This document shows positions 1-64,000 of a DNA stretch of 64,000 bases, piece after piece. This DNA comes from a virus, in IMG/VR virus record IMGVR_UViG_3300044911_002386, positions 103,812 to 167,811 of that record, one strand, 5' to 3'. The notes under the pieces were generated by a model that had not been told where the DNA came from, did not search any database, and was given only the letters and a program-made list of their open reading frames with translations. Both the position numbers and the translations under genes were made by a program. Each line of letters opens with the position of its first letter. Within the stretch, counting starts at the first letter, position 1.

Positions 1-114
1 AATTGGCTCGATGCTCTGTGCACTCTGCAAAGCATTGTTAAAAATGCTTTGACGCAAAGCGGGAACATCGCCAAATTCGCGGGGCTGTTCTTGAGGCGCG
101 TTTAAGGGCAGCAC
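1..114 (-). CDS. Partial CDS, 5' end only, unknown function
   Basis: A GTG at 112-114 opens a minus-strand frame that stays open to the left window edge (38 codons seen). A GGGAGG ribosome site lies at 121-126, six bases upstream. The visible protein is Pro-, Gln- and Ala-containing with no recognisable motif. It follows the 340-aa gene at 118-1140 almost directly, so it is probably the next gene of the same minus-strand operon. The function is unknown. Confidence 0.6.
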   Translation of the reverse strand, partial: MLPLNAPQEQPREFGDVPALRQSIFNNALQSAQSIEPI

Positions 115-117
115 GGC

Positions 118-1140
118 TTACCTCCCTGAAAGGGCGGCGAGTGCGTCCGGATCTACGTACGGCGTTTGATTCAGTTCCTGCAGGCGGGCTTTCGAGTTGC
201 GTGCCCGCATTAAATTCTCCGCCTTGGTGCGTGACTTTGTCTGGTCATACATGTACTTTGCCCCGAGTGCGCCGGTGCCAAGTGCAGTTAACAAAGCGGC
301 GGTCCACGCATTGTTGCCAGTTTCTTGTACGGTACGTGCGGCGGCAATCCCTGCATTTTCAAGTGCTCCGGGCCCGCCTGGTTTGCTCAAACCCAACCCC
401 TGCGACATACGAGAGAAAAAGCCCGGAGGTGCCGGTGGTGCTTCGGCTTGCTTCATACAGGCGTAAACATTGTCAAGTTCCGCCGCTTCTTTGCCGGTTA
501 ACGCATTAAAGTAAGCACGGCGAGCCGTTTCGACTTCGTCTTCAATATCTTTTTTACGCTTATCAGCCGACATCGAGTTAACAAGTTGCATGCCGCCGTA
601 GCCACCGCCCATCGCCGCAATAATGTTCGCGGCTTGCCGCCAGCCGTGCTGTGCAGTATTTAGACTCGGTGGTGCATTTGGGTCAAAAGTCGGCCAGATG
701 GCAGAAGGGATAAATTGCGTCGGGATTAAATTTTTCGACAGCGATTCTTGAAAGTTCGCCATTAGTCCGCCGGCAGACGCATCCGCGGCTAACTTAAATG
801 ACGGCATCGTCATATTTTTCGGCAGCCAACTGGTCTCTTGTTTTTTGGCTACTTGTTTCCGTTTACTGATTTTTTGCTTTTTTTGCGGGGCCGCTTCGGG
901 AGACGGGTTGTGCAGCAGTCCTTGTAACTCAGACAACTGCGAAGAACCAGCACCATTAATAAGGTGATACAGTGCCGTACCACCAGCACCAAGCCCAAGC
1001 CCCCAGAGAGCGCTATTTATTAACTCTTTACCGTATTGCTGGTGATACGGCCGCGCGGCTTCCGAGTCGGCCGGCACGCCTACGTTAAATTTTGCACCTT
1101 CGGCGTACTCGGCCAAATTTTCAGCGTGTTTCGTAGTCAT
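118..1140 (-). CDS. Glycine-zipper virion-type protein, unknown function
   Basis: This 340-aa protein has three Gly/Ala-rich hydrophobic stretches (around residues 44-62, 165-190 and 280-300) separated by charged segments, including a Lys/Gln-rich basic patch near residues 85-105. This Gly-zipper-plus-linker style recurs in many proteins of the window and is typical of internal or injected virion proteins of large phages, but no family is recognised. The stop (TAA at 118-120) lies four bases before the GTG of the next gene. The operon context with other membrane-active proteins supports a structural role by inference only. Confidence 0.7.
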   Translation of the reverse strand: MTTKHAENLAEYAEGAKFNVGVPADSEAARPYHQQYGKELINSALWGLGLGAGGTALYHLINGAGSSQLSELQGLLHNPSPEAAPQKKQKISKRKQVAKKQETSWLPKNMTMPSFKLAADASAGGLMANFQESLSKNLIPTQFIPSAIWPTFDPNAPPSLNTAQHGWRQAANIIAAMGGGYGGMQLVNSMSADKRKKDIEDEVETARRAYFNALTGKEAAELDNVYACMKQAEAPPAPPGFFSRMSQGLGLSKPGGPGALENAGIAAARTVQETGNNAWTAALLTALGTGALGAKYMYDQTKSRTKAENLMRARNSKARLQELNQTPYVDPDALAALSGR

Positions 1141-1143
1141 GCA

Positions 1144-1497
1144 TCAACTCTTTTTTGTTGGCAACATTCCGTATACCTGGAACCACTCTAACCAGACGCG
1201 GTAATGATTATTTTCCTCGTCCCAGTGGTCGCTGCGTTTAAGCAGCCTATACCAGCCGTTTACTATTTTATCGTTTATCTCGTCAAACTCTGCTTTTTGC
1301 TTTTCGTCCCACAAAACAAACATTTTTGACTTAAAGTCGTACTGCAGTTCAAGATTTTCAACCTCATCCTGCTTAAGATTTCCAAGTGCAGCATCACTAC
1401 CAATAACCGGAAAACCGTCCATCGTGCCCGGCCAATTCAGAGCATGCTGCCCGTGCTGGCCGCCACCAACTTCTGCGTGATATTTACGCGTGCTCAT
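1144..1497 (-). CDS. Hypothetical protein, 117 aa
   Basis: This small soluble protein is rich in Trp, Tyr and charged residues (its C-terminal half carries repeated W-x-E/W-F pairs) and has no membrane segment. The ATG overlaps the stop of the upstream 130-aa gene as ATGA (1494-1497), so the two are translationally coupled. No family is recognised. It may be a small virion or assembly protein judging from its neighbours. Confidence 0.65.
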   Translation of the reverse strand: MSTRKYHAEVGGGQHGQHALNWPGTMDGFPVIGSDAALGNLKQDEVENLELQYDFKSKMFVLWDEKQKAEFDEINDKIVNGWYRLLKRSDHWDEENNHYRVWLEWFQVYGMLPTKKS

Positions 1498-1886
1498 ATG
1501 CTCCTGCTTTGTCGGTATTTCTGTGCTTTCCGGTTAGCTTTAGCCCGGGCAGCGTAGATCTTGTAGGTGTCCGCAAGTTCCATAGCTTTAATGTCATCGG
1601 CTGAGATGTCGGGTTCTGTAACCCGTGCCGCGCCGTAACCAAGGCCAGCACCTATGCCCAGCCCGGCGGCAGCTGGCAGACCAAGTGCTGTACCCGTCAC
1701 GCCAGGTGCCTGGCTCGCAAGCCCAATACCACCGCCAAGTAACAGCGTCGGTAAAATGTAGTTCATGTAGGCTTTTTTCTCAGCTGCCAGTTTAATGCGC
1801 TGCTGTAGTTGATCGCCGTTTAGACCCTCTTCGGCGCAGCGGGTAATGAACCCGAGCCGAAAAGCCTCGTTAGGGGTCATGTCCAT
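1494..1886 (-). CDS. Small membrane protein with Gly-zipper and N-terminal F-x-x-GF motif
   Basis: This 130-aa protein opens with NEAFRLGFITRCAEEGL, a variant of the (A/S)(F/Y)xFG N-terminal motif seen in several other proteins of this window. Residues 40-88 are almost entirely Gly, Ala, Leu and Ile and should form one or two membrane-inserting helices with glycine-zipper spacing. The tail is basic. Function is unknown. The recurring motif and hydrophobic glycine core suggest a virion protein that enters or crosses the host membrane, which is inference. Confidence 0.65.
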   Translation of the reverse strand: MDMTPNEAFRLGFITRCAEEGLNGDQLQQRIKLAAEKKAYMNYILPTLLLGGGIGLASQAPGVTGTALGLPAAAGLGIGAGLGYGAARVTEPDISADDIKAMELADTYKIYAARAKANRKAQKYRQSRSI

Positions 1887-1887
1887 A

Positions 1888-2382
1888 TTAAAAATCTCCC
1901 GGCAAAATCAGTTTCTTTGGTGCGGATTGCCCGGCAGTAAAGTCCGGGGTTACGTGCTTTCCAGTATCTTTCCCGATCGGTAAAACACCGGGCAGTGCCG
2001 TATTAAAATTAGCACCGCTGGCCAAAGATATCTTACTCTTTTTGCCGGGGCGATGTCGCCTAAACCACTCGTCGACTACAGGGTCATTTCGGTCTCCCTG
2101 CTCGCGGGCCTCCTGGGTGCAGGCCACCATATTATCAATAGCCTGCTGTAAATCCATGCGATCCGCGGAAAGCCAGGAAGCTTTACTCGGGTTTGTGGCG
2201 GCAATGTGCCGCAGTCGCTTGGCTTCGTCGCTCAGTGCCTGCGCTCGCAAAAGAAACTCTTTGCGGGTTAGCACAAAAAAATCGCCGGTGTCTTCGTCAT
2301 GAAGACAAACAAAGCCGTTCTGAGCGTAGAACTTTAACCCCCGGAAAGTGTAACACTTTCCAGTAATTTTCTGGACAGACAT
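1888..2382 (-). CDS. Hypothetical protein, 164 aa
   Basis: This soluble protein has a beta-strand-like N-terminus (FRGLKFYAQNGFVCLHDED), a helical acidic/basic middle, and a Gly/Pro/Lys-rich flexible tail. No membrane segment or catalytic motif is visible. It sits one base before the next gene in the minus-strand run. The length and composition fit a small virion or tail-associated protein, but no family is recognised. Confidence 0.6.
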   Translation of the reverse strand: MSVQKITGKCYTFRGLKFYAQNGFVCLHDEDTGDFFVLTRKEFLLRAQALSDEAKRLRHIAATNPSKASWLSADRMDLQQAIDNMVACTQEAREQGDRNDPVVDEWFRRHRPGKKSKISLASGANFNTALPGVLPIGKDTGKHVTPDFTAGQSAPKKLILPGDF

Positions 2383-2391
2383 GTAATTTCC

Positions 2392-2715
2392 TTACTGGGC
2401 GTCAGCCGAAACACTTCTAGCGGGCCAGCCTTTTCCGGGTGCCGTTAGTTTTTCCGCCGGGGCGTCAATAGCCCGCATGCCCGTGCGGTTTTCGCAGTCG
2501 GGGCATTTTGTCCAACCCTGGCCATCGCCAGATCGGACCCGGCCTGTGCCGTTACATGTCTTACAGTCTTTTGTGTCCGGCTTTGGTGCCGTATCCGGCG
2601 CGACGTGAATCAAAGACGCATAAGCGGCCTCGGCTGCCACTGCGGGAACAAAGTTTGGGTCGGCCGGCGCCGCCGCAGTAAAAAGGCTTAATAACCAAAA
2701 AAGCCAGTTAAACAT
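2392..2715 (-). CDS. Secreted or anchored small protein with DnaJ-type CxxCxGxG zinc motif
   Basis: The start was chosen at the ATG at 2715, which has a GAGG ribosome site and gives MFNWLFWLLSLFTAAAPA, a plausible signal peptide or N-terminal anchor. The longer frame to 2796 would overlap the protease gene. Of 107 aa, residues near 50-75 carry CKTCNGTGRV and a second CPDC, the CxxCxGxG pattern of the DnaJ zinc centre, here as one zinc site. The role is unknown; similar cysteine knots act as small structural zinc folds. It lies directly after the papain-like protease gene. Confidence 0.65.
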   Translation of the reverse strand: MFNWLFWLLSLFTAAAPADPNFVPAVAAEAAYASLIHVAPDTAPKPDTKDCKTCNGTGRVRSGDGQGWTKCPDCENRTGMRAIDAPAEKLTAPGKGWPARSVSADAQ

Positions 2716-2725
2716 AAAAACCTCG

Positions 2726-3751
2726 TTAAATGTTGCCGCGAGCGCCGTAGCTCTTGAGTTTCTTAGGCGGCCAACCGGCCGCACCAGACACCGCAATCAT
2801 GTCGCGATTCTTGATGTCCGACCATCGCGACCAAAATGAGCCGACGGGAATACTGATGTTTGTACCGTAAATAATTCTCGGACCATCGTTCCAATCACCC
2901 CAAGAATTTTGGACCAGCACCAGCGGTTCTTTGTAGAGTTTAATAATTTCCGGCCGGTCGTCTACAGCGATATACGCCATCGCGTGCGCCCATTGTTTTG
3001 TGCGGCGGCTGACGCCATTAGCGTCACGATTTGATTCAAAGCCCTCACTACCGCACGAGCTAATCCCATAACCGTTCGCCAGCATGTCGCGGAGTTCTTC
3101 ATATGTATGAAGCACTGTCGCTGTGCGGATAAGATGATCTTTGCCGATTTGCCGCCACGCTTCCGGCGGCGTTTTATTGCCATACAGCCCCGCGTTACGC
3201 GAACTGTAACGGGTCAGATCTACACCAATTTCGTCATACTTTTTTCGCAGCCACATGCCGCTGTCGTTCATCGCGACTTTAACAGCGTCAGAGCAGAACC
3301 AACCGTCGCCGGAGTGCCGGCGCCAATTATAAAATGCTTCCGTGCTCAACACGCCGTTTAAGCGTGCCTCGTCACTAACCTCGGGTGCACCCTCAAGCCG
3401 GCCTGAAACTTCGTCAGGCTGCCCACTTGTGATGTCTGTGCACATCGTGGTTAAGCACGCGTTACGCGTCGACCAACTTACGCAGTCGCCGCGCCCCTGT
3501 GCTCCGCCCGGCAAACAGTCCGGGTACAGTTTAAGAATTTCAAGAAACGTCAGGCTGAGTTTGTCTTTACCTGAGTCTTCCAGGCCAAAGGTAGAGCACG
3601 CCATGGCTCCGTCGGGAAGGCCGCCCGCAGCAGCAATTTCTGCCTGAAGCTGGGCTGTTTTTTCGGGATCGCATAATGCACCCAAAAAGCCCGCTTCATA
3701 TGCTGCCACAACGTCATAGACGTTTGCAAACAACTTCTCTTCGAAAGCCAT
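2726..3751 (-). CDS. Papain-like cysteine peptidase (C1 type)
   Basis: This 341-aa protein has the order Cys, His, Asn expected of the papain fold: GRGDCVSWSTRNA (Cys90 as nucleophile), WAHAMAYIAVD (His256 as base) and LVQNSWGDWNDGP (Asn282, in the NSWG box typical of C1 peptidases). The expected oxyanion Gln is not obvious; the residue before the Cys is Asp. No clear signal peptide is present. It starts with a GGAGA ribosome site at suitable spacing. It could mature virion proteins or attack host proteins; peptidase activity is inferred from motifs. Confidence 0.8.
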   Translation of the reverse strand: MAFEEKLFANVYDVVAAYEAGFLGALCDPEKTAQLQAEIAAAGGLPDGAMACSTFGLEDSGKDKLSLTFLEILKLYPDCLPGGAQGRGDCVSWSTRNACLTTMCTDITSGQPDEVSGRLEGAPEVSDEARLNGVLSTEAFYNWRRHSGDGWFCSDAVKVAMNDSGMWLRKKYDEIGVDLTRYSSRNAGLYGNKTPPEAWRQIGKDHLIRTATVLHTYEELRDMLANGYGISSCGSEGFESNRDANGVSRRTKQWAHAMAYIAVDDRPEIIKLYKEPLVLVQNSWGDWNDGPRIIYGTNISIPVGSFWSRWSDIKNRDMIAVSGAAGWPPKKLKSYGARGNI

Positions 3752-3766
3752 GGCGTCTCTCCAAAA

Positions 3767-4279
3767 TCAAGCGTCAGCGTCAGGGGTGACTTCCGGTTCC
3801 GGCGTTACTTCCGGTTCCGGCGTTACTTCCGGTTCCGGCGTTACTTCCGGTGCTGCTTTTTCGCCAACCAGCGTGATCACAAAACCACCAGGCTGGCCCG
3901 GCGGCAGCGTGTCTACCGCTACGAAGCGGTGAAATGCCGGTACCGACGAGTTACCCGCATCGTCAACGTCGACGAGCGTTAAGACAACCTCAGCGTTCTG
4001 CGGAACAGTTACTGTGCCGAGATCAACCGAGTTGCCAGCAAAAGAAGTCGCACCCTTGTTTTCACCGTTAACGTCAACAGAGAAAACGCGTGTTACTACG
4101 TCAGAATCGGTCGGCGGTGCTACGACAACCGCATATGTTAAAAGATCTGCCATGTATTCTCTCCTTACTTGGATACAACGTAAATACTGCGGGGCCACGG
4201 GCGGTTCTTGTCCTCGCAGTATAAGGACAAGCCACGCAACTAAACATACTACAACAAAAAGTGTAAACAACGAAGGCAT
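3767..4279 (-). CDS. Membrane-anchored beta-sandwich-like protein with EVTPEP repeat tail
   Basis: The 170-aa frame begins with a strong transmembrane helix (residues 1-22), followed by a beta-rich, Ig-like segment and a tail of four near-identical EVTPEP units. The upstream start is coupled to the previous stop as TAATG (4277-4281). A second in-frame ATG at 4153 (MADLLTYAVVV) has a strong AAGGAG site seven bases upstream and would give a 128-aa soluble form. Both forms may be made, or a tiny membrane ORF may have fused with the gene. No family is recognised. Confidence 0.65.
   Translation of the reverse strand: MPSLFTLFVVVCLVAWLVLILRGQEPPVAPQYLRCIQVRREYMADLLTYAVVVAPPTDSDVVTRVFSVDVNGENKGATSFAGNSVDLGTVTVPQNAEVVLTLVDVDDAGNSSVPAFHRFVAVDTLPPGQPGGFVITLVGEKAAPEVTPEPEVTPEPEVTPEPEVTPDADA
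3780..3853. repeat. Short tandem repeat, 18-bp unit
   Basis: Plus-strand copies of GTTACTTCCGGTTCCGGC follow each other three to four times. They encode the C-terminal EVTPEP repeats of the overlapping gene. The 18-bp length keeps frame, so copy number can change without breaking the protein. Confidence 0.8.
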
Positions 4280-4716
4280 TATTTGGCCGAGTTAATGATG
4301 ACGTCGCACGCTTCAACAATCTTTGAGCGCGTCTGTTCGTTGCCCGGCAGCACGTCGTCTGTTCCGAGCGTGGTCAAAAATACTTGCTCAATTGCCTCAT
4401 CTAATCCTGGATACTTATTCACCTGTGTGATTGCGAGTTGCAGCGTGTTCTCCTGCAGATCGCTCCACTGCTCGGTCGTTACGACGCGCTTGCCGGCATC
4501 GCGATTAACGACAGCCCGTAATGCTTTGTATATGCCGCGAACGTCCGCCTTGTCAGCAGCTGCAGCGTCGGCAAGCAATTTTTGGATTGTCGGATCAGTC
4601 TTGTCAGTGCTGCTGTCTTCGACAACAACCGGCGCCTGCTGATATGTGCCGCGAATATACGGCTCAGCAAACGAGGCCAACAGTACTAGACCGGCCAACC
4701 AAACTAACCTTTTCAT
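4279..4716 (-). CDS. Secreted hypothetical protein, 145 aa
   Basis: An N-terminal signal peptide or membrane anchor (MKRLVWLAGLVLLASFAEP) is followed by an acidic, helical mature region with no Cys and no catalytic motif. It is coupled on both sides: its ATG overlaps the upstream stop (ATGA, 4713-4716) and its stop overlaps the downstream start (TAATG). It is probably an envelope-directed phage protein in a block of secreted and membrane genes. Confidence 0.65.
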   Translation of the reverse strand: MKRLVWLAGLVLLASFAEPYIRGTYQQAPVVVEDSSTDKTDPTIQKLLADAAAADKADVRGIYKALRAVVNRDAGKRVVTTEQWSDLQENTLQLAITQVNKYPGLDEAIEQVFLTTLGTDDVLPGNEQTRSKIVEACDVIINSAK

Positions 4717-4991
4717 ACAACACCTTTCGACGGTTGCTTGTGCTCAACAATAACGCGAAGAAGATTCGTGCACGCCTCAACGCCTTCGGGGCAGTCTTCG
4801 GCAGAAAGTTTATCGCGCAGGTTTGTAACCGCAACGATATCGTTAACGAGCATAACGGCGATCGATTGCTGTACTTCCGGTGCCCTCTCTGCACCGACAG
4901 TTTTAGTCAGCAACGACGCAATCTGCTGTCGGTATGCCGCCAGCATTACAGCAACAAACACTACACTCGCTACTATTTGAAACGCAGTCAT
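4713..4991 (-). CDS. Small single-pass membrane protein
   Basis: This 92-aa protein has one N-terminal transmembrane helix (residues 5-20) and a soluble helical tail containing two Cys that could pair. It lies between the matrixin gene and the secreted 145-aa gene and is coupled to the latter. It could be a lysis accessory or membrane scaffold, but nothing in the sequence decides this. Confidence 0.6.
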   Translation of the reverse strand: MTAFQIVASVVFVAVMLAAYRQQIASLLTKTVGAERAPEVQQSIAVMLVNDIVAVTNLRDKLSAEDCPEGVEACTNLLRVIVEHKQPSKGVV

Positions 4992-5017
4992 AGGTTACCT
5001 CCAAAACAGTTATTCTA

Positions 5018-5839
5018 TCAAGTTTGCGGCACGAGCACGTACGGCCGCCCATTAATGACTAATGTACCGTGAATATGCGGCGCAGCGTCTTTTGTAATTG
5101 CGTATTTTTCTTTACGCTTACCGTATAGTTTGACAATTTCTTTAATGTCGCCCTTTTGTGGGCCAGTTACATTTGGATCGTAATAAGGCGCCATTAAATT
5201 GCCAGAATTTAAATGTGGCAAACCAAGCGCGTGCCCAAGTTCGTGGCAGATCACCGCTACGGCCATATTAAATGACCACGGCTCGGCCTCGTCGAACATC
5301 TGATCTAATTGCACGTTTTCAGTTACGCCGCACGGTAATTCGCTCCAGGCCAGCGTGCCGCCCTTGTTATCTAATCCGCTAGCACGGCCAACGCCTGATC
5401 GAGCATAAATGTTTGCTTTATCTGAGCCGTCAACGCGGGTCGGCTCAATATCGCAAACTTCGGCCCACTGCGAAAAAGCAATGTCGTACGCTTCTTTAAC
5501 CTGCTCGTCTGTTACGCCTGGAAGCGTAATGTCGTGATAGTACGTAATCTTTTTATGCAGCCACTTGCACGGAGCACCGCCAGGCGCCGTCAGATTAAAA
5601 TCTGGTAGCCCGCATCGCGGCCTGTGAATGCGACTAGCAGTGCGTGGCTCAACGGCGCCGGTCGGCTCCAGGCCGTTAAACTCCTGATAGGCTTTTACAG
5701 CCCGCGATAAATCGGCCCCGCGAATTGTCTTAACCTTCGCCCACGGTGTTTCACCAAAGTAACCAAGGTCAAAGAGTTTTTTCAGTGTTTCATTAGCGGA
5801 GAGAATTTCGTTTTTTTGTTTTTTTGGCGTCCTTGCCAT
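5018..5839 (-). CDS. Matrixin-type (M10) zinc metalloprotease with pro-domain
   Basis: This 273-aa protein matches the layout of matrix metalloproteases. Residues 15-70 are a peptidoglycan-binding-like pro-domain, followed by PRCGLPD with Cys76 as the cysteine switch that blocks the zinc. The catalytic domain has HELGHALGLPH (His199, Glu200, His203, His209) and a Met-turn NLMAP (Met216). All key residues are present, so a latent zymogen is predicted. No signal peptide is visible, so release may depend on lysis or virion packaging. The ATG at 5839 has an AAGGTG site. The targets are unknown; host envelope protein or virion maturation are possible. Confidence 0.9.
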   Translation of the reverse strand: MARTPKKQKNEILSANETLKKLFDLGYFGETPWAKVKTIRGADLSRAVKAYQEFNGLEPTGAVEPRTASRIHRPRCGLPDFNLTAPGGAPCKWLHKKITYYHDITLPGVTDEQVKEAYDIAFSQWAEVCDIEPTRVDGSDKANIYARSGVGRASGLDNKGGTLAWSELPCGVTENVQLDQMFDEAEPWSFNMAVAVICHELGHALGLPHLNSGNLMAPYYDPNVTGPQKGDIKEIVKLYGKRKEKYAITKDAAPHIHGTLVINGRPYVLVPQT

Positions 5840-5851
5840 ACTGTGTCACCT

Positions 5852-6256
5852 TTATTGTTCTTTCGCTAGTTCGATTAATTCGTCCAGCGTGGCGTCATCA
5901 GCCGACTCGCCCAGTTCGTAAAGTGCCGTCAAAATAGGGTTAGCGTCGTGCCGGCTGTCCTGTTTGTCCGCACAACAGTCGCGCCACAAAAGGTTTGCCC
6001 GGCGCCGCAAACGAATTAGTTTGCGGGCGGGCAACGATCGAATGTCTTTGATGTCTTGTTTAATCTCGTCGGGTTTTCGCAACTCTCGGCAGTAATAGAT
6101 AATCTGCAGCATCAACGAAATAATCGCGAGTACCAAAAGCGGGTCGAACTGAACTGAGTTGTCAGCCCGAAACACCAACTCGTTTGTAAGTCGATCCCGC
6201 AGTGCCGACAAACGCGGCGAAGCATCGACCCGCTTTTGGAGATCTCCGTTTGTCAT
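5852..6256 (-). CDS. Single-pass membrane protein, 134 aa
   Basis: One hydrophobic helix at residues 38-56 is flanked by a charged N-terminus and a strongly basic stretch (RKLIRLRRR) with two adjacent Cys, then an acidic tail. No family is recognised. It sits between the matrixin and a two-helix membrane protein, consistent with a membrane or lysis module. Confidence 0.6.
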   Translation of the reverse strand: MTNGDLQKRVDASPRLSALRDRLTNELVFRADNSVQFDPLLVLAIISLMLQIIYYCRELRKPDEIKQDIKDIRSLPARKLIRLRRRANLLWRDCCADKQDSRHDANPILTALYELGESADDATLDELIELAKEQ

Positions 6257-6257
6257 G

Positions 6258-6632
6258 TTATTGCTGTGCGGTCATCCGCATTTTTTCAATGGTGGTCGCT
6301 TCCAAATAGTGGTAGCGATGGCTCAGGATAGTCGCCCGCAGTTGATTGCGGTTCGACAGATACTTCCACACCAATGCCGCGTTCACAACAATGACCTGCG
6401 TCGCACCCACGACGGCGGTCAACGCCTGCGTCAGCTCAGCAGCTGTTGTGTTGCTGACCCAGCCAATAAGCACAGCCACAGCCACAAGATTAGCCACAGC
6501 CGAACCAGCCATTGTCCAAAAATCAGACGACATCCAGTTTCCAACGCCCGTTTCGGCGGTGTTGTTGGCCGCCTCATTTAACATCCGCATTTCTTCGCGG
6601 ACAGTATCAACGCTTACTTTACGTGTCGACAT
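6258..6632 (-). CDS. Two-helix membrane protein, possibly holin-like
   Basis: This 124-aa protein has two predicted transmembrane segments (about 38-60 and 70-90), a charged N-terminus and a basic C-terminus. Size and topology resemble class II holins, but no family signature is recognised. A strong AGGAGG site lies four bases before the ATG. The adjoining membrane proteins and proteases give weak support for a lysis-related role. Confidence 0.55.
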   Translation of the reverse strand: MSTRKVSVDTVREEMRMLNEAANNTAETGVGNWMSSDFWTMAGSAVANLVAVAVLIGWVSNTTAAELTQALTAVVGATQVIVVNAALVWKYLSNRNQLRATILSHRYHYLEATTIEKMRMTAQQ

Positions 6633-6647
6633 AGAGCCTCCTAGAGT

Positions 6648-6671
6648 AAAAGCACAACACTATATTGTGCC
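6648..6671 (-). terminator. Hairpin with short U-tract
   Basis: On the minus strand a GCACAA/TTGTGC stem (6665-6670 with 6652-6657) is followed by TTTT. It sits in the 65-bp gap after the 330-aa gene at 6698 and before the 6632 start, so it may end or attenuate transcription between them. Confidence 0.45.
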
Positions 6672-6697
6672 TTAACAGTTACAAATTCGCAAGCACG

Positions 6698-7690
6698 TCA
6701 GCGCATGCCTAACATAGATGGCACAATAGCGTGCATCATTCCGCCCCATAACCCCATGTCCTGGAGTTTCTCTTGGGCTAGCGGCGTTAAGCCGGCCATT
6801 GCAGACAACGCTTTGCCGGCCATCGTCGCGGTGGCTAGGCCAACGCCGGCGGACGCGATACCGTTAATAACATCAGACGGCCTGATAATCGGCGACTGTA
6901 GACCAGTGCCTAAACCAGTCATCATGCCGCTTGCCGCAGCGGCATAAGCCGGCGGTGTGTGATTTTCAAACCCGTTATAAAAACCTTTACGGGCGTCGTT
7001 CCAAACTGCGTTGTTAAATTGTTGGATATTAACCGACGGCGCCATGATGCCCGAGTCACCGGGAATAGCCGGATTCAATTCTGGCGCGTAAACGCCAAAC
7101 TGCGAGTTTTTAATTGTCCAGCCACGCAAAAAACTTGTATTTTTGGCTCGCGCATTCGCTGCCGCATTGTTCGCCCCAAGGCCAACGCCGCCCAAGCCGC
7201 CGATAAGCGCCAGCGTATTTCGCAGCTTACCGCGCTCTAAGTAGCGCTCCGGGAATAAGTTTTCAATCAGTGTGCCGGCACCATACCCAAGACCGCCAGC
7301 AGCCAAGCCCGTAACAATAGCGTTGGTCAGAGGGGTTGGCCCGCCAAGCGCGTTTTGTGCGGCATCAAATGTTGGCGCGATACCGGTAATGCCTGCTTTT
7401 TTTACAACAATCTCTTCGGCAATGTTCAGGGGCGCTAAACGCTGAAATACACACGACCATTGCGGCATAGCCGCTGCGTACTTTTGTTGGGTTTCGCTGC
7501 TCGGGTCGTGACTCGCGTACACAGTCAGTGTATTGGTCGCCGGACGCCACGTGACAAAACTGGTGCTCAGTAAGCCGGTGTCTTTTACGGCGTCAACGTG
7601 GGCGGCTTTAATGTGTGCCACAACAGGCAGCAACGCAGCCACCCTGTTGGGTACCTGTTCCCACGCGGAAATATCGTGCGACGGCTGCAT
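6698..7690 (-). CDS. Large glycine-zipper virion-type protein
   Basis: The ATG at 7690 was chosen because it overlaps the stop of the upstream gene as TGATG; an in-frame GTG one codon earlier is the alternative. The 330-aa protein has a soluble N-terminal third, then repeated Gly/Ala-rich amphipathic stretches (around 125-175 and 250-300). This resembles internal virion proteins that insert into host membranes. No family is recognised. Confidence 0.65.
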   Translation of the reverse strand: MQPSHDISAWEQVPNRVAALLPVVAHIKAAHVDAVKDTGLLSTSFVTWRPATNTLTVYASHDPSSETQQKYAAAMPQWSCVFQRLAPLNIAEEIVVKKAGITGIAPTFDAAQNALGGPTPLTNAIVTGLAAGGLGYGAGTLIENLFPERYLERGKLRNTLALIGGLGGVGLGANNAAANARAKNTSFLRGWTIKNSQFGVYAPELNPAIPGDSGIMAPSVNIQQFNNAVWNDARKGFYNGFENHTPPAYAAAASGMMTGLGTGLQSPIIRPSDVINGIASAGVGLATATMAGKALSAMAGLTPLAQEKLQDMGLWGGMMHAIVPSMLGMR

Positions 7691-7935
7691 CACGTTAACA
7701 CTCGAAATAACTGCACGGCAAAAGCCAGAATTACGACAATCCAGGCAATCAGACCGCTGAGAGCTAAAAAAACAATAAACGACGTCAGAGTCAATGCCGG
7801 GAACAATTTCTGAATAGGTATTTTACGAAACAGCAGCAATGCACGCATCCATTGCGGCGACGGCTTGTCCGGCGTTACGTCTGGTGTCGGCGAAGGTTTC
7901 GGCTTTGGCTGCCAGGGCCAGTTTATTTTGCTCAT
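7690..7935 (-). CDS. Proline-rich single-pass membrane protein
   Basis: This 81-aa protein has a Pro/Lys-rich N-terminal tail (residues 5-28) followed by a long hydrophobic segment (45-75). It is coupled to both neighbours (ATGA at 7932-7935 and TGATG at 7688-7692). Small spanin or holin partners can look like this, but there is no lipobox or other deciding feature. Confidence 0.55.
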   Translation of the reverse strand: MSKINWPWQPKPKPSPTPDVTPDKPSPQWMRALLLFRKIPIQKLFPALTLTSFIVFLALSGLIAWIVVILAFAVQLFRVLT

Positions 7936-9779
7936 CGCGGTGTTCCTAAAAAGTTGCCGCCAAACCGCTCGATTGTTTGATCTACGATTGATGGCTGCGG
8001 CATATTGCCGTGAAAAGCCTGCAGGGCTAATTGATGGCGATAAGCCGGGTTAATAAACGCCTGATACGACTGATTATTCCGCTGGGCTTGCAGCATCCAG
8101 TCGCCCCGTCTTTTAATTTCAGCCATGTGATTACGGATGTTCTCAAACACAGGCTTCTGCATGTCATACGCGAAAGGACCGCGGCCAAATACCGAGTTCC
8201 GCAGTTCATTTAAATACACGCTGTTCGCCGCGGCTTTTACGCCAGCCGGAATAACGGTCGGATCTATGTGGAGCCTGAAATTCGTGGGCCGGTGGGTAAT
8301 GCCTTTGTATTTCGGCTTAGCGTCGTCGATTACCCAGTCATCAGGCGATTGTGCCATCAAGCGCCGAATGATCGCGGCCTTGTGGTCGTAGCGCTTGTTA
8401 TCCGAATGTTCTTTTGCCGCTAAAAGGTCTTTGAGGATTTCGGGCTGCGCGGCTTTCTCTATTTTTTCTTGCTTGTCGTAGTAGGCCGCGTCTTCGGACA
8501 AGTGATCCTTGGCAATTTCTTTGGCGATTTGATCGTTGTCGGTGTGCTCGTGCTCATGCCGTGTTCCCCTAGTTAATTCTTTTTTCAAAAACTTATTATC
8601 GGCCTTGCCGTCGGCTTCGCCACCAGATAACAGATCCGCCTGTTTCTGCTGGCTTTGCAGTTTTTGCAGTAGGGCCGAAAGGTCTTGCCCTGGTTTGTAT
8701 TTCAGCGTGCCCGGAAGTTTGTCATACGCCGCAATCGTGGGCGTGTGAAACTTATAGACAAGATCGGCAATACGCTTTTTTTCTTGCTCGACGTCCGGCG
8801 TCCATTTTTTTGCGGGGTCTTTTTCGTACCGCTGTTTTGTGCGGCTAAGGCGTTGTTCGTACGCCTGCTCGACAGGCGGGTTTACATGCACCCTTTTGTA
8901 TTTGCTTAAAATCTCAGGCGGAAGATACGACAGCTGCACACCCTCGACCACGGCGGGCCCGTCGTTTTTCTCCAACGTTTGCATAGCCGTTTGCCGCATC
9001 AGTGCCCGAAAGTCTTGTTCTTTGGGCGAGCCGGCTGGCAAATGATTATCCGGCGTATTGTCGTCAAGAAACTTTTGAAAATTGGGATCTTGATCGACCG
9101 ATACGCGCGGCAGTTTTAATTTTTCGGCTAGGGCTTTTGACAGCGTAGATTTGCCGGCCCCAGAATGCCCGCTTACGAGCACAACCTGGCTCGGGTCCGC
9201 GGCAGCGGCTTTGCGTACCTCATTGTCGCCGAGCACGTTCTTTTTTCGTACTGCGACCGTGATGTGAAACGGATGGCCCTTCGGCAGCGGCGACAATCCG
9301 TAACTCTTGCGAATTGCGGTTAAGCCGGGGCTCGAGACTTGCACGGCCCAAACTTTGCTTACGCCGCTAATGCCTCGGACGGTTATTTCTTTTAACGGCC
9401 CAAGTGTGTAGCCAAAGTTGTGGCCACGCTCATTGATCTTATCGGCACCCACCGACTGCACTTCGTCGGCAGTCATCACAGAAATATGGGCGTTCAAAAG
9501 ATCTGCGTCAACGTTGGGCACATTCATCGCGCCGGCCAACGGCAGTTCTGCCCCGGGCGCCACCAAGGCGTCAAATAATCCACGGACTAACGCGTTTGGC
9601 ACAGATAGCAGAAGCCATCCGCTTTTTGCCAGATACAAGCGGCCAGATAATGAATGATTTGCAGCCGTCTTTGTTCCCGTGCGGCCAAGCCAGCCAATGG
9701 CGTTGCCAAGCTGGTACACGGTTTGATCTTCCAACGATGTTTCCCACAACAGCGGATCAAGACTGAATAAGCTGTTCAT
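7932..9779 (-). CDS. 2H phosphoesterase-like + P-loop kinase + EHTD-motif fusion protein
   Basis: This 615-aa protein has three recognisable parts. Residues about 45-180 carry two H-x-(S/T) motifs, HIS at 98-100 and HIT at 172-174, the signature of 2H (LigT-like) phosphoesterases that act on cyclic or 2'-phosphate RNA ends. Residues 204-212 are a Walker A loop (GHSGAGKST) of a kinase-like P-loop domain reaching about residue 370. Residues 408-442 carry EHEHTDNDQIAKEIAKDHL, a motif I recall from a phage/bacterial DUF (DUF5661-type). Phosphoesterase plus kinase recalls RNA end-healing enzymes, so nucleic-acid repair is the leading inference. A tRNA gene lies directly upstream. The C-terminal 170 aa are unrecognised. 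Confidence 0.75.
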   Translation of the reverse strand: MNSLFSLDPLLWETSLEDQTVYQLGNAIGWLGRTGTKTAANHSLSGRLYLAKSGWLLLSVPNALVRGLFDALVAPGAELPLAGAMNVPNVDADLLNAHISVMTADEVQSVGADKINERGHNFGYTLGPLKEITVRGISGVSKVWAVQVSSPGLTAIRKSYGLSPLPKGHPFHITVAVRKKNVLGDNEVRKAAAADPSQVVLVSGHSGAGKSTLSKALAEKLKLPRVSVDQDPNFQKFLDDNTPDNHLPAGSPKEQDFRALMRQTAMQTLEKNDGPAVVEGVQLSYLPPEILSKYKRVHVNPPVEQAYEQRLSRTKQRYEKDPAKKWTPDVEQEKKRIADLVYKFHTPTIAAYDKLPGTLKYKPGQDLSALLQKLQSQQKQADLLSGGEADGKADNKFLKKELTRGTRHEHEHTDNDQIAKEIAKDHLSEDAAYYDKQEKIEKAAQPEILKDLLAAKEHSDNKRYDHKAAIIRRLMAQSPDDWVIDDAKPKYKGITHRPTNFRLHIDPTVIPAGVKAAANSVYLNELRNSVFGRGPFAYDMQKPVFENIRNHMAEIKRRGDWMLQAQRNNQSYQAFINPAYRHQLALQAFHGNMPQPSIVDQTIERFGGNFLGTPR

Positions 9780-9796
9780 GGGTTTTCCTTGTACGC

Positions 9797-9867
9797 TGCT
9801 CGGCTAGGATTCGAACCTAGAACCATCGCATTAACAGTGCGCCGCGCTACCGTTGCGCCACCGAGCA
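9797..9867 (-). tRNA. tRNA-Asn (GUU)
   Basis: This 71-nt cloverleaf has a seven-pair acceptor stem (TGCTCGG/CCGAGCA), an anticodon loop CTGTTAA giving GUU, and a T-loop TTCGAAT in a CTAGG stem. CCA is not encoded. It lies between the 2H-kinase fusion gene and a short membrane protein, away from the main tRNA district. Confidence 0.92.
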
Positions 9868-9872
9868 ATAAT

Positions 9873-10037
9873 TCAACGCGAGCCGCCGATCGCTTCAGCA
9901 CTCGTGGCCGAAGACGCGTGGACAGCGGACACGCAATGGTTGACCATGGCCTGTGCGGACAGCAGCAGCAACACCGCACAGAACGCACTGGCGCCCCACG
10001 CGGCGACACTCAATTGTTTACGGACGTTCATTGTCAT
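9873..10037 (-). CDS. Small membrane or secreted peptide, 54 aa
   Basis: An ATG at 10037 (or 10031) inside the end of the holin-like gene, preceded by AGGAG, opens a 54-aa frame. It has a hydrophobic helix (residues 9-32) and an Ala/Ser-rich tail. It ends six bases before the tRNA-Asn. Nested starts and single-helix products near holins can be spanins or antiholins, but there is no direct sign of either. Confidence 0.5.
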   Translation of the reverse strand: MTMNVRKQLSVAAWGASAFCAVLLLLSAQAMVNHCVSAVHASSATSAEAIGGSR

Positions 10038-10374
10038 GTTGATGCAACTCCTCATGATCACGTTCATGGTGGATGATGACTTTAATACCGGCACCAGATA
10101 ACAACGAAATCGCCAAATCGGTTAGCGTCGAGCCGCCCATGCCGGCCAGCACGCAAATCCCAATTAGGCCGTATACATTTTCTGTCCGGCAGTAATTTTG
10201 ATACCAAATCAGTGCGATGGCTAACCCCAGAAAACCGGCGTTAAGCATCGAGCTGATGACATTAAGTTTAGACAGTTTTTTGGCAAACCGCAAAAGAGTT
10301 GCCAAGCCTGCGAAGCCCGCGGCCCCGAAAGCACTGATAAATACGGCAATAGCGTGCAAATTTTCGTCAGACAT
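10018..10374 (-). CDS. Holin-like membrane protein
   Basis: This 118-aa protein has three predicted membrane helices (about 8-28, 42-58, 66-95) and a His/Glu-rich charged C-terminus. The third helix, with GxGGSxLTDLAISLLSGAG, resembles LydA/HP1-type phage holins from memory. It is followed by a nested small membrane ORF, as in some holin/antiholin pairs. Lysis is inferred; there is no endolysin next to it. Confidence 0.55.
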   Translation of the reverse strand: MSDENLHAIAVFISAFGAAGFAGLATLLRFAKKLSKLNVISSMLNAGFLGLAIALIWYQNYCRTENVYGLIGICVLAGMGGSTLTDLAISLLSGAGIKVIIHHERDHEELHQHDNERP

Positions 10375-10739
10375 GATGATAACCGCTTGATATTGCTTGC
10401 TTTATGTTAAATGCGTCAAAAGCCCTCGCGATCCCCTTCCGCGAGACCGACCCTGATTTAAACCAGGGTTTTACGACGACTTACAAAAGTAAAATTTACT
10501 TTGTGTGGCATTCGCCGTACCTCCAACCGCGCTCACGACTATATCTGACCGCGGAACCTGCCGAACTTTGCCGCATCCCTGCGGTAAAAAACGACCCTAA
10601 CCAGCCGGCCACCACGACTAACTTTTGACGCACTTCAATTTTAACAGTATTACCCTGGCCGCGATAATCGGGCTGGCAATAAAGATAGGTTGTCAAAGAT
10701 CGGTGGCTGGCAGTCTTTTACCGCCCGGCTGTCAGTACG
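10375..10739. other. 365-bp intergenic region with two hairpins
   Basis: No convincing gene of normal length is present; open frames on both strands rely on TTG or lack ribosome sites. Two stems are clear: CTCGCG/CGCGAG at 10425-10445 and ACCCTG/CAGGGT at 10450-10469. On the minus strand the first is followed by GGCTTTT, a weak terminator. A GGAGG with an ATG eight bases on would encode only 17 residues ending in the second hairpin, which looks more like a leader peptide than a gene. This is a likely transcription break before the holin-like gene. Confidence 0.5.
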
Positions 10740-11201
10740 TTAGATATATCGCATCGGCTCGTTGCTGCACAGGCCGGCTGGCTCGTAAAGTGCTAGCCAG
10801 TCTTCGCCGGCTGTCTCTGGAAATACAGCAATTGACCGAGATGTTAACTCGTGCCCCGGGAGCGTCCATACAAATTGTGCACTTGTTAACGCCAAGCCCT
10901 GCGTATCTAAAAACGAGTGGGCGCTGACGTTACATAAAGCGTCCAGGGTGGCCGGATCGTGAGCGCGGCACCAGACGCGCTGCTTGGATAGCAGGGCAGG
11001 TGGCGCGGGATTAAAGCCGCCGTCGTAGGGCAAGATAAAAGTGCCGCAGTGGAATACGACATCGACACAGACATGCCAGCCGGCTTTGAGGGCTTTTTGA
11101 ATATAGGCAAGTTTATTTTCATTGTCTGGCTGTCGCCCGTCGATGTTCCCGAGGTGCGAAATAATAATACCGTCAAACGGCGTCCTACTTCTTGCCGCCA
11201 T
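10740..11201 (-). CDS. GDPD/PLC-like phosphodiesterase-fold protein
   Basis: The ATG at 11201 is preceded by AAGGAT and gives 153 aa without overlapping the actin-like gene. The sequence has ISHLGNIDGR near the N-terminus, ENKLAYIQKAL, VCVDVVFHCG and WCRAHDPATL. This order I recall from a compact family related to glycerophosphodiester phosphodiesterases (usually HRGN..., ENT, D-V-D, WCHAKN). The first catalytic pair is changed (SHLGN rather than HRGN-type), so activity is uncertain. It may modify lipids or sugars. It lies 77 bp downstream of the actin-like ATPase. Confidence 0.55.
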   Translation of the reverse strand: MAARSRTPFDGIIISHLGNIDGRQPDNENKLAYIQKALKAGWHVCVDVVFHCGTFILPYDGGFNPAPPALLSKQRVWCRAHDPATLDALCNVSAHSFLDTQGLALTSAQFVWTLPGHELTSRSIAVFPETAGEDWLALYEPAGLCSNEPMRYI

Positions 11202-11278
11202 ATAACATCCTTGTAGCCAAAGCAGAAAACAACGGAGCCATCGTAGCGACCGACTTGCGGCCTGTCTACGGCCCTGCG

Positions 11279-12313
11279 TCAGAGAATCTTGGCTGCAATT
11301 AAGCAACCACGCGCGACGGCATGCAGGGGGTCATTGGCGTGCCGCACTTCTTTAATTGGTAATGGAAATCCGTTGTCGTCCAATTTTTTTGCGAACACGT
11401 CAATAAAGCCTTTGGCCTGGCTGGTCCCTCCGGCAATTACAACCGGCAACGGATCTTTAAATTTGGGTAACGCCTTGTGGCCAGCAATCGCGTGCGCCAG
11501 CATTTTGGTCGTGTAGTCAATCAACCGCTCGTAATACGCACTTACAGCAGCCAGCACCGGATTATCGTTCTGTTCGCCAATCGTGAAGTCACCCTGCTCT
11601 TTCTCGGCCTGTACCACCGAGTCTTTTTCACCAGTAGCGACGGCGGCCATACGGTCAATCCAGTCGCCGGATTTGGTGGTGCTAAACATGACTGTCGGCT
11701 CACCATTGAGCATGATGCAGCAGTTCACCATGCCAGCGCCGCATGACAGTGCCACGCCGGTGTAGTCATCTTTCTCGAGTTCGGAATAGCACAGCGCCTC
11801 GGCTTCGTTGATCGCCCGGGCCATGTACCCGCATTCGGCCAAAATGGTCATAACCACGTCTTCGTGATACCCAACGTCAAAGTCTTCGTCTTCTTGGTCG
11901 ACGGGCTGGGCCGGAACGCAAAACACAAGTTTTTCGTGGGGTTCGCTGGCCGTGCCGACGACTTCTTTCAGGATGTACGCCAGGATGCGCCGAGCGTCTT
12001 TTTCCTTGGCCGAAACAACGCCCCGGAACATGGGCCGTTTGGCTGACTCGTTGCGCTCGATGGCTTTTTCAATAGCGTCTTGCCCAAGAAGAATAAACGT
12101 GCCGTCAGCGTCTTTGACGAATAACTTGCCCTGCAGGCCTTTCTCAATCATCTTCGTGGCCACGGGGGTCGTCGGCTTGATGGCAAAGAACGCGTCACGC
12201 AGTTCCTTGTACTTCACGTAGTCGAACTTATCGTCGCTGGTGTAGCTAACGGGGGCTTCGGAGTCTGAAGCCAGGACAATGAATGAAGTACCAACGTCTA
12301 AACCTTTGGCCAT
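11279..12313 (-). CDS. Actin/ParM/Hsp70-superfamily ATPase
   Basis: This 344-aa protein has the ordered nucleotide-binding motifs of the actin fold: phosphate-1 KGLDVGTS (3-10), connect-1-like INEAEALCYS (168-177), phosphate-2 VALSCGAGMVN (187-197) and adenosine motif VVIAGGTSQAKGF (291-303). Its length is near ParM and bacterial actin-like proteins, shorter than Hsp70 because the substrate domain is missing. It may form filaments that position phage DNA or capsids. No small ParR-like DNA-binding gene or parC-like repeat is evident beside it. Confidence 0.8.
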   Translation of the reverse strand: MAKGLDVGTSFIVLASDSEAPVSYTSDDKFDYVKYKELRDAFFAIKPTTPVATKMIEKGLQGKLFVKDADGTFILLGQDAIEKAIERNESAKRPMFRGVVSAKEKDARRILAYILKEVVGTASEPHEKLVFCVPAQPVDQEDEDFDVGYHEDVVMTILAECGYMARAINEAEALCYSELEKDDYTGVALSCGAGMVNCCIMLNGEPTVMFSTTKSGDWIDRMAAVATGEKDSVVQAEKEQGDFTIGEQNDNPVLAAVSAYYERLIDYTTKMLAHAIAGHKALPKFKDPLPVVIAGGTSQAKGFIDVFAKKLDDNGFPLPIKEVRHANDPLHAVARGCLIAAKIL

Positions 12314-12314
12314 T

Positions 12315-12644
12315 TTATTTACCCTTTAATTGTGCCAGTTTGGAAACCGAGGCATTAATGGTGTCTTGTTTTGCCGTGGTTGTCCCGAGCTCCACGTCCG
12401 AGGCTTTCTGCAGCCCGTCTGTATTAATCTTTGTCACGACTTTTGTTTCATTGATGTCAATTGTACTGATGTCTGGCTGCAGCACGGGCGTGGGCCGTCC
12501 AGATCGCGATGGCTTCGCGAGCGGAGATTGATATACCGGCCCAGCCGGGCCCGTAAGCCGACTCGCAATAATATCGAGGCGCCCAAGAATATAGCCAAGT
12601 GCGAAAGCCAGCAAAATGGACACATGTATGATGTAACTATCCAT
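12315..12644 (-). CDS. Single-pass membrane protein with soluble tail
   Basis: The ATG at 12644 is preferred to an in-frame TTG at 12662. The 109-aa protein has an N-terminal helix (residues 5-25) and a polar Thr/Lys/Asp tail. It lies one base before the actin-like gene and overlaps the HAD gene by eight bases. It could be a membrane anchor partner for the filament ATPase, judged only from adjacency. Confidence 0.55.
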
Positions 12645-13074
12645 GAGACTCTGGTACCACAAGTTTCGGTTCCCAGACAGTATAAGGGTTTACGGCTTTA
12701 GGCATAAATAACGGCAGCGTTTCGCAGACGTCAAACTGATCTTCTAGTTTTTTAAACTCTCGCGGATCTGTGGCACCGACGCCCTCCGGCAGGTCGTCAA
12801 TCCAAATGTCGATTTTGTAGCCGCGTTGTAACGTCATTGCCCGCTTTGGACCGTGATTACAGAAAATACAGTCCTTTAAAAGTTTAAAAGTGTCTTCGCC
12901 AAATACGTGCAGAAGTTGCAGCCTATTAGCCGGCGAATCAGTACGCCCTGTCACGCAGATCACTGTGTGTCCGCGGCTCACAAACAACCGCAACATATAC
13001 CGCCACATTTCCACGTCGCTGGTGAACGTGCGGTCAAAATCAATAGCGATCGTGGTGAGCCTGTACGGCGTCAT
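12637..13074 (-). CDS. HAD-like phosphatase
   Basis: The ATG at 13074 overlaps the upstream stop as ATGA and gives 145 aa. Motif I is [12 protein letters not shown] with Asp12 and Asp14 (nucleophile and acid), followed by VICVTGR (motif II) and [10 protein letters not shown] (motif IV). A small cap insert is present at most. Similar stand-alone HAD proteins in phages act as 5'-nucleotidases or polynucleotide phosphatases; the substrate is not readable here. Confidence 0.75.
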
Positions 13075-13331
13075 GCGTGCCAGTTGCTCATGTATTTCAC
13101 GGCAATGTACGTGCCGATAAACGCCCCGCACGCTAGCGGAATGAGATACCACGGGTTGTGCAGATAGTTCATGACACCGTAAGCGCCCAAACTATACAAC
13201 ACGGCGCTAATTCCGCTGGCTTTCAAAGCCTGCTGACGACTGACGCAAATCACGTACAGGGCGTACAAAATGTCAAACAAAATGTAGACGACAAATACTG
13301 TTCCGGCGGTGGCCCAACTGAAGTTTTCCAT
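13071..13331 (-). CDS. Three-helix membrane protein
   Basis: This 86-aa protein has three predicted membrane helices (about 8-28, 38-52, 62-80) with short polar loops, and ends in MSNWHA overlapping the HAD gene start. I recall similar small integral membrane proteins in large phages, always without assigned function. Confidence 0.6.
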
Positions 13332-13350
13332 GGCAGTACTGTCTCGTGTG

Positions 13351-13827
13351 TTAAGGTCGCGAGTTGACCGCCCGGAAAGCGTGCGCCAGCGTATCGCCTA
13401 AAATCTGTCGAATACGCTCACAGTCTTCATAACTATCTTGCAACTGATCTTCATAAAAAATACGCAAGTACGTCGCCTCGATGGGGTTGTTGATCATCAG
13501 TGCGTCAAGTTGTGCAAGACGCGTGGCGTAGTTCTTGATGACTTCTTCTTCTAGCTTTAAAGCCTCAACCAGTGCCGACTCCGTATTACGACAAAGCGGA
13601 AACTGTTTGCCGCTGGAATTTGGCAGATTAAAGTGCAGCCCAAACAGCCGATCTAGAAACTGCTGGACATGCTGCATTTCCCCTTTGGCGGACTCCAAGA
13701 AAAACTCTCGGTATTCGGCCGCGTGGATGCCGATTACAGATGACGCGTGATAAAGATAAAACTGCAAATGCGTCCATTCGTTCTGTAAGTCCGCGTTCAT
13801 CAGGTCTAAAAACTGCGGGAGCGTCAT
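13351..13827 (-). CDS. Ferritin-like (bacterioferritin/Dps-type) protein
   Basis: This 158-aa all-helical protein has di-iron ligands of the ferritin fold: Glu17 in NEWTHLQFYLYHA, the ExxH pair Glu50/His53 in SAKGEMQHVQQF, and Glu94 and Glu126 in the second helix pair. Its length fits a single four-helix bundle. It may store iron, detoxify peroxide or protect DNA, or serve as a ferritin-like rubrerythrin relative. Such a gene is uncommon in phages. It stands between two small genes with normal spacing. Confidence 0.75.
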   Translation of the reverse strand: MTLPQFLDLMNADLQNEWTHLQFYLYHASSVIGIHAAEYREFFLESAKGEMQHVQQFLDRLFGLHFNLPNSSGKQFPLCRNTESALVEALKLEEEVIKNYATRLAQLDALMINNPIEATYLRIFYEDQLQDSYEDCERIRQILGDTLAHAFRAVNSRP

Positions 13828-13857
13828 GCTGGTCTCCTATTTAATAGCGTGTTAAAG

Positions 13858-14103
13858 TCAGTCAATGTCGGTGTCGTTATCCAATTCGCCGTTCGAGACG
13901 ACGTGCTCAAAGATGTCCATGGTTTTTTTGCAGCGCATCTCGTGCAGCAACTCGATGCCCATTACCGCGTTGGCAATTTTGTCCGTGTCCAGTGCGTCTT
14001 CTGTGACCATCTCAGATAAGAGCTGCAGGTCGTCTACCGTCTGCCAGCACGCCATGAGGGCCTGCTCTAAATCAAACCGGTCGTACGTTGCTTTAATTGA
14101 CAT
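13858..14103 (-). CDS. Small acidic helical protein
   Basis: The ATG at 14103 (MSIKATYDRF) is chosen; an in-frame GTG three codons upstream is possible. An AAAGGAG site lies ten bases before it, inside the end of the nuclease gene. The 81-aa protein is acidic and helical with a terminal Asp-rich tail. No family is recognised; the acidic nature could fit a DNA mimic, but this is speculation. Confidence 0.55.
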   Translation of the reverse strand: MSIKATYDRFDLEQALMACWQTVDDLQLLSEMVTEDALDTDKIANAVMGIELLHEMRCKKTMDIFEHVVSNGELDNDTDID

Positions 14104-14593
14104 GATGTTCACGCTCCTTTTTTAAAACCCACCACGCATTTTGCCATTGCTGCCGCACACTATCGCTGAATGTCACTGATGTCTGGCCGGGCAAGATTTT
14201 ACTGGCCGGAAGAATATAAAACAGCCGTAGTTCCGTATGCACAAAAATAAATGCGTCTAGTTCGTTTTTGCGATAACTCGTCGTAACGCCGTTTGTACTT
14301 CGCCGCAGGTCGAATACGTAACTCTTGTCTGTGCGACGTTTCTTGGTTTCCTGCCCTTTAACCTGCACGCGTTTAATTACGTCGCCAAAGTACGTGATGC
14401 GGTCGACGCCGATATCAAACCGCGGCACGCAAGGCATAATGCCGTGGCGGAACATCTCGTTCTCCGCCATGTTTTCCGCAATTGCCGCGATCACATGCGC
14501 GTCTGGCAATTTAGAAAAGTTTGGCCCCAGCGTCTCGACGTCTGGCACCGGCGGCACGAGCACCTTCGACGTGAACCGGTTTTTTGCATCCAT
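14093..14593 (-). CDS. PD-(D/E)XK nuclease, group I intron-associated type
   Basis: This 166-aa protein matches the pattern I recall for the group-I-intron-associated PD-(D/E)XK endonuclease family (I-Ssp type): an N-terminal helix with Glu, PCVPRFDIGVDRI with Asp60, then VIKRVQVKG with Gln77 and Lys79, and a final YILPASKI strand. The QVK triad end is intact. It may be a homing or Holliday-type nuclease; no intron is evident around it, so a free-standing role is likely. Confidence 0.7.
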   Translation of the reverse strand: MDAKNRFTSKVLVPPVPDVETLGPNFSKLPDAHVIAAIAENMAENEMFRHGIMPCVPRFDIGVDRITYFGDVIKRVQVKGQETKKRRTDKSYVFDLRRSTNGVTTSYRKNELDAFIFVHTELRLFYILPASKILPGQTSVTFSDSVRQQWQNAWWVLKKEREHHVN

Positions 14594-14609
14594 GCAAAAC
14601 GACCAGGGG

Positions 14610-14906
14610 TTATTTGTAGGTGTAACGTTTCGTTGGATCGCGGGGCGGTGGATCTGTGAAACAAACCGTCAGTAAATCAAACACGGCCGACGTAAGGATC
14701 GGGGCCAGGCAAAACAACATCACACCGCCGCAAATAAAAGCACCGATGTCGCCGAAGAATAACACCAACGGAAAAAACGTTAGTACGCAAAGCAGCATGC
14801 AACCAAATGCCCGTCGGTGCAGCCGTTCTCGCTGTGCCCACCTTTTGTTTTTTTTGACGGTCGCATGTTCGTCGAGCAAGCGGTCGAGTTCAGGTACGGC
14901 GCTCAT
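14610..14906 (-). CDS. Two-helix membrane protein
   Basis: This 98-aa protein has a basic N-terminal third (KKNKRWAQRERLHRR) and two hydrophobic helices (about 35-53 and 56-82). Positive charges before the first helix favour an N-in topology. It lies four bases before the methyltransferase pair. No family is recognised. Confidence 0.6.
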   Translation of the reverse strand: MSAVPELDRLLDEHATVKKNKRWAQRERLHRRAFGCMLLCVLTFFPLVLFFGDIGAFICGGVMLFCLAPILTSAVFDLLTVCFTDPPPRDPTKRYTYK

Positions 14907-14909
14907 GAG

Positions 14910-15479
14910 TCATCTGCGTGCAAATACTAAGGCTGACCGCGCAATGTGGTGGGCACTATCAAGTGCCGAGTACTGCCGCACACGCGCACTGTCTTCGGGA
15001 AGCATATTAAACCCGGCAACGTTAAATTGGTCAACCCAATATTTATCGTCTTTACAGTTTACATGGTGGTAACCGCCCTGCTCCGGAACGGCGTGCGAAA
15101 GCATGACAAACTTCGCCCCCTGAAACGTCGCCATTAAGTTCGGCACGTACGGCTCAGCAATGTGCTCGACGACTTCGACGCAGTAAATTAAATCTACAGC
15201 ACAGTACAGCGGGGCATGCGTTATGTCATGTAAAATTGTTGGAAAACTTGACATTTCGACGTTCTTTTTTAACCCGTCGACGGCTACGACTAGCGGCCCA
15301 AGTTTGGAGAAAAAATGGGCACTGTAGCCCAGTCCGGAGCCTAAATCCAACAGCGTCCGCACAGCAAACCGGTCTACGAGATACCGCCACGTCGTCGGAG
15401 AATATGTAAACGGATCGCCTTCGTTGATATTGCCGCCCAGGTGCGGATTAGCGTCGTCTGTAACGAACGTGTAGGTCAT
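14910..15479 (-). CDS. SAM-dependent methyltransferase (class I)
   Basis: This 189-aa protein has motif I LLDLGSGLGYSAHF (43-56), an acidic motif II (VVAVDG) and LIYCVEVVEHI as motif IV with the usual hydrophobic/His pair. It is a compact Rossmann methyltransferase of the small-molecule or sugar type; the substrate is unknown. It overlaps its upstream partner methyltransferase by ATGA at 15476-15479. The pair may act on the same glycan or nucleotide. Confidence 0.8.
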   Translation of the reverse strand: MTYTFVTDDANPHLGGNINEGDPFTYSPTTWRYLVDRFAVRTLLDLGSGLGYSAHFFSKLGPLVVAVDGLKKNVEMSSFPTILHDITHAPLYCAVDLIYCVEVVEHIAEPYVPNLMATFQGAKFVMLSHAVPEQGGYHHVNCKDDKYWVDQFNVAGFNMLPEDSARVRQYSALDSAHHIARSALVFARR

Positions 15480-16075
15480 GCCTGCTCCGGCCGGCTAAAG
15501 ACGCCGACATAAAACTCGCCGTTGAGGCCATCGGCATCGGCGACACCTTGAAAATGGAAGTCTGTGTGCCAGCCTGCTTCTTTGAACGGTGCCATAAGCA
15601 TGGGCGCCGTGAGCGTGTGCAAATGCCCTGTGTATGGCGGCAAATTAATCCACTCAAATAGCCGTACTCGTTTGGCTACTCGGATTGACTGCTGAAGGAC
15701 GGCAGTCGGATCTTCGACGTGCTGCAAGCAGTTGTAGATCCATGCCTCGTCAAACTTGGCACCAGGAAGTATGTCGCTGAGTTCTTCCCCGCGGCAGAAC
15801 ACACGCGAAATAGCTGCCGCCGTATAGCCCAGCTCCAAAGAGCCGTAATTAATCGGGTCAACCGCACAGCCAAACCCGACCTGGACGCGCTGCAGAATAG
15901 AGAAGGGCCCGCAGCCAATATCGACCACAGCCAGGTCGGGAGAATCTTTGATACCCAGCCAGCCGGCAACCGTGTCGCCCTTTTTAATTTCTACACTGTA
16001 CTGCTGCGGTGTGTTCAACCACCAGTCGCGCTCCCATTTCTGCGCCTTCTCCCACTCAACCTGATTGGGTCGCAT
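15476..16075 (-). CDS. SAM-dependent methyltransferase (class I)
   Basis: This 199-aa protein has motif I VVDIGCGPFSIL (50-61), acidic motif II near CAVDP, and DEAWIYNCLQHVEDP as motif IV. It differs from the downstream methyltransferase beyond the common fold, so the two are not a recent duplication. It may modify sugars or small metabolites; sugar-modifying genes occur later in the window. Confidence 0.8.
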   Translation of the reverse strand: MRPNQVEWEKAQKWERDWWLNTPQQYSVEIKKGDTVAGWLGIKDSPDLAVVDIGCGPFSILQRVQVGFGCAVDPINYGSLELGYTAAAISRVFCRGEELSDILPGAKFDEAWIYNCLQHVEDPTAVLQQSIRVAKRVRLFEWINLPPYTGHLHTLTAPMLMAPFKEAGWHTDFHFQGVADADGLNGEFYVGVFSRPEQA

Positions 16076-16138
16076 GTGTACTCCGTTGCGGGGTGTGCCG
16101 TAATCTACAGCGGTCCACCCAAACTAGTCAACGGGGCA

Positions 16139-16852
16139 TTACAACTTTTTCAAGATAGCGGCTACAAGCGGATGGCGCACCACGTCATTTGTTGTGAATT
16201 TAATCGTGCTAATGCCGGCCACATCCTGAAGTCTAGCCACGACGTCGACCAGCGGCGGCGGGCTATACGGCAGGTCACTTTGAAACGGGTCACCGGTAAC
16301 AATGACCTGGGTATTCTGCCCAAAGCGCGAAAGAAATAACTTGAGTTGCTGGTAGCTCGCGTTCTGCGCTTCGTCAAAAATGCAAATAGCGTTATTGAAT
16401 GTTCGCCCGCGCATGTAGCACAGCGGCGCTAGCATAATGCTCTTATTGATGATTTCCCGTTTGGGGCCGCACTTACCAATCAAAGCGTCCATCGTGTCAT
16501 ACAACGGAGCCATGTACGGATTAACTTTCTCGCCGAACGTGCCGGGAAGATAACCCAGCCGCTCGCCCGCTTCAACGATGGGCCGCGTTAACACGATGAA
16601 TTCGCGGCGCTTGTTTAATACTTCGTTGAGCGCATACGCCATAGCCAAGAACGTTTTGCCAGAGCCAGCCGACCCTAGCAAAAACGTCATGGGGCTTTTG
16701 CTCATCGTATTCCAGGCATGCTTCTGACTGGCGTTGCGCCACTCAATAATCAGCGATGCGCTTTTGTCTTGTTTCTCCAGTTGTTCTACTGCTTTGACTT
16801 TCCTCTTTGCTTTTCGCTCAGCCTTTCGAACCGACTTGTTGTTTGTTCGCAT
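16139..16852 (-). CDS. phoH: PhoH-like ATPase
   Basis: This 237-aa protein carries Walker A GSAGSGKT (60-67), the family segment FIVLTRPIVEAGERLGYLPG, and Walker B ICIFDEAQNA (Asp160, Glu161), followed by VIVTGDPFQSD. A basic N-terminal extension of about 45 residues precedes the core. PhoH proteins are common in phages of aquatic bacteria and are thought to act on RNA, though their role is unsettled. An AAGGAA site lies seven bases before the ATG. Confidence 0.92.
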   Translation of the reverse strand: MRTNNKSVRKAERKAKRKVKAVEQLEKQDKSASLIIEWRNASQKHAWNTMSKSPMTFLLGSAGSGKTFLAMAYALNEVLNKRREFIVLTRPIVEAGERLGYLPGTFGEKVNPYMAPLYDTMDALIGKCGPKREIINKSIMLAPLCYMRGRTFNNAICIFDEAQNASYQQLKLFLSRFGQNTQVIVTGDPFQSDLPYSPPPLVDVVARLQDVAGISTIKFTTNDVVRHPLVAAILKKL

Positions 16853-16899
16853 TGCGGCGTTCCTTGCCTATTTTTTATCGCGGCTGGTTGTGCAATAAG

Positions 16900-18726
16900 T
16901 TACCTTACCGGTGTGGGTACTTTTGTTTTTACCGGCGTGACGCTTGCTACGCTGTTCGCCGGGGCCGTTGATTGCACAGGTTGTGGCTTAATGTTTGGCT
17001 GCAGCGGCGCAGGTGGCAAATAACCGTGATGCGCCCCAACCATAGATTGAAACGGGTTCATTTTTTGCCCCGGCCGCACTGTACCTTTTCGGGTGTACAG
17101 GTTGTACAACTGCTGATCAGTGCTTTTTGGATTAAAGTGAATTCCGTGCTGCTTAAACGCGGCTTCGGCGTACGGGCGATCGAACGCCGTTTGGCTGAAT
17201 TGTGATACTGGTTGTGCCGCCTTCTTCTCAGTCTTTTTTTTCTTGCTCTTACTTCCAGCCGGGCGGCACGAATTATTGCTATACGGCTTCTTCCCTGGAA
17301 CCGGCTCGTAACCTTCCCAACACCGTGCGGCTTTTAAAGCAGCGTGTTTCAGTACAATTTTTTGTGCGATGTTCATAGAGGCACGTGTTTCCTTCCCTTC
17401 TGTTGGCGCGAAAAATCCTCGTTCAGCCAGTTCAGCGTGCATGGCTGCGTCAGCGGCGGCATCAGTGTCGACGCCGAAAGCATTGCCCAGTGCCATGCCC
17501 CAGCTACCTTTGCCGCCGCTTCTCGCTTCTTGCAGTCGTGCGTCGCGTTCTTTTTGTGCGGCTTGCAATGCTTGGTTGTACAAATAGCCTTGCTGCCCCG
17601 TCTCGTCATACTGTTGCTGAAGGCGTGCGAATAACGCCGCGGCTTCTTCTCGGGTCTTGGGCGCGTATTCGCCGTGCATGCCCATTAAATAACTATTGGC
17701 AAGTTCTGGGTTGGTAGCGTGCAGTTGCCGCAACTGCTCAAACTTCGCCCGTTCAGCGTCGAGCATCCGTTGACCAACAGCCGCACCCTGGCCTTGTGGT
17801 GCCGCCTTAATAGCATCTTGAATTTTTTGCTTTACAGCCGCGTCCGCACCGGGGGCAAACATACTTGAGTCCCGGGCTTCTTCAGGAATAGCGCCGAAAA
17901 AATTAGCAGCGTCGCCCAGCATGCGGCCCATACCAGCCTGTGTGTTTTCACCAAGCATGCCCATGGCACCGGCACCGACACCAAGAGCGCCGATGCCAAG
18001 ACCGCCTAAGATCCCCATCAGCCCGTCACCCGATAAAAGACTGATTAATGCCGCAGGCACGCCGACCATAAACGCGGCCTGACCTGTCGGACCTAACCCG
18101 TCCCACATTCCCATGGCCTGGCCGTACCATGTCGGGTCTTGTGTTTTCGTAGGATCTCCGCCGGCCTGATCTGTAATAAAGTTATCGCGGGCAGGTGCGG
18201 CGGCTTCGGTGTCGCCTTGCATGACACGGCTCGCCGCATCTAACGTCTCGGGTGTGGCGGTTGCTTTAACTTGTGCTGTCACATTCGGTACTAATTGTTT
18301 TTCAATTTCCGCTTTGGCTTCTGGTGTTTTAGCCGCAGAAAGCGTCGCCTGAGCGTGCTCGATTAACTTCGGCATCTTGTCATTAGCCGGAGACGTTTGC
18401 GGGGCTTGATTAGCCGGCTGTGTCGGGGCAGGCGTTGGTGGTGCCTGCGGCGGCTTCATAACGTTCGGTACGGGTGCCGCGGGCGCTGGTGCAGGTGCTG
18501 GTGCTGGGGCAGGCACAGGCGGCATTGGTGCTGGTGCTGGGGCAGGCACAGGCGGCATTGGTGCTGGTGCCGGCGCGGGTGCCGCGGGAGGTAAACTCGC
18601 GGCGTTATTTCCAGCACCTGCCGGCGGGGCACCTAATGGTTTGATCGGTTGTGTACCGGCAGTCGGTTGAACTACCGGCTCGGCATACTTCTCAAGACCG
18701 CGACTAAGAATCTGCTTAATCTTCAT
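16900..18726 (-). CDS. Large virion-type protein with Pro/Ala repeat and CWxGYxPVPG motif
   Basis: This 608-aa protein has a Pro/Ala repeat region (about 45-105), a helical middle, a Gly-zipper membrane-like segment (215-260), and a C-terminal CWEGYEPVPG...SCRP motif (Cys469 to Cys487) followed by Lys-rich sequence. I recall this short Cys motif from proteins of giant DNA viruses and large aquatic phages, with unknown role. The long Pro/Ala linker and Gly-zipper suggest a virion component. It overlaps the cupin stop by eleven bases. Confidence 0.7.
   Translation of the reverse strand: MKIKQILSRGLEKYAEPVVQPTAGTQPIKPLGAPPAGAGNNAASLPPAAPAPAPAPMPPVPAPAPAPMPPVPAPAPAPAPAPAAPVPNVMKPPQAPPTPAPTQPANQAPQTSPANDKMPKLIEHAQATLSAAKTPEAKAEIEKQLVPNVTAQVKATATPETLDAASRVMQGDTEAAAPARDNFITDQAGGDPTKTQDPTWYGQAMGMWDGLGPTGQAAFMVGVPAALISLLSGDGLMGILGGLGIGALGVGAGAMGMLGENTQAGMGRMLGDAANFFGAIPEEARDSSMFAPGADAAVKQKIQDAIKAAPQGQGAAVGQRMLDAERAKFEQLRQLHATNPELANSYLMGMHGEYAPKTREEAAALFARLQQQYDETGQQGYLYNQALQAAQKERDARLQEARSGGKGSWGMALGNAFGVDTDAAADAAMHAELAERGFFAPTEGKETRASMNIAQKIVLKHAALKAARCWEGYEPVPGKKPYSNNSCRPAGSKSKKKKTEKKAAQPVSQFSQTAFDRPYAEAAFKQHGIHFNPKSTDQQLYNLYTRKGTVRPGQKMNPFQSMVGAHHGYLPPAPLQPNIKPQPVQSTAPANSVASVTPVKTKVPTPVR
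18480..18597. repeat. Pro/Ala-coding tandem repeat
   Basis: Near-identical copies of a GGTGCTGGTGCTGGGGCAGG-type unit of about 36 bp alternate here, encoding PAPAPAPMPPVPA repeats of the large virion-type protein. The unit keeps frame, so slippage could alter linker length. Confidence 0.75.
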
Positions 18727-19117
18727 CGCTATCCTCAGCCGCGGGGTCGCCGTTGGAGTAGACGTCTTTGTCGTTATGGTGCGTGCTCAACTCAAGCAGC
18801 CGCGCCTCACTTGTTGCCTTAATGCTGTGATACATTCCAGGCGGAACGTGAAACGCAGCATCCGGCCCAAGTGTTAAATTTGACGCCGTTGCAGTGTTTT
18901 CGTCATAGCCATATGTTAACACAACGTTCCCAGATTCGACGTACAGGACTTTGTCTTTAACGCGGTGATACGACCATGGCGTCGTTTTGCCCGCTTTAAT
19001 GAGCAACTTTTTCCCGCAATACCGTCCGTTCCAAATCCAATCCTCGTGGCCCCAATCTTCTGCGACATAAACACGCTGCTCGGCGTTGAGAATAAACTTC
19101 TTGGCAGATTCAGCCAC
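18716..19117 (-). CDS. Cupin-domain protein (sugar isomerase-like)
   Basis: The GTG at 19117 is chosen: an AGAGGAG site lies seven bases upstream and the longer frame would run through the zinc-ribbon gene. The 133-aa protein is a single cupin. It has WGHEDWIWNGRYCGKKL, then TTPWSYHRVKDKVLYVESG as cupin motif 1 with His, and FHVPPGMYHSIKA as motif 2, ending LLELSTHHNDKDVY. The pattern resembles small cupins related to mannose-6-phosphate isomerase. It may bind a sugar or metal; the catalytic role is unproven. Confidence 0.75.
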   Translation of the reverse strand: MAESAKKFILNAEQRVYVAEDWGHEDWIWNGRYCGKKLLIKAGKTTPWSYHRVKDKVLYVESGNVVLTYGYDENTATASNLTLGPDAAFHVPPGMYHSIKATSEARLLELSTHHNDKDVYSNGDPAAEDSDED

Positions 19118-19325
19118 GAGTGCACTCCTCTTGGGTGTTCTGGACTTTTGACATATACGCTTGTCGTGCCGGGGCCGTCTCTTCGACAAGTTTTTTCCAG
19201 CCTGCTACCGCCGGCCGACATTCACCGCCGTCGCAGCACGTCTCGACGATGATGTGGCAAAACGGACAGACGTGTTTTGAGCGAATCTCGACTAATGCGG
19301 ATTCACATGCGGGGCAAAGTGCCAT
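19110..19325 (-). CDS. Small zinc-ribbon protein
   Basis: This 71-aa protein has CPACES near the start and CPFCHIIVETCCDGGEC, giving two CxxC knuckles plus extra Cys: enough for one zinc ribbon and possibly a second site. The rest is helical. It overlaps the cupin GTG by eight bases and its ATG overlaps the next gene's stop. The function is unknown. Confidence 0.6.
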   Translation of the reverse strand: MALCPACESALVEIRSKHVCPFCHIIVETCCDGGECRPAVAGWKKLVEETAPARQAYMSKVQNTQEECTRG

Positions 19326-19951
19326 TACAGTTTAGCCTGTGCAAGAACTGAAGATGCCGGGACAGCCGACGCTATGTTTTTAACAACCTCTGTCGGTCGC
19401 GGCAATGTCGGATACAAGCCAGACGTCCATCCGCTCGGGGCGCCCGTGACTGCGTTCATAGACGGCGGTTTCATACCAACCGCGCCCCAGTTCGGGCCTT
19501 TAATTCTGTCAAAGTTTCCCGTGCCCGCCGCATATAAATCATGGGCTGCGTCTCCCGGGCCGTAACCAACTCGCCGCAGAGCCGGCTCGACGCGCGACGA
19601 GTATGTGTGTGCGGCGTTTTGAGCCATGGCCGGCAAACGTTGCATTAGGTTTTGCCCCGCGGGTGTTTGCGAGGCTATGACGCCGCCAGTACCCGCAGTC
19701 GCCGCCGTACCGGTGCCCATGCCAGCAATCGTCGGGGCCGCAGCAACACCACCGGCCGCAGCACCTGCTGCCGCTCCAATTCCCATCGCGGCTTGGCCGG
19801 CCCGCATTAAACCCTTTTCACCGCGTTCGTAATTGCGCTGTTTTGTAAACGGGTTATACCAGCGGTCTAAGACATTACCGTAAGACCGCAAAAAACTCGG
19901 CTCGGCAGCCAGTTTTTCGCCGAGGGCACGGCCAAAAGAAAAAGCCTGCAT
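19325..19951 (-). CDS. Virion-type protein with AFSFG N-terminus (paralog 1)
   Basis: This 208-aa protein starts MQAFSFGRALGEKLA, then SYGNVLDRWYNPFTKQRNYE and a long Ala/Gly-rich membrane-like segment (55-100). It is a clear paralog of the neighbouring 20001-20816 gene: both share about 50 residues almost exactly, and the DNA there is nearly 90% identical by eye. It is probably an internal virion protein. The C-terminal halves are unrelated. Confidence 0.7.
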   Translation of the reverse strand: MQAFSFGRALGEKLAAEPSFLRSYGNVLDRWYNPFTKQRNYERGEKGLMRAGQAAMGIGAAAGAAAGGVAAAPTIAGMGTGTAATAGTGGVIASQTPAGQNLMQRLPAMAQNAAHTYSSRVEPALRRVGYGPGDAAHDLYAAGTGNFDRIKGPNWGAVGMKPPSMNAVTGAPSGWTSGLYPTLPRPTEVVKNIASAVPASSVLAQAKL

Positions 19952-20000
19952 GTTATTTCTGCCCAGCGATTAATTTAAATGTATTGACTGTATTCACAAC

Positions 20001-20816
20001 CTAGTGCACACCCGCATGCTCAACGCCACCGTGCCCGTGTCCGCCGCCTACAAAGTTATGCAGTGTGTGGTGTAAGCCGTGCGCCCCTTCATGCATACCT
20101 TCGTACGGCAGCGTAACGGAGTGCGGCAACAGCCCCATTAAATTACCAGACGTGTTCACCGGGTTCATGTGTTTTGCGATACCCGTGTTGGGGTCCAAGG
20201 CTTGAGCAAAAGGATGGTGCTCTATCGTCTCATGAAACTCGCGTGCCGAGTGCGGCAATTTTTTCCATAGTGTGTTCTTCAGATCATTGACCCGCATCGC
20301 CCCGTCAGTCGCAAATCGGTTAAAAGAGTTTGCCGCACTTGAAGCCGCGTTCGCCATCGTCGGGAACATTCGCTGTGCCGTGGGACTTTGTGTCGCAGCA
20401 GCACCGCCGGCCCCTGCACCGGCTACGGTGCCTGCCGCAGCGGCATTACCGGCAAAATACGCCGGCAGGCTGCTAACTGGCGTGGCGGCCAACGTGGGCG
20501 CGGCGGCAGCGACACCACCGGCCGCAGCCCCAGCTGCAGCACCAATACCCATAGCAGCCTGACCGGCCCGCATTAAACCTTTTTCGCCGCGCTCGTAATT
20601 ACGCTGTTTTGTAAACGGGTTGTACCAGCGGTCTAAAACATTGCCGTAGGACTGCATAAAACTAGGGTTCGTGCTAGCCGACGGTTTAGAACCCATTGGC
20701 TTGGGGCTCATTGGATTAGGGCCTTGAAGAGGCTTAGAGCCGCTGGTAATTAATCCGCCGGCTGGGCCAGCGGCTACTTTTTCTGCTACAAACCGCCCAA
20801 ACGAAAATGCATTCAT
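20001..20816 (-). CDS. Virion-type protein with AFSFG N-terminus (paralog 2)
   Basis: The ATG at 20816 is preferred over a TTG further out. The 271-aa protein begins MNAFSFGRFVAEKVAAG, has a Pro/Ser linker, then the block SYGNVLDRWYNPFTKQRNYE shared with the adjacent paralog, an Ala/Gly-rich helix region, and a His/Gly-rich C-terminus (HHTLHNFVGGGHGHGG). The pair arose by tandem duplication and later divergence outside the shared core. Confidence 0.7.
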   Translation of the reverse strand: MNAFSFGRFVAEKVAAGPAGGLITSGSKPLQGPNPMSPKPMGSKPSASTNPSFMQSYGNVLDRWYNPFTKQRNYERGEKGLMRAGQAAMGIGAAAGAAAGGVAAAAPTLAATPVSSLPAYFAGNAAAAGTVAGAGAGGAAATQSPTAQRMFPTMANAASSAANSFNRFATDGAMRVNDLKNTLWKKLPHSAREFHETIEHHPFAQALDPNTGIAKHMNPVNTSGNLMGLLPHSVTLPYEGMHEGAHGLHHTLHNFVGGGHGHGGVEHAGVH

Positions 20817-20836
20817 GGTGTTGTTCCGCAATTGTA

Positions 20837-20953
20837 TTACAGTTTGTATATCAGGTTGACACGCAACGGCACGAAGTTACGCGGGGGCAAAGTCACAGTA
20901 TAGCATTCCGCGCCCCGCCAAGGGACCGTATCAGCAGCCGGATTACTTAGCAT
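20837..20953 (-). CDS. Possible 38-aa protein
   Basis: An ATG at 20953 lies inside the last codons of the HNH gene, an 11-base overlap seen at other gene pairs here. The product (MLSNPAADTVPW start, NLIYKL end) has no recognised motif and only a weak ribosome site. Its position in an otherwise empty 126-bp gap supports it; short length keeps confidence low. Confidence 0.4.
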   Translation of the reverse strand: MLSNPAADTVPWRGAECYTVTLPPRNFVPLRVNLIYKL

Positions 20954-21323
20954 AACCCGTGTCCGTTTTGTACAGGCAAAATTTGCGGTGCTTGGCCCGA
21001 CGATACTCAGCCACCATCTTGCGTACTTGTAAATTACAGCAATGATAGTCCATGTAATGACCGAATACAATGTGGCAAGGATCTTTGCACAGCGTCAGTA
21101 AATTGTCTGGGTCCAGTTCACGCTTCGGATCAAAACTCACCGGGATCACATGGTGCACGATTAAATTTTTCGTTCTCCCGCAGGCTTGGCAGCACGGCTC
21201 TTTCGCTAGATGTGCTTTCCGCACAGTAAGCCACTCACCAGCCCGTTGTCGCTGAGCAAGGATGTACCGCGGACGCCAAGACATCGGTATCCGCTGCCAC
21301 AACCATGCCAGGACGTTTTTCAT
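20943..21323 (-). CDS. HNH endonuclease
   Basis: This 126-aa protein has the HNH core: CCQACG (Cys45/Cys48 zinc pair), LIVHHVIPVSFDP (His57/His58), DPDNLLTLC (Asn74) and CKDPCHIVFGH with the second Cys/His pair. A basic Trp/Arg-rich N-terminus should bind DNA. Free-standing HNH nucleases in phages serve in homing or packaging. Its ATG overlaps the stop of the 41-aa gene (ATGA). Confidence 0.85.
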   Translation of the reverse strand: MKNVLAWLWQRIPMSWRPRYILAQRQRAGEWLTVRKAHLAKEPCCQACGRTKNLIVHHVIPVSFDPKRELDPDNLLTLCKDPCHIVFGHYMDYHCCNLQVRKMVAEYRRAKHRKFCLYKTDTGYAK

Positions 21324-21445
21324 GGCGGAACCTTTGTGCTGCCTTTTACATGCTTCGGCTCATAAGGACAATTAACGCATCGGCGACCACAACAGGATTT
21401 CTTGGCCAATAAAACTTCGCGGGGCAATGGCTTGTATTTTCCCAT
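21320..21445 (-). CDS. 41-aa Cys-rich protein (CCG...CxxCPY type)
   Basis: This short gene runs from an ATG at 21445 (joined to the upstream stop as TAATG) to a TGA overlapping the HNH start (ATGA). The product contains KPLPREVLLAKKSCCGRRC followed by VNCPYEP. This PLxRExLLxxxxCCGxxCxNCPY pattern I recall from the DUF5522 family of tiny bacterial proteins. Four clustered Cys could bind zinc or an iron-sulfur centre. The coupling on both sides is good evidence that it is translated. Confidence 0.7.
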   Translation of the reverse strand: MGKYKPLPREVLLAKKSCCGRRCVNCPYEPKHVKGSTKVPP

Positions 21446-21795
21446 TATTTCAAGGCTTGCGTAAAGTGCTGCTCGTAGGCTGAATAAATTTCAGCGTACG
21501 CCACACCCCACGCCGCATCATGAGATAACTTGTTGAACTGCTCGTCAGTCGTGGCGGAATCCAGCCGATGATTCCAAGCCCGTGCGTGGGCCCATTCGTG
21601 AACCAGCACGTCCATGGCTTTGTTTTCATCCAATCGAGAGTCGATCTGGATATGAAACTGTTTGCCCGTCTTCCAGCACCGACCCTCAAGCCGCGACGGA
21701 ATTCGCAGGCGCCGGACTGAGACAGGGAAGCCGGCCGCAAACTTGGTCTTGAGCAGCCGCAACAATGCGTGATAATTCTTGTACCGTGCCGCCAT
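21445..21795 (-). CDS. HExxH zinc-metallopeptidase-like protein
   Basis: The ATG at 21795 has a GGGAGG site eight bases upstream; the longer frame is unlikely. The 116-aa protein contains VLVHEWAHARAW, a HEWAH zinc motif, preceded by beta-strand-like sequence with QIDSRLDENK. The layout fits a small gluzincin or SprT-like fold. The third ligand is not obvious (a later Glu or His is possible), so activity is uncertain. Confidence 0.65.
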   Translation of the reverse strand: MAARYKNYHALLRLLKTKFAAGFPVSVRRLRIPSRLEGRCWKTGKQFHIQIDSRLDENKAMDVLVHEWAHARAWNHRLDSATTDEQFNKLSHDAAWGVAYAEIYSAYEQHFTQALK

Positions 21796-21851
21796 ACCGC
21801 AGTCCTCCCTGACTGACGCTGTAGGCGACATCCATGCCGCCGGAGCGTTAA

Positions 21852-24800
21852 TTATAACTGGGAGGGCGTCGCTTGTCGGCCTGCCTTTTGGGCGGCGGCT
21901 TTTTGCTGTAAAAATGGGATGTTAATTTTGCTCAAATCTGGCTGAAGGTCTTTTAATGCTGGCAACGACCAGGACTCTTCATCCTCCGTGCCGCCCGACT
22001 CATTGTTTTCTGGCTTTGTCACTGGTTTACGGGTCGCCCGGCGGAGCACGCGCTTTTTCGTCTTTTTGACCTTCCCTGCCGCCGGTTTCCGTTTTCGACG
22101 GACCACCTTCTTCACGGCTTCTTCCTCGGCGGTCTGGTTGTTCATGGCACCGAGCACCCGCTGATACAGTTTTTTACCCAGTGCATTGCCGCCGTAAATA
22201 CCCAAGGCGGGCAAGCCAGCATGTAAAAGCAAGTTGGCAAGACCCGGATCTTCAATTCTGTTATCGAACTTAGATATCAATTTACGTGCGTGGCCGGCCG
22301 CGGTGTTGCCGCCAAAAAATCCAAGGCCGGCGCCGGTGCCCGCCGCGAAGTTTTCTGGATTCTTGGTCAAACCGCCATAAGCAGCCCCAAGCAGGGCCGA
22401 CGCGCCGAGTGCCCGAGAACCCTGCACAAGTGGATTCTTCGTGACAGCGGCTTGGTCTTTAATATTGCTGAATGTGGGTACGCCGCCGATGACGCTGTTG
22501 TGAATATAGTTGATATACCCAGGCACGCCTTCATACACGACGTGCGGCAACGAGTCTTGAAAAAACGTTTTAGTTTGAAAACGCAATTTATCGGCCGTCG
22601 TAGCGTTGGGGTGTTCTTTCGCATACCGGGCTACCTGCATGCTTAGGCTCGGCCAGTTGTCCTCGTGAAAAATCCAGTTCTTGCCGTGCCGATGAAAGTG
22701 CATGCCGGTATACGGATGCCGTAACGTGCGGAATTGCGTCTGCCCGCGCTCTGGCACGGCGACATACGACGGCAAAAACCCAAGTGCTTTCAAATCTTTT
22801 TCAGCAAAAGACGACGCTGGTAAAAAACTTCGCGGCAACGAGCCGATCATGTCAGAGGAAATATCTGGTGTTTTGCGGTGCTTCATTAAGGAGTTTAATA
22901 GCGTTCGGCGCGTGGCCTCTATCTGTGCAGCACGTACTGGAGGCCGCGGGACTTCTGTCGCATACGCCTTAAACACGCTATCTAAATCACTTCGGGACGG
23001 TTTAATATCTCGGCTATTCAGTCGTTGCGGTAATTTTGATAGCCAGCCTGCAGCGCCTCGGGCAGCAGTTGCTGTTCCCCGGGCGGCGTCGCCCATTGTG
23101 TTCTTTGCGTCGCCGAACGCCTCCATGGCGTCAGCCGCTTTCTCGGCAAACCACGTAGCAACGCCGGCAACGGGATCAATGTAATTTGAGTTTTTCACGC
23201 TACCCTCTTCGCGCAGGATCTTGCGGAAGACTTCGTTCAGGCGTTCTTTATCAGCAGTTAAATGCTCTAACACTTCATCACCTGTGCGTTCGCGTTGGTA
23301 ACCCATCAGTTTACCCAACCACGACGGATCTTCAGAACTAGAGATATACCGCTGCACGGCGACGTTCTTCAGTTCTTCGGGCAAGTCTTGATGGCTGTCA
23401 AATCGTAAACCCCGGCCCTTGGCTTGTTGGCTGCGAGACTCGTGCCAGTGCGGGTCTAACAGCTGTATTAAACTCGTGCCCTTGGTGGAGATACCCTCGG
23501 CTGCGGCTGGGCCTAACAGCAATGCCCGCAGTTTGCCCTCGTTGTAATCTTTGAGGGCCTGCTGGCGTTGCTTTACCGGAATGCTACCGTGGAAAATACC
23601 GTGCGGAATCTTGGCTTTCTCTAACGCCGAACTGTATGGCTTCAGGCCAGAGTCAATAAAGTTGGAATAAATGATGGCTTTTTTACGGGGGTCTGAGTCC
23701 AGCACGCCTTGCAGGTTTTTCATGGCCGTCTGTAACTTGGACGATTGCCCGAACGCGCGGCCTGGATCTTTGTCATATCGAAATGGCTGCGTAGACAACG
23801 AGACTTGGCGAAGGCCCGTGAGAAAACTATTTAACTTGGCCAATTCATCGCGGGACATGGGAAACTCTTTGTCGAGTTTCCAGAGAAAGCCCGGCGGGAT
23901 CTTCGTACGAATGGCTTTCTGAATCTTTTGCTGGTCGGGCGACAGGGGCACGCGAATGACTTCTTCATTCACGTTGACGCCTTCTGGAGTCTTACTGGGC
24001 TGATAATCAATCTTGCCCCGTAGCAAACCCCGTAACTGGTCTTCGTTCTTGACAACTCCTCGCTCACCAGGCGCCACACCGCGAAACCAATTGACCACGC
24101 CGGGGTTCACACTCTCGTAGTCAATAAAACGCTTCTCAAAGTCTTCGGGCGTAATGTTCTTGTTGTGCAGCATGCCCAGCAAGTTAGCCAGGTCACTCGG
24201 CGAATTCGTGACGGGCGAGCCAGTCAGTAGCAGCAAGTTTTTGGCATTCCGGGCTACGCGCTTTGCCGCCTGACCACTAGCCGACCCAGGATTCCGCAAC
24301 CGGTGGGCTTCGTCCATGATGACCGTGTCGGGCTGCTCAGCGAAGTTCTTGCCTAACGCCAGCCCCGTATACGACATGATCTCTGGGCTTGAGTTCGTAG
24401 TGAACTTGCCTACTTCTTTTTCGAAGTTGCCCTTGAGTGCCGCCGGGACCACGATGCCGTAATCGTCTTTGTATTTCTTCTTGGCCGCCTCAGCAGCAGC
24501 AATCGCCGAGAGCGACTTGCCAGAACCCAGCCCGTGATACACCAGCAAGCGCGACTCGTCGTTCGTTACGCGGTCTGCAATGCGTTGCTGATGGTCCTGC
24601 AGTTTTATGTCAGGATTAAGATCGGCTGTTTTGAGAATTGACGGTGATGGCGCGAGAGACGGATAGCCCGCTGTTTCGCGAAACTTTTTGAGCCGGGCTG
24701 CCAGCAACTCTTTTTGTTTTTGACTCCGCAACCACGCCTGCGAGATCAACGCTAAGTCCGTCATCTCTTTGTCGATATTACCTTGCGTCGACAATGCCGT

Positions 24801-25307
24801 TTGCGTGTCGGTCAGGTGCTGCGGCAATGCAGCTAAAAGGTGGGCCCGGTCACTCCACTTAGGGGCAAATTTAGTCAGGTCATTGGCTTGCTTTTGTGCC
24901 ACGTACTTTTGCATCGCCTTGGCCTTGTAGGCGTCCAGCATCTCAGTCGTGGCTTGGCTCTGATCGGGTGCTACTAACTTAGCTGGATCGACGCCCCAAT
25001 TCCGTAAGGCCCAGCCGCGGCGGGGTGTGGGGCTTTTTTTAAACGGGCCGCCGTGGCGAGCTTTAAAACTCAGCCAGCGTTTGATCTGCCTGTCGTCCTC
25101 GCCTTGAATCCTGCGCCCAGACGAATAACGCTTGTACCACTGAGCCCAGCCCTTGGGGTCGTGCTCGCTGATCCATTCGGGCTTCCAGGCCCCAAGACTG
25201 GCTAACCGCGGACCTTGGCCCCGGTAGAGCGAGTCGTACACGCCGAGGTTCTCTAATTGCTCGGGTGTGTAATCAGGTTGGAATTGGGCGTGCAGGTCGT
25301 CGGACAT
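21852..25307 (-). CDS. SNF2/DEAH superfamily 2 helicase with virion-protein-like C-terminus
   Basis: The ATG at 25307 overlaps the upstream stop (TGATG) and gives 1151 aa. Residues about 50-110 carry SSGRRIQGEDDRQIKRW, a motif I recall from giant-virus and phage proteins. The helicase core has Walker A GLGSGKS (about 259-265), DEAH (about 332-335), LLLLTGSPVTN, and a C-terminal RecA domain with IIYSNF and GRGLRFD. Residues beyond about 720 are low-complexity Ala-rich, then Gly-zipper (about 975-1075) and a Lys/Arg-rich tail, resembling the virion proteins nearby. A packaged helicase acting early in infection is a fair inference. Confidence 0.85.
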   Translation of the reverse strand: MSDDLHAQFQPDYTPEQLENLGVYDSLYRGQGPRLASLGAWKPEWISEHDPKGWAQWYKRYSSGRRIQGEDDRQIKRWLSFKARHGGPFKKSPTPRRGWALRNWGVDPAKLVAPDQSQATTEMLDAYKAKAMQKYVAQKQANDLTKFAPKWSDRAHLLAALPQHLTDTQTALSTQGNIDKEMTDLALISQAWLRSQKQKELLAARLKKFRETAGYPSLAPSPSILKTADLNPDIKLQDHQQRIADRVTNDESRLLVYHGLGSGKSLSAIAAAEAAKKKYKDDYGIVVPAALKGNFEKEVGKFTTNSSPEIMSYTGLALGKNFAEQPDTVIMDEAHRLRNPGSASGQAAKRVARNAKNLLLLTGSPVTNSPSDLANLLGMLHNKNITPEDFEKRFIDYESVNPGVVNWFRGVAPGERGVVKNEDQLRGLLRGKIDYQPSKTPEGVNVNEEVIRVPLSPDQQKIQKAIRTKIPPGFLWKLDKEFPMSRDELAKLNSFLTGLRQVSLSTQPFRYDKDPGRAFGQSSKLQTAMKNLQGVLDSDPRKKAIIYSNFIDSGLKPYSSALEKAKIPHGIFHGSIPVKQRQQALKDYNEGKLRALLLGPAAAEGISTKGTSLIQLLDPHWHESRSQQAKGRGLRFDSHQDLPEELKNVAVQRYISSSEDPSWLGKLMGYQRERTGDEVLEHLTADKERLNEVFRKILREEGSVKNSNYIDPVAGVATWFAEKAADAMEAFGDAKNTMGDAARGTATAARGAAGWLSKLPQRLNSRDIKPSRSDLDSVFKAYATEVPRPPVRAAQIEATRRTLLNSLMKHRKTPDISSDMIGSLPRSFLPASSFAEKDLKALGFLPSYVAVPERGQTQFRTLRHPYTGMHFHRHGKNWIFHEDNWPSLSMQVARYAKEHPNATTADKLRFQTKTFFQDSLPHVVYEGVPGYINYIHNSVIGGVPTFSNIKDQAAVTKNPLVQGSRALGASALLGAAYGGLTKNPENFAAGTGAGLGFFGGNTAAGHARKLISKFDNRIEDPGLANLLLHAGLPALGIYGGNALGKKLYQRVLGAMNNQTAEEEAVKKVVRRKRKPAAGKVKKTKKRVLRRATRKPVTKPENNESGGTEDEESWSLPALKDLQPDLSKINIPFLQQKAAAQKAGRQATPSQL

Positions 25308-25561
25308 CAGGCGGCCTTTTTCACGGATAATACGACGGCACACAGGCCACAGGCGGCTGACGCCAACCCGAGGAATCTCGCCCATGTGTACACGTCAATA
25401 TACCATGAAAAGCCCAGCACGACTGCCATCGACCCTACAATAAACGCCAAGATGTAGCGTTTAAAGTAATACAGAGTTAACGCCACGGGGCCGCACAAAA
25501 AAATCGAGCAAAATACGCCCACCATGAGTGTGACCATCACAAGCGTGGTTAAACTTTCCAT
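25307..25561 (-). CDS. Three-helix membrane protein
   Basis: This 84-aa protein is almost entirely hydrophobic, with helices near 5-30, 36-52 and 58-80 and several Cys. Its stop overlaps the helicase start and it follows the trypsin-like gene with no gap. No family is recognised. Confidence 0.6.
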   Translation of the reverse strand: MESLTTLVMVTLMVGVFCSIFLCGPVALTLYYFKRYILAFIVGSMAVVLGFSWYIDVYTWARFLGLASAACGLCAVVLSVKKAA

Positions 25562-26443
25562 TTATTTCTCCGCCACGTCAGGCCCTAGGGTTGTCTGACC
25601 AAGAATAAACCGCTCGTGCTTTTCAATCTGCTCGGCAATCCAGTCTGTGTACAGGCTTACGCGTGTAAACGCTGCTTCGTCGCCGTAGGTGCCGTCTGGC
25701 TTTTTATCTACGGCCATTAAGAACGAATTAATACCGGCTAATTTGTTGCCAATGAACATGCCGCCCCCAGAGTCCCCAGGTGCAATCATGAACTCCAGCG
25801 GGAACCTGTCATGTGTCACGCTCGGAGTGCAAATCAGAATCGTGCGTTCGCTGGAATCAATGCGGTTGTGGCCGGCTCGTTTCTTATTGTCGTCAAAGAC
25901 ATGGCCGGTGTGAAACGTACCGCGGCGGCCATAACCAGCAATTGTGGCGGCCTTGCCTGTCTCATCTAAGTCTTCATATAGCGGTATGTAAAAGGGCAAC
26001 TCAAATGGCTTCGCCGAGTAGCACAGCGCAATATCGTGAAAGCCAAACTTCTCGTCTTCAAACAAGTGATGAATAATGACCTTGTCGACGGGGTATTTAA
26101 TTTTGTCGTCTGTTTCGGCGACGGTAAGCGTAGCCCCGTGCACAACATGGGCCGCCGTTAGCATCCAGTGCGGCTTGATGACGACCGCAGAACCCACCTG
26201 GAATTCAACGTCAGGTGATATGTCGCTGTCTGGTTTCGGAACCAACGAGAGCGTTTCAATCTGCTCAGGATCTTTGTCGAGAACTAGGGTGCGAAGGCGG
26301 ACGACAGTAGGAAAACTTTTACCGAACTCGAGATATTTTTCGTCAGGTGTGTTGGGATCGATCGTGCCCGCTAGCGCTCTATGCAACGTTAGTGACAAAA
26401 TCAAAAACGTAATAAGTCGTCGAAATAGTTCGTATCCGTCCAT
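25562..26443 (-). CDS. Trypsin-like serine protease (S1), secreted
   Basis: This 293-aa protein has an N-terminal signal-like helix (residues 8-25) and a full catalytic triad in order: LTAAHVVHG (His99), FGFHDIALCY (Asp137) and APGDSGGGMF (Ser225). Specificity-pocket residues cannot be assigned safely. It resembles bacterial chymotrypsin-fold proteases rather than HtrA, having no PDZ domain. A phage-coded secreted trypsin is unusual and adds to the peptidase set of this window. An AGGAG site lies nine bases upstream. Confidence 0.88.
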   Translation of the reverse strand: MDGYELFRRLITFLILSLTLHRALAGTIDPNTPDEKYLEFGKSFPTVVRLRTLVLDKDPEQIETLSLVPKPDSDISPDVEFQVGSAVVIKPHWMLTAAHVVHGATLTVAETDDKIKYPVDKVIIHHLFEDEKFGFHDIALCYSAKPFELPFYIPLYEDLDETGKAATIAGYGRRGTFHTGHVFDDNKKRAGHNRIDSSERTILICTPSVTHDRFPLEFMIAPGDSGGGMFIGNKLAGINSFLMAVDKKPDGTYGDEAAFTRVSLYTDWIAEQIEKHERFILGQTTLGPDVAEK

Positions 26444-26566
26444 GGGATGTTTCTCCTGCTATACATATAGCCCCCGAAGTAACCCGTCGGATTTATTTTA
26501 CACCACGCTGTTATTCACAACACTACGCCCAGGTTCTCGTCACTTGGGCGGATAGCCCATCCTGCA

Positions 26567-27244
26567 TCAGTAAAATTTCTTGTTTTTGTCGAAGTAAACT
26601 TTCTTAAAACGCGCCCATTCTTCTTTTACCGGGTCCCATTTGAAACCGCGGGCGAGTTCTTCTTTTGCCACCGCAGGGTCAACGGCTTGACCAGCACGGA
26701 CCCCGACGGTAGGCGGACTAGCAATCCACTTGCCGCTATCGTCTTTCATTTGATTCATGTACTCGTAAAAATCGTCATTTCTGGGGCCGGCAATCAAAGT
26801 TTTTTCTTCAAAGGTTTCATCGAGTGTACGCGGATGTATTTTATTGATCGTGCTATACACCGGATTTTTTATGCCTTTCTGGGGCATGCGCCGTGCGTAA
26901 CGTTCAATTTCTTTAAACCGAGCAAAGTCTCGTTTCGTGTGGGTCGGTGCTTGACCAATAATCGCGTCACGCCAGTCTAAAGAACGATAGTCTGGCATAA
27001 GTGCGTCTTCTAATTTGTATTTAAGCGCTAATCCCAGCCCGGGAGTTTTGTACTCAGCAAGTCCGCCGGTTAAACCGCCGGCGCCAGCACCAATCAACGC
27101 GTTACGCAGCCGATGCTTTTTAGATGTCAAAGCCCCGGCACCCGCGCCGACCGCGGTACCTGCTAACGGCAATAGCAAATTTGGTGCGACCATAGGAGCA
27201 CGCAAACTTGAAGCGATTTTCTGCCCAAAAGAATATGGTGTCAT
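26567..27244 (-). CDS. Virion-type protein with YSFG N-terminus
   Basis: This 225-aa protein opens with MTPYSFGQKIASSLR, the (A/S)(F/Y)xFG motif, followed by two Gly/Ala-rich helices (20-40, 45-62) and a soluble basic domain. It is a probable internal virion protein by analogy with the other members of this motif set. The 123-bp gap before the protease has a palindromic GCTATA/TATAGC but no sure promoter. Confidence 0.65.
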   Translation of the reverse strand: MTPYSFGQKIASSLRAPMVAPNLLLPLAGTAVGAGAGALTSKKHRLRNALIGAGAGGLTGGLAEYKTPGLGLALKYKLEDALMPDYRSLDWRDAIIGQAPTHTKRDFARFKEIERYARRMPQKGIKNPVYSTINKIHPRTLDETFEEKTLIAGPRNDDFYEYMNQMKDDSGKWIASPPTVGVRAGQAVDPAVAKEELARGFKWDPVKEEWARFKKVYFDKNKKFY

Positions 27245-27253
27245 GTTTTTACT

Positions 27254-27787
27254 TCACGCGTGGGGATCACCGGGGCCCATCGGTCCGTCGTTGGACGACG
27301 CATCAAAATCAGACGCGTTAGGGAAGCGAATATCAATCGGCCTGTCGGGTCCGAACTGCGGCTTCGGCGGCGGCATCCGCAAGGCCGGCGCTTTAATACG
27401 CTGGCCAATCGTCCTAGCCTGCCGGTCAACGCTTTGACCCATCGGTGTTAACTTAGCCACATTGTCGCCACGAGTCAGTTCAGCCTTTGATTTGCCGGTA
27501 AACAATCCGCGGGCAAAGTTGTAGGCGTCATTCGTAGCGTTCGGTGCATACTGATCGGCTGCGACGCCGCCAGCACCGCCCAAAAGACCGCCGCCTAATG
27601 CACCACGCAGCATAGCCGCCAAACGGCTTCGGGGCTGCTTGCTCATCAGCCGGCCCTCATCGTCATACTCTTCTTCAGAGCCAGGGGCAGCGAAACCATA
27701 CAGGCCGCCCAGTGCAGCACCTAAGCCAGCACCCGGAAGAACGTTCGAGCCAAACTTATAAGCAGCGGTCTTTTCTTTTTCTTTCAC
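27254..27787 (-). CDS. Virion-type protein with AYKFG N-terminus
   Basis: The GTG at 27787 is chosen for its AAGGAG site six bases upstream; another GTG eight codons earlier is possible. The 177-aa protein has a Lys/Glu-rich start, TAAYKFGSNVLPGAG, two Gly-zipper segments (20-40, 65-85) and a Pro-rich acidic tail. It carries the same FG-type motif as several proteins here and probably belongs to the virion. Confidence 0.65.
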   Translation of the reverse strand: MKEKEKTAAYKFGSNVLPGAGLGAALGGLYGFAAPGSEEEYDDEGRLMSKQPRSRLAAMLRGALGGGLLGGAGGVAADQYAPNATNDAYNFARGLFTGKSKAELTRGDNVAKLTPMGQSVDRQARTIGQRIKAPALRMPPPKPQFGPDRPIDIRFPNASDFDASSNDGPMGPGDPHA

Positions 27788-27820
27788 GGCTTTCTCCTTT
27801 GATGTATTCACTCAACTAGT

Positions 27821-30800
27821 TTACACGTTCGTTGGCTCTGTACCGTCTAAATACAGCGTGCCGATGATATTTGCCGATACGCAGCAACCCCCCACGTCGC
27901 CGTTTTCTTGCGGGGCTAATATTTCTTGAGGCGTTTCATTTGGCACCCAGACCGGAGCACTTTGCATAGACATGGCATTAGCGGCTGGGCGCTCTGCTGT
28001 TTCCATAAAATGTGCCTTAAATGTTTCGTTTGTCTGGCACAGCCGATAACCCATGTCAAGCAAAGCGCCAACCGATACATTTGTTCGCACATTATTATTG
28101 CGATCATATGACATGAGTTCGCCAGGCACGCCGGGTAGCCAAGATTGGCAGTTTGTAGACGCGTGCTCCCAGTGCAAACCAACAGCCCCCGACAGGCTGT
28201 AAGGCCATACCGAAAGTAACGGGATGTGAGTAAAAACGCGCCTATCAAGCGAGTTGCGTAATCGCACGTGTTCTTGATAGCCGATGAGTGCGTTTTTAAA
28301 AATTGTGCCAGAAAGAAGATATTTGCTAGGGCACCACGTCGGCTGTGTTACGCCGGTATTCCACGTAGACGATGAGCCAATACCCAGCGCATGCCCCAAC
28401 TCATGCGCCAGTACCGCAGTACTTTGGGTGTACGCTAAATTTCGAGTAATCATACACGAGACAGGCACAACATAACCGCCACTTGCCGTAACAATTAGGG
28501 CGAAGCTGGCCGCGCAGTTTGCTGCCCAGTACTGGCCCGGCTCATTCGTATCTTGGCTGCTGATAACAACGCCAGAAAAACTAAGATAACCCGCTAACGC
28601 GGTATACACGGCAGCCGGTAACGCTACTACGGTATTCCAGTAGCCGCCGGCACTTATGTAATCCCGTTTAAGTTGCGCCGCGCTGGAAGGCATCGCGTTA
28701 ATGTTTACAAAATTCCAAAGTGGTCGTGGCACGATGTTCGTAAACGTCTGCAGCGGTTGCCCGTAACCAGAGAATTTACCTGCGTTCACGCCCAGGCCTA
28801 AAAACGACGGAACAATTCGGAAGTCATACGATCTGTTATTTTCCAGCGGTGCCCCGGCATGTGACGTTACATCAATCCAGGTTGTCTGCGGCGGCACAGT
28901 TCTAAGGCGAGTGTAAATCGCAGCCTGATCATTTGCCGCAGGTGATATTCGCGAAAAAATGTCATAGCCACTAAAGTTGGACGGCATCGGGGCATTCGGC
29001 GCTTCCCACGCGAGCAGAACGCGCTTATCCCCGTGATGCCAACGTGCGTTTCTAGGTCGGCTAGAGAACGACATAGATTTACCCTGCGAGACAAACAAAC
29101 CAGCGCCGGTATCTTGATATGGGCCGATGTGCAAGTGCCCGGGAGCCGCACCGACGTTGACATTATTTAATTGCATTCCACTGGGGTAATTGAAGTATTG
29201 CAGGCCTACTTCAAGTGAAATCGAATTTAAATTGAAAGCCCGCATACGGCCAGGAGTTCGCCAGCCAGAGTTGTAGTACGCATTTTCAAGGCAGTAGATT
29301 AAGCCGTTCTCGTCAAGGCCGACGCCGGTCACATTGCCGTTAAAATTTTTCTTCCCTACGATATCGTTTGACGTGCAGTTAATTACAAACAACGAGCCAT
29401 TTTTCATGGTACGAATTGGTGTGCCGGACGAATCATTTGCAATAATCTCTTCAGGGTTATTGCGTCCGCCAGCAATCAGAAGATTTCTCGCCTCGGCCAG
29501 GCTCAGATACAGCCCGCGTGTTTTGCCGTAGCCATACACGCCGTCTGAGGGCAGCACAATTGTCGATACGCCTGTGCCGGCCGCGCCTCCGCTAAACGCC
29601 GTTGCTAAGTTAATGACTTTAATGCCGGCGTCTTCGGTTGCTACATAAAGCCGATTCAATGCTTTATGCACGCACACGTCGTACAGAGCTACGCCCAGAT
29701 CAATTGAACCTACGATCTGTTTCGTTGCCACATTAATGGCTTTGATTGTGCCGTAATTTCTTTCTGTGACATACAATATGCCTGTCGCTGTGTTGTACGA
29801 CACACCGCTATACAACTCAGTGCGGCCGGCTGTTTTAACGTCAATTGTGTCGGTTACAGCCGAAGTGGCTACGTCAACGATAGAAACAGTCCCGTCTCCG
29901 CTATTGACGACAAAGACTTTTTGATTGGGCTGATTTACCCCGTCGGCGCCAATGACGCCTTCCAGTGTTGTCGTCATGCCGCGAAACGGCGGATACGCAT
30001 CAGAGCCACGGCCAACAGTGATGGTCGTGCCGCCGGTCCAACTCAAAGTTGTTCCGCCGCGCCGAACAACCAACGTGTTCCCGGTTAAAGGAAGTTGGTA
30101 CAGCCGGTGCGGCAACTGGTCGATTGTCGTACCGGCAGGCAACGAAGGCCGCGTGATGTGCTTGGTCGTAACAATAGGGAGCACAGTATTTATCGGCGGG
30201 TTCGGCAGTTGCGCCGAGTACATTGGATAGTGCCAGACAACATTGCTACTGAGCGTGTATCGGGTTGTAAATCCGGCACTGGTTGGTGGTTCTTCACCGA
30301 CGTTGGTGCCTACCATCACCCACGGCCCCATTATTGTCGGTTGCGTGGGCTCGCTGAACGCCGCAAGTAATTCACCTGGCCGAGGATTCGTGCTTGTTAC
30401 CGGCGGCGTGTATTTACGCTGTACAGCAAAAATGTAATTTGTGAAGTTCTGCAGTCCGCTGACCAAAGTACCCTCGTTGGAGACTATAGCGTTGCGGACA
30501 GCCAGCCGCCATGGCTTTGACAGCGCTGTGGTGTAGTAAATATCTGCAAGCGTCACAGGCGTCCGGGCTGAATAATAACCGTCGCCGCCCGTAGGGCCTG
30601 AAACCCAGCGAACGCGTATGCCGCCAGGGGCAGGCGTAGCCGTTACGTTTGTAGCCGGTGAAAGGCTCGCCGCTAGCGGGGCCACTTCAATCGGGTCGCT
30701 ATAGTTGTTGCCGCACTCGCTGTTACGGGAGACGCGCACTCTGTACGTCGCCGGTTTGCCATTGATGGTTTTCGCCCAAAGTCGTAATCGCACGCCAAGA

Positions 30801-31561
30801 CCCGGCGTTATGAAGGTGCCGCCTATGTTCGGCGGATTTGGAATTACATTGCCGCCAATGACCTCCGCGTCTAACCACGTATTGGGCAGCGCCGGATCTT
30901 CGTACCAAACGCGATATGACTTGATGTCTTCAGCAATAGGCTGGTCAGGCGGTAACCACGTGAGGTCAACAGCGTTCAATAACGAAAAAGTGTTCGACCA
31001 GCGCGGCTTCGAGGGGGGAACACTGCACGGCGGCGGCGGAAGTGAACTTACGGGAGTCAACGGTACAGTCCAAACTGGCACTTCGGGAGACAATGCGCTT
31101 TCAATTTGCACGTCTTCGTTGTCGATCACAGCGCTCACGGCAGCGTACTGCAGCAGCCGCTCGGGCCAGCCTTGGCTAGACGTGCGTTCTGCCATCAGCG
31201 TCCAGCCAGCCGGATATGCCGCCGGATTAAAACTGGCGGTTGAACTGCAGTCTGCTAATGTTGGCGCGTAAAAACCGTTGCACTCAACATTAAAATTGAC
31301 GGCTGCGATATAGCTGCTTCCGGCATACTGCACGATGTCATTCACGCTGTAAGATGTCTCTGCGTCCCATTCGCCACGAGCGGGGTACAGCAATCCCATG
31401 TCGATAAGGTCGGCTTCCGCGACAGTATCGTGCAGGGTGTACGCAGTCGTTGACGGTAAACGCTTATAGACTTTGTAATGCGTGGCACCAGGCACAGCCG
31501 TCCACGTGGTACCCAAGAACTCAACAGACGTAATTGTCGGGGCAGCAATAAAGTCAGACAT
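27821..31561 (-). CDS. Giant FnIII / beta-propeller / leishmanolysin-like protein
   Basis: This 1246-aa protein begins with several fibronectin-III-like modules (residues 1-420). Next come YVTN-type beta-propeller repeats (about 555-760, for example KVFVVNSGDGTVSIVD and RLYVATEDAGIKVIN), another FnIII-like stretch, and a C-terminal metalloprotease domain. The last has HELGHALGIG (His1053, His1057), GLHWE with a probable third ligand His1130, and a Met-turn ELMSY (Met1150), with the spacing of leishmanolysin-type (M8) peptidases. There is no signal peptide. It is probably a virion adhesin with its own protease for host surface digestion. Confidence 0.75.
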   Translation of the reverse strand: MSDFIAAPTITSVEFLGTTWTAVPGATHYKVYKRLPSTTAYTLHDTVAEADLIDMGLLYPARGEWDAETSYSVNDIVQYAGSSYIAAVNFNVECNGFYAPTLADCSSTASFNPAAYPAGWTLMAERTSSQGWPERLLQYAAVSAVIDNEDVQIESALSPEVPVWTVPLTPVSSLPPPPCSVPPSKPRWSNTFSLLNAVDLTWLPPDQPIAEDIKSYRVWYEDPALPNTWLDAEVIGGNVIPNPPNIGGTFITPGLGVRLRLWAKTINGKPATYRVRVSRNSECGNNYSDPIEVAPLAASLSPATNVTATPAPGGIRVRWVSGPTGGDGYYSARTPVTLADIYYTTALSKPWRLAVRNAIVSNEGTLVSGLQNFTNYIFAVQRKYTPPVTSTNPRPGELLAAFSEPTQPTIMGPWVMVGTNVGEEPPTSAGFTTRYTLSSNVVWHYPMYSAQLPNPPINTVLPIVTTKHITRPSLPAGTTIDQLPHRLYQLPLTGNTLVVRRGGTTLSWTGGTTITVGRGSDAYPPFRGMTTTLEGVIGADGVNQPNQKVFVVNSGDGTVSIVDVATSAVTDTIDVKTAGRTELYSGVSYNTATGILYVTERNYGTIKAINVATKQIVGSIDLGVALYDVCVHKALNRLYVATEDAGIKVINLATAFSGGAAGTGVSTIVLPSDGVYGYGKTRGLYLSLAEARNLLIAGGRNNPEEIIANDSSGTPIRTMKNGSLFVINCTSNDIVGKKNFNGNVTGVGLDENGLIYCLENAYYNSGWRTPGRMRAFNLNSISLEVGLQYFNYPSGMQLNNVNVGAAPGHLHIGPYQDTGAGLFVSQGKSMSFSSRPRNARWHHGDKRVLLAWEAPNAPMPSNFSGYDIFSRISPAANDQAAIYTRLRTVPPQTTWIDVTSHAGAPLENNRSYDFRIVPSFLGLGVNAGKFSGYGQPLQTFTNIVPRPLWNFVNINAMPSSAAQLKRDYISAGGYWNTVVALPAAVYTALAGYLSFSGVVISSQDTNEPGQYWAANCAASFALIVTASGGYVVPVSCMITRNLAYTQSTAVLAHELGHALGIGSSSTWNTGVTQPTWCPSKYLLSGTIFKNALIGYQEHVRLRNSLDRRVFTHIPLLSVWPYSLSGAVGLHWEHASTNCQSWLPGVPGELMSYDRNNNVRTNVSVGALLDMGYRLCQTNETFKAHFMETAERPAANAMSMQSAPVWVPNETPQEILAPQENGDVGGCCVSANIIGTLYLDGTEPTNV

Positions 31562-31591
31562 AAGCCATCCTTGCTAAAGATTGGGTTTCAA

Positions 31592-32200
31592 TTAGTTGCG
31601 GGCTTGGGCAACTAACTGCCCAAAGGCAAACGCGCTGAGTTTCTTCATCATGGGCTGCGGAACTGCCTTCATCGGCGGATTCTTTTGCTCAGCCGGTGCG
31701 GTCGCCGAATCTGGTTTCCGCGGCGTGCCCTGCGAACCCTGCCAGTTCTTAGCCGTCGCATCAGACTTCGGCAACGTACGGGAACCAATCAAGCCACCCG
31801 GACCAGTCTTTGAGTAATCAAAGCCTTTCCAGTTTTCGTTTCCCGCGCCCATCTTATTGAAGATGCCTTTGTTTACAGGGGCTGGTACGGGTTTCGGGGC
31901 AGCTGCTCCAGGTTGCGGCACGCCAACTGGAGACGTTGCAGGCTTGGGCTGGAACATGCTACTGAAAATGCTGGGTTGCTGGTTCTTCGGTGCCTGGCCC
32001 GCTTGTGCCGCTGCGGCTGCACCCAGAGCTAACGGCGCCCGGCGGCCAGCAAAATTACCGCCTTCTTTGTTCATGCCAAATTCGCCCGGCGTGCATTGCT
32101 TGTGCGACTCATACACTTCCTTGGGCTTTCCGCCTTCAACGCTTTCAGCGGCTTCGTAAACTTTGGCGGCTTTGGTTAACAGTTTGGGATCGATGGGCAT
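31592..32200 (-). CDS. Virion-type protein with C-terminal AFAFG motif
   Basis: This 202-aa protein has a helical N-terminus, an Ala-rich segment, a long Pro/Ala/Lys-rich flexible region, and ends with KKLSAFAFGQLVAQARN. The FG-type motif is therefore at the C-terminus here, not at the N-terminus as in the other members. That placement hints at a portable peptide signal. No catalytic motif is present. Confidence 0.65.
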   Translation of the reverse strand: MPIDPKLLTKAAKVYEAAESVEGGKPKEVYESHKQCTPGEFGMNKEGGNFAGRRAPLALGAAAAAQAGQAPKNQQPSIFSSMFQPKPATSPVGVPQPGAAAPKPVPAPVNKGIFNKMGAGNENWKGFDYSKTGPGGLIGSRTLPKSDATAKNWQGSQGTPRKPDSATAPAEQKNPPMKAVPQPMMKKLSAFAFGQLVAQARN

Positions 32201-32230
32201 GGTAGTTCCTTTTTTTAGATGTCAGACGTT

Positions 32231-33823
32231 TCAGTGTACTAAATATTGCAGATACTTTGCGACAGATTCTGGCTCCGGCTTTGGTTCTTTCTTCGGCGGC
32301 TCAACATACTTGTCATGTAAGTTGTTATAAATCCCGGCCGTTACGGCACCAGCTAAGGCGATCGGTGCCTTGCCCGCGATAAAGTTTACAAACTCATGGT
32401 TGCCGGCATTTTCGCTGGCTGTTTGCAGTTTCCAGCCGGGATAGCCCCCCAAAAGCAACCCACCGCCCGTCGAGGCCAGGGCAGTACCGAGCAGACGGCC
32501 CATAGACGCGCCAGCTTGTTTCTGTGCATACGTTGCCAGGCTTGCTTTAAACAGGGTGGCCGCACTGCATTTGCAATTCCATTTCCGCAGTGATTTGTTA
32601 ATCCGCGAATCAGGATCTTTCTTGGTTTTAGCACCAGTGTTTACGCGCTTCATGCCGCACATGCGTGAGCAGAACGAGTTTTGCCGCTTGTCTCGTTCGC
32701 CTTTAGGATTGGACTCTGTGACCGGGGCTTTGAGATTGCCACCGGTAGCGTTGTTGTAACTCGCCCGGCCCTTGGCGTTCAGGCCGCCTTCTTCGTTCTT
32801 GCCAGCACTGCGTTGCCAGGCTGGAGTGCCAGCACTCTTCATCCGCTCGTCATAGTCTAGGTCTTCAGGATCAGGGATGTTGGAATTATCAAGACTCATC
32901 AGCCACGCCAGCACCTCGTTATTGTTAGCCTGTTTCTTGAGGCCGTAGCATGAGCCATTCTTTTGTCGGCACGAGCACGACGCAGGGCAGGTGCATTCGT
33001 TTACTTTTTGGCCACAGCCGCAGGAGCACTTCTGGGCGGCCATCTTCGCGCCCGGAGCATTGGCTGTTCCTAAAGACGCATTGCCATTGAATGCACCGGA
33101 CATCGAGATCCCGCCAAAAGAGTTGATGGGATTCGACTGGGGAGAGCCGCCCTTACCATTCACAGAAGGCAGCCCGTTTTGCTGGGGCTGTGGCGGCTGG
33201 GCTTGCTGTGGTGCTGCAGGCTGGGCTGGGGCAGGAGCCTGTGCCATACCAATAGGGGGAGGAATATTCGCCGAGGGCATAGCGTATCGCTTGACGTTAA
33301 CATTTTGCGGCACACGGACGGCATCTCGGGCCGCTTCTCTTGCCCGAGCATCTTCAATCATCTGTTGAATTCTCGGCGCCAAGACAGCCGCCAACTTATT
33401 TACAAGCGGTGTTTCTTGCATACTTGGCGGAGTGGCTGTGGCGTTCTCCGTGCGGGACTGCCCAATACTGCCCTCATCTTCCGCCTCTGGTTTTGGCGCT
33501 TTCTCAATATGTTTTTCACCTGCAGAAGACGGTTCATGACCCGTTGGCATCACGATATGTTCCATCTTTGAGTTAGCTAACTTCGTGCCGAGGATACTTT
33601 CAGATGTATAAACCTGGTTTTGGGCATTTGTTAAATTATTTCCGATTGCAGCCCGAAGAACTGCGAAAACATCGGCTTTTTTCATGGTTTCATCCTCGGA
33701 ATTAACTTTAGCGTACATGGGCAGGTTTTTATTTGATTCTGGATAGTCCTTGGCCCACTTCTTAGCGAGTTCGGGATGCGTAGCCCAGAGGTAACGGCGC
33801 TGCTTTTCAGACCTAAACGGCAT
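32231..33823 (-). CDS. Virion-type protein with DUF6321-like Cys motif
   Basis: The ATG at 33823 (MPFRSEKQRRYLWATHPELA) is chosen because this opening matches a common phage N-terminus (MPFxSExQRRYLxA). The 530-aa protein has a Gln/Pro-rich linker, a Cys cluster (KCSCGCGQK...CTCPASCSC), then GGLNAKGRASYNNATGG, CSRMCGMK and SRINKSLRKWNC, which I recall as the DUF6321 motif of phages and giant viruses. A Gly-rich membrane-like segment closes it. It is probably structural, with a zinc-binding centre. Confidence 0.7.
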   Translation of the reverse strand: MPFRSEKQRRYLWATHPELAKKWAKDYPESNKNLPMYAKVNSEDETMKKADVFAVLRAAIGNNLTNAQNQVYTSESILGTKLANSKMEHIVMPTGHEPSSAGEKHIEKAPKPEAEDEGSIGQSRTENATATPPSMQETPLVNKLAAVLAPRIQQMIEDARAREAARDAVRVPQNVNVKRYAMPSANIPPPIGMAQAPAPAQPAAPQQAQPPQPQQNGLPSVNGKGGSPQSNPINSFGGISMSGAFNGNASLGTANAPGAKMAAQKCSCGCGQKVNECTCPASCSCRQKNGSCYGLKKQANNNEVLAWLMSLDNSNIPDPEDLDYDERMKSAGTPAWQRSAGKNEEGGLNAKGRASYNNATGGNLKAPVTESNPKGERDKRQNSFCSRMCGMKRVNTGAKTKKDPDSRINKSLRKWNCKCSAATLFKASLATYAQKQAGASMGRLLGTALASTGGGLLLGGYPGWKLQTASENAGNHEFVNFIAGKAPIALAGAVTAGIYNNLHDKYVEPPKKEPKPEPESVAKYLQYLVH

Positions 33824-33887
33824 GACTGTATTTCCCAAGCTAGAGTGCCGCCATTTTCGCAAATACAGCGGGAAAAGAAAAGGGAGA

Positions 33888-33896
33888 TGTTATAGT
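33888..33896 (+). promoter_or_regulatory. Candidate extended -10 for thioredoxin gene
   Basis: TGTTATAGT fits the extended -10 pattern TGnTATAAT with one mismatch. It lies between divergent genes, 19 bp before the thioredoxin ATG. The implied start would leave almost no leader before the AAAGGAG site, so the call is weak. Confidence 0.3.
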
Positions 33897-33915
33897 TAGT
33901 TAAAAGGAGTTACCA

Positions 33916-34251
33916 ATGAAAGTGCTTAGAATGTTATTGGTGGCCCTGATAGCGAATGTCTGTGGGGGCGGGGAATCGCTGGTTGTGTTCAGTGCCTCGT
34001 GGTGCGGTCCTTGCCAGCAATTTAAACAAGACCTCGTTGAAGATCCCGAACTAATAGCCGGCTACGAAATAGACGTTATTGACGTAGATCTGCTCCCCGA
34101 TATGGCTGCAGACTTTACTGTTAAATCCTATCCCACGTTTATTGTTGTCAAAGTAGACGACGACATATTAAAGCCAGAGAATGAAATCCGGCGCGAAATC
34201 GGGTACACAGGGCCAGGGAAGTTTAAACGCTGGCTGCTGCGAAACCGCTGA
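33916..34251 (+). CDS. Thioredoxin-like protein, exported or anchored
   Basis: This 111-aa protein has an N-terminal hydrophobic segment (3-17), the active site SASWCGPCQQF (Cys30, Cys33) and the cis-proline segment SYPTF (Pro73). It is a full-length thioredoxin fold with a short leader that could direct export or anchor it. It is one of three plus-strand genes in the window and is divergent from the 530-aa virion gene. A clear AAAGGAG site lies six bases upstream. It may reduce disulfides in envelope or virion proteins. Confidence 0.88.
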   Translation: MKVLRMLLVALIANVCGGGESLVVFSASWCGPCQQFKQDLVEDPELIAGYEIDVIDVDLLPDMAADFTVKSYPTFIVVKVDDDILKPENEIRREIGYTGPGKFKRWLLRNR

Positions 34252-34252
34252 T

Positions 34253-34287
34253 AGCTAAAAAAAACCGCCCAAGTGTTAGTTGGGCGG
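34253..34287 (-). terminator. Rho-independent terminator of 67-aa gene
   Basis: On the minus strand an 8-bp stem TTGGGCGG-type hairpin (34280-34287 with 34265-34272) is followed by eight T and then AGCTATCAG. It ends the 34312-34515 gene and abuts the convergent thioredoxin stop. The AGCTATCA after the T-run is shared with two or three other terminators nearby. Confidence 0.8.
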
Positions 34288-34311
34288 CGGTGGTTAGTGG
34301 TGCCGTAGTGC

Positions 34312-34515
34312 TTACTTCGCCACCACGGTTTTTCTCAGATCGACAATTTGCTGCTGGAGGTGACCGATCTCCAGAAACAACTTGTCAATTAACTGCCGGT
34401 CACGTTCACTCCGATCAATCAACTGAAGGATAGCCCTAGTAGCCGTCATCGGTGTGTGCCGAGTGTGGCCCGTAATCACGTCCACACCGCACCACTCAAT
34501 CATATTGTTAGACAT
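34312..34515 (-). CDS. Small coiled-coil-like protein, 67 aa
   Basis: This 67-aa protein has a Cys-containing N-terminus and a heptad-rich C-terminal half (AILQLIDRSERDRQLIDKL). It is a single-gene unit: promoter at 34547-34580, AGGAG site, gene, strong terminator. Such isolated units in phages are often early takeover genes. The function is unknown. Confidence 0.65.
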   Translation of the reverse strand: MSNNMIEWCGVDVITGHTRHTPMTATRAILQLIDRSERDRQLIDKLFLEIGHLQQQIVDLRKTVVAK

Positions 34516-34546
34516 GCATATGTCTCCTGTGATGGTTAAGGGGCCT

Positions 34547-34580
34547 CATAACATATGCCAGGTTTTTACCCGTTATTTAA
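34547..34580 (-). promoter_or_regulatory. Phage promoter motif, copy P1
   Basis: On the minus strand TTAAATAA is followed by 13 nt, then GGCATATGTTATG. It matches the four-copy 34-bp motif (YTAAATAA, N13, GGCATATNTWATG). Read as sigma70-like, AAATAA and TATGTT are 17 bp apart. It lies just upstream of the 67-aa gene and just downstream of a terminator. Confidence 0.7.
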
Positions 34581-34593
34581 CTAATCGTTGATA

Positions 34594-34630
34594 GCTAAAA
34601 AAAGGGGTGAGCACACGTGACGCCCACCCC
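34594..34630 (-). terminator. Rho-independent terminator after 126-aa gene
   Basis: On the minus strand GGGGTG...CACCCC (34604-34630, one bulge) is followed by seven T and AGCTATCA. It ends the unit that holds the noncoding RNA candidate and the 126-aa gene. Confidence 0.75.
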
Positions 34631-34662
34631 AATCGAAGTTTAACCGCTTCGACGGCTGCCGC

Positions 34663-35043
34663 TTACGCGGACGGGATCTGCTCCAGGGCAGCTTCCACCC
34701 GGCGAAGATGCCGAAGCATCTCTTCCTTGCGGATCTCTGCCCGCCGCTCGGCGGCTGCGAGTTCGTTGGCAAGGATTTCGTGGTTCCGGCTGAGATTGAC
34801 GATATCCCGTTTGAGCTCGTCCATCTCGGCTGCGACGGCGTCACTGCCGAAAAGAATGGCCGCGCATCGTGCGAGGCGATGCACCGCGACTTCCGCCAGA
34901 TTGACGAAGTCGTGGCTACGCCGCCTTACGAATCCGATCGTCTCCTCGCGGCCGAAGACGTACGTTGCGACCCATATGGTCGCGAGCACCCACCACGCCA
35001 GGCACGCCATCGGGATCAGCGTATCGACAATCGACTCGACCAT
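34663..35043 (-). CDS. Membrane-anchored coiled-coil protein, 126 aa
   Basis: The ATG at 35043 has a GGAGGA site seven bases upstream. The protein has an N-terminal transmembrane helix (10-30) and a long charged helix (70-120) with heptad character. Its codons are visibly more G+C-rich in third positions than most neighbours, a possible sign of recent transfer. It is the only protein gene of the transcript that begins at the P2 promoter. Confidence 0.65.
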   Translation of the reverse strand: MVESIVDTLIPMACLAWWVLATIWVATYVFGREETIGFVRRRSHDFVNLAEVAVHRLARCAAILFGSDAVAAEMDELKRDIVNLSRNHEILANELAAAERRAEIRKEEMLRHLRRVEAALEQIPSA

Positions 35044-35095
35044 GGGATCGTCCTCCACAAGGCACCGAGCTAATCTGTTGTTAACGCACAACAGA

Positions 35096-35170
35096 GTCCG
35101 CTTTTGGGATTCGAACCCATAGCCCCACAGGTTGCCCTGCTGGCTCGCGGAAAGTTCCTGTACGGCAGAC
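35096..35170 (-). other. tRNA-like element at 3' end of RNA candidate
   Basis: This 75-nt segment has acceptor-like pairing GTCTGC/GCGGAC and a T-arm with loop TTCGAAT. No proper D-arm or anticodon arm is present; an internal CAGG-GCAA-CCTG or ACAGG/CCTGT stem takes that place. It resembles the tRNA-like domain of tmRNA more than a true tRNA. Confidence 0.5.
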
Positions 35171-35758
35171 TTACGTCCACCGCGTCGAGTTTCAAAACTT
35201 CGCTGGCGTGTAGGAATCCACGCTGCGCAAGTCCGTCCCTCGACTCCGATGTGAACAAGGTCTTACCCTTGCCGTGCGTTCCGCTAAAATTGATCGATTC
35301 AGCGTTCCGTGGGAACGACTTATGAACCGGCCACTTTAAACGGTGAATTCTGCGGAAGTACAGAATCCAGCACAATTTGCCAATGAGCACTCTTCGGTTC
35401 GACACCCCGTGGGAGTGACTTACGAACCTAGCTCACCAACAAACTCACGTTGCTCGTCACCGCATATAAGAAGCGGCAGCGGCTTCTGCCCGGCTTGTGA
35501 CCGGATACAGAACACCGCAGCGACGAACCGCCTACTAACTAACTTGCGTTAGCGTTCGGTACACAGGCGCTCTAGAACAGCACGCCCATGTCGGGAAAAA
35601 CGCTCTTGGCGTTTTCGCGGTGGTGATTCCTCACACACCCCATACACGAATTGTGCTTTAAGCCGCACAGCCTTGTATGACAGGCTAGGCCGTTGAGAGT
35701 TTCACTCAACCCCTCCCTTTTTAACGTGGCTAGGTCCCCCACGGATGACACCTAGGGT
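35096..35758 (-). ncRNA. Candidate large structured noncoding RNA with tRNA-like 3' end
   Basis: About 660 nt lie between promoter P2 and the 126-aa gene with no credible protein frame. The minus strand is rich in short perfect stems, for example GTTGAG/CTCAAC near 35699, AAAACGC/GCGTTTT near 35610, and CGTTCC/GGAACG near 35311. Two similar blocks start GGTTCGTAAGTC and GGTTCATAAGTC. The 3' end (35096-35170) looks tRNA-like: GTCTGC/GCGGAC ends, a TGGG-TTCGAAT-CCCA T-arm, and an internal CAGG-GCAA-CCTG hairpin. Size, phage setting and tRNA proximity recall the GOLLD and ROOL classes, but identity is not shown. Confidence 0.6.
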
Positions 35759-35763
35759 GCCCT

Positions 35764-35797
35764 CATTAGATATGCCGTGATTTATGCTGTTATTTAG
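35764..35797 (-). promoter_or_regulatory. Phage promoter motif, copy P2
   Basis: On the minus strand CTAAATAA, 13 nt, GGCATATCTAATG. It is nearly identical to P3. Expected transcription begins near 35757 and runs through the structured RNA candidate and the 126-aa gene. It lies 14 bp after the AGCTATCA tail of the preceding terminator. Confidence 0.75.
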
Positions 35798-35810
35798 ATA
35801 CCCGCTGATA

Positions 35811-35846
35811 GCTAAGAAAAACCGCAAGCGCGGGGCTTTCGCCCTG
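35811..35846 (-). terminator. Rho-independent terminator after 157-aa gene
   Basis: On the minus strand GCAGGGC-GAAA-GCCCCGC (35829-35846, one mismatch) and a second small CCGC-GCTT-GCGG stem lead into TTTTTC and AGCTATCAG. It terminates the 35877-36350 unit. Confidence 0.7.
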
Positions 35847-35876
35847 CAACTTTTGGTTTCTCCCGCAGCGGGCGGA

Positions 35877-36350
35877 TTAACGACCGAACTTGTCGATCGC
35901 CGCCGCCTTGGTGATCCGGTCCGCCATGATCACCGTGCCGACCTTGGTGAACATGGGCCAACCGCCCACAACCTCGTCGAGCACGTGGGCCTCGCGGAGC
36001 GCCTGCAGCAGCGGGAACGGAATCAAGATCAGATCCACGTCCCACGACTCCTGCAGGTCGGCGAGTGCCCGCATCACCACGTAGGTGAGCACGAACACCG
36101 GCTTCACCGCCATGACCGTACCGGCGACGTTGTGGAGAGGCCCAGCCCACGGCGTCTCCGCGTCTTTGCGGTCCATCGACAGCACCTTGCTCCGCTCCTC
36201 GTCGCAGGCCGGCAGAACCGACCCGTCGACGAAGTTGAAGGGGTGCGGCGAACTGAAGTTCGCCACCCTGAGCCCGTTGCTCAGGTTGATGACCGGGGCC
36301 TCGATCAGGGTGCCCAGAACGCCATCGGAAGAAAGGATGGTCGCGTTCAT
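35877..36350 (-). CDS. Hypothetical protein, 157 aa, G+C-rich cassette
   Basis: This soluble protein has beta-rich N-terminal and helical C-terminal parts and no recognised motif. It is a self-contained unit with promoter P3, a strong AAGGAGG ribosome site seven bases before the ATG, and its own terminator. Third codon positions are notably G+C-rich compared with nearby genes. The arrangement resembles a moron-type cassette gained by transfer. Confidence 0.65.
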   Translation of the reverse strand: MNATILSSDGVLGTLIEAPVINLSNGLRVANFSSPHPFNFVDGSVLPACDEERSKVLSMDRKDAETPWAGPLHNVAGTVMAVKPVFVLTYVVMRALADLQESWDVDLILIPFPLLQALREAHVLDEVVGGWPMFTKVGTVIMADRITKAAAIDKFGR

Positions 36351-36437
36351 ACTCTGCCCTCCTTAAGGCAAAGGCCGGATTCTGCCGGCACAGGATGTCA
36401 CCGCGTGTCAGTACACACCAACAGCTAACGGCTCCAT

Positions 36438-36471
36438 CATTAGATATGCCGTAATTTATGCTGTTATTTAG
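36438..36471 (-). promoter_or_regulatory. Phage promoter motif, copy P3
   Basis: On the minus strand CTAAATAA, 13 nt, GGCATATCTAATG. It leaves a leader of about 80 nt before the 157-aa gene. Together with P1, P2 and P4 it defines the motif. Confidence 0.75.
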
Positions 36472-36480
36472 CACTGCCTG

Positions 36481-36511
36481 ATAGCTAAAAAAGGGGCCCA
36501 AGGGCGGCCCC
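36481..36511 (-). terminator. Rho-independent terminator after 95-aa gene
   Basis: On the minus strand GGGGCC...GGCCCC (36493-36511) is followed by six T and AGCTATCAG. It ends the 37250-36520 gene pair and lies 10 bp before promoter P3. Confidence 0.8.
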
Positions 36512-36519
36512 GAAGTCAT

Positions 36520-36807
36520 TTACTTTTTAGCTTTGGCCGCACCCTTAGCGGGTACTGGCGGCAACGCAGATACGCGGGCTATGACCTCGACTACGTCACC
36601 GAAGTCGAGGCGACCTAGAACATCGCGCGTGAGCGGCGTGTCGTACACAATTTTGTCATCACGCAGAATGGCAATTTCAAACAAACCTTTTTCATTGCCA
36701 TACGAGAATTCATGCCAGACGATGGACACGCCATAACCGTTGGCAAATTGCAGTGTGCGATGATACGCATTGCGATCGTGTCGTTCGAACTTGTCTTCAA
36801 CGATCAT
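36520..36807 (-). CDS. Hypothetical protein, 95 aa
   Basis: This small beta-rich protein (HRTLQFANGYGVSIVWHEFS) ends in an Ala/Lys tail. It is coupled to the upstream zinc-ribbon gene by ATGA (36804-36807) and followed by a strong terminator. I recall similar small phage proteins but no function. Confidence 0.65.
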   Translation of the reverse strand: MIVEDKFERHDRNAYHRTLQFANGYGVSIVWHEFSYGNEKGLFEIAILRDDKIVYDTPLTRDVLGRLDFGDVVEVIARVSALPPVPAKGAAKAKK

Positions 36808-37250
36808 GTTTTCTTAAACCTGTGCCACTTGTGCTTGCAGTCGGGGCATTCCCAATAAGCCACCCCGTCATAGTACCCGCGAATCTCAACGCCAACGATG
36901 CGCGAGAAAGACTTTGGCTTTTCTTTCGTCCAGCCATAGTTATTCGCGTGCTGCTCGATTTCTTCGTCTGTCTTGTCTTTCCAGAAAGCGTCGCCATTAG
37001 CACGCATATCTTTAAAGACTTCGAAAATATCGCCGTCGCTCCAGTTAGCGTCGCACTCGGGGCATGTGCCTTGGAAATCAGGAAGGTCTGTGTTTGGCTC
37101 AAGCGTAGCGCGGGCCATAAGTTCTTTCCTTGTCGTACGTAGGTCGAACAGCAGGCGAATAAGTTCCGACGGGCAAAGGTTTATACCTGTGTCTGTCGGC
37201 TGCTGCTGAAGAATATCGATCCATGGTTCGAGTTTGTCAACGACTGCCAT
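36804..37250 (-). CDS. Double zinc-ribbon protein, 148 aa
   Basis: Two knuckles are visible: CPECDANW (near 63) and ECPDCKHKWHR (near 133), which together could form one or two zinc ribbons around a helical middle. A GGAGG site lies three bases before the ATG. It may bind nucleic acid; no domain is recognised. Confidence 0.6.
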   Translation of the reverse strand: MAVVDKLEPWIDILQQQPTDTGINLCPSELIRLLFDLRTTRKELMARATLEPNTDLPDFQGTCPECDANWSDGDIFEVFKDMRANGDAFWKDKTDEEIEQHANNYGWTKEKPKSFSRIVGVEIRGYYDGVAYWECPDCKHKWHRFKKT

Positions 37251-37271
37251 AAACCTCCGAGAAAAAGAAAA

Positions 37272-37343
37272 GCGCGGCCCGAGAATTGCACCCGAGTGGT
37301 TTAGGTATCACTATCCAACGTATAACCCCGTTGGCAACCGCAC
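37272..37343 (-). tRNA. tRNA-like gene, anticodon unclear
   Basis: The 72-nt length, a seven-pair acceptor stem (GTGCGGT/GCCGCGC, with G-U pairs) and a T-arm (TCGGG-TGCAATT-CTCGG) fit a tRNA. The D-region makes a CCAAC/GTTGG stem of non-standard placement and no normal anticodon arm can be drawn. It may be a degenerate or altered tRNA. Confidence 0.4.
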
Positions 37344-37413
37344 CATTCTTTCAGGCAGCGGTTTATCGTAATAGGTTATCCCTTCCAGTCACTAGACGCG
37401 CGCATAAACAAGT

Positions 37414-37766
37414 GGACCCGGCGGGAGTCGAACCCGCGTCCGGAGAAGTGCCCAGTTAAAACATCTACGTGTGTATGCCATTATCTTTCACCAACGGCCA
37501 ATGCTATCCGCACACTTAGCGGAGTCACGTGGACTACCACGATCTCGTCCGATTACTTTGCCGGACCGACGCAAGTGACTTATCACTATCAGCCTGATTG
37601 GGCGATGAGGTCCAGGCAACCCCACAAGCCACCTAACCGAGGTCAGGCAGCGAGGGCCGGAGCATAAGCGCCAGCTAGAAACTTAATCGAGTTTTAACGC
37701 GGCCTCTCGATCAACCGCGACACGCAGTCAGAACCTTCTTCCTCCCGTCGATACCAGTACGGGCCC
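37414..37766 (-). ncRNA. ssrA: tmRNA
   Basis: This 353-nt RNA has a tmRNA 5' end (GGGCCCGTACTGGTATCGAC) pairing with a 3' end that includes CGGACGCGGGTTCGACTCCC; the acceptor ends pair over seven positions (GGGCCCG with CGGGTCC). CCA is not encoded. An internal frame at 37675-37643 reads AGAYAPALAA then TGA, or GAYAPALAA depending on the resume codon. The ALAA end is the classic degradation tag. It would rescue stalled ribosomes and tag products. Phage-coded tmRNAs are uncommon. Confidence 0.95.
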
Positions 37767-37841
37767 GTTTTAAGTGGCTGGTTGAGCAGGCAACCATTTA
37801 ACCAAGCCCAACACCTAGCGAATGCGTTGGCACCACTTAAT

Positions 37842-37913
37842 TGACCCCACGGGGACTCGAACCCCGGTTACAGCCGTGAAAGGGCCGTGTCCTAACCGCT
37901 AGACGATGGGGCC
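37842..37913 (-). tRNA. tRNA-Glu (UUC)
   Basis: This 72-nt cloverleaf has an acceptor GGCCCCA stem, D-arm GTCTAGCGGTTAGGAC, anticodon loop CTTTCAC giving UUC, and T-arm CGGGG-TTCGAGT-CCCCG. No CCA is encoded. It follows the long hairpin at 37921-37961 on the same strand. Confidence 0.95.
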
Positions 37914-37920
37914 GTCGAAA

Positions 37921-37961
37921 GGGCGGGTGCCGCAGCCTTGGGCCAACTGCAGCACCCGCCC
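37921..37961 (-). terminator. 15-bp stem hairpin, terminator or processing site
   Basis: GGGCGGGTGCTGCAG pairs with CTGCGGCACCCGCCC over 15 bp (one G-U) around an 11-nt loop. On the minus strand it is followed by TTTCGAC, a weak U-tract, then tRNA-Glu. It probably ends the 38026-38337 transcript or separates it from the tRNA. Confidence 0.65.
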
Positions 37962-38025
37962 AGAACGACCTGTGAAAGTGTGCGCGACCGAGTTCCCCGA
38001 TCCTTACGCTTCACAGGTTTGCTAT

Positions 38026-38337
38026 TCAATGATAGCGTACACAAGCAAACCAGCCACGTCGACCTCGGGCAATCCCGATGTCACGAGCCGGCCGTGTTCC
38101 CCAGTAGCAGCAGTTCCGTTTGGCTGCTTCGGGAGAACTGGAGGAGTAGCCCACGCCTTCATACCCTCCGGTAGGATTGCCGTAATGGCGACACTGTCCG
38201 TCGGCCGCCATTCGCTCGGCAACGCCTTGGGCGGTGGTCGTCGTGTAAGCAGAACACTTACCGTTCGAACACACCGGGCTTTGTGCCTGCACGCTCACAC
38301 TGCACAGACAAAGAATCGTAAACAGAACGGAACGCAT
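38026..38337 (-). CDS. Secreted Cys-containing protein of planctomycete type
   Basis: This 103-aa protein has a signal peptide (MRSVLFTILCLCSVSVQAQS) and a mature part with CSNGKC, AQGVAERMA, GGYEGVGYSSSSPEAA, CCYWGTRP and GIARGRRGWFACVRY. I recall this GxEGVGxS...NCCYWG...GVARGxxGWYA pattern from many secreted planctomycete proteins of unknown role. It suggests gene exchange with such a host. A strong AAGGAGG site lies close to the ATG. Confidence 0.7.
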   Translation of the reverse strand: MRSVLFTILCLCSVSVQAQSPVCSNGKCSAYTTTTAQGVAERMAADGQCRHYGNPTGGYEGVGYSSSSPEAAKRNCCYWGTRPARDIGIARGRRGWFACVRYH

Positions 38338-38407
38338 ACAACCTCCTTGTTGCCCATCAGGGATGCGCCTGATGTCAGAAAAATGAAACCCCGCACCGGG
38401 CAGCAGA

Positions 38408-38695
38408 TTACCGGCGGTAGCCAGTAACCTTCTCTACCTCTGCCTTGTTTTCAATTAACAGCCAAGTCTTTGGCCGATCATCGTCAACACGGCTGAATTG
38501 TTGAAACTCCTCTTGTCTGTAGCAGTACGCTGCAGCCTCAAAGAGCCCATTATCAACGACACAGACGACGGCACAGTCTTGGCACGCGGTCAGAGCCTTT
38601 TCAGCTTCAGACTGCGTGACAACAATGCCACCGAGTCGTTCCAGGATTAAATTAGCCTTGTCCCTGGACGTGCCCGTTTCAATGTAATAACCCAT
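38408..38695 (-). CDS. Small conserved phage-type protein, 95 aa
   Basis: This protein has a mixed alpha/beta pattern with VVCVVDNGLFEAAAYCYRQ and RPKTWLLIEN. I recall similar short proteins in phages and bacteria with no function assigned. No catalytic residues can be named. It is followed after nine bases by the receiver-like gene's stop side in a minus-strand run. Confidence 0.6.
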   Translation of the reverse strand: MGYYIETGTSRDKANLILERLGGIVVTQSEAEKALTACQDCAVVCVVDNGLFEAAAYCYRQEEFQQFSRVDDDRPKTWLLIENKAEVEKVTGYRR

Positions 38696-38704
38696 GGTCG
38701 CCCT

Positions 38705-39013
38705 TTATGTAGCGTAGTGTCGGGCCCAGTATTTCTTGCACTTCTGCACACAGGCGTCGATATTCTTGCGCCCTACCGGGTTAGCAGAGTGCACAAGAAT
38801 TTCCATCGGTGGGATTGTGCCGCGGTAGGCTCCCTCTTCAATGACACAAGCTACGTCATAACCAGTCTTGGCATCCGGATCGCCAAGATCGTGGTCAAGA
38901 GAAATGACCGTCACGCCACCCGTGCGGATTACATTAATCGCTGTAGCGGCATTTGTAATCCAGATGTCAAATTCGTCCGGCTTGGGTCGAACATCATCGA
39001 GCCACACTTTCAT
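38705..39013 (-). CDS. Cyclic-phosphate-processing receiver-like protein
   Basis: This 102-aa protein starts MKVWLDDVRPKP and has VISLDHDLGD and ILVHSANPVGRKN. The DD, DHDLG and HSxNPxG motifs fit the small receiver-like family I recall as cyclic-phosphate processing. The family is inferred from sequence-based work to handle 2',3'-cyclic phosphates; its substrate is not known for this protein. It may link with the 2H-kinase fusion in RNA end processing. Confidence 0.7.
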   Translation of the reverse strand: MKVWLDDVRPKPDEFDIWITNAATAINVIRTGGVTVISLDHDLGDPDAKTGYDVACVIEEGAYRGTIPPMEILVHSANPVGRKNIDACVQKCKKYWARHYAT

Positions 39014-39188
39014 TCTTGTCTCGCTTTCGTGCCAGCGCCTGCTCGACCTCTTCCTTCGGGTAGAACCGCGTGAAGTCGCCCTTGATCGTTAGCACACCTC
39101 GACTCTGAATGCCCACTACCTTCCCGCCGCCGAACTCACTGCCCATCCGTATGACCGGCGTGACTGTATTGCTCGTTTCAGTCGTCAT
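38994..39188 (-). CDS. Hypothetical protein, 64 aa
   Basis: The ATG at 39188 lies within the end of the 80-aa gene (11-base overlap), replacing an unlikely longer frame. The product has a beta-like IRMGSEFGGGKVVGIQSRG segment and a charged helix. No family is recognised; it overlaps the receiver-like gene start by 20 bases. Confidence 0.55.
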   Translation of the reverse strand: MTTETSNTVTPVIRMGSEFGGGKVVGIQSRGVLTIKGDFTRFYPKEEVEQALARKRDKNESVAR

Positions 39189-39420
39189 CTGTGTTTTCTC
39201 GCTGTGCAAGGATCTGACGTGCATTTGTATAAATACTGTAGAGCACGTCCCTACTGATGGTTGGATCGTTTGCCTTAATTGTGATTTTAAAGACAGCATT
39301 ACCGTCTTTGATGTCCAGCACGCAAGGCAAGTTTTTTTCTTCCAACTGCTTTGCGATACGGACCAGATCTTTTTCTTCCAGGCTTTCGCCGATGCCGACG
39401 ACAATTTCAACGCTATCCAT
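39178..39420 (-). CDS. Hypothetical protein, 80 aa
   Basis: This small alpha/beta protein (VVGIGESLEEKDLVRIAKQL) lacks Cys and membrane segments. It directly follows two tRNA genes on the minus strand. The function is unknown. Confidence 0.6.
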   Translation of the reverse strand: MDSVEIVVGIGESLEEKDLVRIAKQLEEKNLPCVLDIKDGNAVFKITIKANDPTISRDVLYSIYTNARQILAQRENTDDD

Positions 39421-39433
39421 AAAGCCTCTCTAG

Positions 39434-39504
39434 TAGCCCGCCGAGGAGTCGAACCCCGCGTTGCGAGTTAATAAGACTCGCTTGCCAACCGGTTTCCGCG
39501 GGCC
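39434..39504 (-). tRNA. tRNA, nominal anticodon UAU (Ile)
   Basis: The 71-nt gene has a good acceptor stem (GGCCCGC/GCGGGCT), a T-arm CGGGG-TTCGACT-CCTCG, and an anticodon stem CGAGT/ACTCG with loop CTTATTA, reading UAU. A T at position 37 and an ill-formed D-arm are unusual, so identity is tentative. Confidence 0.7.
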
Positions 39505-39508
39505 GTAA

Positions 39509-39582
39509 TAGCCGCAGAGGGACTCGAACCCCCAACCCCCTGCGTGTAAAGCAGGTGCTCTAACCAATTGAGCTATGCGGCC
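39509..39582 (-). tRNA. tRNA-Val (UAC)
   Basis: This 74-nt cloverleaf has acceptor GGCCGCA/TGCGGCT, D-arm AGCTCAATTGGTTAGAGC, anticodon arm CCTGC-TTTACAC-GCAGG (UAC), and T-arm GGGGG-TTCGAGT-CCCTC. It lies four bases from the previous tRNA, so the two are probably cut from one transcript. Confidence 0.95.
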
Positions 39583-39591
39583 GACTGCGTG

Positions 39592-39939
39592 TTATGCGTT
39601 GTAACCCGTACGCAGGTGACGAGTTGTATACCAGTTGTACCAGTCGATACAGCGCTGGACCCGTTTTCGGCACGAGCGTTGTATCCGGAGCCAGGGCGTG
39701 TTTAAACCGTTTTCTTTCAAGTACCTGTTGTACGACCACACAACGGCCTCGTCACTACCGCCGTCGGTTACGGCGATGTTACAAGTTTCGCAGCGGTGGC
39801 AGGGGACGTGCTTGACGGGAACCTGGTGTATTTGCCCGTCAATTCGCATACTCCATATGTCGTTAAACCAATACGCCCGCATTGTCTCACCGCATTGATA
39901 GCACGCCACAGGGCGATACTGTGCAGTATCATTCGGCAT
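39592..39939 (-). CDS. MqsA/YgiT-type zinc-finger protein
   Basis: The ATG at 39939 overlaps the end of the upstream gene by 11 bases and gives 115 aa. The N-terminal part has CYQCGETM, and VKHVPCHRCETCN follows about 35 residues on, the two-knuckle pattern of the MqsA/YgiT zinc domain. The usual C-terminal HTH of MqsA is not apparent; the tail is Trp/Arg/Tyr-rich. No toxin partner is visible, so an antitoxin role is not supported. Confidence 0.6.
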   Translation of the reverse strand: MPNDTAQYRPVACYQCGETMRAYWFNDIWSMRIDGQIHQVPVKHVPCHRCETCNIAVTDGGSDEAVVWSYNRYLKENGLNTPWLRIQRSCRKRVQRCIDWYNWYTTRHLRTGYNA

Positions 39940-40216
39940 CGCTGTCCTCCTCATCAGGAAACATTTCGTTCCAGCATTTACCGCAAATACCGGAAATAAG
40001 GAACTCCCGTTGATCGGCTGACAACGTTGGGAAACAGTCCTGGGCAAAACCGCCTTCACGAAATTTAATAGCGGCCTCAGCGTCTAGCCGGATGGATTGC
40101 TCGGTGCCACAGTAAATACAAGGACCGGTTACGCGCAGTGTTTGTCGTTCACCAACGGCACCCCATGTTAGTGAGCAGCAACCGTCGCGAAATGCGTATT
40201 TTTTGATTAGCGACAC
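39929..40216 (-). CDS. Cys-containing small protein, 95 aa
   Basis: Start is GTG at 40216 with GGAG seven bases upstream. GPCIYCGTEQSIRLD and ICGKCWNEMFPDEE provide two CxxC pairs for zinc. I recall similar proteins in other phages without function. It is coupled to the zinc-finger gene downstream. Confidence 0.6.
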   Translation of the reverse strand: MSLIKKYAFRDGCCSLTWGAVGERQTLRVTGPCIYCGTEQSIRLDAEAAIKFREGGFAQDCFPTLSADQREFLISGICGKCWNEMFPDEEDSDAE

Positions 40217-40220
40217 GCGG

Positions 40221-40403
40221 TCACTCCGTTACCTGAAAAATGTGTTTGCCGCATGTGATGCGTACCGGCGGCGCCACTCTAGCTGCCGGATCGTCAACGA
40301 CGTCGCCGTCAACGCGCACGCGGCCCTCGACAATGACCCGCCGGGCTTCGGACGTGTCGAGCACCGTGAGGTTCGATAGAATATCTACGAGAGGCATCAT
40401 CAT
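40221..40403 (-). CDS. S4-like RNA-binding protein
   Basis: The first ATG of an ATG-ATG-ATG run at 40403 has GGAG six bases upstream. The 60-aa protein matches the S4 core: DTSEARRVIVEGRVRVDGD followed by DPAARVAPPVRITCG. S4 domains bind structured RNA, as in RNA helicases, ribosomal S4 and pseudouridine synthases. As a stand-alone unit in a tRNA/tmRNA district it may bind one of these RNAs. Confidence 0.65.
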   Translation of the reverse strand: MMMPLVDILSNLTVLDTSEARRVIVEGRVRVDGDVVDDPAARVAPPVRITCGKHIFQVTE

Positions 40404-40434
40404 TAAGTACTCCGAAAAAAAGTAAAAAACCAAA

Positions 40435-40507
40435 TAGGAGCGGCGGGACTCGAACCCGCACTTGAAGGATTTTAAGTCCTTTGTCTCTGCCGTTGGACTA
40501 CGCTCCC
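40435..40507 (-). tRNA. tRNA-Leu (UAA), short variable arm
   Basis: This 73-nt cloverleaf has acceptor GGGAGCG/CGCTCCT, anticodon arm AGGA-CTTAAAA-TCCT (UAA), and T-arm GCGGG-TTCGAGT-CCCGC. Leucine tRNAs normally have a long variable arm; this one has only about five nucleotides. Confidence 0.9.
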
Positions 40508-40564
40508 AAAGAGCATTTGACGCAAGTTGTCATGGCGTAACATTTCACGTCAAATGCCTTGTTT

Positions 40565-40846
40565 TTACTCGCCGGCTAGCCAAGCCTTGTAGTTCTCCGG
40601 GCTGCCCCAGCATCCGCCCGGGGCGACGTTATAGAACCACTTCACGTAGGTTGGCAGCAGTTGCAGGTTATCAGCGTCTGCGCGTCCGCAAGCGTCGCGT
40701 AGGTCGTTGCTGATGACTGCCTGCAAGAAGTTACCGGGCGCCACGCGGTCTACAACGTACCGCGTGAGGGCTTCCTGCATGTGGAGCGGAATCTTGTCAT
40801 ACTCGCCCGTGAAGTATAGGTCGAAAAGAGGTGTTTTAGTTGGCAC
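40565..40846 (-). CDS. Conserved phage-type protein with GCWGSPEN motif, 93 aa
   Basis: Start is GTG with GGAG seven bases upstream. IPLHMQEALTRYVVDRVAPG and APGGCWGSPENYKAW resemble a small helical family I recall in many phage genomes (GxFL.AVL.NDL...GCWGSPE). The function is unknown. It overlaps the upstream membrane-protein stop by eleven bases. Confidence 0.7.
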   Translation of the reverse strand: MPTKTPLFDLYFTGEYDKIPLHMQEALTRYVVDRVAPGNFLQAVISNDLRDACGRADADNLQLLPTYVKWFYNVAPGGCWGSPENYKAWLAGE

Positions 40847-41036
40847 TATTGTTCTCCTGCCAGACGTACCACTGCCCGTGCTCTAACTTCCACCATCGGC
40901 CCTCGTGGTACGTAATGTAGGGCTGTGGTTGGGCCTGTTGATGAATTTTAGCCGACATGCGCTGCACTCCATTTTGCAGCACAGGTTGGACGACAGGCAT
41001 AAATATTGAAACCAGAACCATAACTAACCAGTTCAT
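40836..41036 (-). CDS. Small membrane or secreted protein, 66 aa
   Basis: The ATG at 41036 has a GGAGG site five bases upstream. An N-terminal hydrophobic helix (2-18) is followed by a Gln/Trp-rich polar tail with GRWWKLEHGQWYVW. No family is recognised. Confidence 0.6.
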   Translation of the reverse strand: MNWLVMVLVSIFMPVVQPVLQNGVQRMSAKIHQQAQPQPYITYHEGRWWKLEHGQWYVWQENNSAN

Positions 41037-41069
41037 GTTCTCCTCCGTGAAAATGAACAATCGACATAG

Positions 41070-41143
41070 TGGACCCCCTGGGATTCGAACCCAGGACCAA
41101 CGGATTAAAAGTCCGATGCTCTAACCAACTGAGCTAGGGGTCC
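41070..41143 (-). tRNA. tRNA-Lys (UUU)
   Basis: This 74-nt cloverleaf has acceptor GGACCCC/GGGGTCC, D-arm AGCTCAGTTGGTTAGAGC, anticodon loop CTTTTAA (UUU), and T-arm CTGGG-TTCGAAT-CCCAG. It is the first tRNA downstream of promoter P4. Confidence 0.96.
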
Positions 41144-41191
41144 AGCGTGTCACCGAGAGGCTACTCTGGGTGACAAGAGTTTTGCAAGCCC

Positions 41192-41275
41192 TCAAGCAGC
41201 GGCACCAAAAAGTGCCTTTGCGAGGTAGCACGCCAGCAGTACGCCAACTGCCCAGGCGCAAATTTTTTGAATCAT
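41192..41275 (-). CDS. 27-aa membrane peptide
   Basis: The ATG at 41275 overlaps the stop of the 58-aa gene as ATGA. The peptide (MIQKICAWAVGVLLACYLAK then ALFGAAA) is a single hydrophobic helix. Coupling and hydrophobicity support expression; the length makes it uncertain. Confidence 0.45.
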   Translation of the reverse strand: MIQKICAWAVGVLLACYLAKALFGAAA

Positions 41276-41448
41276 TGGCGATCACTATGAAGACAATGGT
41301 GCACAAAGCCGCCGCCAGCAGCCATGCCCGCAAACGAAAACAATAGTTGTACGTCTTGGGGGCATGACATCCCTGCGGCGTACCCAACAAGCGTGCCACC
41401 CACGACGCCAACGAACATCGCGAGTTGTCTGAAGAATCTGAGAGGCAT
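41272..41448 (-). CDS. Small membrane protein, 58 aa
   Basis: The ATG at 41448 has AAGGA four bases upstream. Gly-rich hydrophobic segments (10-27 and 32-47) make it a two-helix candidate. It is the first gene after promoter P4. Confidence 0.6.
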   Translation of the reverse strand: MPLRFFRQLAMFVGVVGGTLVGYAAGMSCPQDVQLLFSFAGMAAGGGFVHHCLHSDRQ

Positions 41449-41493
41449 AGATTCCTTTCTGTGCTTCAGCGTTAAATGCACGCAAGAGGCGTA

Positions 41494-41527
41494 CATAAAA
41501 TATGCCCGGCTAATAGAAATTATTTAG
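41494..41527 (-). promoter_or_regulatory. Phage promoter motif, copy P4
   Basis: On the minus strand CTAAATAA, 13 nt, GGCATATTTTATG. The fixed bases and spacing match P1-P3 although the 13-nt spacer differs, which argues for functional constraint. It would start the transcript carrying the 58-aa gene and tRNA-Lys. Confidence 0.65.
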
Positions 41528-41540
41528 ACGGATTTTACGA

Positions 41541-42656
41541 CTAACTTTTTTCTTTTTTCAGCCGTTTAAAGCGCTCGGGCAGCGTGTACCAGCCATCGCC
41601 ATGCAGTTCGGACAGCGTGGTGAACGCTTGATCGTATAACTTGCCGCACGCCTGCAGACTGTACTTAGCCCTGGCCTGTTCCGCAATAACTTTTCTATCT
41701 AAGGCTGATACTTTTTCAAGTGCCTCTAGCCAGTCACGCAAGGTCTTACATCGGAAACCATTTACCCCGTGCTGCACTGTTTCCGAGAACGCCCCATAAT
41801 CCGCGGCAACCAATGGCGTGCCGCACAATAAGCCCTCGACACCAGAGCCGCCAAACGGCTCAACAAAGCGCGTGGGCATTAACGAACAAATTGCGTTTTG
41901 CATAAACATGCTACGACTTGTTCCGCTAATCGGGCCCCAGTACTCAATGTTTGGATGCTCCCAGCGTTTGTGATCGCCTTGGCCGCAAAGCACAATCTTT
42001 TTGTCGCCGATGTACTTGGCGATCTCGTAAATTGTGTCTAGCCCTTTGCACTCTGAAATACGACCCAAGAAAGCGTAATACTGTCCGGGTTCGTATTTGG
42101 GCTGCCAGTCGTCAATTTCAAAATAGTTTGGAATTACCCACTCATACGTCGTACCGTTTTGGTTAGCTTTGCCGGCGTGATAATGCCGCCAAGCGTAGCT
42201 CTCAAAGATCCTGAAACTACCGTCCATCAACGTCGGATAGCCGATGCCAGTCTCGACATGGATATTTGATGGAAATAAGCGGCAGACTTCCGTGTGTGCG
42301 TGACCAAATGGGTGGCAAATGATGTCAGTTTTTTTGACCCTCTTTTGCATCTCAGGCAAAAGTTTGGCCTCAAAAGCACTATGCCACGGCGTACCCATTG
42401 TTGCCAGGTTTGCGTAGAACTCGGTCTTTTCGCGTTTGCCCGTGAGTGCGTCAAGCGCTTTGCGAGAAAGAATCTGCACTTTCTCAACGGCGTCGCTTTC
42501 GCTGCCTTCGTTGGCGTACTCTACAACGTTGTAGCCGTACATCTGCAGCATCTTGGAAAACCGCAGGGCTTTTCCAGTGAACGCACAGTGTGAGTAATCT
42601 TGGCTATGAACAGTATGGAAAATTCCAATAAGGTGCAGCGTAGGCTTATCGTTCAT
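41541..42656 (-). CDS. GT4-type glycosyltransferase
   Basis: The ATG at 42656 has AGGGAG five bases upstream. The 371-aa protein has a GT-B layout. The C-terminal domain carries YYAFLGRISECKGLDTIYE and, further on, EPFGGSGVEGLLCGTPLVAAD, the E-x7-E motif of family GT4. The N-terminal half differs from common bacterial members. It probably transfers a nucleotide-sugar moiety to a phage or host surface glycan. Confidence 0.85.
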   Translation of the reverse strand: MNDKPTLHLIGIFHTVHSQDYSHCAFTGKALRFSKMLQMYGYNVVEYANEGSESDAVEKVQILSRKALDALTGKREKTEFYANLATMGTPWHSAFEAKLLPEMQKRVKKTDIICHPFGHAHTEVCRLFPSNIHVETGIGYPTLMDGSFRIFESYAWRHYHAGKANQNGTTYEWVIPNYFEIDDWQPKYEPGQYYAFLGRISECKGLDTIYEIAKYIGDKKIVLCGQGDHKRWEHPNIEYWGPISGTSRSMFMQNAICSLMPTRFVEPFGGSGVEGLLCGTPLVAADYGAFSETVQHGVNGFRCKTLRDWLEALEKVSALDRKVIAEQARAKYSLQACGKLYDQAFTTLSELHGDGWYTLPERFKRLKKEKS

Positions 42657-42678
42657 GGCCACTCCCTTGGCGCAAAAA

Positions 42679-43107
42679 TTATTTGACAACCTCAACAAAC
42701 TGAAACTGCATCTGCTGCGGAACTGTATAGGTTATAGCCGCAGCACCAGACAATTGATCCGCAGCTGTTCTGAATTGCTGGCTTAAAATTGCACGTTGCT
42801 CGCCGGTGACGGCCGGCAGGGTTAACGCATATACATTGTCTGGGCCAAATTTGATAAGCACGTCTGTGTGCGTAACAGTAACTGTGGGATCTGTTTTCTT
42901 TGCCACTTTCTTAAACAGATTTAAGTCCGCTGCGAGTTTGATAATTGTCGTGGCCAGTTCGCGTACAGTCGCGTCTGTCGAAATGAGGCGGCTGAGATCA
43001 CCTGTCCTGGCGATTTCAATAAGTTGTGCAATGACGTCCAGACTAGGGCCAATTGAGAGTTCTTCTTTTTTGTTGTCGCAGGGTGTGTTTTTGTTGCAGC
43101 ACGACAC
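42679..43107 (-). CDS. Hypothetical protein with Cys-rich N-terminus, 142 aa
   Basis: MSCCNKNTPCDNK opens the protein with three Cys, then helical sequence and a beta-rich C-terminal part (VTHTDVLIKFGPDNVYALTL). No family is recognised. It lies between the glycosyltransferase and thymidine kinase. Confidence 0.6.
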   Translation of the reverse strand: MSCCNKNTPCDNKKEELSIGPSLDVIAQLIEIARTGDLSRLISTDATVRELATTIIKLAADLNLFKKVAKKTDPTVTVTHTDVLIKFGPDNVYALTLPAVTGEQRAILSQQFRTAADQLSGAAAITYTVPQQMQFQFVEVVK

Positions 43108-43121
43108 GGCAGCACTCCTTG

Positions 43122-43715
43122 TTACTTTGCGGCGTTTAATTGTTGCGAATAACAGTCAGCACACGCGGGTAAATACTTTTCTTCGCAGCCAAGTTCAACA
43201 GACGGCCCCAGCACAGTAGCCCGCCCGTCGAGCAGTTTAAGGTTGAACACAGCCTTCTGCAAGCAGTAGTAGCAGATCGTTTTGATTTCTTCAATAGTGT
43301 CCGCCAGCTCAAGTAGCCGCTGTGCTGCGGGAAACAAATGCGTGCGAAAGTCCGTCCGTAAACCGTAACAGATAACTGGAATACCTTTTGGGCTTGCTGG
43401 CGCCACAGCGGAGTGGGCAATGTGATGCAACTGATCAATCGCCGGCACAGATAAGAACTGCGCCTCGTCTACCAGCACGCAAGCCACGTTATCAAGTGCC
43501 GGTATGGTCATTGGCCCTGTCGGCGGTGCAAGCACGTCGGCGTCCATTTGCAGGCCCGCACGTGTTTTAATTACGCCTGAACCAAAGCGAGTGTCGAGTT
43601 CAGGTTTAATGAGCAAAACTTCTTTGCCCTGCTGTCGGTAGTTGTGTGCGACAGCAAGCAGATTTAACGTCTTGGCACTACCGACAGTACCGTGACGAAA
43701 ATAGAGTTTAGCCAT
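43122..43715 (-). CDS. tdk: Thymidine kinase
   Basis: The ATG at 43715 gives 197 aa beginning MAKLYFRHGTVGSAKT, a P-loop in the position typical of type II thymidine kinases. ACVLVDEAQF is the DEAQ Walker B. CYYC near residue 155 and CADC near 188 are the zinc pairs of the lasso domain. It phosphorylates thymidine to supply dTMP for phage DNA. The family length matches. Confidence 0.9.
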   Translation of the reverse strand: MAKLYFRHGTVGSAKTLNLLAVAHNYRQQGKEVLLIKPELDTRFGSGVIKTRAGLQMDADVLAPPTGPMTIPALDNVACVLVDEAQFLSVPAIDQLHHIAHSAVAPASPKGIPVICYGLRTDFRTHLFPAAQRLLELADTIEEIKTICYYCLQKAVFNLKLLDGRATVLGPSVELGCEEKYLPACADCYSQQLNAAK

Positions 43716-43755
43716 TACGTTACTTAGAGAAGCCGGCACTAACGAAAATTACACT

Positions 43756-44301
43756 TCAAATGGGAATCGGATCAGTATCAGGATCGTCAGGGCAGATGTC
43801 AATCCCGACGGGCGACTCACCGCAAACGCCGTTGAACAACTCTTTCCCGTCACTGTTGCGTGAAACACGCAGTGCCGCCACGTCGCTATGGCAGCCGCTG
43901 TCTAATTCGCATTTAAGCCGCACATAAAGCGTACAGCAGTTTGTTTTATTTTCGCGTTTTTTAATGATGCGATTAATAAGCGCTTCGTTTATGTACGTTG
44001 CTGGAGCATATGTGCAGGGAGGTGGAGTTGCCAGACTTGTATTTAAATTAACGCGGCCAATGCGCGTCCATTTAGACGTATCTGGAAATGGATCAAAAGA
44101 CACGAGAACACCGAACACAGCGCGTTCGCAGCCGTGGCACGCCGAGTACTCTAAAGTCATTTCTTCAAATGTATCTTCTTCGCATTCGCTGCAGCAGCAG
44201 TCTTTATCGCTGCCAGTTTTTGGCGACATAATAGCCGGACCGCCGCAGTAATCAACGCGTATTTTGTTTCTAACAAGCGTAAATTTAACAGCGTCTGGCA
44301 T
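43756..44301 (-). CDS. Cys-rich tail-region protein, 181 aa
   Basis: This 181-aa protein carries CCCSECEE, CHGCE, and several other Cys pairs with beta-strand character and a Asp/Pro-rich end. It may be a disulfide- or zinc-stabilised virion component; no family is recognised. It begins the tail-fibre region. Confidence 0.6.
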   Translation of the reverse strand: MPDAVKFTLVRNKIRVDYCGGPAIMSPKTGSDKDCCCSECEEDTFEEMTLEYSACHGCERAVFGVLVSFDPFPDTSKWTRIGRVNLNTSLATPPPCTYAPATYINEALINRIIKKRENKTNCCTLYVRLKCELDSGCHSDVAALRVSRNSDGKELFNGVCGESPVGIDICPDDPDTDPIPI

Positions 44302-44315
44302 GTTTTTACGCGCTA

Positions 44316-46052
44316 CTAAGTTGGTACAGTATTTGTAATGATTACGCGACTTGTGGAAGAAATATCATTACAACGTACAACAACACGCCAACCCTGTACG
44401 TCAGACTCAGCCGCAGTCTGTAACACAAACGTATTGCTAAAAACTAACTCGGCTACGGATAGAGGTGATTGACCTGAGCTCATATTATTTACTTCGCCGT
44501 TGGCTCCGGGGATGTCTTGCCAAAATTCTTCATCTGGTTGCGTGATAGGGTTAGCGTTAGTTTGCCACTGATAAGAGAACACGCCGCCCAAGAAGTTACT
44601 GATGTAAGCCCGTGCTTTGACTGTATAAAGCCCTGGCGTAATTGTGTAGTAATGCGCGGGAGCGTAAGTAGTCGTGTCTGTGGCCAAAATAAACGGCCCC
44701 GAAAAAGTGCCAAGGTTCTCCCACGCAAATTGTGCGATCGTAATAGTAATAGTAGCCGGATCGCTGTACTGTGCTCTAAGTGCGCCGAGTTGTACGTATA
44801 CACGGTATTTCGTTCCGTTGTCTGCAGTCGTTAAGCCGGTCAAATTAAGACTTGCACCTTGGGATGTGATCTCGTCGCGAAGTATCCCGCCGACATAAAG
44901 ACGCCATGTATTAAATTGTTTTGATACCGCAATGTGGTAATAAACAGTGTTTGTAATTGGACCGTATTTGAGGATTTTGGTTGTGTTGGGAATTTTTACA
45001 TTTACAAAACCAATTGCCTCATTTTGCGGTGTAAAATAAATGCAGATACCGTCTGTGGCGTCTTTGTTTGTGCGTGTGTCTATGAAAATTGATTCTGAGC
45101 CGGCGCTATCGTTGTATGAATGCAGAAACCGCCGTACGCGCACATACCCTTCGTAACAGCAATCATCAAGATAGACTGCGAAGTCGTACGGTACGGTCAA
45201 ACTGCTATTTGTAATACGAAGATAGTTGAAGTGTGTCCCCAACCCCCCGGCTACGCTACCAGCGGCGGGCGGCGGGTCGACGTAATTTTTTGTACTCGTT
45301 ACAAACTGCACTGCAGATGTGTTGCTGCCGTAGCCAAAAAATGCTGCGCTTTGTGTGACAGGAAAAAGGTTGTCCCACGTGCTGTTAATGCCCGGCGTAG
45401 TAGTGACACGAATATTTTGCGAATTACCAGCACTACCAATACTAGGCGTCCAAACGTTAATTACGGGACTGAATACTGTTCTTGTGCCTGGGCTGCCAAG
45501 GTTTACACCTAATTTTGTGTAATTATCGGCTAGGTCAGCCGTTGCAGTCGCCGGGTTATAGCCCGAAATAACGCCCGCCGTGTAGCGCGGTATTCCCTTT
45601 GTTACACGCACAGAGTCGACATATCCGTAAAACTGGTTTGCTGCGTTTACTGTCCCGTCACTAGCCTCAGCGTTGCCGATTGTTATTTTTTTGCTTGTTA
45701 AATTGTAGGCGCTTTTTGTAACAGGCTGCCATGTGTTGCCACCGTCTGTTGACACTTCCCAAAAATACAGCGGCGTATAATTAAAAAAATTGCTGTTGTT
45801 GCATGGCTGGCTCACCTGACTTTCTAACGTTACAGAATTCACGCAGCGTAGTTCAACATTGGGCAGCGGCGAAACCGTAAAATATGATGACGGCCAACGT
45901 CCTTCGGCTATGTAGTTCGCTGCTTCCGCCAGCGTCCACAGCCCAGTCGACTGGTTGCATGCCGACGGCGGTACGTAGTTAGCCCCGTGTGCGCTCACCA
46001 GGGAGTCGTACTGATTGATGAAAAGTAGGCGGCCCGGACCTGATGAACGCAT
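44316..46052 (-). CDS. Tail fibre/adhesin with LamG-like and Ig-like modules
   Basis: This 578-aa beta-rich protein contains LamG (concanavalin-like) signatures, for example FYGYVDSVRVTKGIPRYTA and RLYVGGILRDEI, with Ig-like VFSYQWQTNANPI near the C-terminus. LamG and Ig-like modules in phage tails bind carbohydrates or extend fibres. The start overlaps the upstream stop as TAATG. No chaperone or trimer motif is clear. Confidence 0.7.
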   Translation of the reverse strand: MRSSGPGRLLFINQYDSLVSAHGANYVPPSACNQSTGLWTLAEAANYIAEGRWPSSYFTVSPLPNVELRCVNSVTLESQVSQPCNNSNFFNYTPLYFWEVSTDGGNTWQPVTKSAYNLTSKKITIGNAEASDGTVNAANQFYGYVDSVRVTKGIPRYTAGVISGYNPATATADLADNYTKLGVNLGSPGTRTVFSPVINVWTPSIGSAGNSQNIRVTTTPGINSTWDNLFPVTQSAAFFGYGSNTSAVQFVTSTKNYVDPPPAAGSVAGGLGTHFNYLRITNSSLTVPYDFAVYLDDCCYEGYVRVRRFLHSYNDSAGSESIFIDTRTNKDATDGICIYFTPQNEAIGFVNVKIPNTTKILKYGPITNTVYYHIAVSKQFNTWRLYVGGILRDEITSQGASLNLTGLTTADNGTKYRVYVQLGALRAQYSDPATITITIAQFAWENLGTFSGPFILATDTTTYAPAHYYTITPGLYTVKARAYISNFLGGVFSYQWQTNANPITQPDEEFWQDIPGANGEVNNMSSGQSPLSVAELVFSNTFVLQTAAESDVQGWRVVVRCNDISSTSRVIITNTVPT

Positions 46053-48082
46053 TATAAGACTCCGTCACCCGTCGCTGTCGCGGTAACCGCACTCGGCGGC
46101 GTGTTTGAGCGTGTAGCGTACTCCCAGTAACCAGCCTGCGTGCCGCCGCCTTTGTAAAACGCGGCTTTAAACCATTCGTGCGTTGTCGGCAGAACGTATT
46201 TCGCACCGGTTTTACGCACTAACGTAAGATCAGAGTCAGAGCCGTCGTTTTCGGGCGTGGCAGCGTAGTTTGTAAAATCACCCGCCGGCGTATCGTCGCC
46301 AGTTGGGAATGCAGACGAGAATTGATACGAGCCGTTTTCTGTGGTACCCGGACCAGTCCGTCCGTTGTGCAGCCAGTTAGCGTAACGTATCGCAGAGTAC
46401 CATGAAACAAAATTAACAGGCTTCGCCGCCATGTTTTGTCTTATTTCGTACCGTGCCCCCGCTGATCCGGCCGCGTTATACACAATACCGCCGTGCACAT
46501 TACTTGCCATGTTAGCGTCGTAAAGCCCTAAAGTATTTGCACCGGTTGGATCTACGTTGTTTAAAAAATCAACATACTCCGCATTTGAGACTTCGTATTT
46601 CTGTATTTTGTAGGCATACGCGACGGCACCAAAACTACGGAAAAGAAATCCGTTTGAAGCCGCGTTTGAATTACCTATGTCGCCAACATCCATAAAGATA
46701 TTGCTATGCAAAATAACGGGGCTAGTCTCAAAACTTACCAGTCTAAAGCCGCATGTCGGCGTCTTTGCCGTGACGGATAAATACTGTTGAGTGTTTAAGC
46801 CAGAACCACTAGATATAAATCCTGTGCTGGCGAGTTTATCGAGGAGCACGTCGGTAAACGCGCCGCCTGGCGTATAAGCGTCAGCACTTGAACTTGCCTC
46901 AACCGAGCGCGTTTCTAACCATTCATTTACGTTGCCGTTCATGTCATATAACCCGTACGCGCTAGTACTGCCCGACGTGCCTACAGACAACAAATTACCG
47001 TTAGTCGTGGCGTTCCAGTTTGCCGCACCCGCATAATTTGCAGAATTAATCGGAGCAGGAGGCGAACTGCTTAACGGGATTACTTGTGTAGACGGTATGC
47101 TCCAAATACCCGCAGTATTTGCCGCTATGCCGCGTACACTAAATACATACGGTATGTTGTTCTGCAAATTTAAAATTGTTTTTGCAGTAGTAACGCTGCC
47201 AGTCAAAATACCATTACGACTGGGCAACCATGTTTGACCGTCGTCTATAGACCAACGTACAGCATACTGTGTAATTACCACGCCGCTCGGAATGCTGCCT
47301 GGCGTGCTCCAGTTTATAAGTGCAGACGCGTTATAAGCCGTGGCAGTCAGATTGCTTGGAGCAGCAAAACTTGTTGGCGTGACGATATCGGTCACGTTGC
47401 TCCACGCACCAACACCTAAACCATTTAACGCCCCGACCCGAAACCTATACTCGTGCCCGTTTGTTGCTGCTAACGAAAACGATCGTGCCGCAGATTCTGG
47501 TTTAGTTAAGGTAGTGAATACAGGCCACGCCGTAGACGAGTCAGGCCGCGAAGAAACTTGAATAACGTAATCAAAAACTGGTGTACCGCCGTTTGCAGCT
47601 GGTTCGCTCCAGTACAACGAAATAGTCGCGTTACCTGGTTCTGCCGTTAGATTAAGCGGCGCTGACGGCACTGTAAGCGTTGGCGGGACAACTACGGTGT
47701 CGGCAATAAACTCATACGAAACGGTGGCGTCTGCTCGAGCATCTATACCGGCTCTAACTTGAACCATATCTCCTGATTCAAGATAAATTGGGTTGTCGCG
47801 GCACACGGCAATAAGCGTTGCGTCGCGCGGTACCGTAATGGATTTGGCTAGATAAAAAGACTTTACTTCCGCGTACGCACCCGAGCCGACAATACGCACA
47901 ATACGAACATCAATGTCGACTGCGTAGTTTTCGTCTTTATTCGCGATAAATAGCGAGTTAATTTTGTATATGACGCCGGACTCGGGAGGATTCGCGACTA
48001 AAATTTGGTTGTAGTCTGTGACGTTTAAATAGTTCGTACGCCCATAAAGCGTCGTTGTATTTGCAATATTTGACTCGGCCAT
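46052..48082 (-). CDS. Tail protein with FnIII modules and circularly permuted FGE domain
   Basis: The ATG at 48082 has GGAGG six bases upstream; 676 aa. Residues 1-138 resemble the separate 123-aa protein at 55472-55843. Two FnIII-like modules follow (about 140-340). Then comes the C-terminal half of an FGE-sulfatase-type domain (about 344-451, with AYGLYDMNGNVNEW and CGFRLVSF) before its N-terminal half (about 464-676, with YKIQKYEVSNAEYVDFLN and KPVNFVSW...ANWLHNG, ending PPSAVTATATGDG). In known proteins the order is the reverse. FGE-type folds also serve as C-type-lectin-like binding modules; catalysis is not implied. Confidence 0.8.
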   Translation of the reverse strand: MAESNIANTTTLYGRTNYLNVTDYNQILVANPPESGVIYKINSLFIANKDENYAVDIDVRIVRIVGSGAYAEVKSFYLAKSITVPRDATLIAVCRDNPIYLESGDMVQVRAGIDARADATVSYEFIADTVVVPPTLTVPSAPLNLTAEPGNATISLYWSEPAANGGTPVFDYVIQVSSRPDSSTAWPVFTTLTKPESAARSFSLAATNGHEYRFRVGALNGLGVGAWSNVTDIVTPTSFAAPSNLTATAYNASALINWSTPGSIPSGVVITQYAVRWSIDDGQTWLPSRNGILTGSVTTAKTILNLQNNIPYVFSVRGIAANTAGIWSIPSTQVIPLSSSPPAPINSANYAGAANWNATTNGNLLSVGTSGSTSAYGLYDMNGNVNEWLETRSVEASSSADAYTPGGAFTDVLLDKLASTGFISSGSGLNTQQYLSVTAKTPTCGFRLVSFETSPVILHSNIFMDVGDIGNSNAASNGFLFRSFGAVAYAYKIQKYEVSNAEYVDFLNNVDPTGANTLGLYDANMASNVHGGIVYNAAGSAGARYEIRQNMAAKPVNFVSWYSAIRYANWLHNGRTGPGTTENGSYQFSSAFPTGDDTPAGDFTNYAATPENDGSDSDLTLVRKTGAKYVLPTTHEWFKAAFYKGGGTQAGYWEYATRSNTPPSAVTATATGDGVL

Positions 48083-48084
48083 TT

Positions 48085-49770
48085 TCAACCTCCAAAGATA
48101 AATGACGGCCAGATTACTCTAGGCCCTGTAGCGCCCGTAACGCCTGACTCGCCGCCTGGTGTGCCCGGTGGACCTGACGGGCCTGTGCCCCCTGTATCGC
48201 CTTTAGGGCCAGTCGGACCTGACGGGCCTGTTTGCCCGACAGCGGCAATGACGCGTACGCCATTAATGAATACCGCTGAAGGATCTGTCGGATCGATAAC
48301 AACAGTCGGGCCAGGGCCTGTAACCCCAGTTACACCAGTCATACCGGTGACGCCGACACCAGTAGCGCCTGTAACGCCAGCGCCGGCTGGGCCTGTAACC
48401 CCAGTTACACCAGTCATACCGGTGACGCCGACACCAGAAACACCGGTTACGCCTGTTTCGCCGGGCATCCCTGGCACGCCTGACGGGCCGTCAAGACCTG
48501 TGACGCCAGTAGGCCCTTCAACACCGCTAAAACCTTGTAAACCAGATACGCCGGTTGCACCAATGTCACCGCTAGGACCTGTAGGCCCCGTGGGGCCAGT
48601 TAAACCAGGGCCACCTGTTGCACCTGTTGCACCCGTTACACCCGTTAAGCCGGTTACACCAGACGCACCAGTTGCACCCGTTTCGCCCGCTGGCCCGGTT
48701 AGGCCTGTAACACCAGTAAAACCGGCTGGCCCTGTAATGCCCGTAGACCCCTCCGGACCAGTAATGCCCGTGGCACCTGTGATGCCAGTAACCCCAGTGA
48801 CGCCTTTTGCACCAGAAGCGCCCGTTATACCGACGCCCGTAACACCTGTAACGCCAGTGATTCCGGTGATGCCCGTGACGCCAGTTAAGCCCGTAACGCC
48901 TGTGGGCCCGCGTGTGCCAGATATACCGGATATGCCTGTCGCACCTGTTAAGCCAGTAGCGCCCATCTGCCCGATACCGGTTGGGCCTGTAATGCCGGTG
49001 GGTCCAGCCGGACCAGTAACGCCTGAAAGCCCCTGAAAGCCTGACACGCCAGTAGGGCCCGTCATACCAGTTACACCGCTCGGACCCGCAGGGCCCGTTG
49101 GTCCAGTAACACCAGTGAACCCAGTAGCACCACTAGAGCCCTGGTCGCCTTTTCTGCCATCAAAACCAGTGGCACCGATGCTACCCGCAGGGCCGGTGAC
49201 GCCGGTAACGCCCGTTAAACCAGTAGCACCTGTCTGACCGGTTACACCAGAAATGCCAGTGACACCAGTTAAACCAGTTGCGCCGGCAGACCCAGTTACA
49301 CCAGTGACACCTGTAACACCCGTGACACCTTTTGTGCCTGTGACGCCGGTTACACCGGTCGTGCCGCCTGGGCCAGTAGAGCCTGTTACGCCAGTAATAC
49401 CGGCGGGCCCTGACAGGCCAGAAGCGCCTGTAACACCAGTGACACCTTTTGTGCCTGTGGGGCCAGTAACGCCCGTCATGCCACGACCACCGCCCGGACC
49501 CGTAGGCCCTGGTGGCCCGCTAGGGCCGGTAGCGCCAGCTAACTCTGCTGGCAGTTGCGTTGCCGGAACTTTGCCAGACGAATCTAATCCGGCTACACCG
49601 CCCGGCTGCCCTATTAAGGAAGTCGTAATTGCACTTACAAGATCCAGGATCGCGCCGAGCGTTGTCTTTTTTGTTGTCGGCGGCGAGACCTGCTGGTCAA
49701 CAATCGCAACTAAGTCGTCACGACTAGGGTTCGCCTTGCCGGGCAAATCCGATATGCGTTTTTGTGCCAT
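48085..49770 (-). CDS. Collagen-like tail fibre protein
   Basis: The first 85 residues resemble a phage tail N-terminal module ([20 protein letters not shown] and [11 protein letters not shown]), followed by more than 400 residues of Gly-X-Thr triplets ([12 protein letters not shown]-type) and a short C-terminal end. The 561-aa protein should trimerise as a collagen-like helix. Phage collagen fibres form stiff tail extensions. It has an extended -10 candidate upstream. Confidence 0.85.
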
Positions 49771-49804
49771 GGGCGATCTCGCAGCAAACGAAGGAGCAGC
49801 CTAT

Positions 49805-49813
49805 AAAATAGCA
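49805..49813 (-). promoter_or_regulatory. Candidate extended -10 for collagen-like gene
   Basis: On the minus strand TGCTATTTT fits TGnTATAAT with two mismatches, 35 bp before the gene. No good -35 is seen. This is a weak call. Confidence 0.3.
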
Positions 49814-49851
49814 TAATTTTGCCGGTTTACATACCGCGGGCAAGTATTACG

Positions 49852-50493
49852 CTAGTGGTGCATAAACCACTCGTCTGACGAGACAAAGGAATGAAACACG
49901 TTGTGCACCGGATAGCCAGTCACAATATTTTTATGCCCCTGCAGCGCGTAATTAAATGCGTGCATATCGTTTAAACCCGTGCACACGCTATTTAAACTAC
50001 CGAGCCGCAGCATAAATTTTACGATGTCTATGCCGCCTACGATGCCGCAATTGTAAAGATTTTTTGGTTTTTCCATATGCCCCCAAAAAGGGCACCCGTG
50101 AGCAAACTGTGCCAGCCAATTCCAATGATTAAATTCAAGCGACTCTGAGCCGGCATATAAAAAACCCGGAGCTGGTTTTGGTTTATTTAACATGACGACA
50201 TCACGTACGTCTGTGCACCATAGTTCTCCGTTAATCGGATGCCGCTTTAAATACGCTGCAATAACCACAAAACGATAAGTATGCGGTAGGCCTCGGCACA
50301 CAACCGGCACCTGAGTTACAGGTAAAAAACTACAGTCGGCATCTGTGAAGAGAACAGGCTGGTAGCCGTGATCGTTTACGGATTCTGCCCACGCACGCCC
50401 CATCTCCGGCGTCATTCGTTTATCGTGACTACCAGAATTTGGAATTTCACCCTTAGTGAACAGCGCCCCGAGAACATAACCAGTAGGCGGCAT
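49852..50493 (-). CDS. Glycosyltransferase-like protein (GT-A type)
   Basis: This 213-aa protein has ELWCTDVRDVVML, which supplies a DxD-like metal-binding motif, and NCGIVGG typical of donor-binding loops. It is compact for a GT-A enzyme. A GGGAG site precedes the ATG. It sits in a cluster with two plus-strand glycosyltransferases and a sulfotransferase, so surface-glycan modification is likely. Confidence 0.65.
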   Translation of the reverse strand: MPPTGYVLGALFTKGEIPNSGSHDKRMTPEMGRAWAESVNDHGYQPVLFTDADCSFLPVTQVPVVCRGLPHTYRFVVIAAYLKRHPINGELWCTDVRDVVMLNKPKPAPGFLYAGSESLEFNHWNWLAQFAHGCPFWGHMEKPKNLYNCGIVGGIDIVKFMLRLGSLNSVCTGLNDMHAFNYALQGHKNIVTGYPVHNVFHSFVSSDEWFMHH

Positions 50494-50575
50494 TTGGAAG
50501 CTCCCGGCGGCGTATTGCAGATTTTTACGGCATACATAGACTAGTGTTAGTTTAACAGACAGGCCCGCGCTAACT

Positions 50576-51442
50576 ATGCCGCACTACTTAGCCGTACTAG
50601 CCGTTTTTAGGAATGAGGCTAGTTTTATGTCCGCCTGGTTAGAGCATTATTTTATGCGCGGCGTAGAGCACATATACCTATTAGACGACGGCAGCACAGA
50701 TGATTTCTACACGCCTACATTTAACAAGTATTTAAACGCTGGCCAGATCACGCTACGGCATGTCGCGCCAGAGGACTATGACAACAAAAAAATGGAGCGC
50801 CAGCGGTACCTGTACAACAAGTACTTTGGTGACGTCGTAAGCCAGACTTTTTGGCTGGGAATCCTAGACTTAGACGAATTTTACTACTCGCCCGTGGAGA
50901 AGAGTTTAGCCACGCTGCTGAGCCAATATGAAACTAGTTCGTACCAGGAAATTCTTGCAGATTGGTACTGGTTCGGATCTGCGGGGTACATACAGCAGCC
51001 AACTGATACTGTGGGTTCTTTTTTATATCGGTCGGCTGGCCTGTCTCGCACGTACAATTACCACGCCGAGGGCTACCACCACGAATGGTGTTGCAAGTCA
51101 TTCAGCAAAACAAAAACAATCGCACAACTTAGTCATCATTTCAACTATTATCGCAGGCACCGCACGGCAAATTTTTGCACGCAAGGTAAAGCTGGCAACG
51201 AAGATTTTAGTTTTAATCTATCACGCCACGGCCTAGGTTTTATCAACCACTACATTGGTGCACGAGATTATTACGCAACTAAAAAAACACGGGGTTCTTG
51301 CAACAACAGCGCTATCGTGCGAGACGAAACGCTATACGACAAACTTAATAAAAACGACATCTTCGATCCACGTTTAGCAGAGCAAACTAATGCCAGACCG
51401 TTTACCGATTCTCGTGATCCAAAACACGTGGTATCACTTTGA
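50576..51442 (+). CDS. Glycosyltransferase of GT2/GT92-like family
   Basis: This 288-aa protein opens with AVLAVFRNEASFMSAWLEHY and has LLDDGSTDDF and GILDLDEFYY (DxD), matching Glyco_tranf_2_4/GT92-like enzymes. The ribosome site is weak. The C-terminus holds Tyr/His-rich sequence seen in this family. It overlaps the next gene by 53 bases. Confidence 0.75.
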   Translation: MPHYLAVLAVFRNEASFMSAWLEHYFMRGVEHIYLLDDGSTDDFYTPTFNKYLNAGQITLRHVAPEDYDNKKMERQRYLYNKYFGDVVSQTFWLGILDLDEFYYSPVEKSLATLLSQYETSSYQEILADWYWFGSAGYIQQPTDTVGSFLYRSAGLSRTYNYHAEGYHHEWCCKSFSKTKTIAQLSHHFNYYRRHRTANFCTQGKAGNEDFSFNLSRHGLGFINHYIGARDYYATKKTRGSCNNSAIVRDETLYDKLNKNDIFDPRLAEQTNARPFTDSRDPKHVVSL

Positions 51443-52406
51443 AACTACCATCGCCATATACCAGTTACTTGAAGACGCAGGCTACAAACCTTACGTTTAT
51501 CGGTGCGCCCCCGGCGAAGATGTTTTTAACCAGGCTATATTTTTAAAAGAGAAAAACATTGCCGTAGCCAATAATGACGTAATTAAAAAAGCCGCCGCTG
51601 GTATAGTTATCTCGGCGTATCCGAACCCGCATGTTGATAAAAAAGAAGCGATTCCTAACGCGGCGCATCTTTGCCTGCCGCCTGAGTTGCGAAACAAACT
51701 GCTGTTTATTTCGCATCGGTTTCGTCGCTTAGATGATTACGTAAATAACTTGTTTGGAATTACGGCCAAAAACACGTTCTGCCTGTCGCCCAATTCGGAG
51801 CGCATAGGAATTGATTACTTGTTTTTAGTCGCCAGTCCCGTAACACCGGAGACTGTGCCGTATACGCGGCCGTTAAAATTGGCCGTGCAGGGGCACCTAG
51901 AACTTGAGAACAGGCGTATCGAGTGGCTATCTGCGGCCCTCAAAAAAAGAACATGCGCCGAGTTTGCGTTACAAATTATCGGCACACATGCGGGCACGAT
52001 AGCCGGACCTCATTTTGAAAACTGCAACGACGTAACGTTTGTTCACGGGCCGAGCGAACAAGAATTTTATTCTCGCTTATCGCGCGACACTCATTTTTTG
52101 CTGCCGCTAATAGACGGCGAAATGAAACGAAAAACTTATGTTATCGAGCGGTACAGCAGCAATTTTATGCTGGCATGGGCGCTGGAAAAACCAGTGTTCT
52201 GCCATGAGGTATTCAAAGACATTTACAATACGCCAGGTATTTACTACAACTACGGCAACGTAGCTGAACAGTTTGACGAGTTGCTGGCCACAAGTGAGAC
52301 GACTTACGGCTTATTATTAAAGCGTATGCGTGACCAAAAAAAAATACACCAACAAAGTAACACAATAAAATTGCGTGAAAAATTAACGCAAATTATTCAG
52401 GGTTAA
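51390..52406 (+). CDS. Glycosyltransferase-like protein (GT-B type)
   Basis: This 338-aa protein has two Rossmann-like halves: an N-terminal one with ILVIQNTWYHFETTI and a C-terminal one with KLAVQGHLELENRRIEWL and HFLLPLID...AWALEKPVFCHE. The final segment resembles the donor-site region of GT4-like enzymes, but the E-x7-E is not clear. It is probably a sugar transferase. The end overlaps the convergent minus gene by 14 bases. Confidence 0.6.
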   Translation: MPDRLPILVIQNTWYHFETTIAIYQLLEDAGYKPYVYRCAPGEDVFNQAIFLKEKNIAVANNDVIKKAAAGIVISAYPNPHVDKKEAIPNAAHLCLPPELRNKLLFISHRFRRLDDYVNNLFGITAKNTFCLSPNSERIGIDYLFLVASPVTPETVPYTRPLKLAVQGHLELENRRIEWLSAALKKRTCAEFALQIIGTHAGTIAGPHFENCNDVTFVHGPSEQEFYSRLSRDTHFLLPLIDGEMKRKTYVIERYSSNFMLAWALEKPVFCHEVFKDIYNTPGIYYNYGNVAEQFDELLATSETTYGLLLKRMRDQKKIHQQSNTIKLREKLTQIIQG

Positions 52407-52731
52407 CGGGCGGCGAGATATTCAGCGACCCGTCTTCGTTGTATGTAAACTCGCCTACAACGGAGAGCCCCGGGATTACAGATTCAGGCTTAATCTCTGC
52501 CAGCAGAGCCCCGATCTTGGCATGGAGTTGGAAGAGTTCTACGCCGTCTGTGCCTAGCGCCGCGGCAATCTCTTGCGGAGTTGCCTGCGGATTCTGCCAA
52601 AACAGTTTGGAGTTTTGCGAGAAAGCCCCCGTAAGATTTCGGAATATATTGCGGGCGTTTTGTTTAAGTTGGTTGGCAATGCGCGTAGCTGGGTCAATGG
52701 CCGGAGATGTTTCTGGGTCGAGAACGCTCAT
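52393..52731 (-). CDS. Small tail-region protein, 112 aa
   Basis: This 112-aa protein is helical, with ARNIFRNLTGAFSQNSKLFW and a Gly/Asp-containing C-terminus. It resembles short tail-associated proteins I have seen beside fibre genes in large phages (ATPQEIAAALGTD). The function is unknown. Confidence 0.6.
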   Translation of the reverse strand: MSVLDPETSPAIDPATRIANQLKQNARNIFRNLTGAFSQNSKLFWQNPQATPQEIAAALGTDGVELFQLHAKIGALLAEIKPESVIPGLSVVGEFTYNEDGSLNISPPVNPE

Positions 52732-52761
52732 GGTTAGTCCTTTGTTTAAAAATAGCGTAAA

Positions 52762-53508
52762 TCAAAGATTCGCCGTTGTCGCTAGTACCGGTGCCGGCGT
52801 CGTGTCCGGAGTAAACACATAACCCGGCTCAGTAATATTATCAAATAATTGCTGGTCTGCCGAGTAATACAGCCGCACAGCAGTTTCTTGTTCTTCTGTT
52901 AACACGGCTTTTTTTCGCTTTGCCTTGTTTGCTTCCGGTATTGGCGCCGCGATCTCAAGAAACTCCCAAGCGGCTTTCATGTCGCGGGGGAACTTAAAGC
53001 AGGTGGTCGGCCCTACGGCGTATTCGTGCTGATGGAGAAAGTGTACGTTGTCGCGCAAGAACCCAAAGCGAGGCGGTTTTTTTCCTCGGGCTATCATCTG
53101 GTTCGCTGTGCGGGTATTTTGCCGCGTTCGGTAATCCAGTTGTTTTTGCCACTGCGCGGCGGGTAAATTGCTTGGTTTGGGGCGGAGACACTGCACGTCA
53201 GCGATGATCGAGTCTATGGCGTTTTGGATATTGCCGGGTTTAATGTTTATCTGCTGGCACGCGGACACAAAACGATCAACCGGGTCACGGACAAGTAGCA
53301 CCACAGGCTTTGTCGGCGTCGGCGATCCGCTACACATCCAATGCCACAATTCAGTTTCAGGTGATTTGCCTTCTGGATACGCTGCAGTACGTATCAGCCA
53401 ATCTTGCCGCGGATAAAACTGCTGGATAATAGCCCGCGCCATGCTGCTCGAACCAACTTTGGCGTTAAGCGCAACAGAGTATTTTGGCGTGCCGTAATAG
53501 AAAATCAT
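52762..53508 (-). CDS. Sulfotransferase
   Basis: This 248-aa protein has NAKVGSSSMAR (15-25), the 5'-phosphosulfate loop that binds PAPS, and VLLVRDPVDRFVSAC (70-84), the 3'-phosphate motif, in the order of the cytosolic/Golgi-type sulfotransferase fold. It would add sulfate to sugars or peptides using PAPS. The start overlaps the fibre stop as TAATG, linking it to the fibre operon. Confidence 0.8.
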   Translation of the reverse strand: MIFYYGTPKYSVALNAKVGSSSMARAIIQQFYPRQDWLIRTAAYPEGKSPETELWHWMCSGSPTPTKPVVLLVRDPVDRFVSACQQINIKPGNIQNAIDSIIADVQCLRPKPSNLPAAQWQKQLDYRTRQNTRTANQMIARGKKPPRFGFLRDNVHFLHQHEYAVGPTTCFKFPRDMKAAWEFLEIAAPIPEANKAKRKKAVLTEEQETAVRLYYSADQQLFDNITEPGYVFTPDTTPAPVLATTANL

Positions 53509-55472
53509 TATAGTGCCGTAAGTTGCGCAGTCGGTGGCGTGAAGGTAGCCGTGTAAAGAGCGGTACCGCGAGTCAGCCGGATGTCGTCAAGATAACTATT
53601 GGCGGTCATACGTGTTGCGGTGTTGTTGGCCTGCGCACCGATCGATATCTGACCATTCGAGCCGATTACCGTGTTTGCGGGCAGGGTGACAGAGAGCCGC
53701 TGCACTCCGCCAGCGTATACGCGCACATTATCGTTCTCTCTAACGAGCGCTACGTGCGTCCACGTCGATAACGGAACATGCGTCGCCGGCGACCAATTGT
53801 ATGAGCCGCCTGCGATGAAAAGACTAGTTGAGTCGCTCCCCACGCGCCACAAAATTTGGCCGTCGAGATCAAAAATAGGCGTCGCTGCCCCACGGGACGC
53901 CAAGTAAACCCACATTTCTATCGTAAAGTTTTCGGTGCCCAAAACATTGGCAGAATTGCCGCTGGAGTTGTCGAGCCAATTGCTGCCGTTGAAAAGAATC
54001 GAAGCCGAACCATACTTAAACTGCGTTGTGCTTGTAACGGGCCCGGAACTGCTTTGATGAACGCGGCGGATAGTTTGTGCTGTTACGCTAGAGTCTGTAA
54101 TCGTGATTCCGTTATTGTCCCCGTTGCCGTTTAACAAGAGTGTCGTGGCCGGAGGCACGCTACCAAATACCGTATAGCCCTTCGCGGTGGCTATAGAGGG
54201 CGTGTCGGATGATATGCCGGGGTTGCCCTGCACGCTCAAAATACCGTCGTCGCAAGCGCCGAGATCTGTATAGAACTGATTCAAATCAGCGGCCGCGAGA
54301 TCGTTGTTCTTTAAACTTGCAAATTCTGGCGGGCCGGGAACCCACTGTGGAGTATACCGATTGTAATAATACGGATATCCGACATACGTGTATATCCAGT
54401 TGTTAGTGCCGGGGCCGCGATCGATTGTGAGGCTTTCTCCCCGCAACTTGGTAATGTTGTTAGACGACACGTCGAAGCCGTCAAACTGACCGATTGGTGT
54501 AAATACGAAGTCTGTATTGAAGTTGTACAGGAGTGCCGTGTTGGCGATTGCGGTGAGGGGTGCCGTAGGCGGCGTAAAGTTGGCTGTGTACACAGCAGCC
54601 TGCGTCTGCCGGAAATCGTCAATGAAACCTTCGATATAAGCATCGTAGTTCGGGGCGCCTCCGATTGAGATAATGTTATTCGTTACGGTCGCCGAGTAGT
54701 CTTGCGTGCTCGTTCCAACGCTGGTGCCGTCAATGTACAGCGTGTTCGTGCCACTGTTCCGCACTAAGGCAATATGAACCCATGTGTTTAACGCCGGAAC
54801 TGATCCGCCAGCGATGCCCGAGGAGATTCCGTTGCTAACCTGCATCTGACCGCTTAAATAATACATATGCAGGCCGCCCTGCCCGCTCTGGATATCGCCG
54901 GCTTCGTAAAAGGTAGGAAAACTGTTACCGCCATCGCCGGAACGCCGAAACCAAAATTCTATCGTGAAGTTTGACGAGTAGTTAAACGCAATAGATGTCC
55001 TGAGATAGTCGCCGTTGCCGTCAAAATAAGCGCTCGCCCCGCCATGCTTGCTTTGTGCGGTGCTGATAGCGACGTCGCCGTGTTTGTATGCCAACGCCGC
55101 ACTGCTAGACGAATCGGTAATCGCCAGCCGCACCGGGTAAATCTCAAACGCGCGATAGCCACCCGCGGCGGCTTTGCTGAACGTGTCACCTGAAAGATAG
55201 TTTGAAATAGTGTTGTCCCACCATTTCACGTTATAGCGCCCGGTGTCAGTTGCAGCCGTGCCCGTGACTAGCCCAGAAGACTTTGTCGTTAAGCCCCACA
55301 AGCGCGTATAGCCAACAGTCGAGAACGCTGGCGTAGCCGTGCCTTCGACCGGCCACGTACCGGCGGCCCGATTGGCGTATACATCGCGAGGCGTCCATAT
55401 CCCCGCAGCCGCATTAGCACTTGGTACGGGCGTTACGAAACCAGCCGCGTAACCACCTGACGGGCGGGGCAT
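53508..55472 (-). CDS. Tail fibre with two LamG-like domains
   Basis: This 654-aa protein has two LamG-type repeats: HGGASAYFDGNGDYLRTS to IEGFIDDFRQTQAAVY, and GSASILFNGSNWLDNSS to YLDDIRLTRGTALY. Each keeps the family FxG...FTIExW...IDDxRxT pattern. LamG modules bind carbohydrate or protein ligands. It is coupled by TAATG on both ends. Confidence 0.8.
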   Translation of the reverse strand: MPRPSGGYAAGFVTPVPSANAAAGIWTPRDVYANRAAGTWPVEGTATPAFSTVGYTRLWGLTTKSSGLVTGTAATDTGRYNVKWWDNTISNYLSGDTFSKAAAGGYRAFEIYPVRLAITDSSSSAALAYKHGDVAISTAQSKHGGASAYFDGNGDYLRTSIAFNYSSNFTIEFWFRRSGDGGNSFPTFYEAGDIQSGQGGLHMYYLSGQMQVSNGISSGIAGGSVPALNTWVHIALVRNSGTNTLYIDGTSVGTSTQDYSATVTNNIISIGGAPNYDAYIEGFIDDFRQTQAAVYTANFTPPTAPLTAIANTALLYNFNTDFVFTPIGQFDGFDVSSNNITKLRGESLTIDRGPGTNNWIYTYVGYPYYYNRYTPQWVPGPPEFASLKNNDLAAADLNQFYTDLGACDDGILSVQGNPGISSDTPSIATAKGYTVFGSVPPATTLLLNGNGDNNGITITDSSVTAQTIRRVHQSSSGPVTSTTQFKYGSASILFNGSNWLDNSSGNSANVLGTENFTIEMWVYLASRGAATPIFDLDGQILWRVGSDSTSLFIAGGSYNWSPATHVPLSTWTHVALVRENDNVRVYAGGVQRLSVTLPANTVIGSNGQISIGAQANNTATRMTANSYLDDIRLTRGTALYTATFTPPTAQLTAL

Positions 55473-55843
55473 TAGGCAACCTCTTCATACGAGCAAACAA
55501 CGTCAAGAATACTTGCTGTGCCAGCTGTAACTGTGATGCGCTTGTTTTCTTCCAGCCACACCGGATTTTCTTTGCCAACTAAAATAACAACAGCGCCTAC
55601 GGGTACAGTTACCGTAGCGGCAAGGGCGTAACCCGTACCAGCGCTCGCGGCCGTATAGATTTTTGCGGCAATAGACGCGCTGGTGGTAGCAGAAGTGTTC
55701 GCTACGGTTATGTTAGCAATACGTAGTGCTTTATTGCTAGACGCAGCGTTTGACAGCAGCGTCGTTTCGCTCGTTGAAGACAAGGACACGTACGTCGTCT
55801 TGCCAGTGACTGTTGTCGGAGCCTGTAGATTTGGTGCAGCCAT
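55472..55843 (-). CDS. Tail module protein, 123 aa
   Basis: This beta-rich protein resembles the first 138 residues of the FGE-permuted tail protein at 46052-48082, notably VTVPVGAVVILVGKENPVWL against ITVPRDATLIAVCRDNPIYL. It may be a baseplate or fibre-adaptor unit that can occur alone or fused. Confidence 0.65.
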   Translation of the reverse strand: MAAPNLQAPTTVTGKTTYVSLSSTSETTLLSNAASSNKALRIANITVANTSATTSASIAAKIYTAASAGTGYALAATVTVPVGAVVILVGKENPVWLEENKRITVTAGTASILDVVCSYEEVA

Positions 55844-55846
55844 TGT

Positions 55847-56569
55847 TTATCCAAAAAAGATTCCAGCACAATACCCAGAAAGCCTGTTGCCGGTAGGTAG
55901 TCTCTCGTTCGCGACAGTACCTGTTGTGATGTCGGCGGCAGAATGTGTGTGCACGTCGACCGGTAACTTATACCAGCCGCCACCAAGGCCGGAAACGTAC
56001 TGATACGTAACTTTTTGCCCGGCCGCTGAAAGAACGTCTGTCCCGGTTTGGGCGCCGGATACCGTCAAAGAACCGGAAGCATACGTTCCAACTAAAATGC
56101 ACACAATATCGCCATTTAATAGACTTGCCGTCGGTAGCGTTATTGTGACAGGCGAAATAACAGTGTATCTATAAAACGCGTCACGGGCAGCAGTCAATGT
56201 AACTGTGTTCGCATTGATGGCGGTAAATGACTGCGCTGCGGCAAAGGCACTCGCGTGCTGGCCGTCTACGGTATCAGCATTTAAGTTCGTGCAGACAGTG
56301 GTAGAGGTAACCGCAAGCGGCGCGGTACCCACGGCCACGCTCGACGTGAGTGTAGAACCTGCGACATTACCGGTAGCCCCGACAGACGCCGGCGTAATAG
56401 CCTGCCCGCTGATGCTGGTAACGGGAAGATTAACGACAGTCCCGGCAGAGTTCTTGGCGAACAACCTGCCGTCGGCTGTATTGATAGCCAGTTCGCCCGC
56501 AGAGAGTTGCCCGGCGGTAGGCTGAGCAGCAGCGGTACTGCTTTTCTTGATAAGAATCGTGTTAGACAT
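55847..56569 (-). CDS. Tail fibre-type protein with ELAINTADGRL motif
   Basis: The N-terminus of this 240-aa protein (GELAINTADGRLFAKNSAG) is the common opening of phage tail fibre and hyaluronidase-like proteins. A middle region has NADTVDGQHA, a trimer-type repeat, and the C-terminus is beta-rich. It is probably part of the fibre complex. Confidence 0.75.
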   Translation of the reverse strand: MSNTILIKKSSTAAAQPTAGQLSAGELAINTADGRLFAKNSAGTVVNLPVTSISGQAITPASVGATGNVAGSTLTSSVAVGTAPLAVTSTTVCTNLNADTVDGQHASAFAAAQSFTAINANTVTLTAARDAFYRYTVISPVTITLPTASLLNGDIVCILVGTYASGSLTVSGAQTGTDVLSAAGQKVTYQYVSGLGGGWYKLPVDVHTHSAADITTGTVANERLPTGNRLSGYCAGIFFG

Positions 56570-56596
56570 ACAGCTCTTTTACCTCCGCTTTTCCGA

Positions 56597-56625
56597 ATAT
56601 TAACCGGAATAAGCAAAAGCATCAA
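56597..56625 (-). promoter_or_regulatory. Candidate sigma70-like promoter
   Basis: On the minus strand TTGATG and TAATAT are 17 bp apart (4 of 6 matches each), upstream of the 240-aa fibre gene. It falls in a gap after the giant repeat fibre. Confidence 0.4.
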
Positions 56626-56648
56626 GGGCTATTTTTAAGGTCTAAAAC

Positions 56649-59600
56649 TTAGAAAGTTCCGCCGTCAATAGTGCAATCGGCGTTAGCAAAAGCCGTGCAA
56701 AAATTGGTAGTAGACGCTGTTGTAAGGACAGTGCCGGTCTCGTCAGGCAGCGTTAATGTTCTCGCCGTCGTTAACGTCGTCGGCTGCATGGTTACGCGAA
56801 GCGTTCCCGAGCCGCCGGCTCGTCCGGCAATGATTACGCCGTCCTGTGCAGCCGTCGCGGTGCCAAATGTTTGCCCAGTCGCGTTGTAGAAGGTGTTCGC
56901 GCCGGTAAACGCGTTGTTTGACGCTACGGCGGCGGCACCAGACACCGCAGCTACCCCAATAGCGATCGCTGTTGTGGACGCAGCCGTTAAACGACCCTTA
57001 ACGTCGACCGTAAAAGTAGCAACGCTGGAAGCACTACCATAAGATGCGGCCGTAACACCACTGTTGGCCAACGTCAGGGCAGACGAACCAGCAGTGCTGG
57101 TGGCGTCGCCACTAAACGCCGGGAGTCGAAGTGCATTAAGAGTGCCGCTGGAGATATTAGAGGCATTCGTGGTGTCGGTCGTGGCCGAGGCGGCTAAACC
57201 GGATACAGCGCTAGAGGCGATGGCGATCGTAGTCGAAGCAGCGGCGGTTAACTGCCCCTGCGAGTTGACGGTGAACGTAGCAACCTGCGACGCAGAACCG
57301 TATGCTGCACCGGTGACCGTCGTGTTGGCGATGCTGAGCGTATTACCAGACTTTGAAAGCCCCGTACCGGCCGTAATTTGCCCAGCACCGCTAAACTGCG
57401 AGAACGTAATAGCATTAGACCCTACTGTACCGCCTGCGTCAGCAGTGCATACCCAACCGCTGTCAGCATTTGTTGTTCCCTGCTCGACAAACGTAAACGC
57501 GCCTGGAACTTCTGTCCATACGTCAAAGTCGGTGGCGCGTGTCCACGCACCGGCTGCTACGACGTAAATACCGTTTTGATTTGTTGTTGTCTGGTCTTTA
57601 ACAAGCACACGGTCGCCGGCAACGAGAGAAACGCCGTCGACAGTTTGTGCGCCTGACAACGACGCGATGTTAGCAGTCGTTGATGCCTTCACAGACGCTT
57701 TTACATCCAGACCCTGTACGAGCGCGTCAACTTGAGCAGCCGTGTAAGCATCCGTAATACCGTAACCCGAAAGCGTTGTCGGGTTTGTACCGGCGGTGAC
57801 ACGACCCTTAGCGTCTACCGTTACAGATCGATAAGTACCGGCTGTGGCACCAGAATTAGAAAGCGTGGCTGCAAAGCTACCCGTACCGCTACCTGTTACG
57901 TCACCAGTCAGTGTAATAGTCTGGTCGCCGGTATTTGTTCCCGCCACAGAAGCAGTTGAAGAAACAGTAAAATCGCCGCTGAGCGATATTGTGCGGTTAG
58001 CGTCGTTGACGTTTACGCTTAACGACCGAGCAGCCGTTAGGTTTGCCGAATTTGTAACCTGCAGGTAATGCGACGGCGAACTGTCGTCATAAAGGTAAAT
58101 GTCGCCGAAGTAACCGTTTTGAACCGAAGTGGTGCTGTTAGACAACGCGTCCGTAATACCATAACCCGAAAGCGTTGTCGGGTTTGTGCCAGCGGTAACG
58201 CGACCCTTAGCGTCTACCGTTACAGAGCGGTAGGTGCCGCCCGTGACGCCACTGTTAGCAAGCGTGACGGTAATACTTGTTGTTCCGGAACCGGTAGCAT
58301 CGCCAGTCAGCGTAATATTTTGATTTGCAGTTAAATAGCCGGCGGTATCGAGTGTCCACGTATCCGCAGCTGTCTTTTTAAGAAAGCCGCTCGTTCCGGT
58401 TAAACCAGCAATAGCCGTCAGGTCACCGTCCAGCGGTTGTGCGTCCGTAATGCCATAGCCAGCAAGTGTCGACGGATTCGTACCGCTCGTGACTCGGCCT
58501 TTAACGTCTATAGTTACCGACTTGTAAGTGCCGGCAGAGGCAACTGTAGCTAAAGTTAAGGCAGATGAACCAGCAGTGCTGGTAGCGTCCCCAGAGAAAG
58601 CCGGGAGTCGAAGTGCGTTGAGCGTACCACTGGAGATATTAGAGGCGTTGGTTGTATCAGTGGTAGCCGATGCAGCAAGCCCCGATACAGCGCCAGCGGA
58701 GATAGCGATCGCTGTTGTGGCAGCAGCCGTTAAACGACCCTTAACGTCGACCGTAAAAGTAGCAACGCTAGAAGCACTACCATAAGCCGCGGCCGTGACA
58801 CCACTGTTGGCCAACGTCAGGGCAGACGAACCAGCAGTGCTGGTGGCGTCGCCACTAAACGCTGGGAGCCGAAGTGCGTTAAGCGTGCCACTAGAAATGT
58901 TACTAGCATTCGTGGTGTCAGTAGTGGCCGAGGCCGCTAAACCGGATACAGCACCAGACGCAATAGCGATCGCGACGTTAGCAGCGGCTGTTAACTGCCC
59001 CTGCGAGTTGACGGTGAACGTAGCAACCTGCGACGCAGAACCGTATGCTGCACCGGTGACCGTCGTGTTGGAAATGTTAAGAGTGTTGCCAGACTTTGAA
59101 AGCCCCGTACCGGCCGTAATTTGCCCAGCACCGCTGAACTGCGAAAATGTAACGGCGGTAGAACCTAGTGTGCCGTTTGCGTCGGCCGTGCATACCCAGC
59201 CATTGTCGCCGTTTACTGTACCTTGCTCGACGAAGAAGAACGCACCCGGAATTTCTGTCCAAGCATCAAAATCAGTAGCCCGTGTCCACGCGCCAGCCGC
59301 TACCGAATAAATACCGTTCTGGTTTGTTGTTGTCTGGTCTTTAACAAGCACACGGTCGCCGGCAACGAGAGAAACGCCGTCGACAGTTTGTGCGCCTGAC
59401 AACGTCAGATTACCGGTAGACGCCGCTTTGACAGACGCCTTGACGTCTAGACCCTGTACGAGCGAGTCGACCTGGGCAGACGTGTAAGCGTCCGTAATGC
59501 CGTAACCCGAAAGTGTTGTCGGGTTTGTGCCAGCGGTGACACGACCCTTAGCGTCTACCGTTACAGAGCGGTAGGTGCCGGCTGTGGCACCAGAGGCAGA

Positions 59601-62201
59601 AAGCGTGGTTACAAAACTACCTGTGCCACTACCCGTTACGTCGCCAGTCAGCGTAATAGTTTGATCGCCGGTATTTGTTCCCGAAACCGTGGCGTCAGCC
59701 GAGGCGGTGAGATTGCCGCTGAGCGACAACGTGCGACTACCATCATTGACATTAATGCTGAACGTACGGGCGGCTGTTAAATTAGCCGAATTTGTAACCT
59801 GCAGGTAATGCGACGGCGAACTGTCGTCATAAAGGTAAATGTCGCCGAAGTAACCGCTTTGCGTCGACGTAGCACTGTTCGATAACGCATCTGTAATGCC
59901 ATAGCCAGAAAGAGTTGTCGGGTTTGTGCCGGCAGTGACGCGACCGTAGGTGTCCACAGTTACGCTTCTGTACGTGCCGACGGTCGCAATGACGCTGCCA
60001 GTAAGGTTTATAGAGTTTGCACTTACCGTTAACGAGCCGTTGCCGGTAGAAGCAACGTCAATTGTGCCCGGAGTAGTTTGCGTTAAACCATTGCCCGCAG
60101 TGACTGTGGCAGCGGATGCCGCCGCATCGACATAAGCGGTGGTCGCAATTGCTGTGCTATTGTTATTTGCCGACTGGGTCGGCGCTGTGGGCGTGCCAGT
60201 CAACGCCGGGCTTTCAGAGAACACAAGATTGACGGTACCGGTGGTGTCGCCGGTAATGCCGTCTCCTACTACTGCATTGCGCAGGTCAGTAGCAGTAATA
60301 GTGTCTTTGCTCTCGGCAGTTACGCGACCGTACTTATCAGCGTGCACCAGTATGTAGGCCGTGCTGATATTCGCGGGATCTGTTGCGACAGTGATGTCGT
60401 TGAAAACGCCACCGTTAGGCATTTGTGCTAGATCGACACCAGTCTCATTGACAACGATACGATCCGAGCCGGCTGTCTTCACATAAAAAGTACGGTCGTT
60501 ACGGCCGAGACCGAGACCGGCACGGAAGTCAAGCAAGGCCTGCGGAGACTCAAAAACAAGCGCGTCACCGCTTGCTGAATCAATTACTAGCGGGTCAATG
60601 TTTGTGACCTGAACAAACCCGCTATTTTTATTTACGTTGCCGAACTTTACGCGAATATAAGTACCGTAAACAAGTTCACCGGTTGCATCAGCCGTAGAGT
60701 GACGAATCCAGGTAACATTTGCGGCGGTCTCAGGCGCCGTTGGTTTTGGAATGTAGTAGAGCCCGTTTGTTTTCGGCTCCACTTCATTTTTTACGAGAAT
60801 AACGCTGCCAAGACGTGTAATGTTGTTGCTACCATCGCGCTGCTCTTCGACAGTTTGGTAGCCGTCAATAATCGGAACACCGGCAAACGAACCAGTCGTG
60901 GCATTAAACGCGGTGGCGTTGTCAAACGTCGCAACATTTGAATCCATCACAAAAGACGGACCCGTCGTAATTGTGAATATGGTGTTCTTGTTTACCGCGC
61001 CCTCGCGAACCAGCACTTTGGTGTTGTGTGCTAACTGCAGTTCTTCGCTTGTGTTTAAATCACGTGCACGCACTATCACGTTGTACGGGTCACCGCCGGT
61101 CGACCTAGAGTAATTGACGCGATAAATACCCGCGCGAGCATTGTCGTATTCGCCGCCTTCGTCCCCGCTGCCTGCGCCGACGTAACCATATGCGGTCAGA
61201 TTGTGCCCGCCCGGATTATTGTTTTTTGGCGTCCAGATGAAATGATCATTTTGATTGAGCGTTACGCCGTCTACAACAACTTTACCGTTAATAATTTGAT
61301 AGTAATCGCTTTTTGCACGCGCAATACGCTTAAACAAAACTGCACCGCCGGCAGGCACACTACTCGGGGCGGTTGTTTTGTTTGCATTGAAATTAAGATT
61401 CGTAAAACCAAAAGGTACAGTGGCCGTCGGCTCCACGGGGCTCTGCGCTACTTCAAAAGTGTAATTAGCGTAAGTACCGTTTGTGACGAAAACACGTGCG
61501 CCGACCGCAAAGTTTGAAGCTTCTGTCTCGCCTGTCTCACGCGTCCAATCGCCGGTTGTTGCTGTCGCGCCGGCAGGTATTTTCCAAATACCTTTTTTCA
61601 GGGGATCTAAGTGCCCCATGATCAGTACGCGATCGCCTGCCACCAACGTTACCGATTGATTTGGGATTGTCGGCAGGCCGCGTAATTCGTACAGCGCTAG
61701 CCCGTCAGCCATAGACCCTGGTTGCGGTACCGCCACTTTTACGTTTGAGAAACCTTGCAGGTTGTCATACGGACTGCCCGCGATAAGCGGCACTGTCGTC
61801 GCACAGTCTGCGGCCACAGGGTGCAACGACATACCCGCACCGGCACTACGTGCAACAGCGTCATCGACATACTCTGTAGTCGACAACAGTTTTCCACCTT
61901 GTGCGCCCGTAGTGGCAGGCGGATATGTGTTCGTGTAGGCGTACGCCTCGTCGCCAACTGATAACTTACCAGTCGTATTTACTGCACCGAAGGTGGCCGT
62001 GCCCGTCCATACGGCGCCGTCGCCCGTGATGGCTAACGGTATTGCGTTAGCGTTAGTCCCAGTAGCGTCGCCGCCGCGGCCGTAGTACAGCGTGTTAGAC
62101 GCCTCGTTAAAGGCAAGTTCAGCATTACGTAAAACGTTGTTGCCAGGGGCCGCTGCTGACTGGTTTGACGCGCGACGCTTAATACGTAATACGTTAGACA
62201 T
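56649..62201 (-). CDS. Giant repeat tail fibre, 1850 aa
   Basis: This 1850-aa protein starts with a fibre N-terminal module (NAELAFNEASNTLYYG). It is then built from recurring blocks such as TAGTNPTTLSGYGITDA and TNASNISSGTLNALRLPAFS, plus VDGVSLVAGDRVLVKDQTT, a common phage tail motif. The C-terminus ends TIDGGTF. A large internal duplication of about 580 aa is visible in DNA and protein. Such fibres form trimeric beta-structures for host binding. An AAGGT site lies just upstream. Confidence 0.85.
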   Translation of the reverse strand: MSNVLRIKRRASNQSAAAPGNNVLRNAELAFNEASNTLYYGRGGDATGTNANAIPLAITGDGAVWTGTATFGAVNTTGKLSVGDEAYAYTNTYPPATTGAQGGKLLSTTEYVDDAVARSAGAGMSLHPVAADCATTVPLIAGSPYDNLQGFSNVKVAVPQPGSMADGLALYELRGLPTIPNQSVTLVAGDRVLIMGHLDPLKKGIWKIPAGATATTGDWTRETGETEASNFAVGARVFVTNGTYANYTFEVAQSPVEPTATVPFGFTNLNFNANKTTAPSSVPAGGAVLFKRIARAKSDYYQIINGKVVVDGVTLNQNDHFIWTPKNNNPGGHNLTAYGYVGAGSGDEGGEYDNARAGIYRVNYSRSTGGDPYNVIVRARDLNTSEELQLAHNTKVLVREGAVNKNTIFTITTGPSFVMDSNVATFDNATAFNATTGSFAGVPIIDGYQTVEEQRDGSNNITRLGSVILVKNEVEPKTNGLYYIPKPTAPETAANVTWIRHSTADATGELVYGTYIRVKFGNVNKNSGFVQVTNIDPLVIDSASGDALVFESPQALLDFRAGLGLGRNDRTFYVKTAGSDRIVVNETGVDLAQMPNGGVFNDITVATDPANISTAYILVHADKYGRVTAESKDTITATDLRNAVVGDGITGDTTGTVNLVFSESPALTGTPTAPTQSANNNSTAIATTAYVDAAASAATVTAGNGLTQTTPGTIDVASTGNGSLTVSANSINLTGSVIATVGTYRSVTVDTYGRVTAGTNPTTLSGYGITDALSNSATSTQSGYFGDIYLYDDSSPSHYLQVTNSANLTAARTFSINVNDGSRTLSLSGNLTASADATVSGTNTGDQTITLTGDVTGSGTGSFVTTLSASGATAGTYRSVTVDAKGRVTAGTNPTTLSGYGITDAYTSAQVDSLVQGLDVKASVKAASTGNLTLSGAQTVDGVSLVAGDRVLVKDQTTTNQNGIYSVAAGAWTRATDFDAWTEIPGAFFFVEQGTVNGDNGWVCTADANGTLGSTAVTFSQFSGAGQITAGTGLSKSGNTLNISNTTVTGAAYGSASQVATFTVNSQGQLTAAANVAIAIASGAVSGLAASATTDTTNASNISSGTLNALRLPAFSGDATSTAGSSALTLANSGVTAAAYGSASSVATFTVDVKGRLTAAATTAIAISAGAVSGLAASATTDTTNASNISSGTLNALRLPAFSGDATSTAGSSALTLATVASAGTYKSVTIDVKGRVTSGTNPSTLAGYGITDAQPLDGDLTAIAGLTGTSGFLKKTAADTWTLDTAGYLTANQNITLTGDATGSGTTSITVTLANSGVTGGTYRSVTVDAKGRVTAGTNPTTLSGYGITDALSNSTTSVQNGYFGDIYLYDDSSPSHYLQVTNSANLTAARSLSVNVNDANRTISLSGDFTVSSTASVAGTNTGDQTITLTGDVTGSGTGSFAATLSNSGATAGTYRSVTVDAKGRVTAGTNPTTLSGYGITDAYTAAQVDALVQGLDVKASVKASTTANIASLSGAQTVDGVSLVAGDRVLVKDQTTTNQNGIYVVAAGAWTRATDFDVWTEVPGAFTFVEQGTTNADSGWVCTADAGGTVGSNAITFSQFSGAGQITAGTGLSKSGNTLSIANTTVTGAAYGSASQVATFTVNSQGQLTAAASTTIAIASSAVSGLAASATTDTTNASNISSGTLNALRLPAFSGDATSTAGSSALTLANSGVTAASYGSASSVATFTVDVKGRLTAASTTAIAIGVAAVSGAAAVASNNAFTGANTFYNATGQTFGTATAAQDGVIIAGRAGGSGTLRVTMQPTTLTTARTLTLPDETGTVLTTASTTNFCTAFANADCTIDGGTF
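56930..59920. repeat. Internal tandem duplication, about 1.74 kb offset
   Basis: Long near-identical stretches recur at an offset of 1740-1743 bp: for example 57063 onward and 58806 onward, 57651 and 59394, 58071 and 59811. The offset is a multiple of three, so the fibre frame is kept, with one codon gained or lost between copies. Confidence 0.85.
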
Positions 62202-62237
62202 TGAAATACCTTTTTGTTGGGGTTACACACTACTAGC

Positions 62238-62246
62238 AGTATAGCA
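62238..62246 (-). promoter_or_regulatory. Candidate extended -10 for giant fibre gene
   Basis: On the minus strand TGCTATACT matches TGnTATAAT at all but one base. It lies in the 47-bp gap before the 1850-aa gene. No clear -35 is present, as expected for an extended -10. Confidence 0.5.
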
Positions 62247-62248
62247 AA

Positions 62249-62529
62249 TTAGAACGTGCCGCCGTCTGTTTGTTCGGCTTCCCACTGGGGCGTATCTTGT
62301 CCAGCTATATTTAAAATTGCCGTGACGATCCAGTTCGTGCCCGTATCCATAGTTTTAACAATTGACCCAACCGCAAGCCGTGCAACCGGAATGGCATCAC
62401 GGGCGGCAACACTGGGTACGGCCCGATAACCACCTTTACCGTATTGCGCATCATGCGTGGGAAAAATATCCTCTTCGGTAGCAGGCAAAATGGGCGCACC
62501 CAAATTGATGCCGCCAGAAATTGTCCCCA

Positions 62530-62530
<1 letters not shown>
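62249..62530 (-). CDS. Small tail-region protein with DGGTF end, 93 aa
   Basis: This 93-aa beta-rich protein (YRAVPSVAARDAIPVARLAVG and TMDTGTNWIVT) ends QTDGGTF, like the TIDGGTF end of the giant fibre. It is coupled to the collagen-like gene by TAATG. Probably a baseplate or fibre connector. Confidence 0.65.

Positions 62531-64000
<1,470 letters not shown>

Follow-up and report, generated by a model that had tools for sequence, protein, structure and literature searches.

The window analysed here, a stretch of 64,000 nucleotides, corresponds to positions 103812-167811 of a 167,811-base viral contig. The phage belongs to a group with genomes of approximately 200 kb and without a close cultured relative; in a comparison with 50,697 phage records, its helicase was closest to that of Salmonella phage Arash (33.5% identical). 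On the minus strand, genes for tRNA-Lys, tRNA-Leu, tRNA-Val and tRNA-Glu and for a tmRNA (Rfam, ARAGORN) surround a locus at which a promoter-like element, a long gene-free stretch, a gene for a small membrane protein and a terminator-like hairpin follow each other. Elsewhere in the window, a long collagen-like protein with GVTGVTG/GPTG repeats is found at 48085-49770, and a T-arm-like CGGGGTTCGACTCCTCG, possibly a decayed tRNA, lies outside the called tRNAs between tRNA-Val and tRNA-Glu (39440-39470; G000:143266, minus strand). The features of the locus are the following:

34598-34631, minus strand: terminator-like hairpin with T-run, closing the unit of RNA and membrane protein (direct sequence reading)
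34663-35043, minus strand: small membrane/coiled-coil protein of 126 aa, sharing the transcription unit of the RNA
35092-35767, minus strand: large structured noncoding RNA, whole element with both ends predicted (fold z, no coding potential, no Rfam match, homologs)
35097-35151, minus strand: 3' tRNA-like domain, a UCCGC/GCGGA acceptor-like stem, a short arm and a T-arm (predicted fold, motif comparison)
35105-35119, minus strand: T-arm UGGG-UUCGAAU-CCCA within the 3' domain (standard T-loop)
35294-35330, minus strand: hairpin H2 copy B, GGUUCA-UAAGUC-GUUCC-CAC-GGAAC-GC-UGAAUC (sequence, covariation, covariance model)
35394-35430, minus strand: hairpin H2 copy A, GGUUCG-UAAGUC-ACUCC-CAC-GGGGU-GU-CGAACC (sequence, covariation, covariance model)
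35562-35590, minus strand: hairpin H1, a 9-bp stem with a G.A mismatch and the cap CUGUUCUAG (all four lineages)
35692-35711, minus strand: hairpin P2, GUUGAG-UGAAACU-CUCAAC (loop motif scan), not to be confused with the promoter, which had earlier been called P2
35713-35743, minus strand: 5' pseudoknot-like hairpin, CGUGG-GGGACCUAG-CCACG followed by UUAAAAAGG (comparison by eye)
35760-35813, minus strand: promoter-like element, AGCTATCA...TAAATA...GGCATATCTAATGAG, directly in front of the RNA and recurring
37412-37766, minus strand: tmRNA with the tag GAYAPALAA, part of the neighbouring tRNA/tmRNA island and located 1.6 kb upstream of the large RNA (Rfam and ARAGORN)

The preliminary description of this DNA had noticed no believable gene at 35096-35758, and a dicodon model trained on the window phage's own long ORFs agrees: all ORFs of at least 30 aa within this interval obtained negative scores, and the only positive score (+9.4) belongs to a 41-aa ORF at 35702-35827, which straddles the promoter. 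The many stems that had been noticed there correspond to a fold much stronger than expected by chance. The RNA strand (681 nt) reaches -286.7 kcal/mol compared to a mean of -240.1 for its dinucleotide shuffles (z = -7.16; 0 of 20 shuffles as good), whereas the opposite strand of the RNA interval gives z = -3.13. For orientation, the tmRNA of the same phage has a fold z of -1.41.

Comparison with Rfam 15 (cmscan) revealed no match in the RNA interval at E <= 10, with GOLLD, ROOL, HEARO, RNase P and group I/II introns among the models; three sub-threshold chance matches around the RNA all fall outside the interval. The search with the GOLLD, ROOL, HEARO, tmRNA and RNase P models, which the preliminary description had proposed, is thereby covered with zero matches, and the tmRNA model RF00023 found nothing within 34500-36000. 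In the relatives introduced below, the GOLLD and ROOL models were likewise unmatched, as in the window, at E <= 10 in G013 and G035 and at E <= 5 in G039. A literature search, mostly outside subscription papers, found no report of such an RNA beyond Rfam.

Relatives were collected via the helicase, which yielded some 50 contigs from this phage group (labels such as G013 denote such contigs). Simple nucleotide comparison was of little help: BLASTN of the window RNA against the relatives returned two identical contigs and short chance matches only, and the RNAs of the window, G039 and G013, used as direct nucleotide queries, matched none of the 50,697 phage records. Nevertheless, homologous RNAs of about 0.5-1.0 kb were found in three further lineages, namely G013, G035 and G039/G040, so that the family comprises four independent lineages, with the G035 and G039 RNAs 89% identical to each other. 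In the G013 contig (205,010 bases), the same promoter precedes about 1.0 kb of gene-free sequence, located 1.9 kb downstream from the tmRNA; here, a fold-z scan of gene-free gaps supplied the candidates, and recognition was by motif and not by z alone. A scan of all viral contigs with the H2 motif returned only the window-type and G013 contigs plus G035 (205,188 bases). The H2 covariance model, built from four copies, then found G039 and G040 with E about 7e-7, neither of which had been used in building it. All homologous RNAs beat their shuffles, with fold z values of -10.30 (G013), -7.91 (G035) and -4.25 (G039).

The H2 motif is absent from 257 Gb of bacterial and archaeal contigs, and scanning the collection for H2 patterns gave, besides family members, a few chance matches in coding regions. 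Among the rejected candidates, a match to the pattern GTTCRTAAGTC in G027 lies inside a coding gene, and H2-like matches in the levivirus contigs L215-L217 and in L278 are chance matches in coding regions as well. A looser criterion (TAAGTC plus any stems) was dropped; because it performed no better than permuted motifs, we used the full motif and the covariance model.

The two related blocks of the preliminary description, 35394-35430 and 35294-35330, are real and turned out to be copies of one hairpin type, which consists of an outer stem, a UAAGUC internal loop, a 5-bp inner stem, a CAC triloop, G(U/C) and the returning outer stem. Copies A and B differ from each other by compensatory changes, and the hairpin occurs in all four lineages (window, G013, G035, G039/G040). 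In G013, TAAGTCGTACCCAAGGTACGCT differs from window copy B, TAAGTCGTTCCCACGGAACGCT, by one compensated pair and one triloop base and is otherwise identical. Across four copies from three lineages, 9 of 13 pairs show two-sided changes and 88.5% of the cells are paired; the alignment was made by hand and the structure derived from these very sequences, a procedure biased towards the structure. None of 500 shuffles reached any of five measures, and the signal was lost when the partners were slid against each other. The preliminary description, which proposed a large phage RNA, whether from a known class or from a new one, had named missing covariation or a protein frame as evidence to the contrary. 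The homologs covary, a protein-coding signal is absent and the named Rfam classes are unmatched, which supports the proposal.

Further elements recur in the family. Hairpin H1 shows two-sided changes at 4 of 12 pairs over the four lineages, with the cap consensus CUGYUYUAG. Hairpin P2 of G035 and G039 has the same 7-nt loop UGAAACU on an entirely different stem (GCCGA/UCGGC), and a P2 hairpin preceded by GUUAA was obtained from family members only in a scan of 3.1 Mb of family sequence. This GUUAA is the linker of the 5' pseudoknot-like hairpin and common to the window, G035 and G039. The loop CCU of the pseudoknot-like hairpin can pair with a downstream AGG; the corresponding pairing is CCUAU/AUAGG in G035 and weaker in the others. 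The region from the pseudoknot to P2 was compared by eye, as MAFFT misaligned it, and its loop motif was checked by scan. Both elements belong to three lineages (window, G035, G039/G040); in G013, neither of them was recognised, while H1 and H2 are present. The order pseudoknot-P2-H1-H2 is constant among the members. A two-sequence consensus of G035 and G039 comprises 147 pairs, 6 of them with two-sided changes, but it was fitted to those two sequences and is weak evidence.

The 3' end differs between the lineages. A tRNA-like 3' end had been noticed in the preliminary description, which holds insofar as a T-arm and a 5-bp acceptor-like stem exist; the domain is, however, not called as tRNA by ARAGORN or Rfam (RF00005), possesses these two parts only, and occurs in just two of the four lineages. 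Its counterpart in G013 (L070:13089-13142), also uncalled as tRNA, differs from it by two-sided changes in two acceptor pairs and one T-stem pair, as judged by eye. Elsewhere in the window phage, the T-arm motif GGTTCGANTCC is found in tRNA/tmRNA genes or an uncalled tRNA-like stretch; taking the window phage and G013 together, its other occurrences are tRNA/tmRNA genes, a few uncalled tRNA-like stretches and a few weaker variants. In G035 and G039 the domain is missing and a terminator ends the RNA.

The promoter that had been claimed in front of the RNA was recovered as an element at 35762-35813 with two conserved parts (AGCTATCA...TAAATA...GGCATATNTNATGAG), which recurs ahead of neighbouring units. 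Its copies in the window are located at 34545-34596, 35762-35813 and 36436-36495 and follow the pattern TAAATA...AAA...GGCATATNTNATGA. The same element stands ahead of the units in G013, G035 and G039. It is also found in relatives, often right behind the T-run of a terminator (TTTTTAGCTATCAGC). The suggestion that a whole unit is devoted to the RNA plus one small membrane protein is correct for the window phage, but the link is not conserved, as the RNA of G035/G039 follows an ORF of ~80 aa. The 126-aa membrane protein has no homolog among the relatives read and no match in Pfam or PHROGs.

The neighbourhood of the RNA module is fixed, with the tRNA/tmRNA island on one side and thioredoxin, p543 and helicase on the other. 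Within this frame its position varies. The RNAs of the window phage and of G013 are situated between the promoter and the ORF of the same unit. In G035 and G039, it lies between the stop codon of the ~80-aa ORF (M[SA]QLRNNPAV...) and the terminator at which it ends, and a different membrane-protein gene follows downstream on its own promoter. In G042 and G037, the ~80-aa ORF runs straight to the terminator without any RNA, and G026, with a similar gene order here, has other genes in the RNA's place; the positional equivalents in G026, G029 and G024 were rejected as homologs, consisting of other genes or repeats. A tmRNA match over the cut-off was obtained in 14 of 16 genomes tested, the exceptions being G040, a fragment of 35.5 kb, and G003, which is more distantly related. 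Since nearly all tested genomes possess the tmRNA, it belongs to the core, and the large RNA is accessory: it represents an exchangeable module beside the tRNA/tmRNA island that is absent from close relatives.

Several other stretches near this site deserve mention. A second structured RNA of ~356 nt, here called RNA-X, is closed by a covarying 25-bp helix and has two-sided changes at 22 of its 119 predicted pairs; it precedes the same operon in seven or more relatives (L272:269-630, L282:211-571, L294:95-460, L283:382-745, G035:55804-56159, G036:178941-179301 and G043:55298-55657) and is lacking in the window phage. In L272 and L283, Rfam gave no credible match for it. In G030, about 500 nt behind the same promoter class are gene-free and bounded by the closing helix TTGCACAGGCAGCGTCC/GGACGTTGCCTGTGCAA (8240-8770, plus strand), possibly another large RNA. 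G038 carries, at the site of the G035/G039 RNA, a different structured stretch (L283:1293-1645) with a T-arm-like CUGGG-UGCAAUU-CCCAG beside a CACCUC/GAGGUG stem. Near the tmRNA of G029 and G024, 0.5-0.8 kb of noncoding, degenerate short repeats (GACACGGCAGGCTTGG...) are located (G029:64915-65721, G024:64413-64895). Long imperfect inverted repeats (GACGTAACATATTG...CAATATGTTACGTC) stand directly behind terminators at the same site in L294:1050-1150, L282:1475-1565, L283:1655-1750 and L272:1697-1790.

By computation, then, the element has no coding signal, a strong predicted structure on this strand, a promoter-like element in front and covarying homologs with a shared helix order. We consider it probable that these features mark a large, autonomous ncRNA of phages that belongs to a family absent from Rfam and is comparable to GOLLD and ROOL without being a member of either. 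The RNA would be made as its own transcript or as part of one, fold into a multi-domain form and act in trans during infection; most likely, it would be a structural RNA of the GOLLD/ROOL kind, forming a multimer or serving as a partner of ribosomes or tRNAs. Where an ORF follows in the unit, i.e. in the window phage and G013, the 3' T-arm/acceptor-like domain probably punctuates the transcript, and RNase P/RNase Z or similar enzymes could free the RNA from the mRNA at this point. The arrangement in G035/G039, with the terminator directly after the RNA and the 3' tRNA-like domain missing, would fit such a role.

Other explanations have to be weighed against the autonomous RNA. One is a trans-acting anti-defence factor or translation decoy, whose tRNA-like and pseudoknot parts would titrate host nucleases, tRNA-binding factors or ribosome-rescue factors; varying host defences would then explain the sporadic presence. 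The exchangeable cargo position beside tRNAs and tmRNA, the T-arm domain and the stem/loop/GUUAAAA motif resembling PK1 of the phage's own tmRNA all point in this direction. However, G035 and G039 manage without the T-arm domain, and A-rich linkers are common to many pseudoknots, which means that the likeness to PK1 may be convergent, and we judge a decoy to be unlikely. Quite unlikely in our opinion is a very diverged GOLLD or ROOL beyond recognition by the Rfam models, which would build the same RNA cage. Size class, phage host, tRNA-island site and the variable presence and domains are shared with these families, and GOLLD can even carry a tRNA in its linker (PMC12286853), but permissive model searches remained unmatched in all four lineages. 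Furthermore, the conserved 3' domain of GOLLD should score, whereas in our case H1 and H2 sit mid-molecule and the 3' parts differ.

As a further alternative, the RNA could regulate the membrane-protein gene behind it in cis, as a leader of the riboswitch, attenuator or stability-element type. The RNA indeed lies between promoter and ORF in the window phage and G013, and structured 5' leaders occur at several units of these phages. A leader would keep one position; the RNA, in contrast, precedes an ORF in two lineages and follows one in the other two (G035/G039), where it ends at a terminator, and this placement argues against the explanation. In addition, the downstream gene of the window has no homolog in the relatives read, and usual leaders are far shorter than 0.5-1.0 kb, which together make a leader improbable. 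Finally, debris of tRNA/tmRNA genes or an intron-like mobile element without phage function could account for the place beside the island, the T-arm inside the element and its sporadic presence. Such material would hardly keep covarying helices across strongly diverged phages or a fold that beats shuffles in all members; moreover, no intron or other Rfam model matches, the flanking genes are uninterrupted and a promoter stands in front, so we regard this origin as extremely improbable.

Returning to the autonomous RNA, a wider and more tentative picture can be drawn from the site. It is conceivable, although we would not call it probable, that various large ornate RNAs, unrelated to each other (the present RNA, RNA-X, the ~500-nt RNA of G030 and the tRNA-like segment of G038), dock at the place beside the tRNA/tmRNA island and are swapped like defence or counter-defence cargo. 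Phage structural RNAs would then form a larger, uncharted set, with the present RNA as one of its classes and with some members freed from mRNA by tRNA-like 3' punctuation. Members with and without the tRNA-like 3' end offer a concrete, testable hypothesis on processing. To our knowledge, natural RNAs as large and complex as this one are very rare outside ribosomes and ribozymes.

Among known systems, a long RNA with a tRNA-like fold at its 3' boundary recalls transcripts of the MALAT1/mascRNA type; the mascRNA-menRNA match of the G013 domain (19.4 bits, below the cut-off of 42.5) concerns a eukaryotic family and should be read as an analogy, not as membership. With the tmRNA, the present RNA shares the stem/loop/stem followed by GUUAAAA, which resembles PK1 of the window phage's tmRNA, and, in two lineages, a T-arm near the 3' end. 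In contrast to tmRNA, it has no 5' acceptor/D-region, tag frame or RF00023 match, and a complete tmRNA is located 1.6 kb away. ROOL is a large ornate ncRNA of phages and prophages near tRNA islands, which forms an RNA-only multimeric cage (PMC12286853); the resemblance in size, setting and ornate fold is not accompanied by a ROOL model match. GOLLD, another large phage and prophage ncRNA with many representatives >800 nt, occurs sporadically and often near tRNA islands, sometimes contains a tRNA in its linker and was seen by cryo-EM as a closed RNA-only 14-mer cage (PMC12286853). The present RNA is similar in being a large phage ncRNA beside a tRNA island with conserved and variable parts and a sporadic distribution, but its recurrent elements are UAAGUC hairpins and the UGAAACU loop, without a match to the GOLLD model. 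Moreover, the 3' region of GOLLD is universally conserved and its 5' region variable, while the recurrent H1 and H2 of the present family occupy the middle of the molecule and the 3' parts vary from lineage to lineage. Membership in GOLLD or ROOL fails at the covariance-model match, the one defining feature open to a direct test. These two are closest in setting and form RNA-only cages of unknown purpose. An additional independent family from another phage group, in which close relatives lack the RNA at the same site, provides a natural comparison for the purpose of large phage RNAs.
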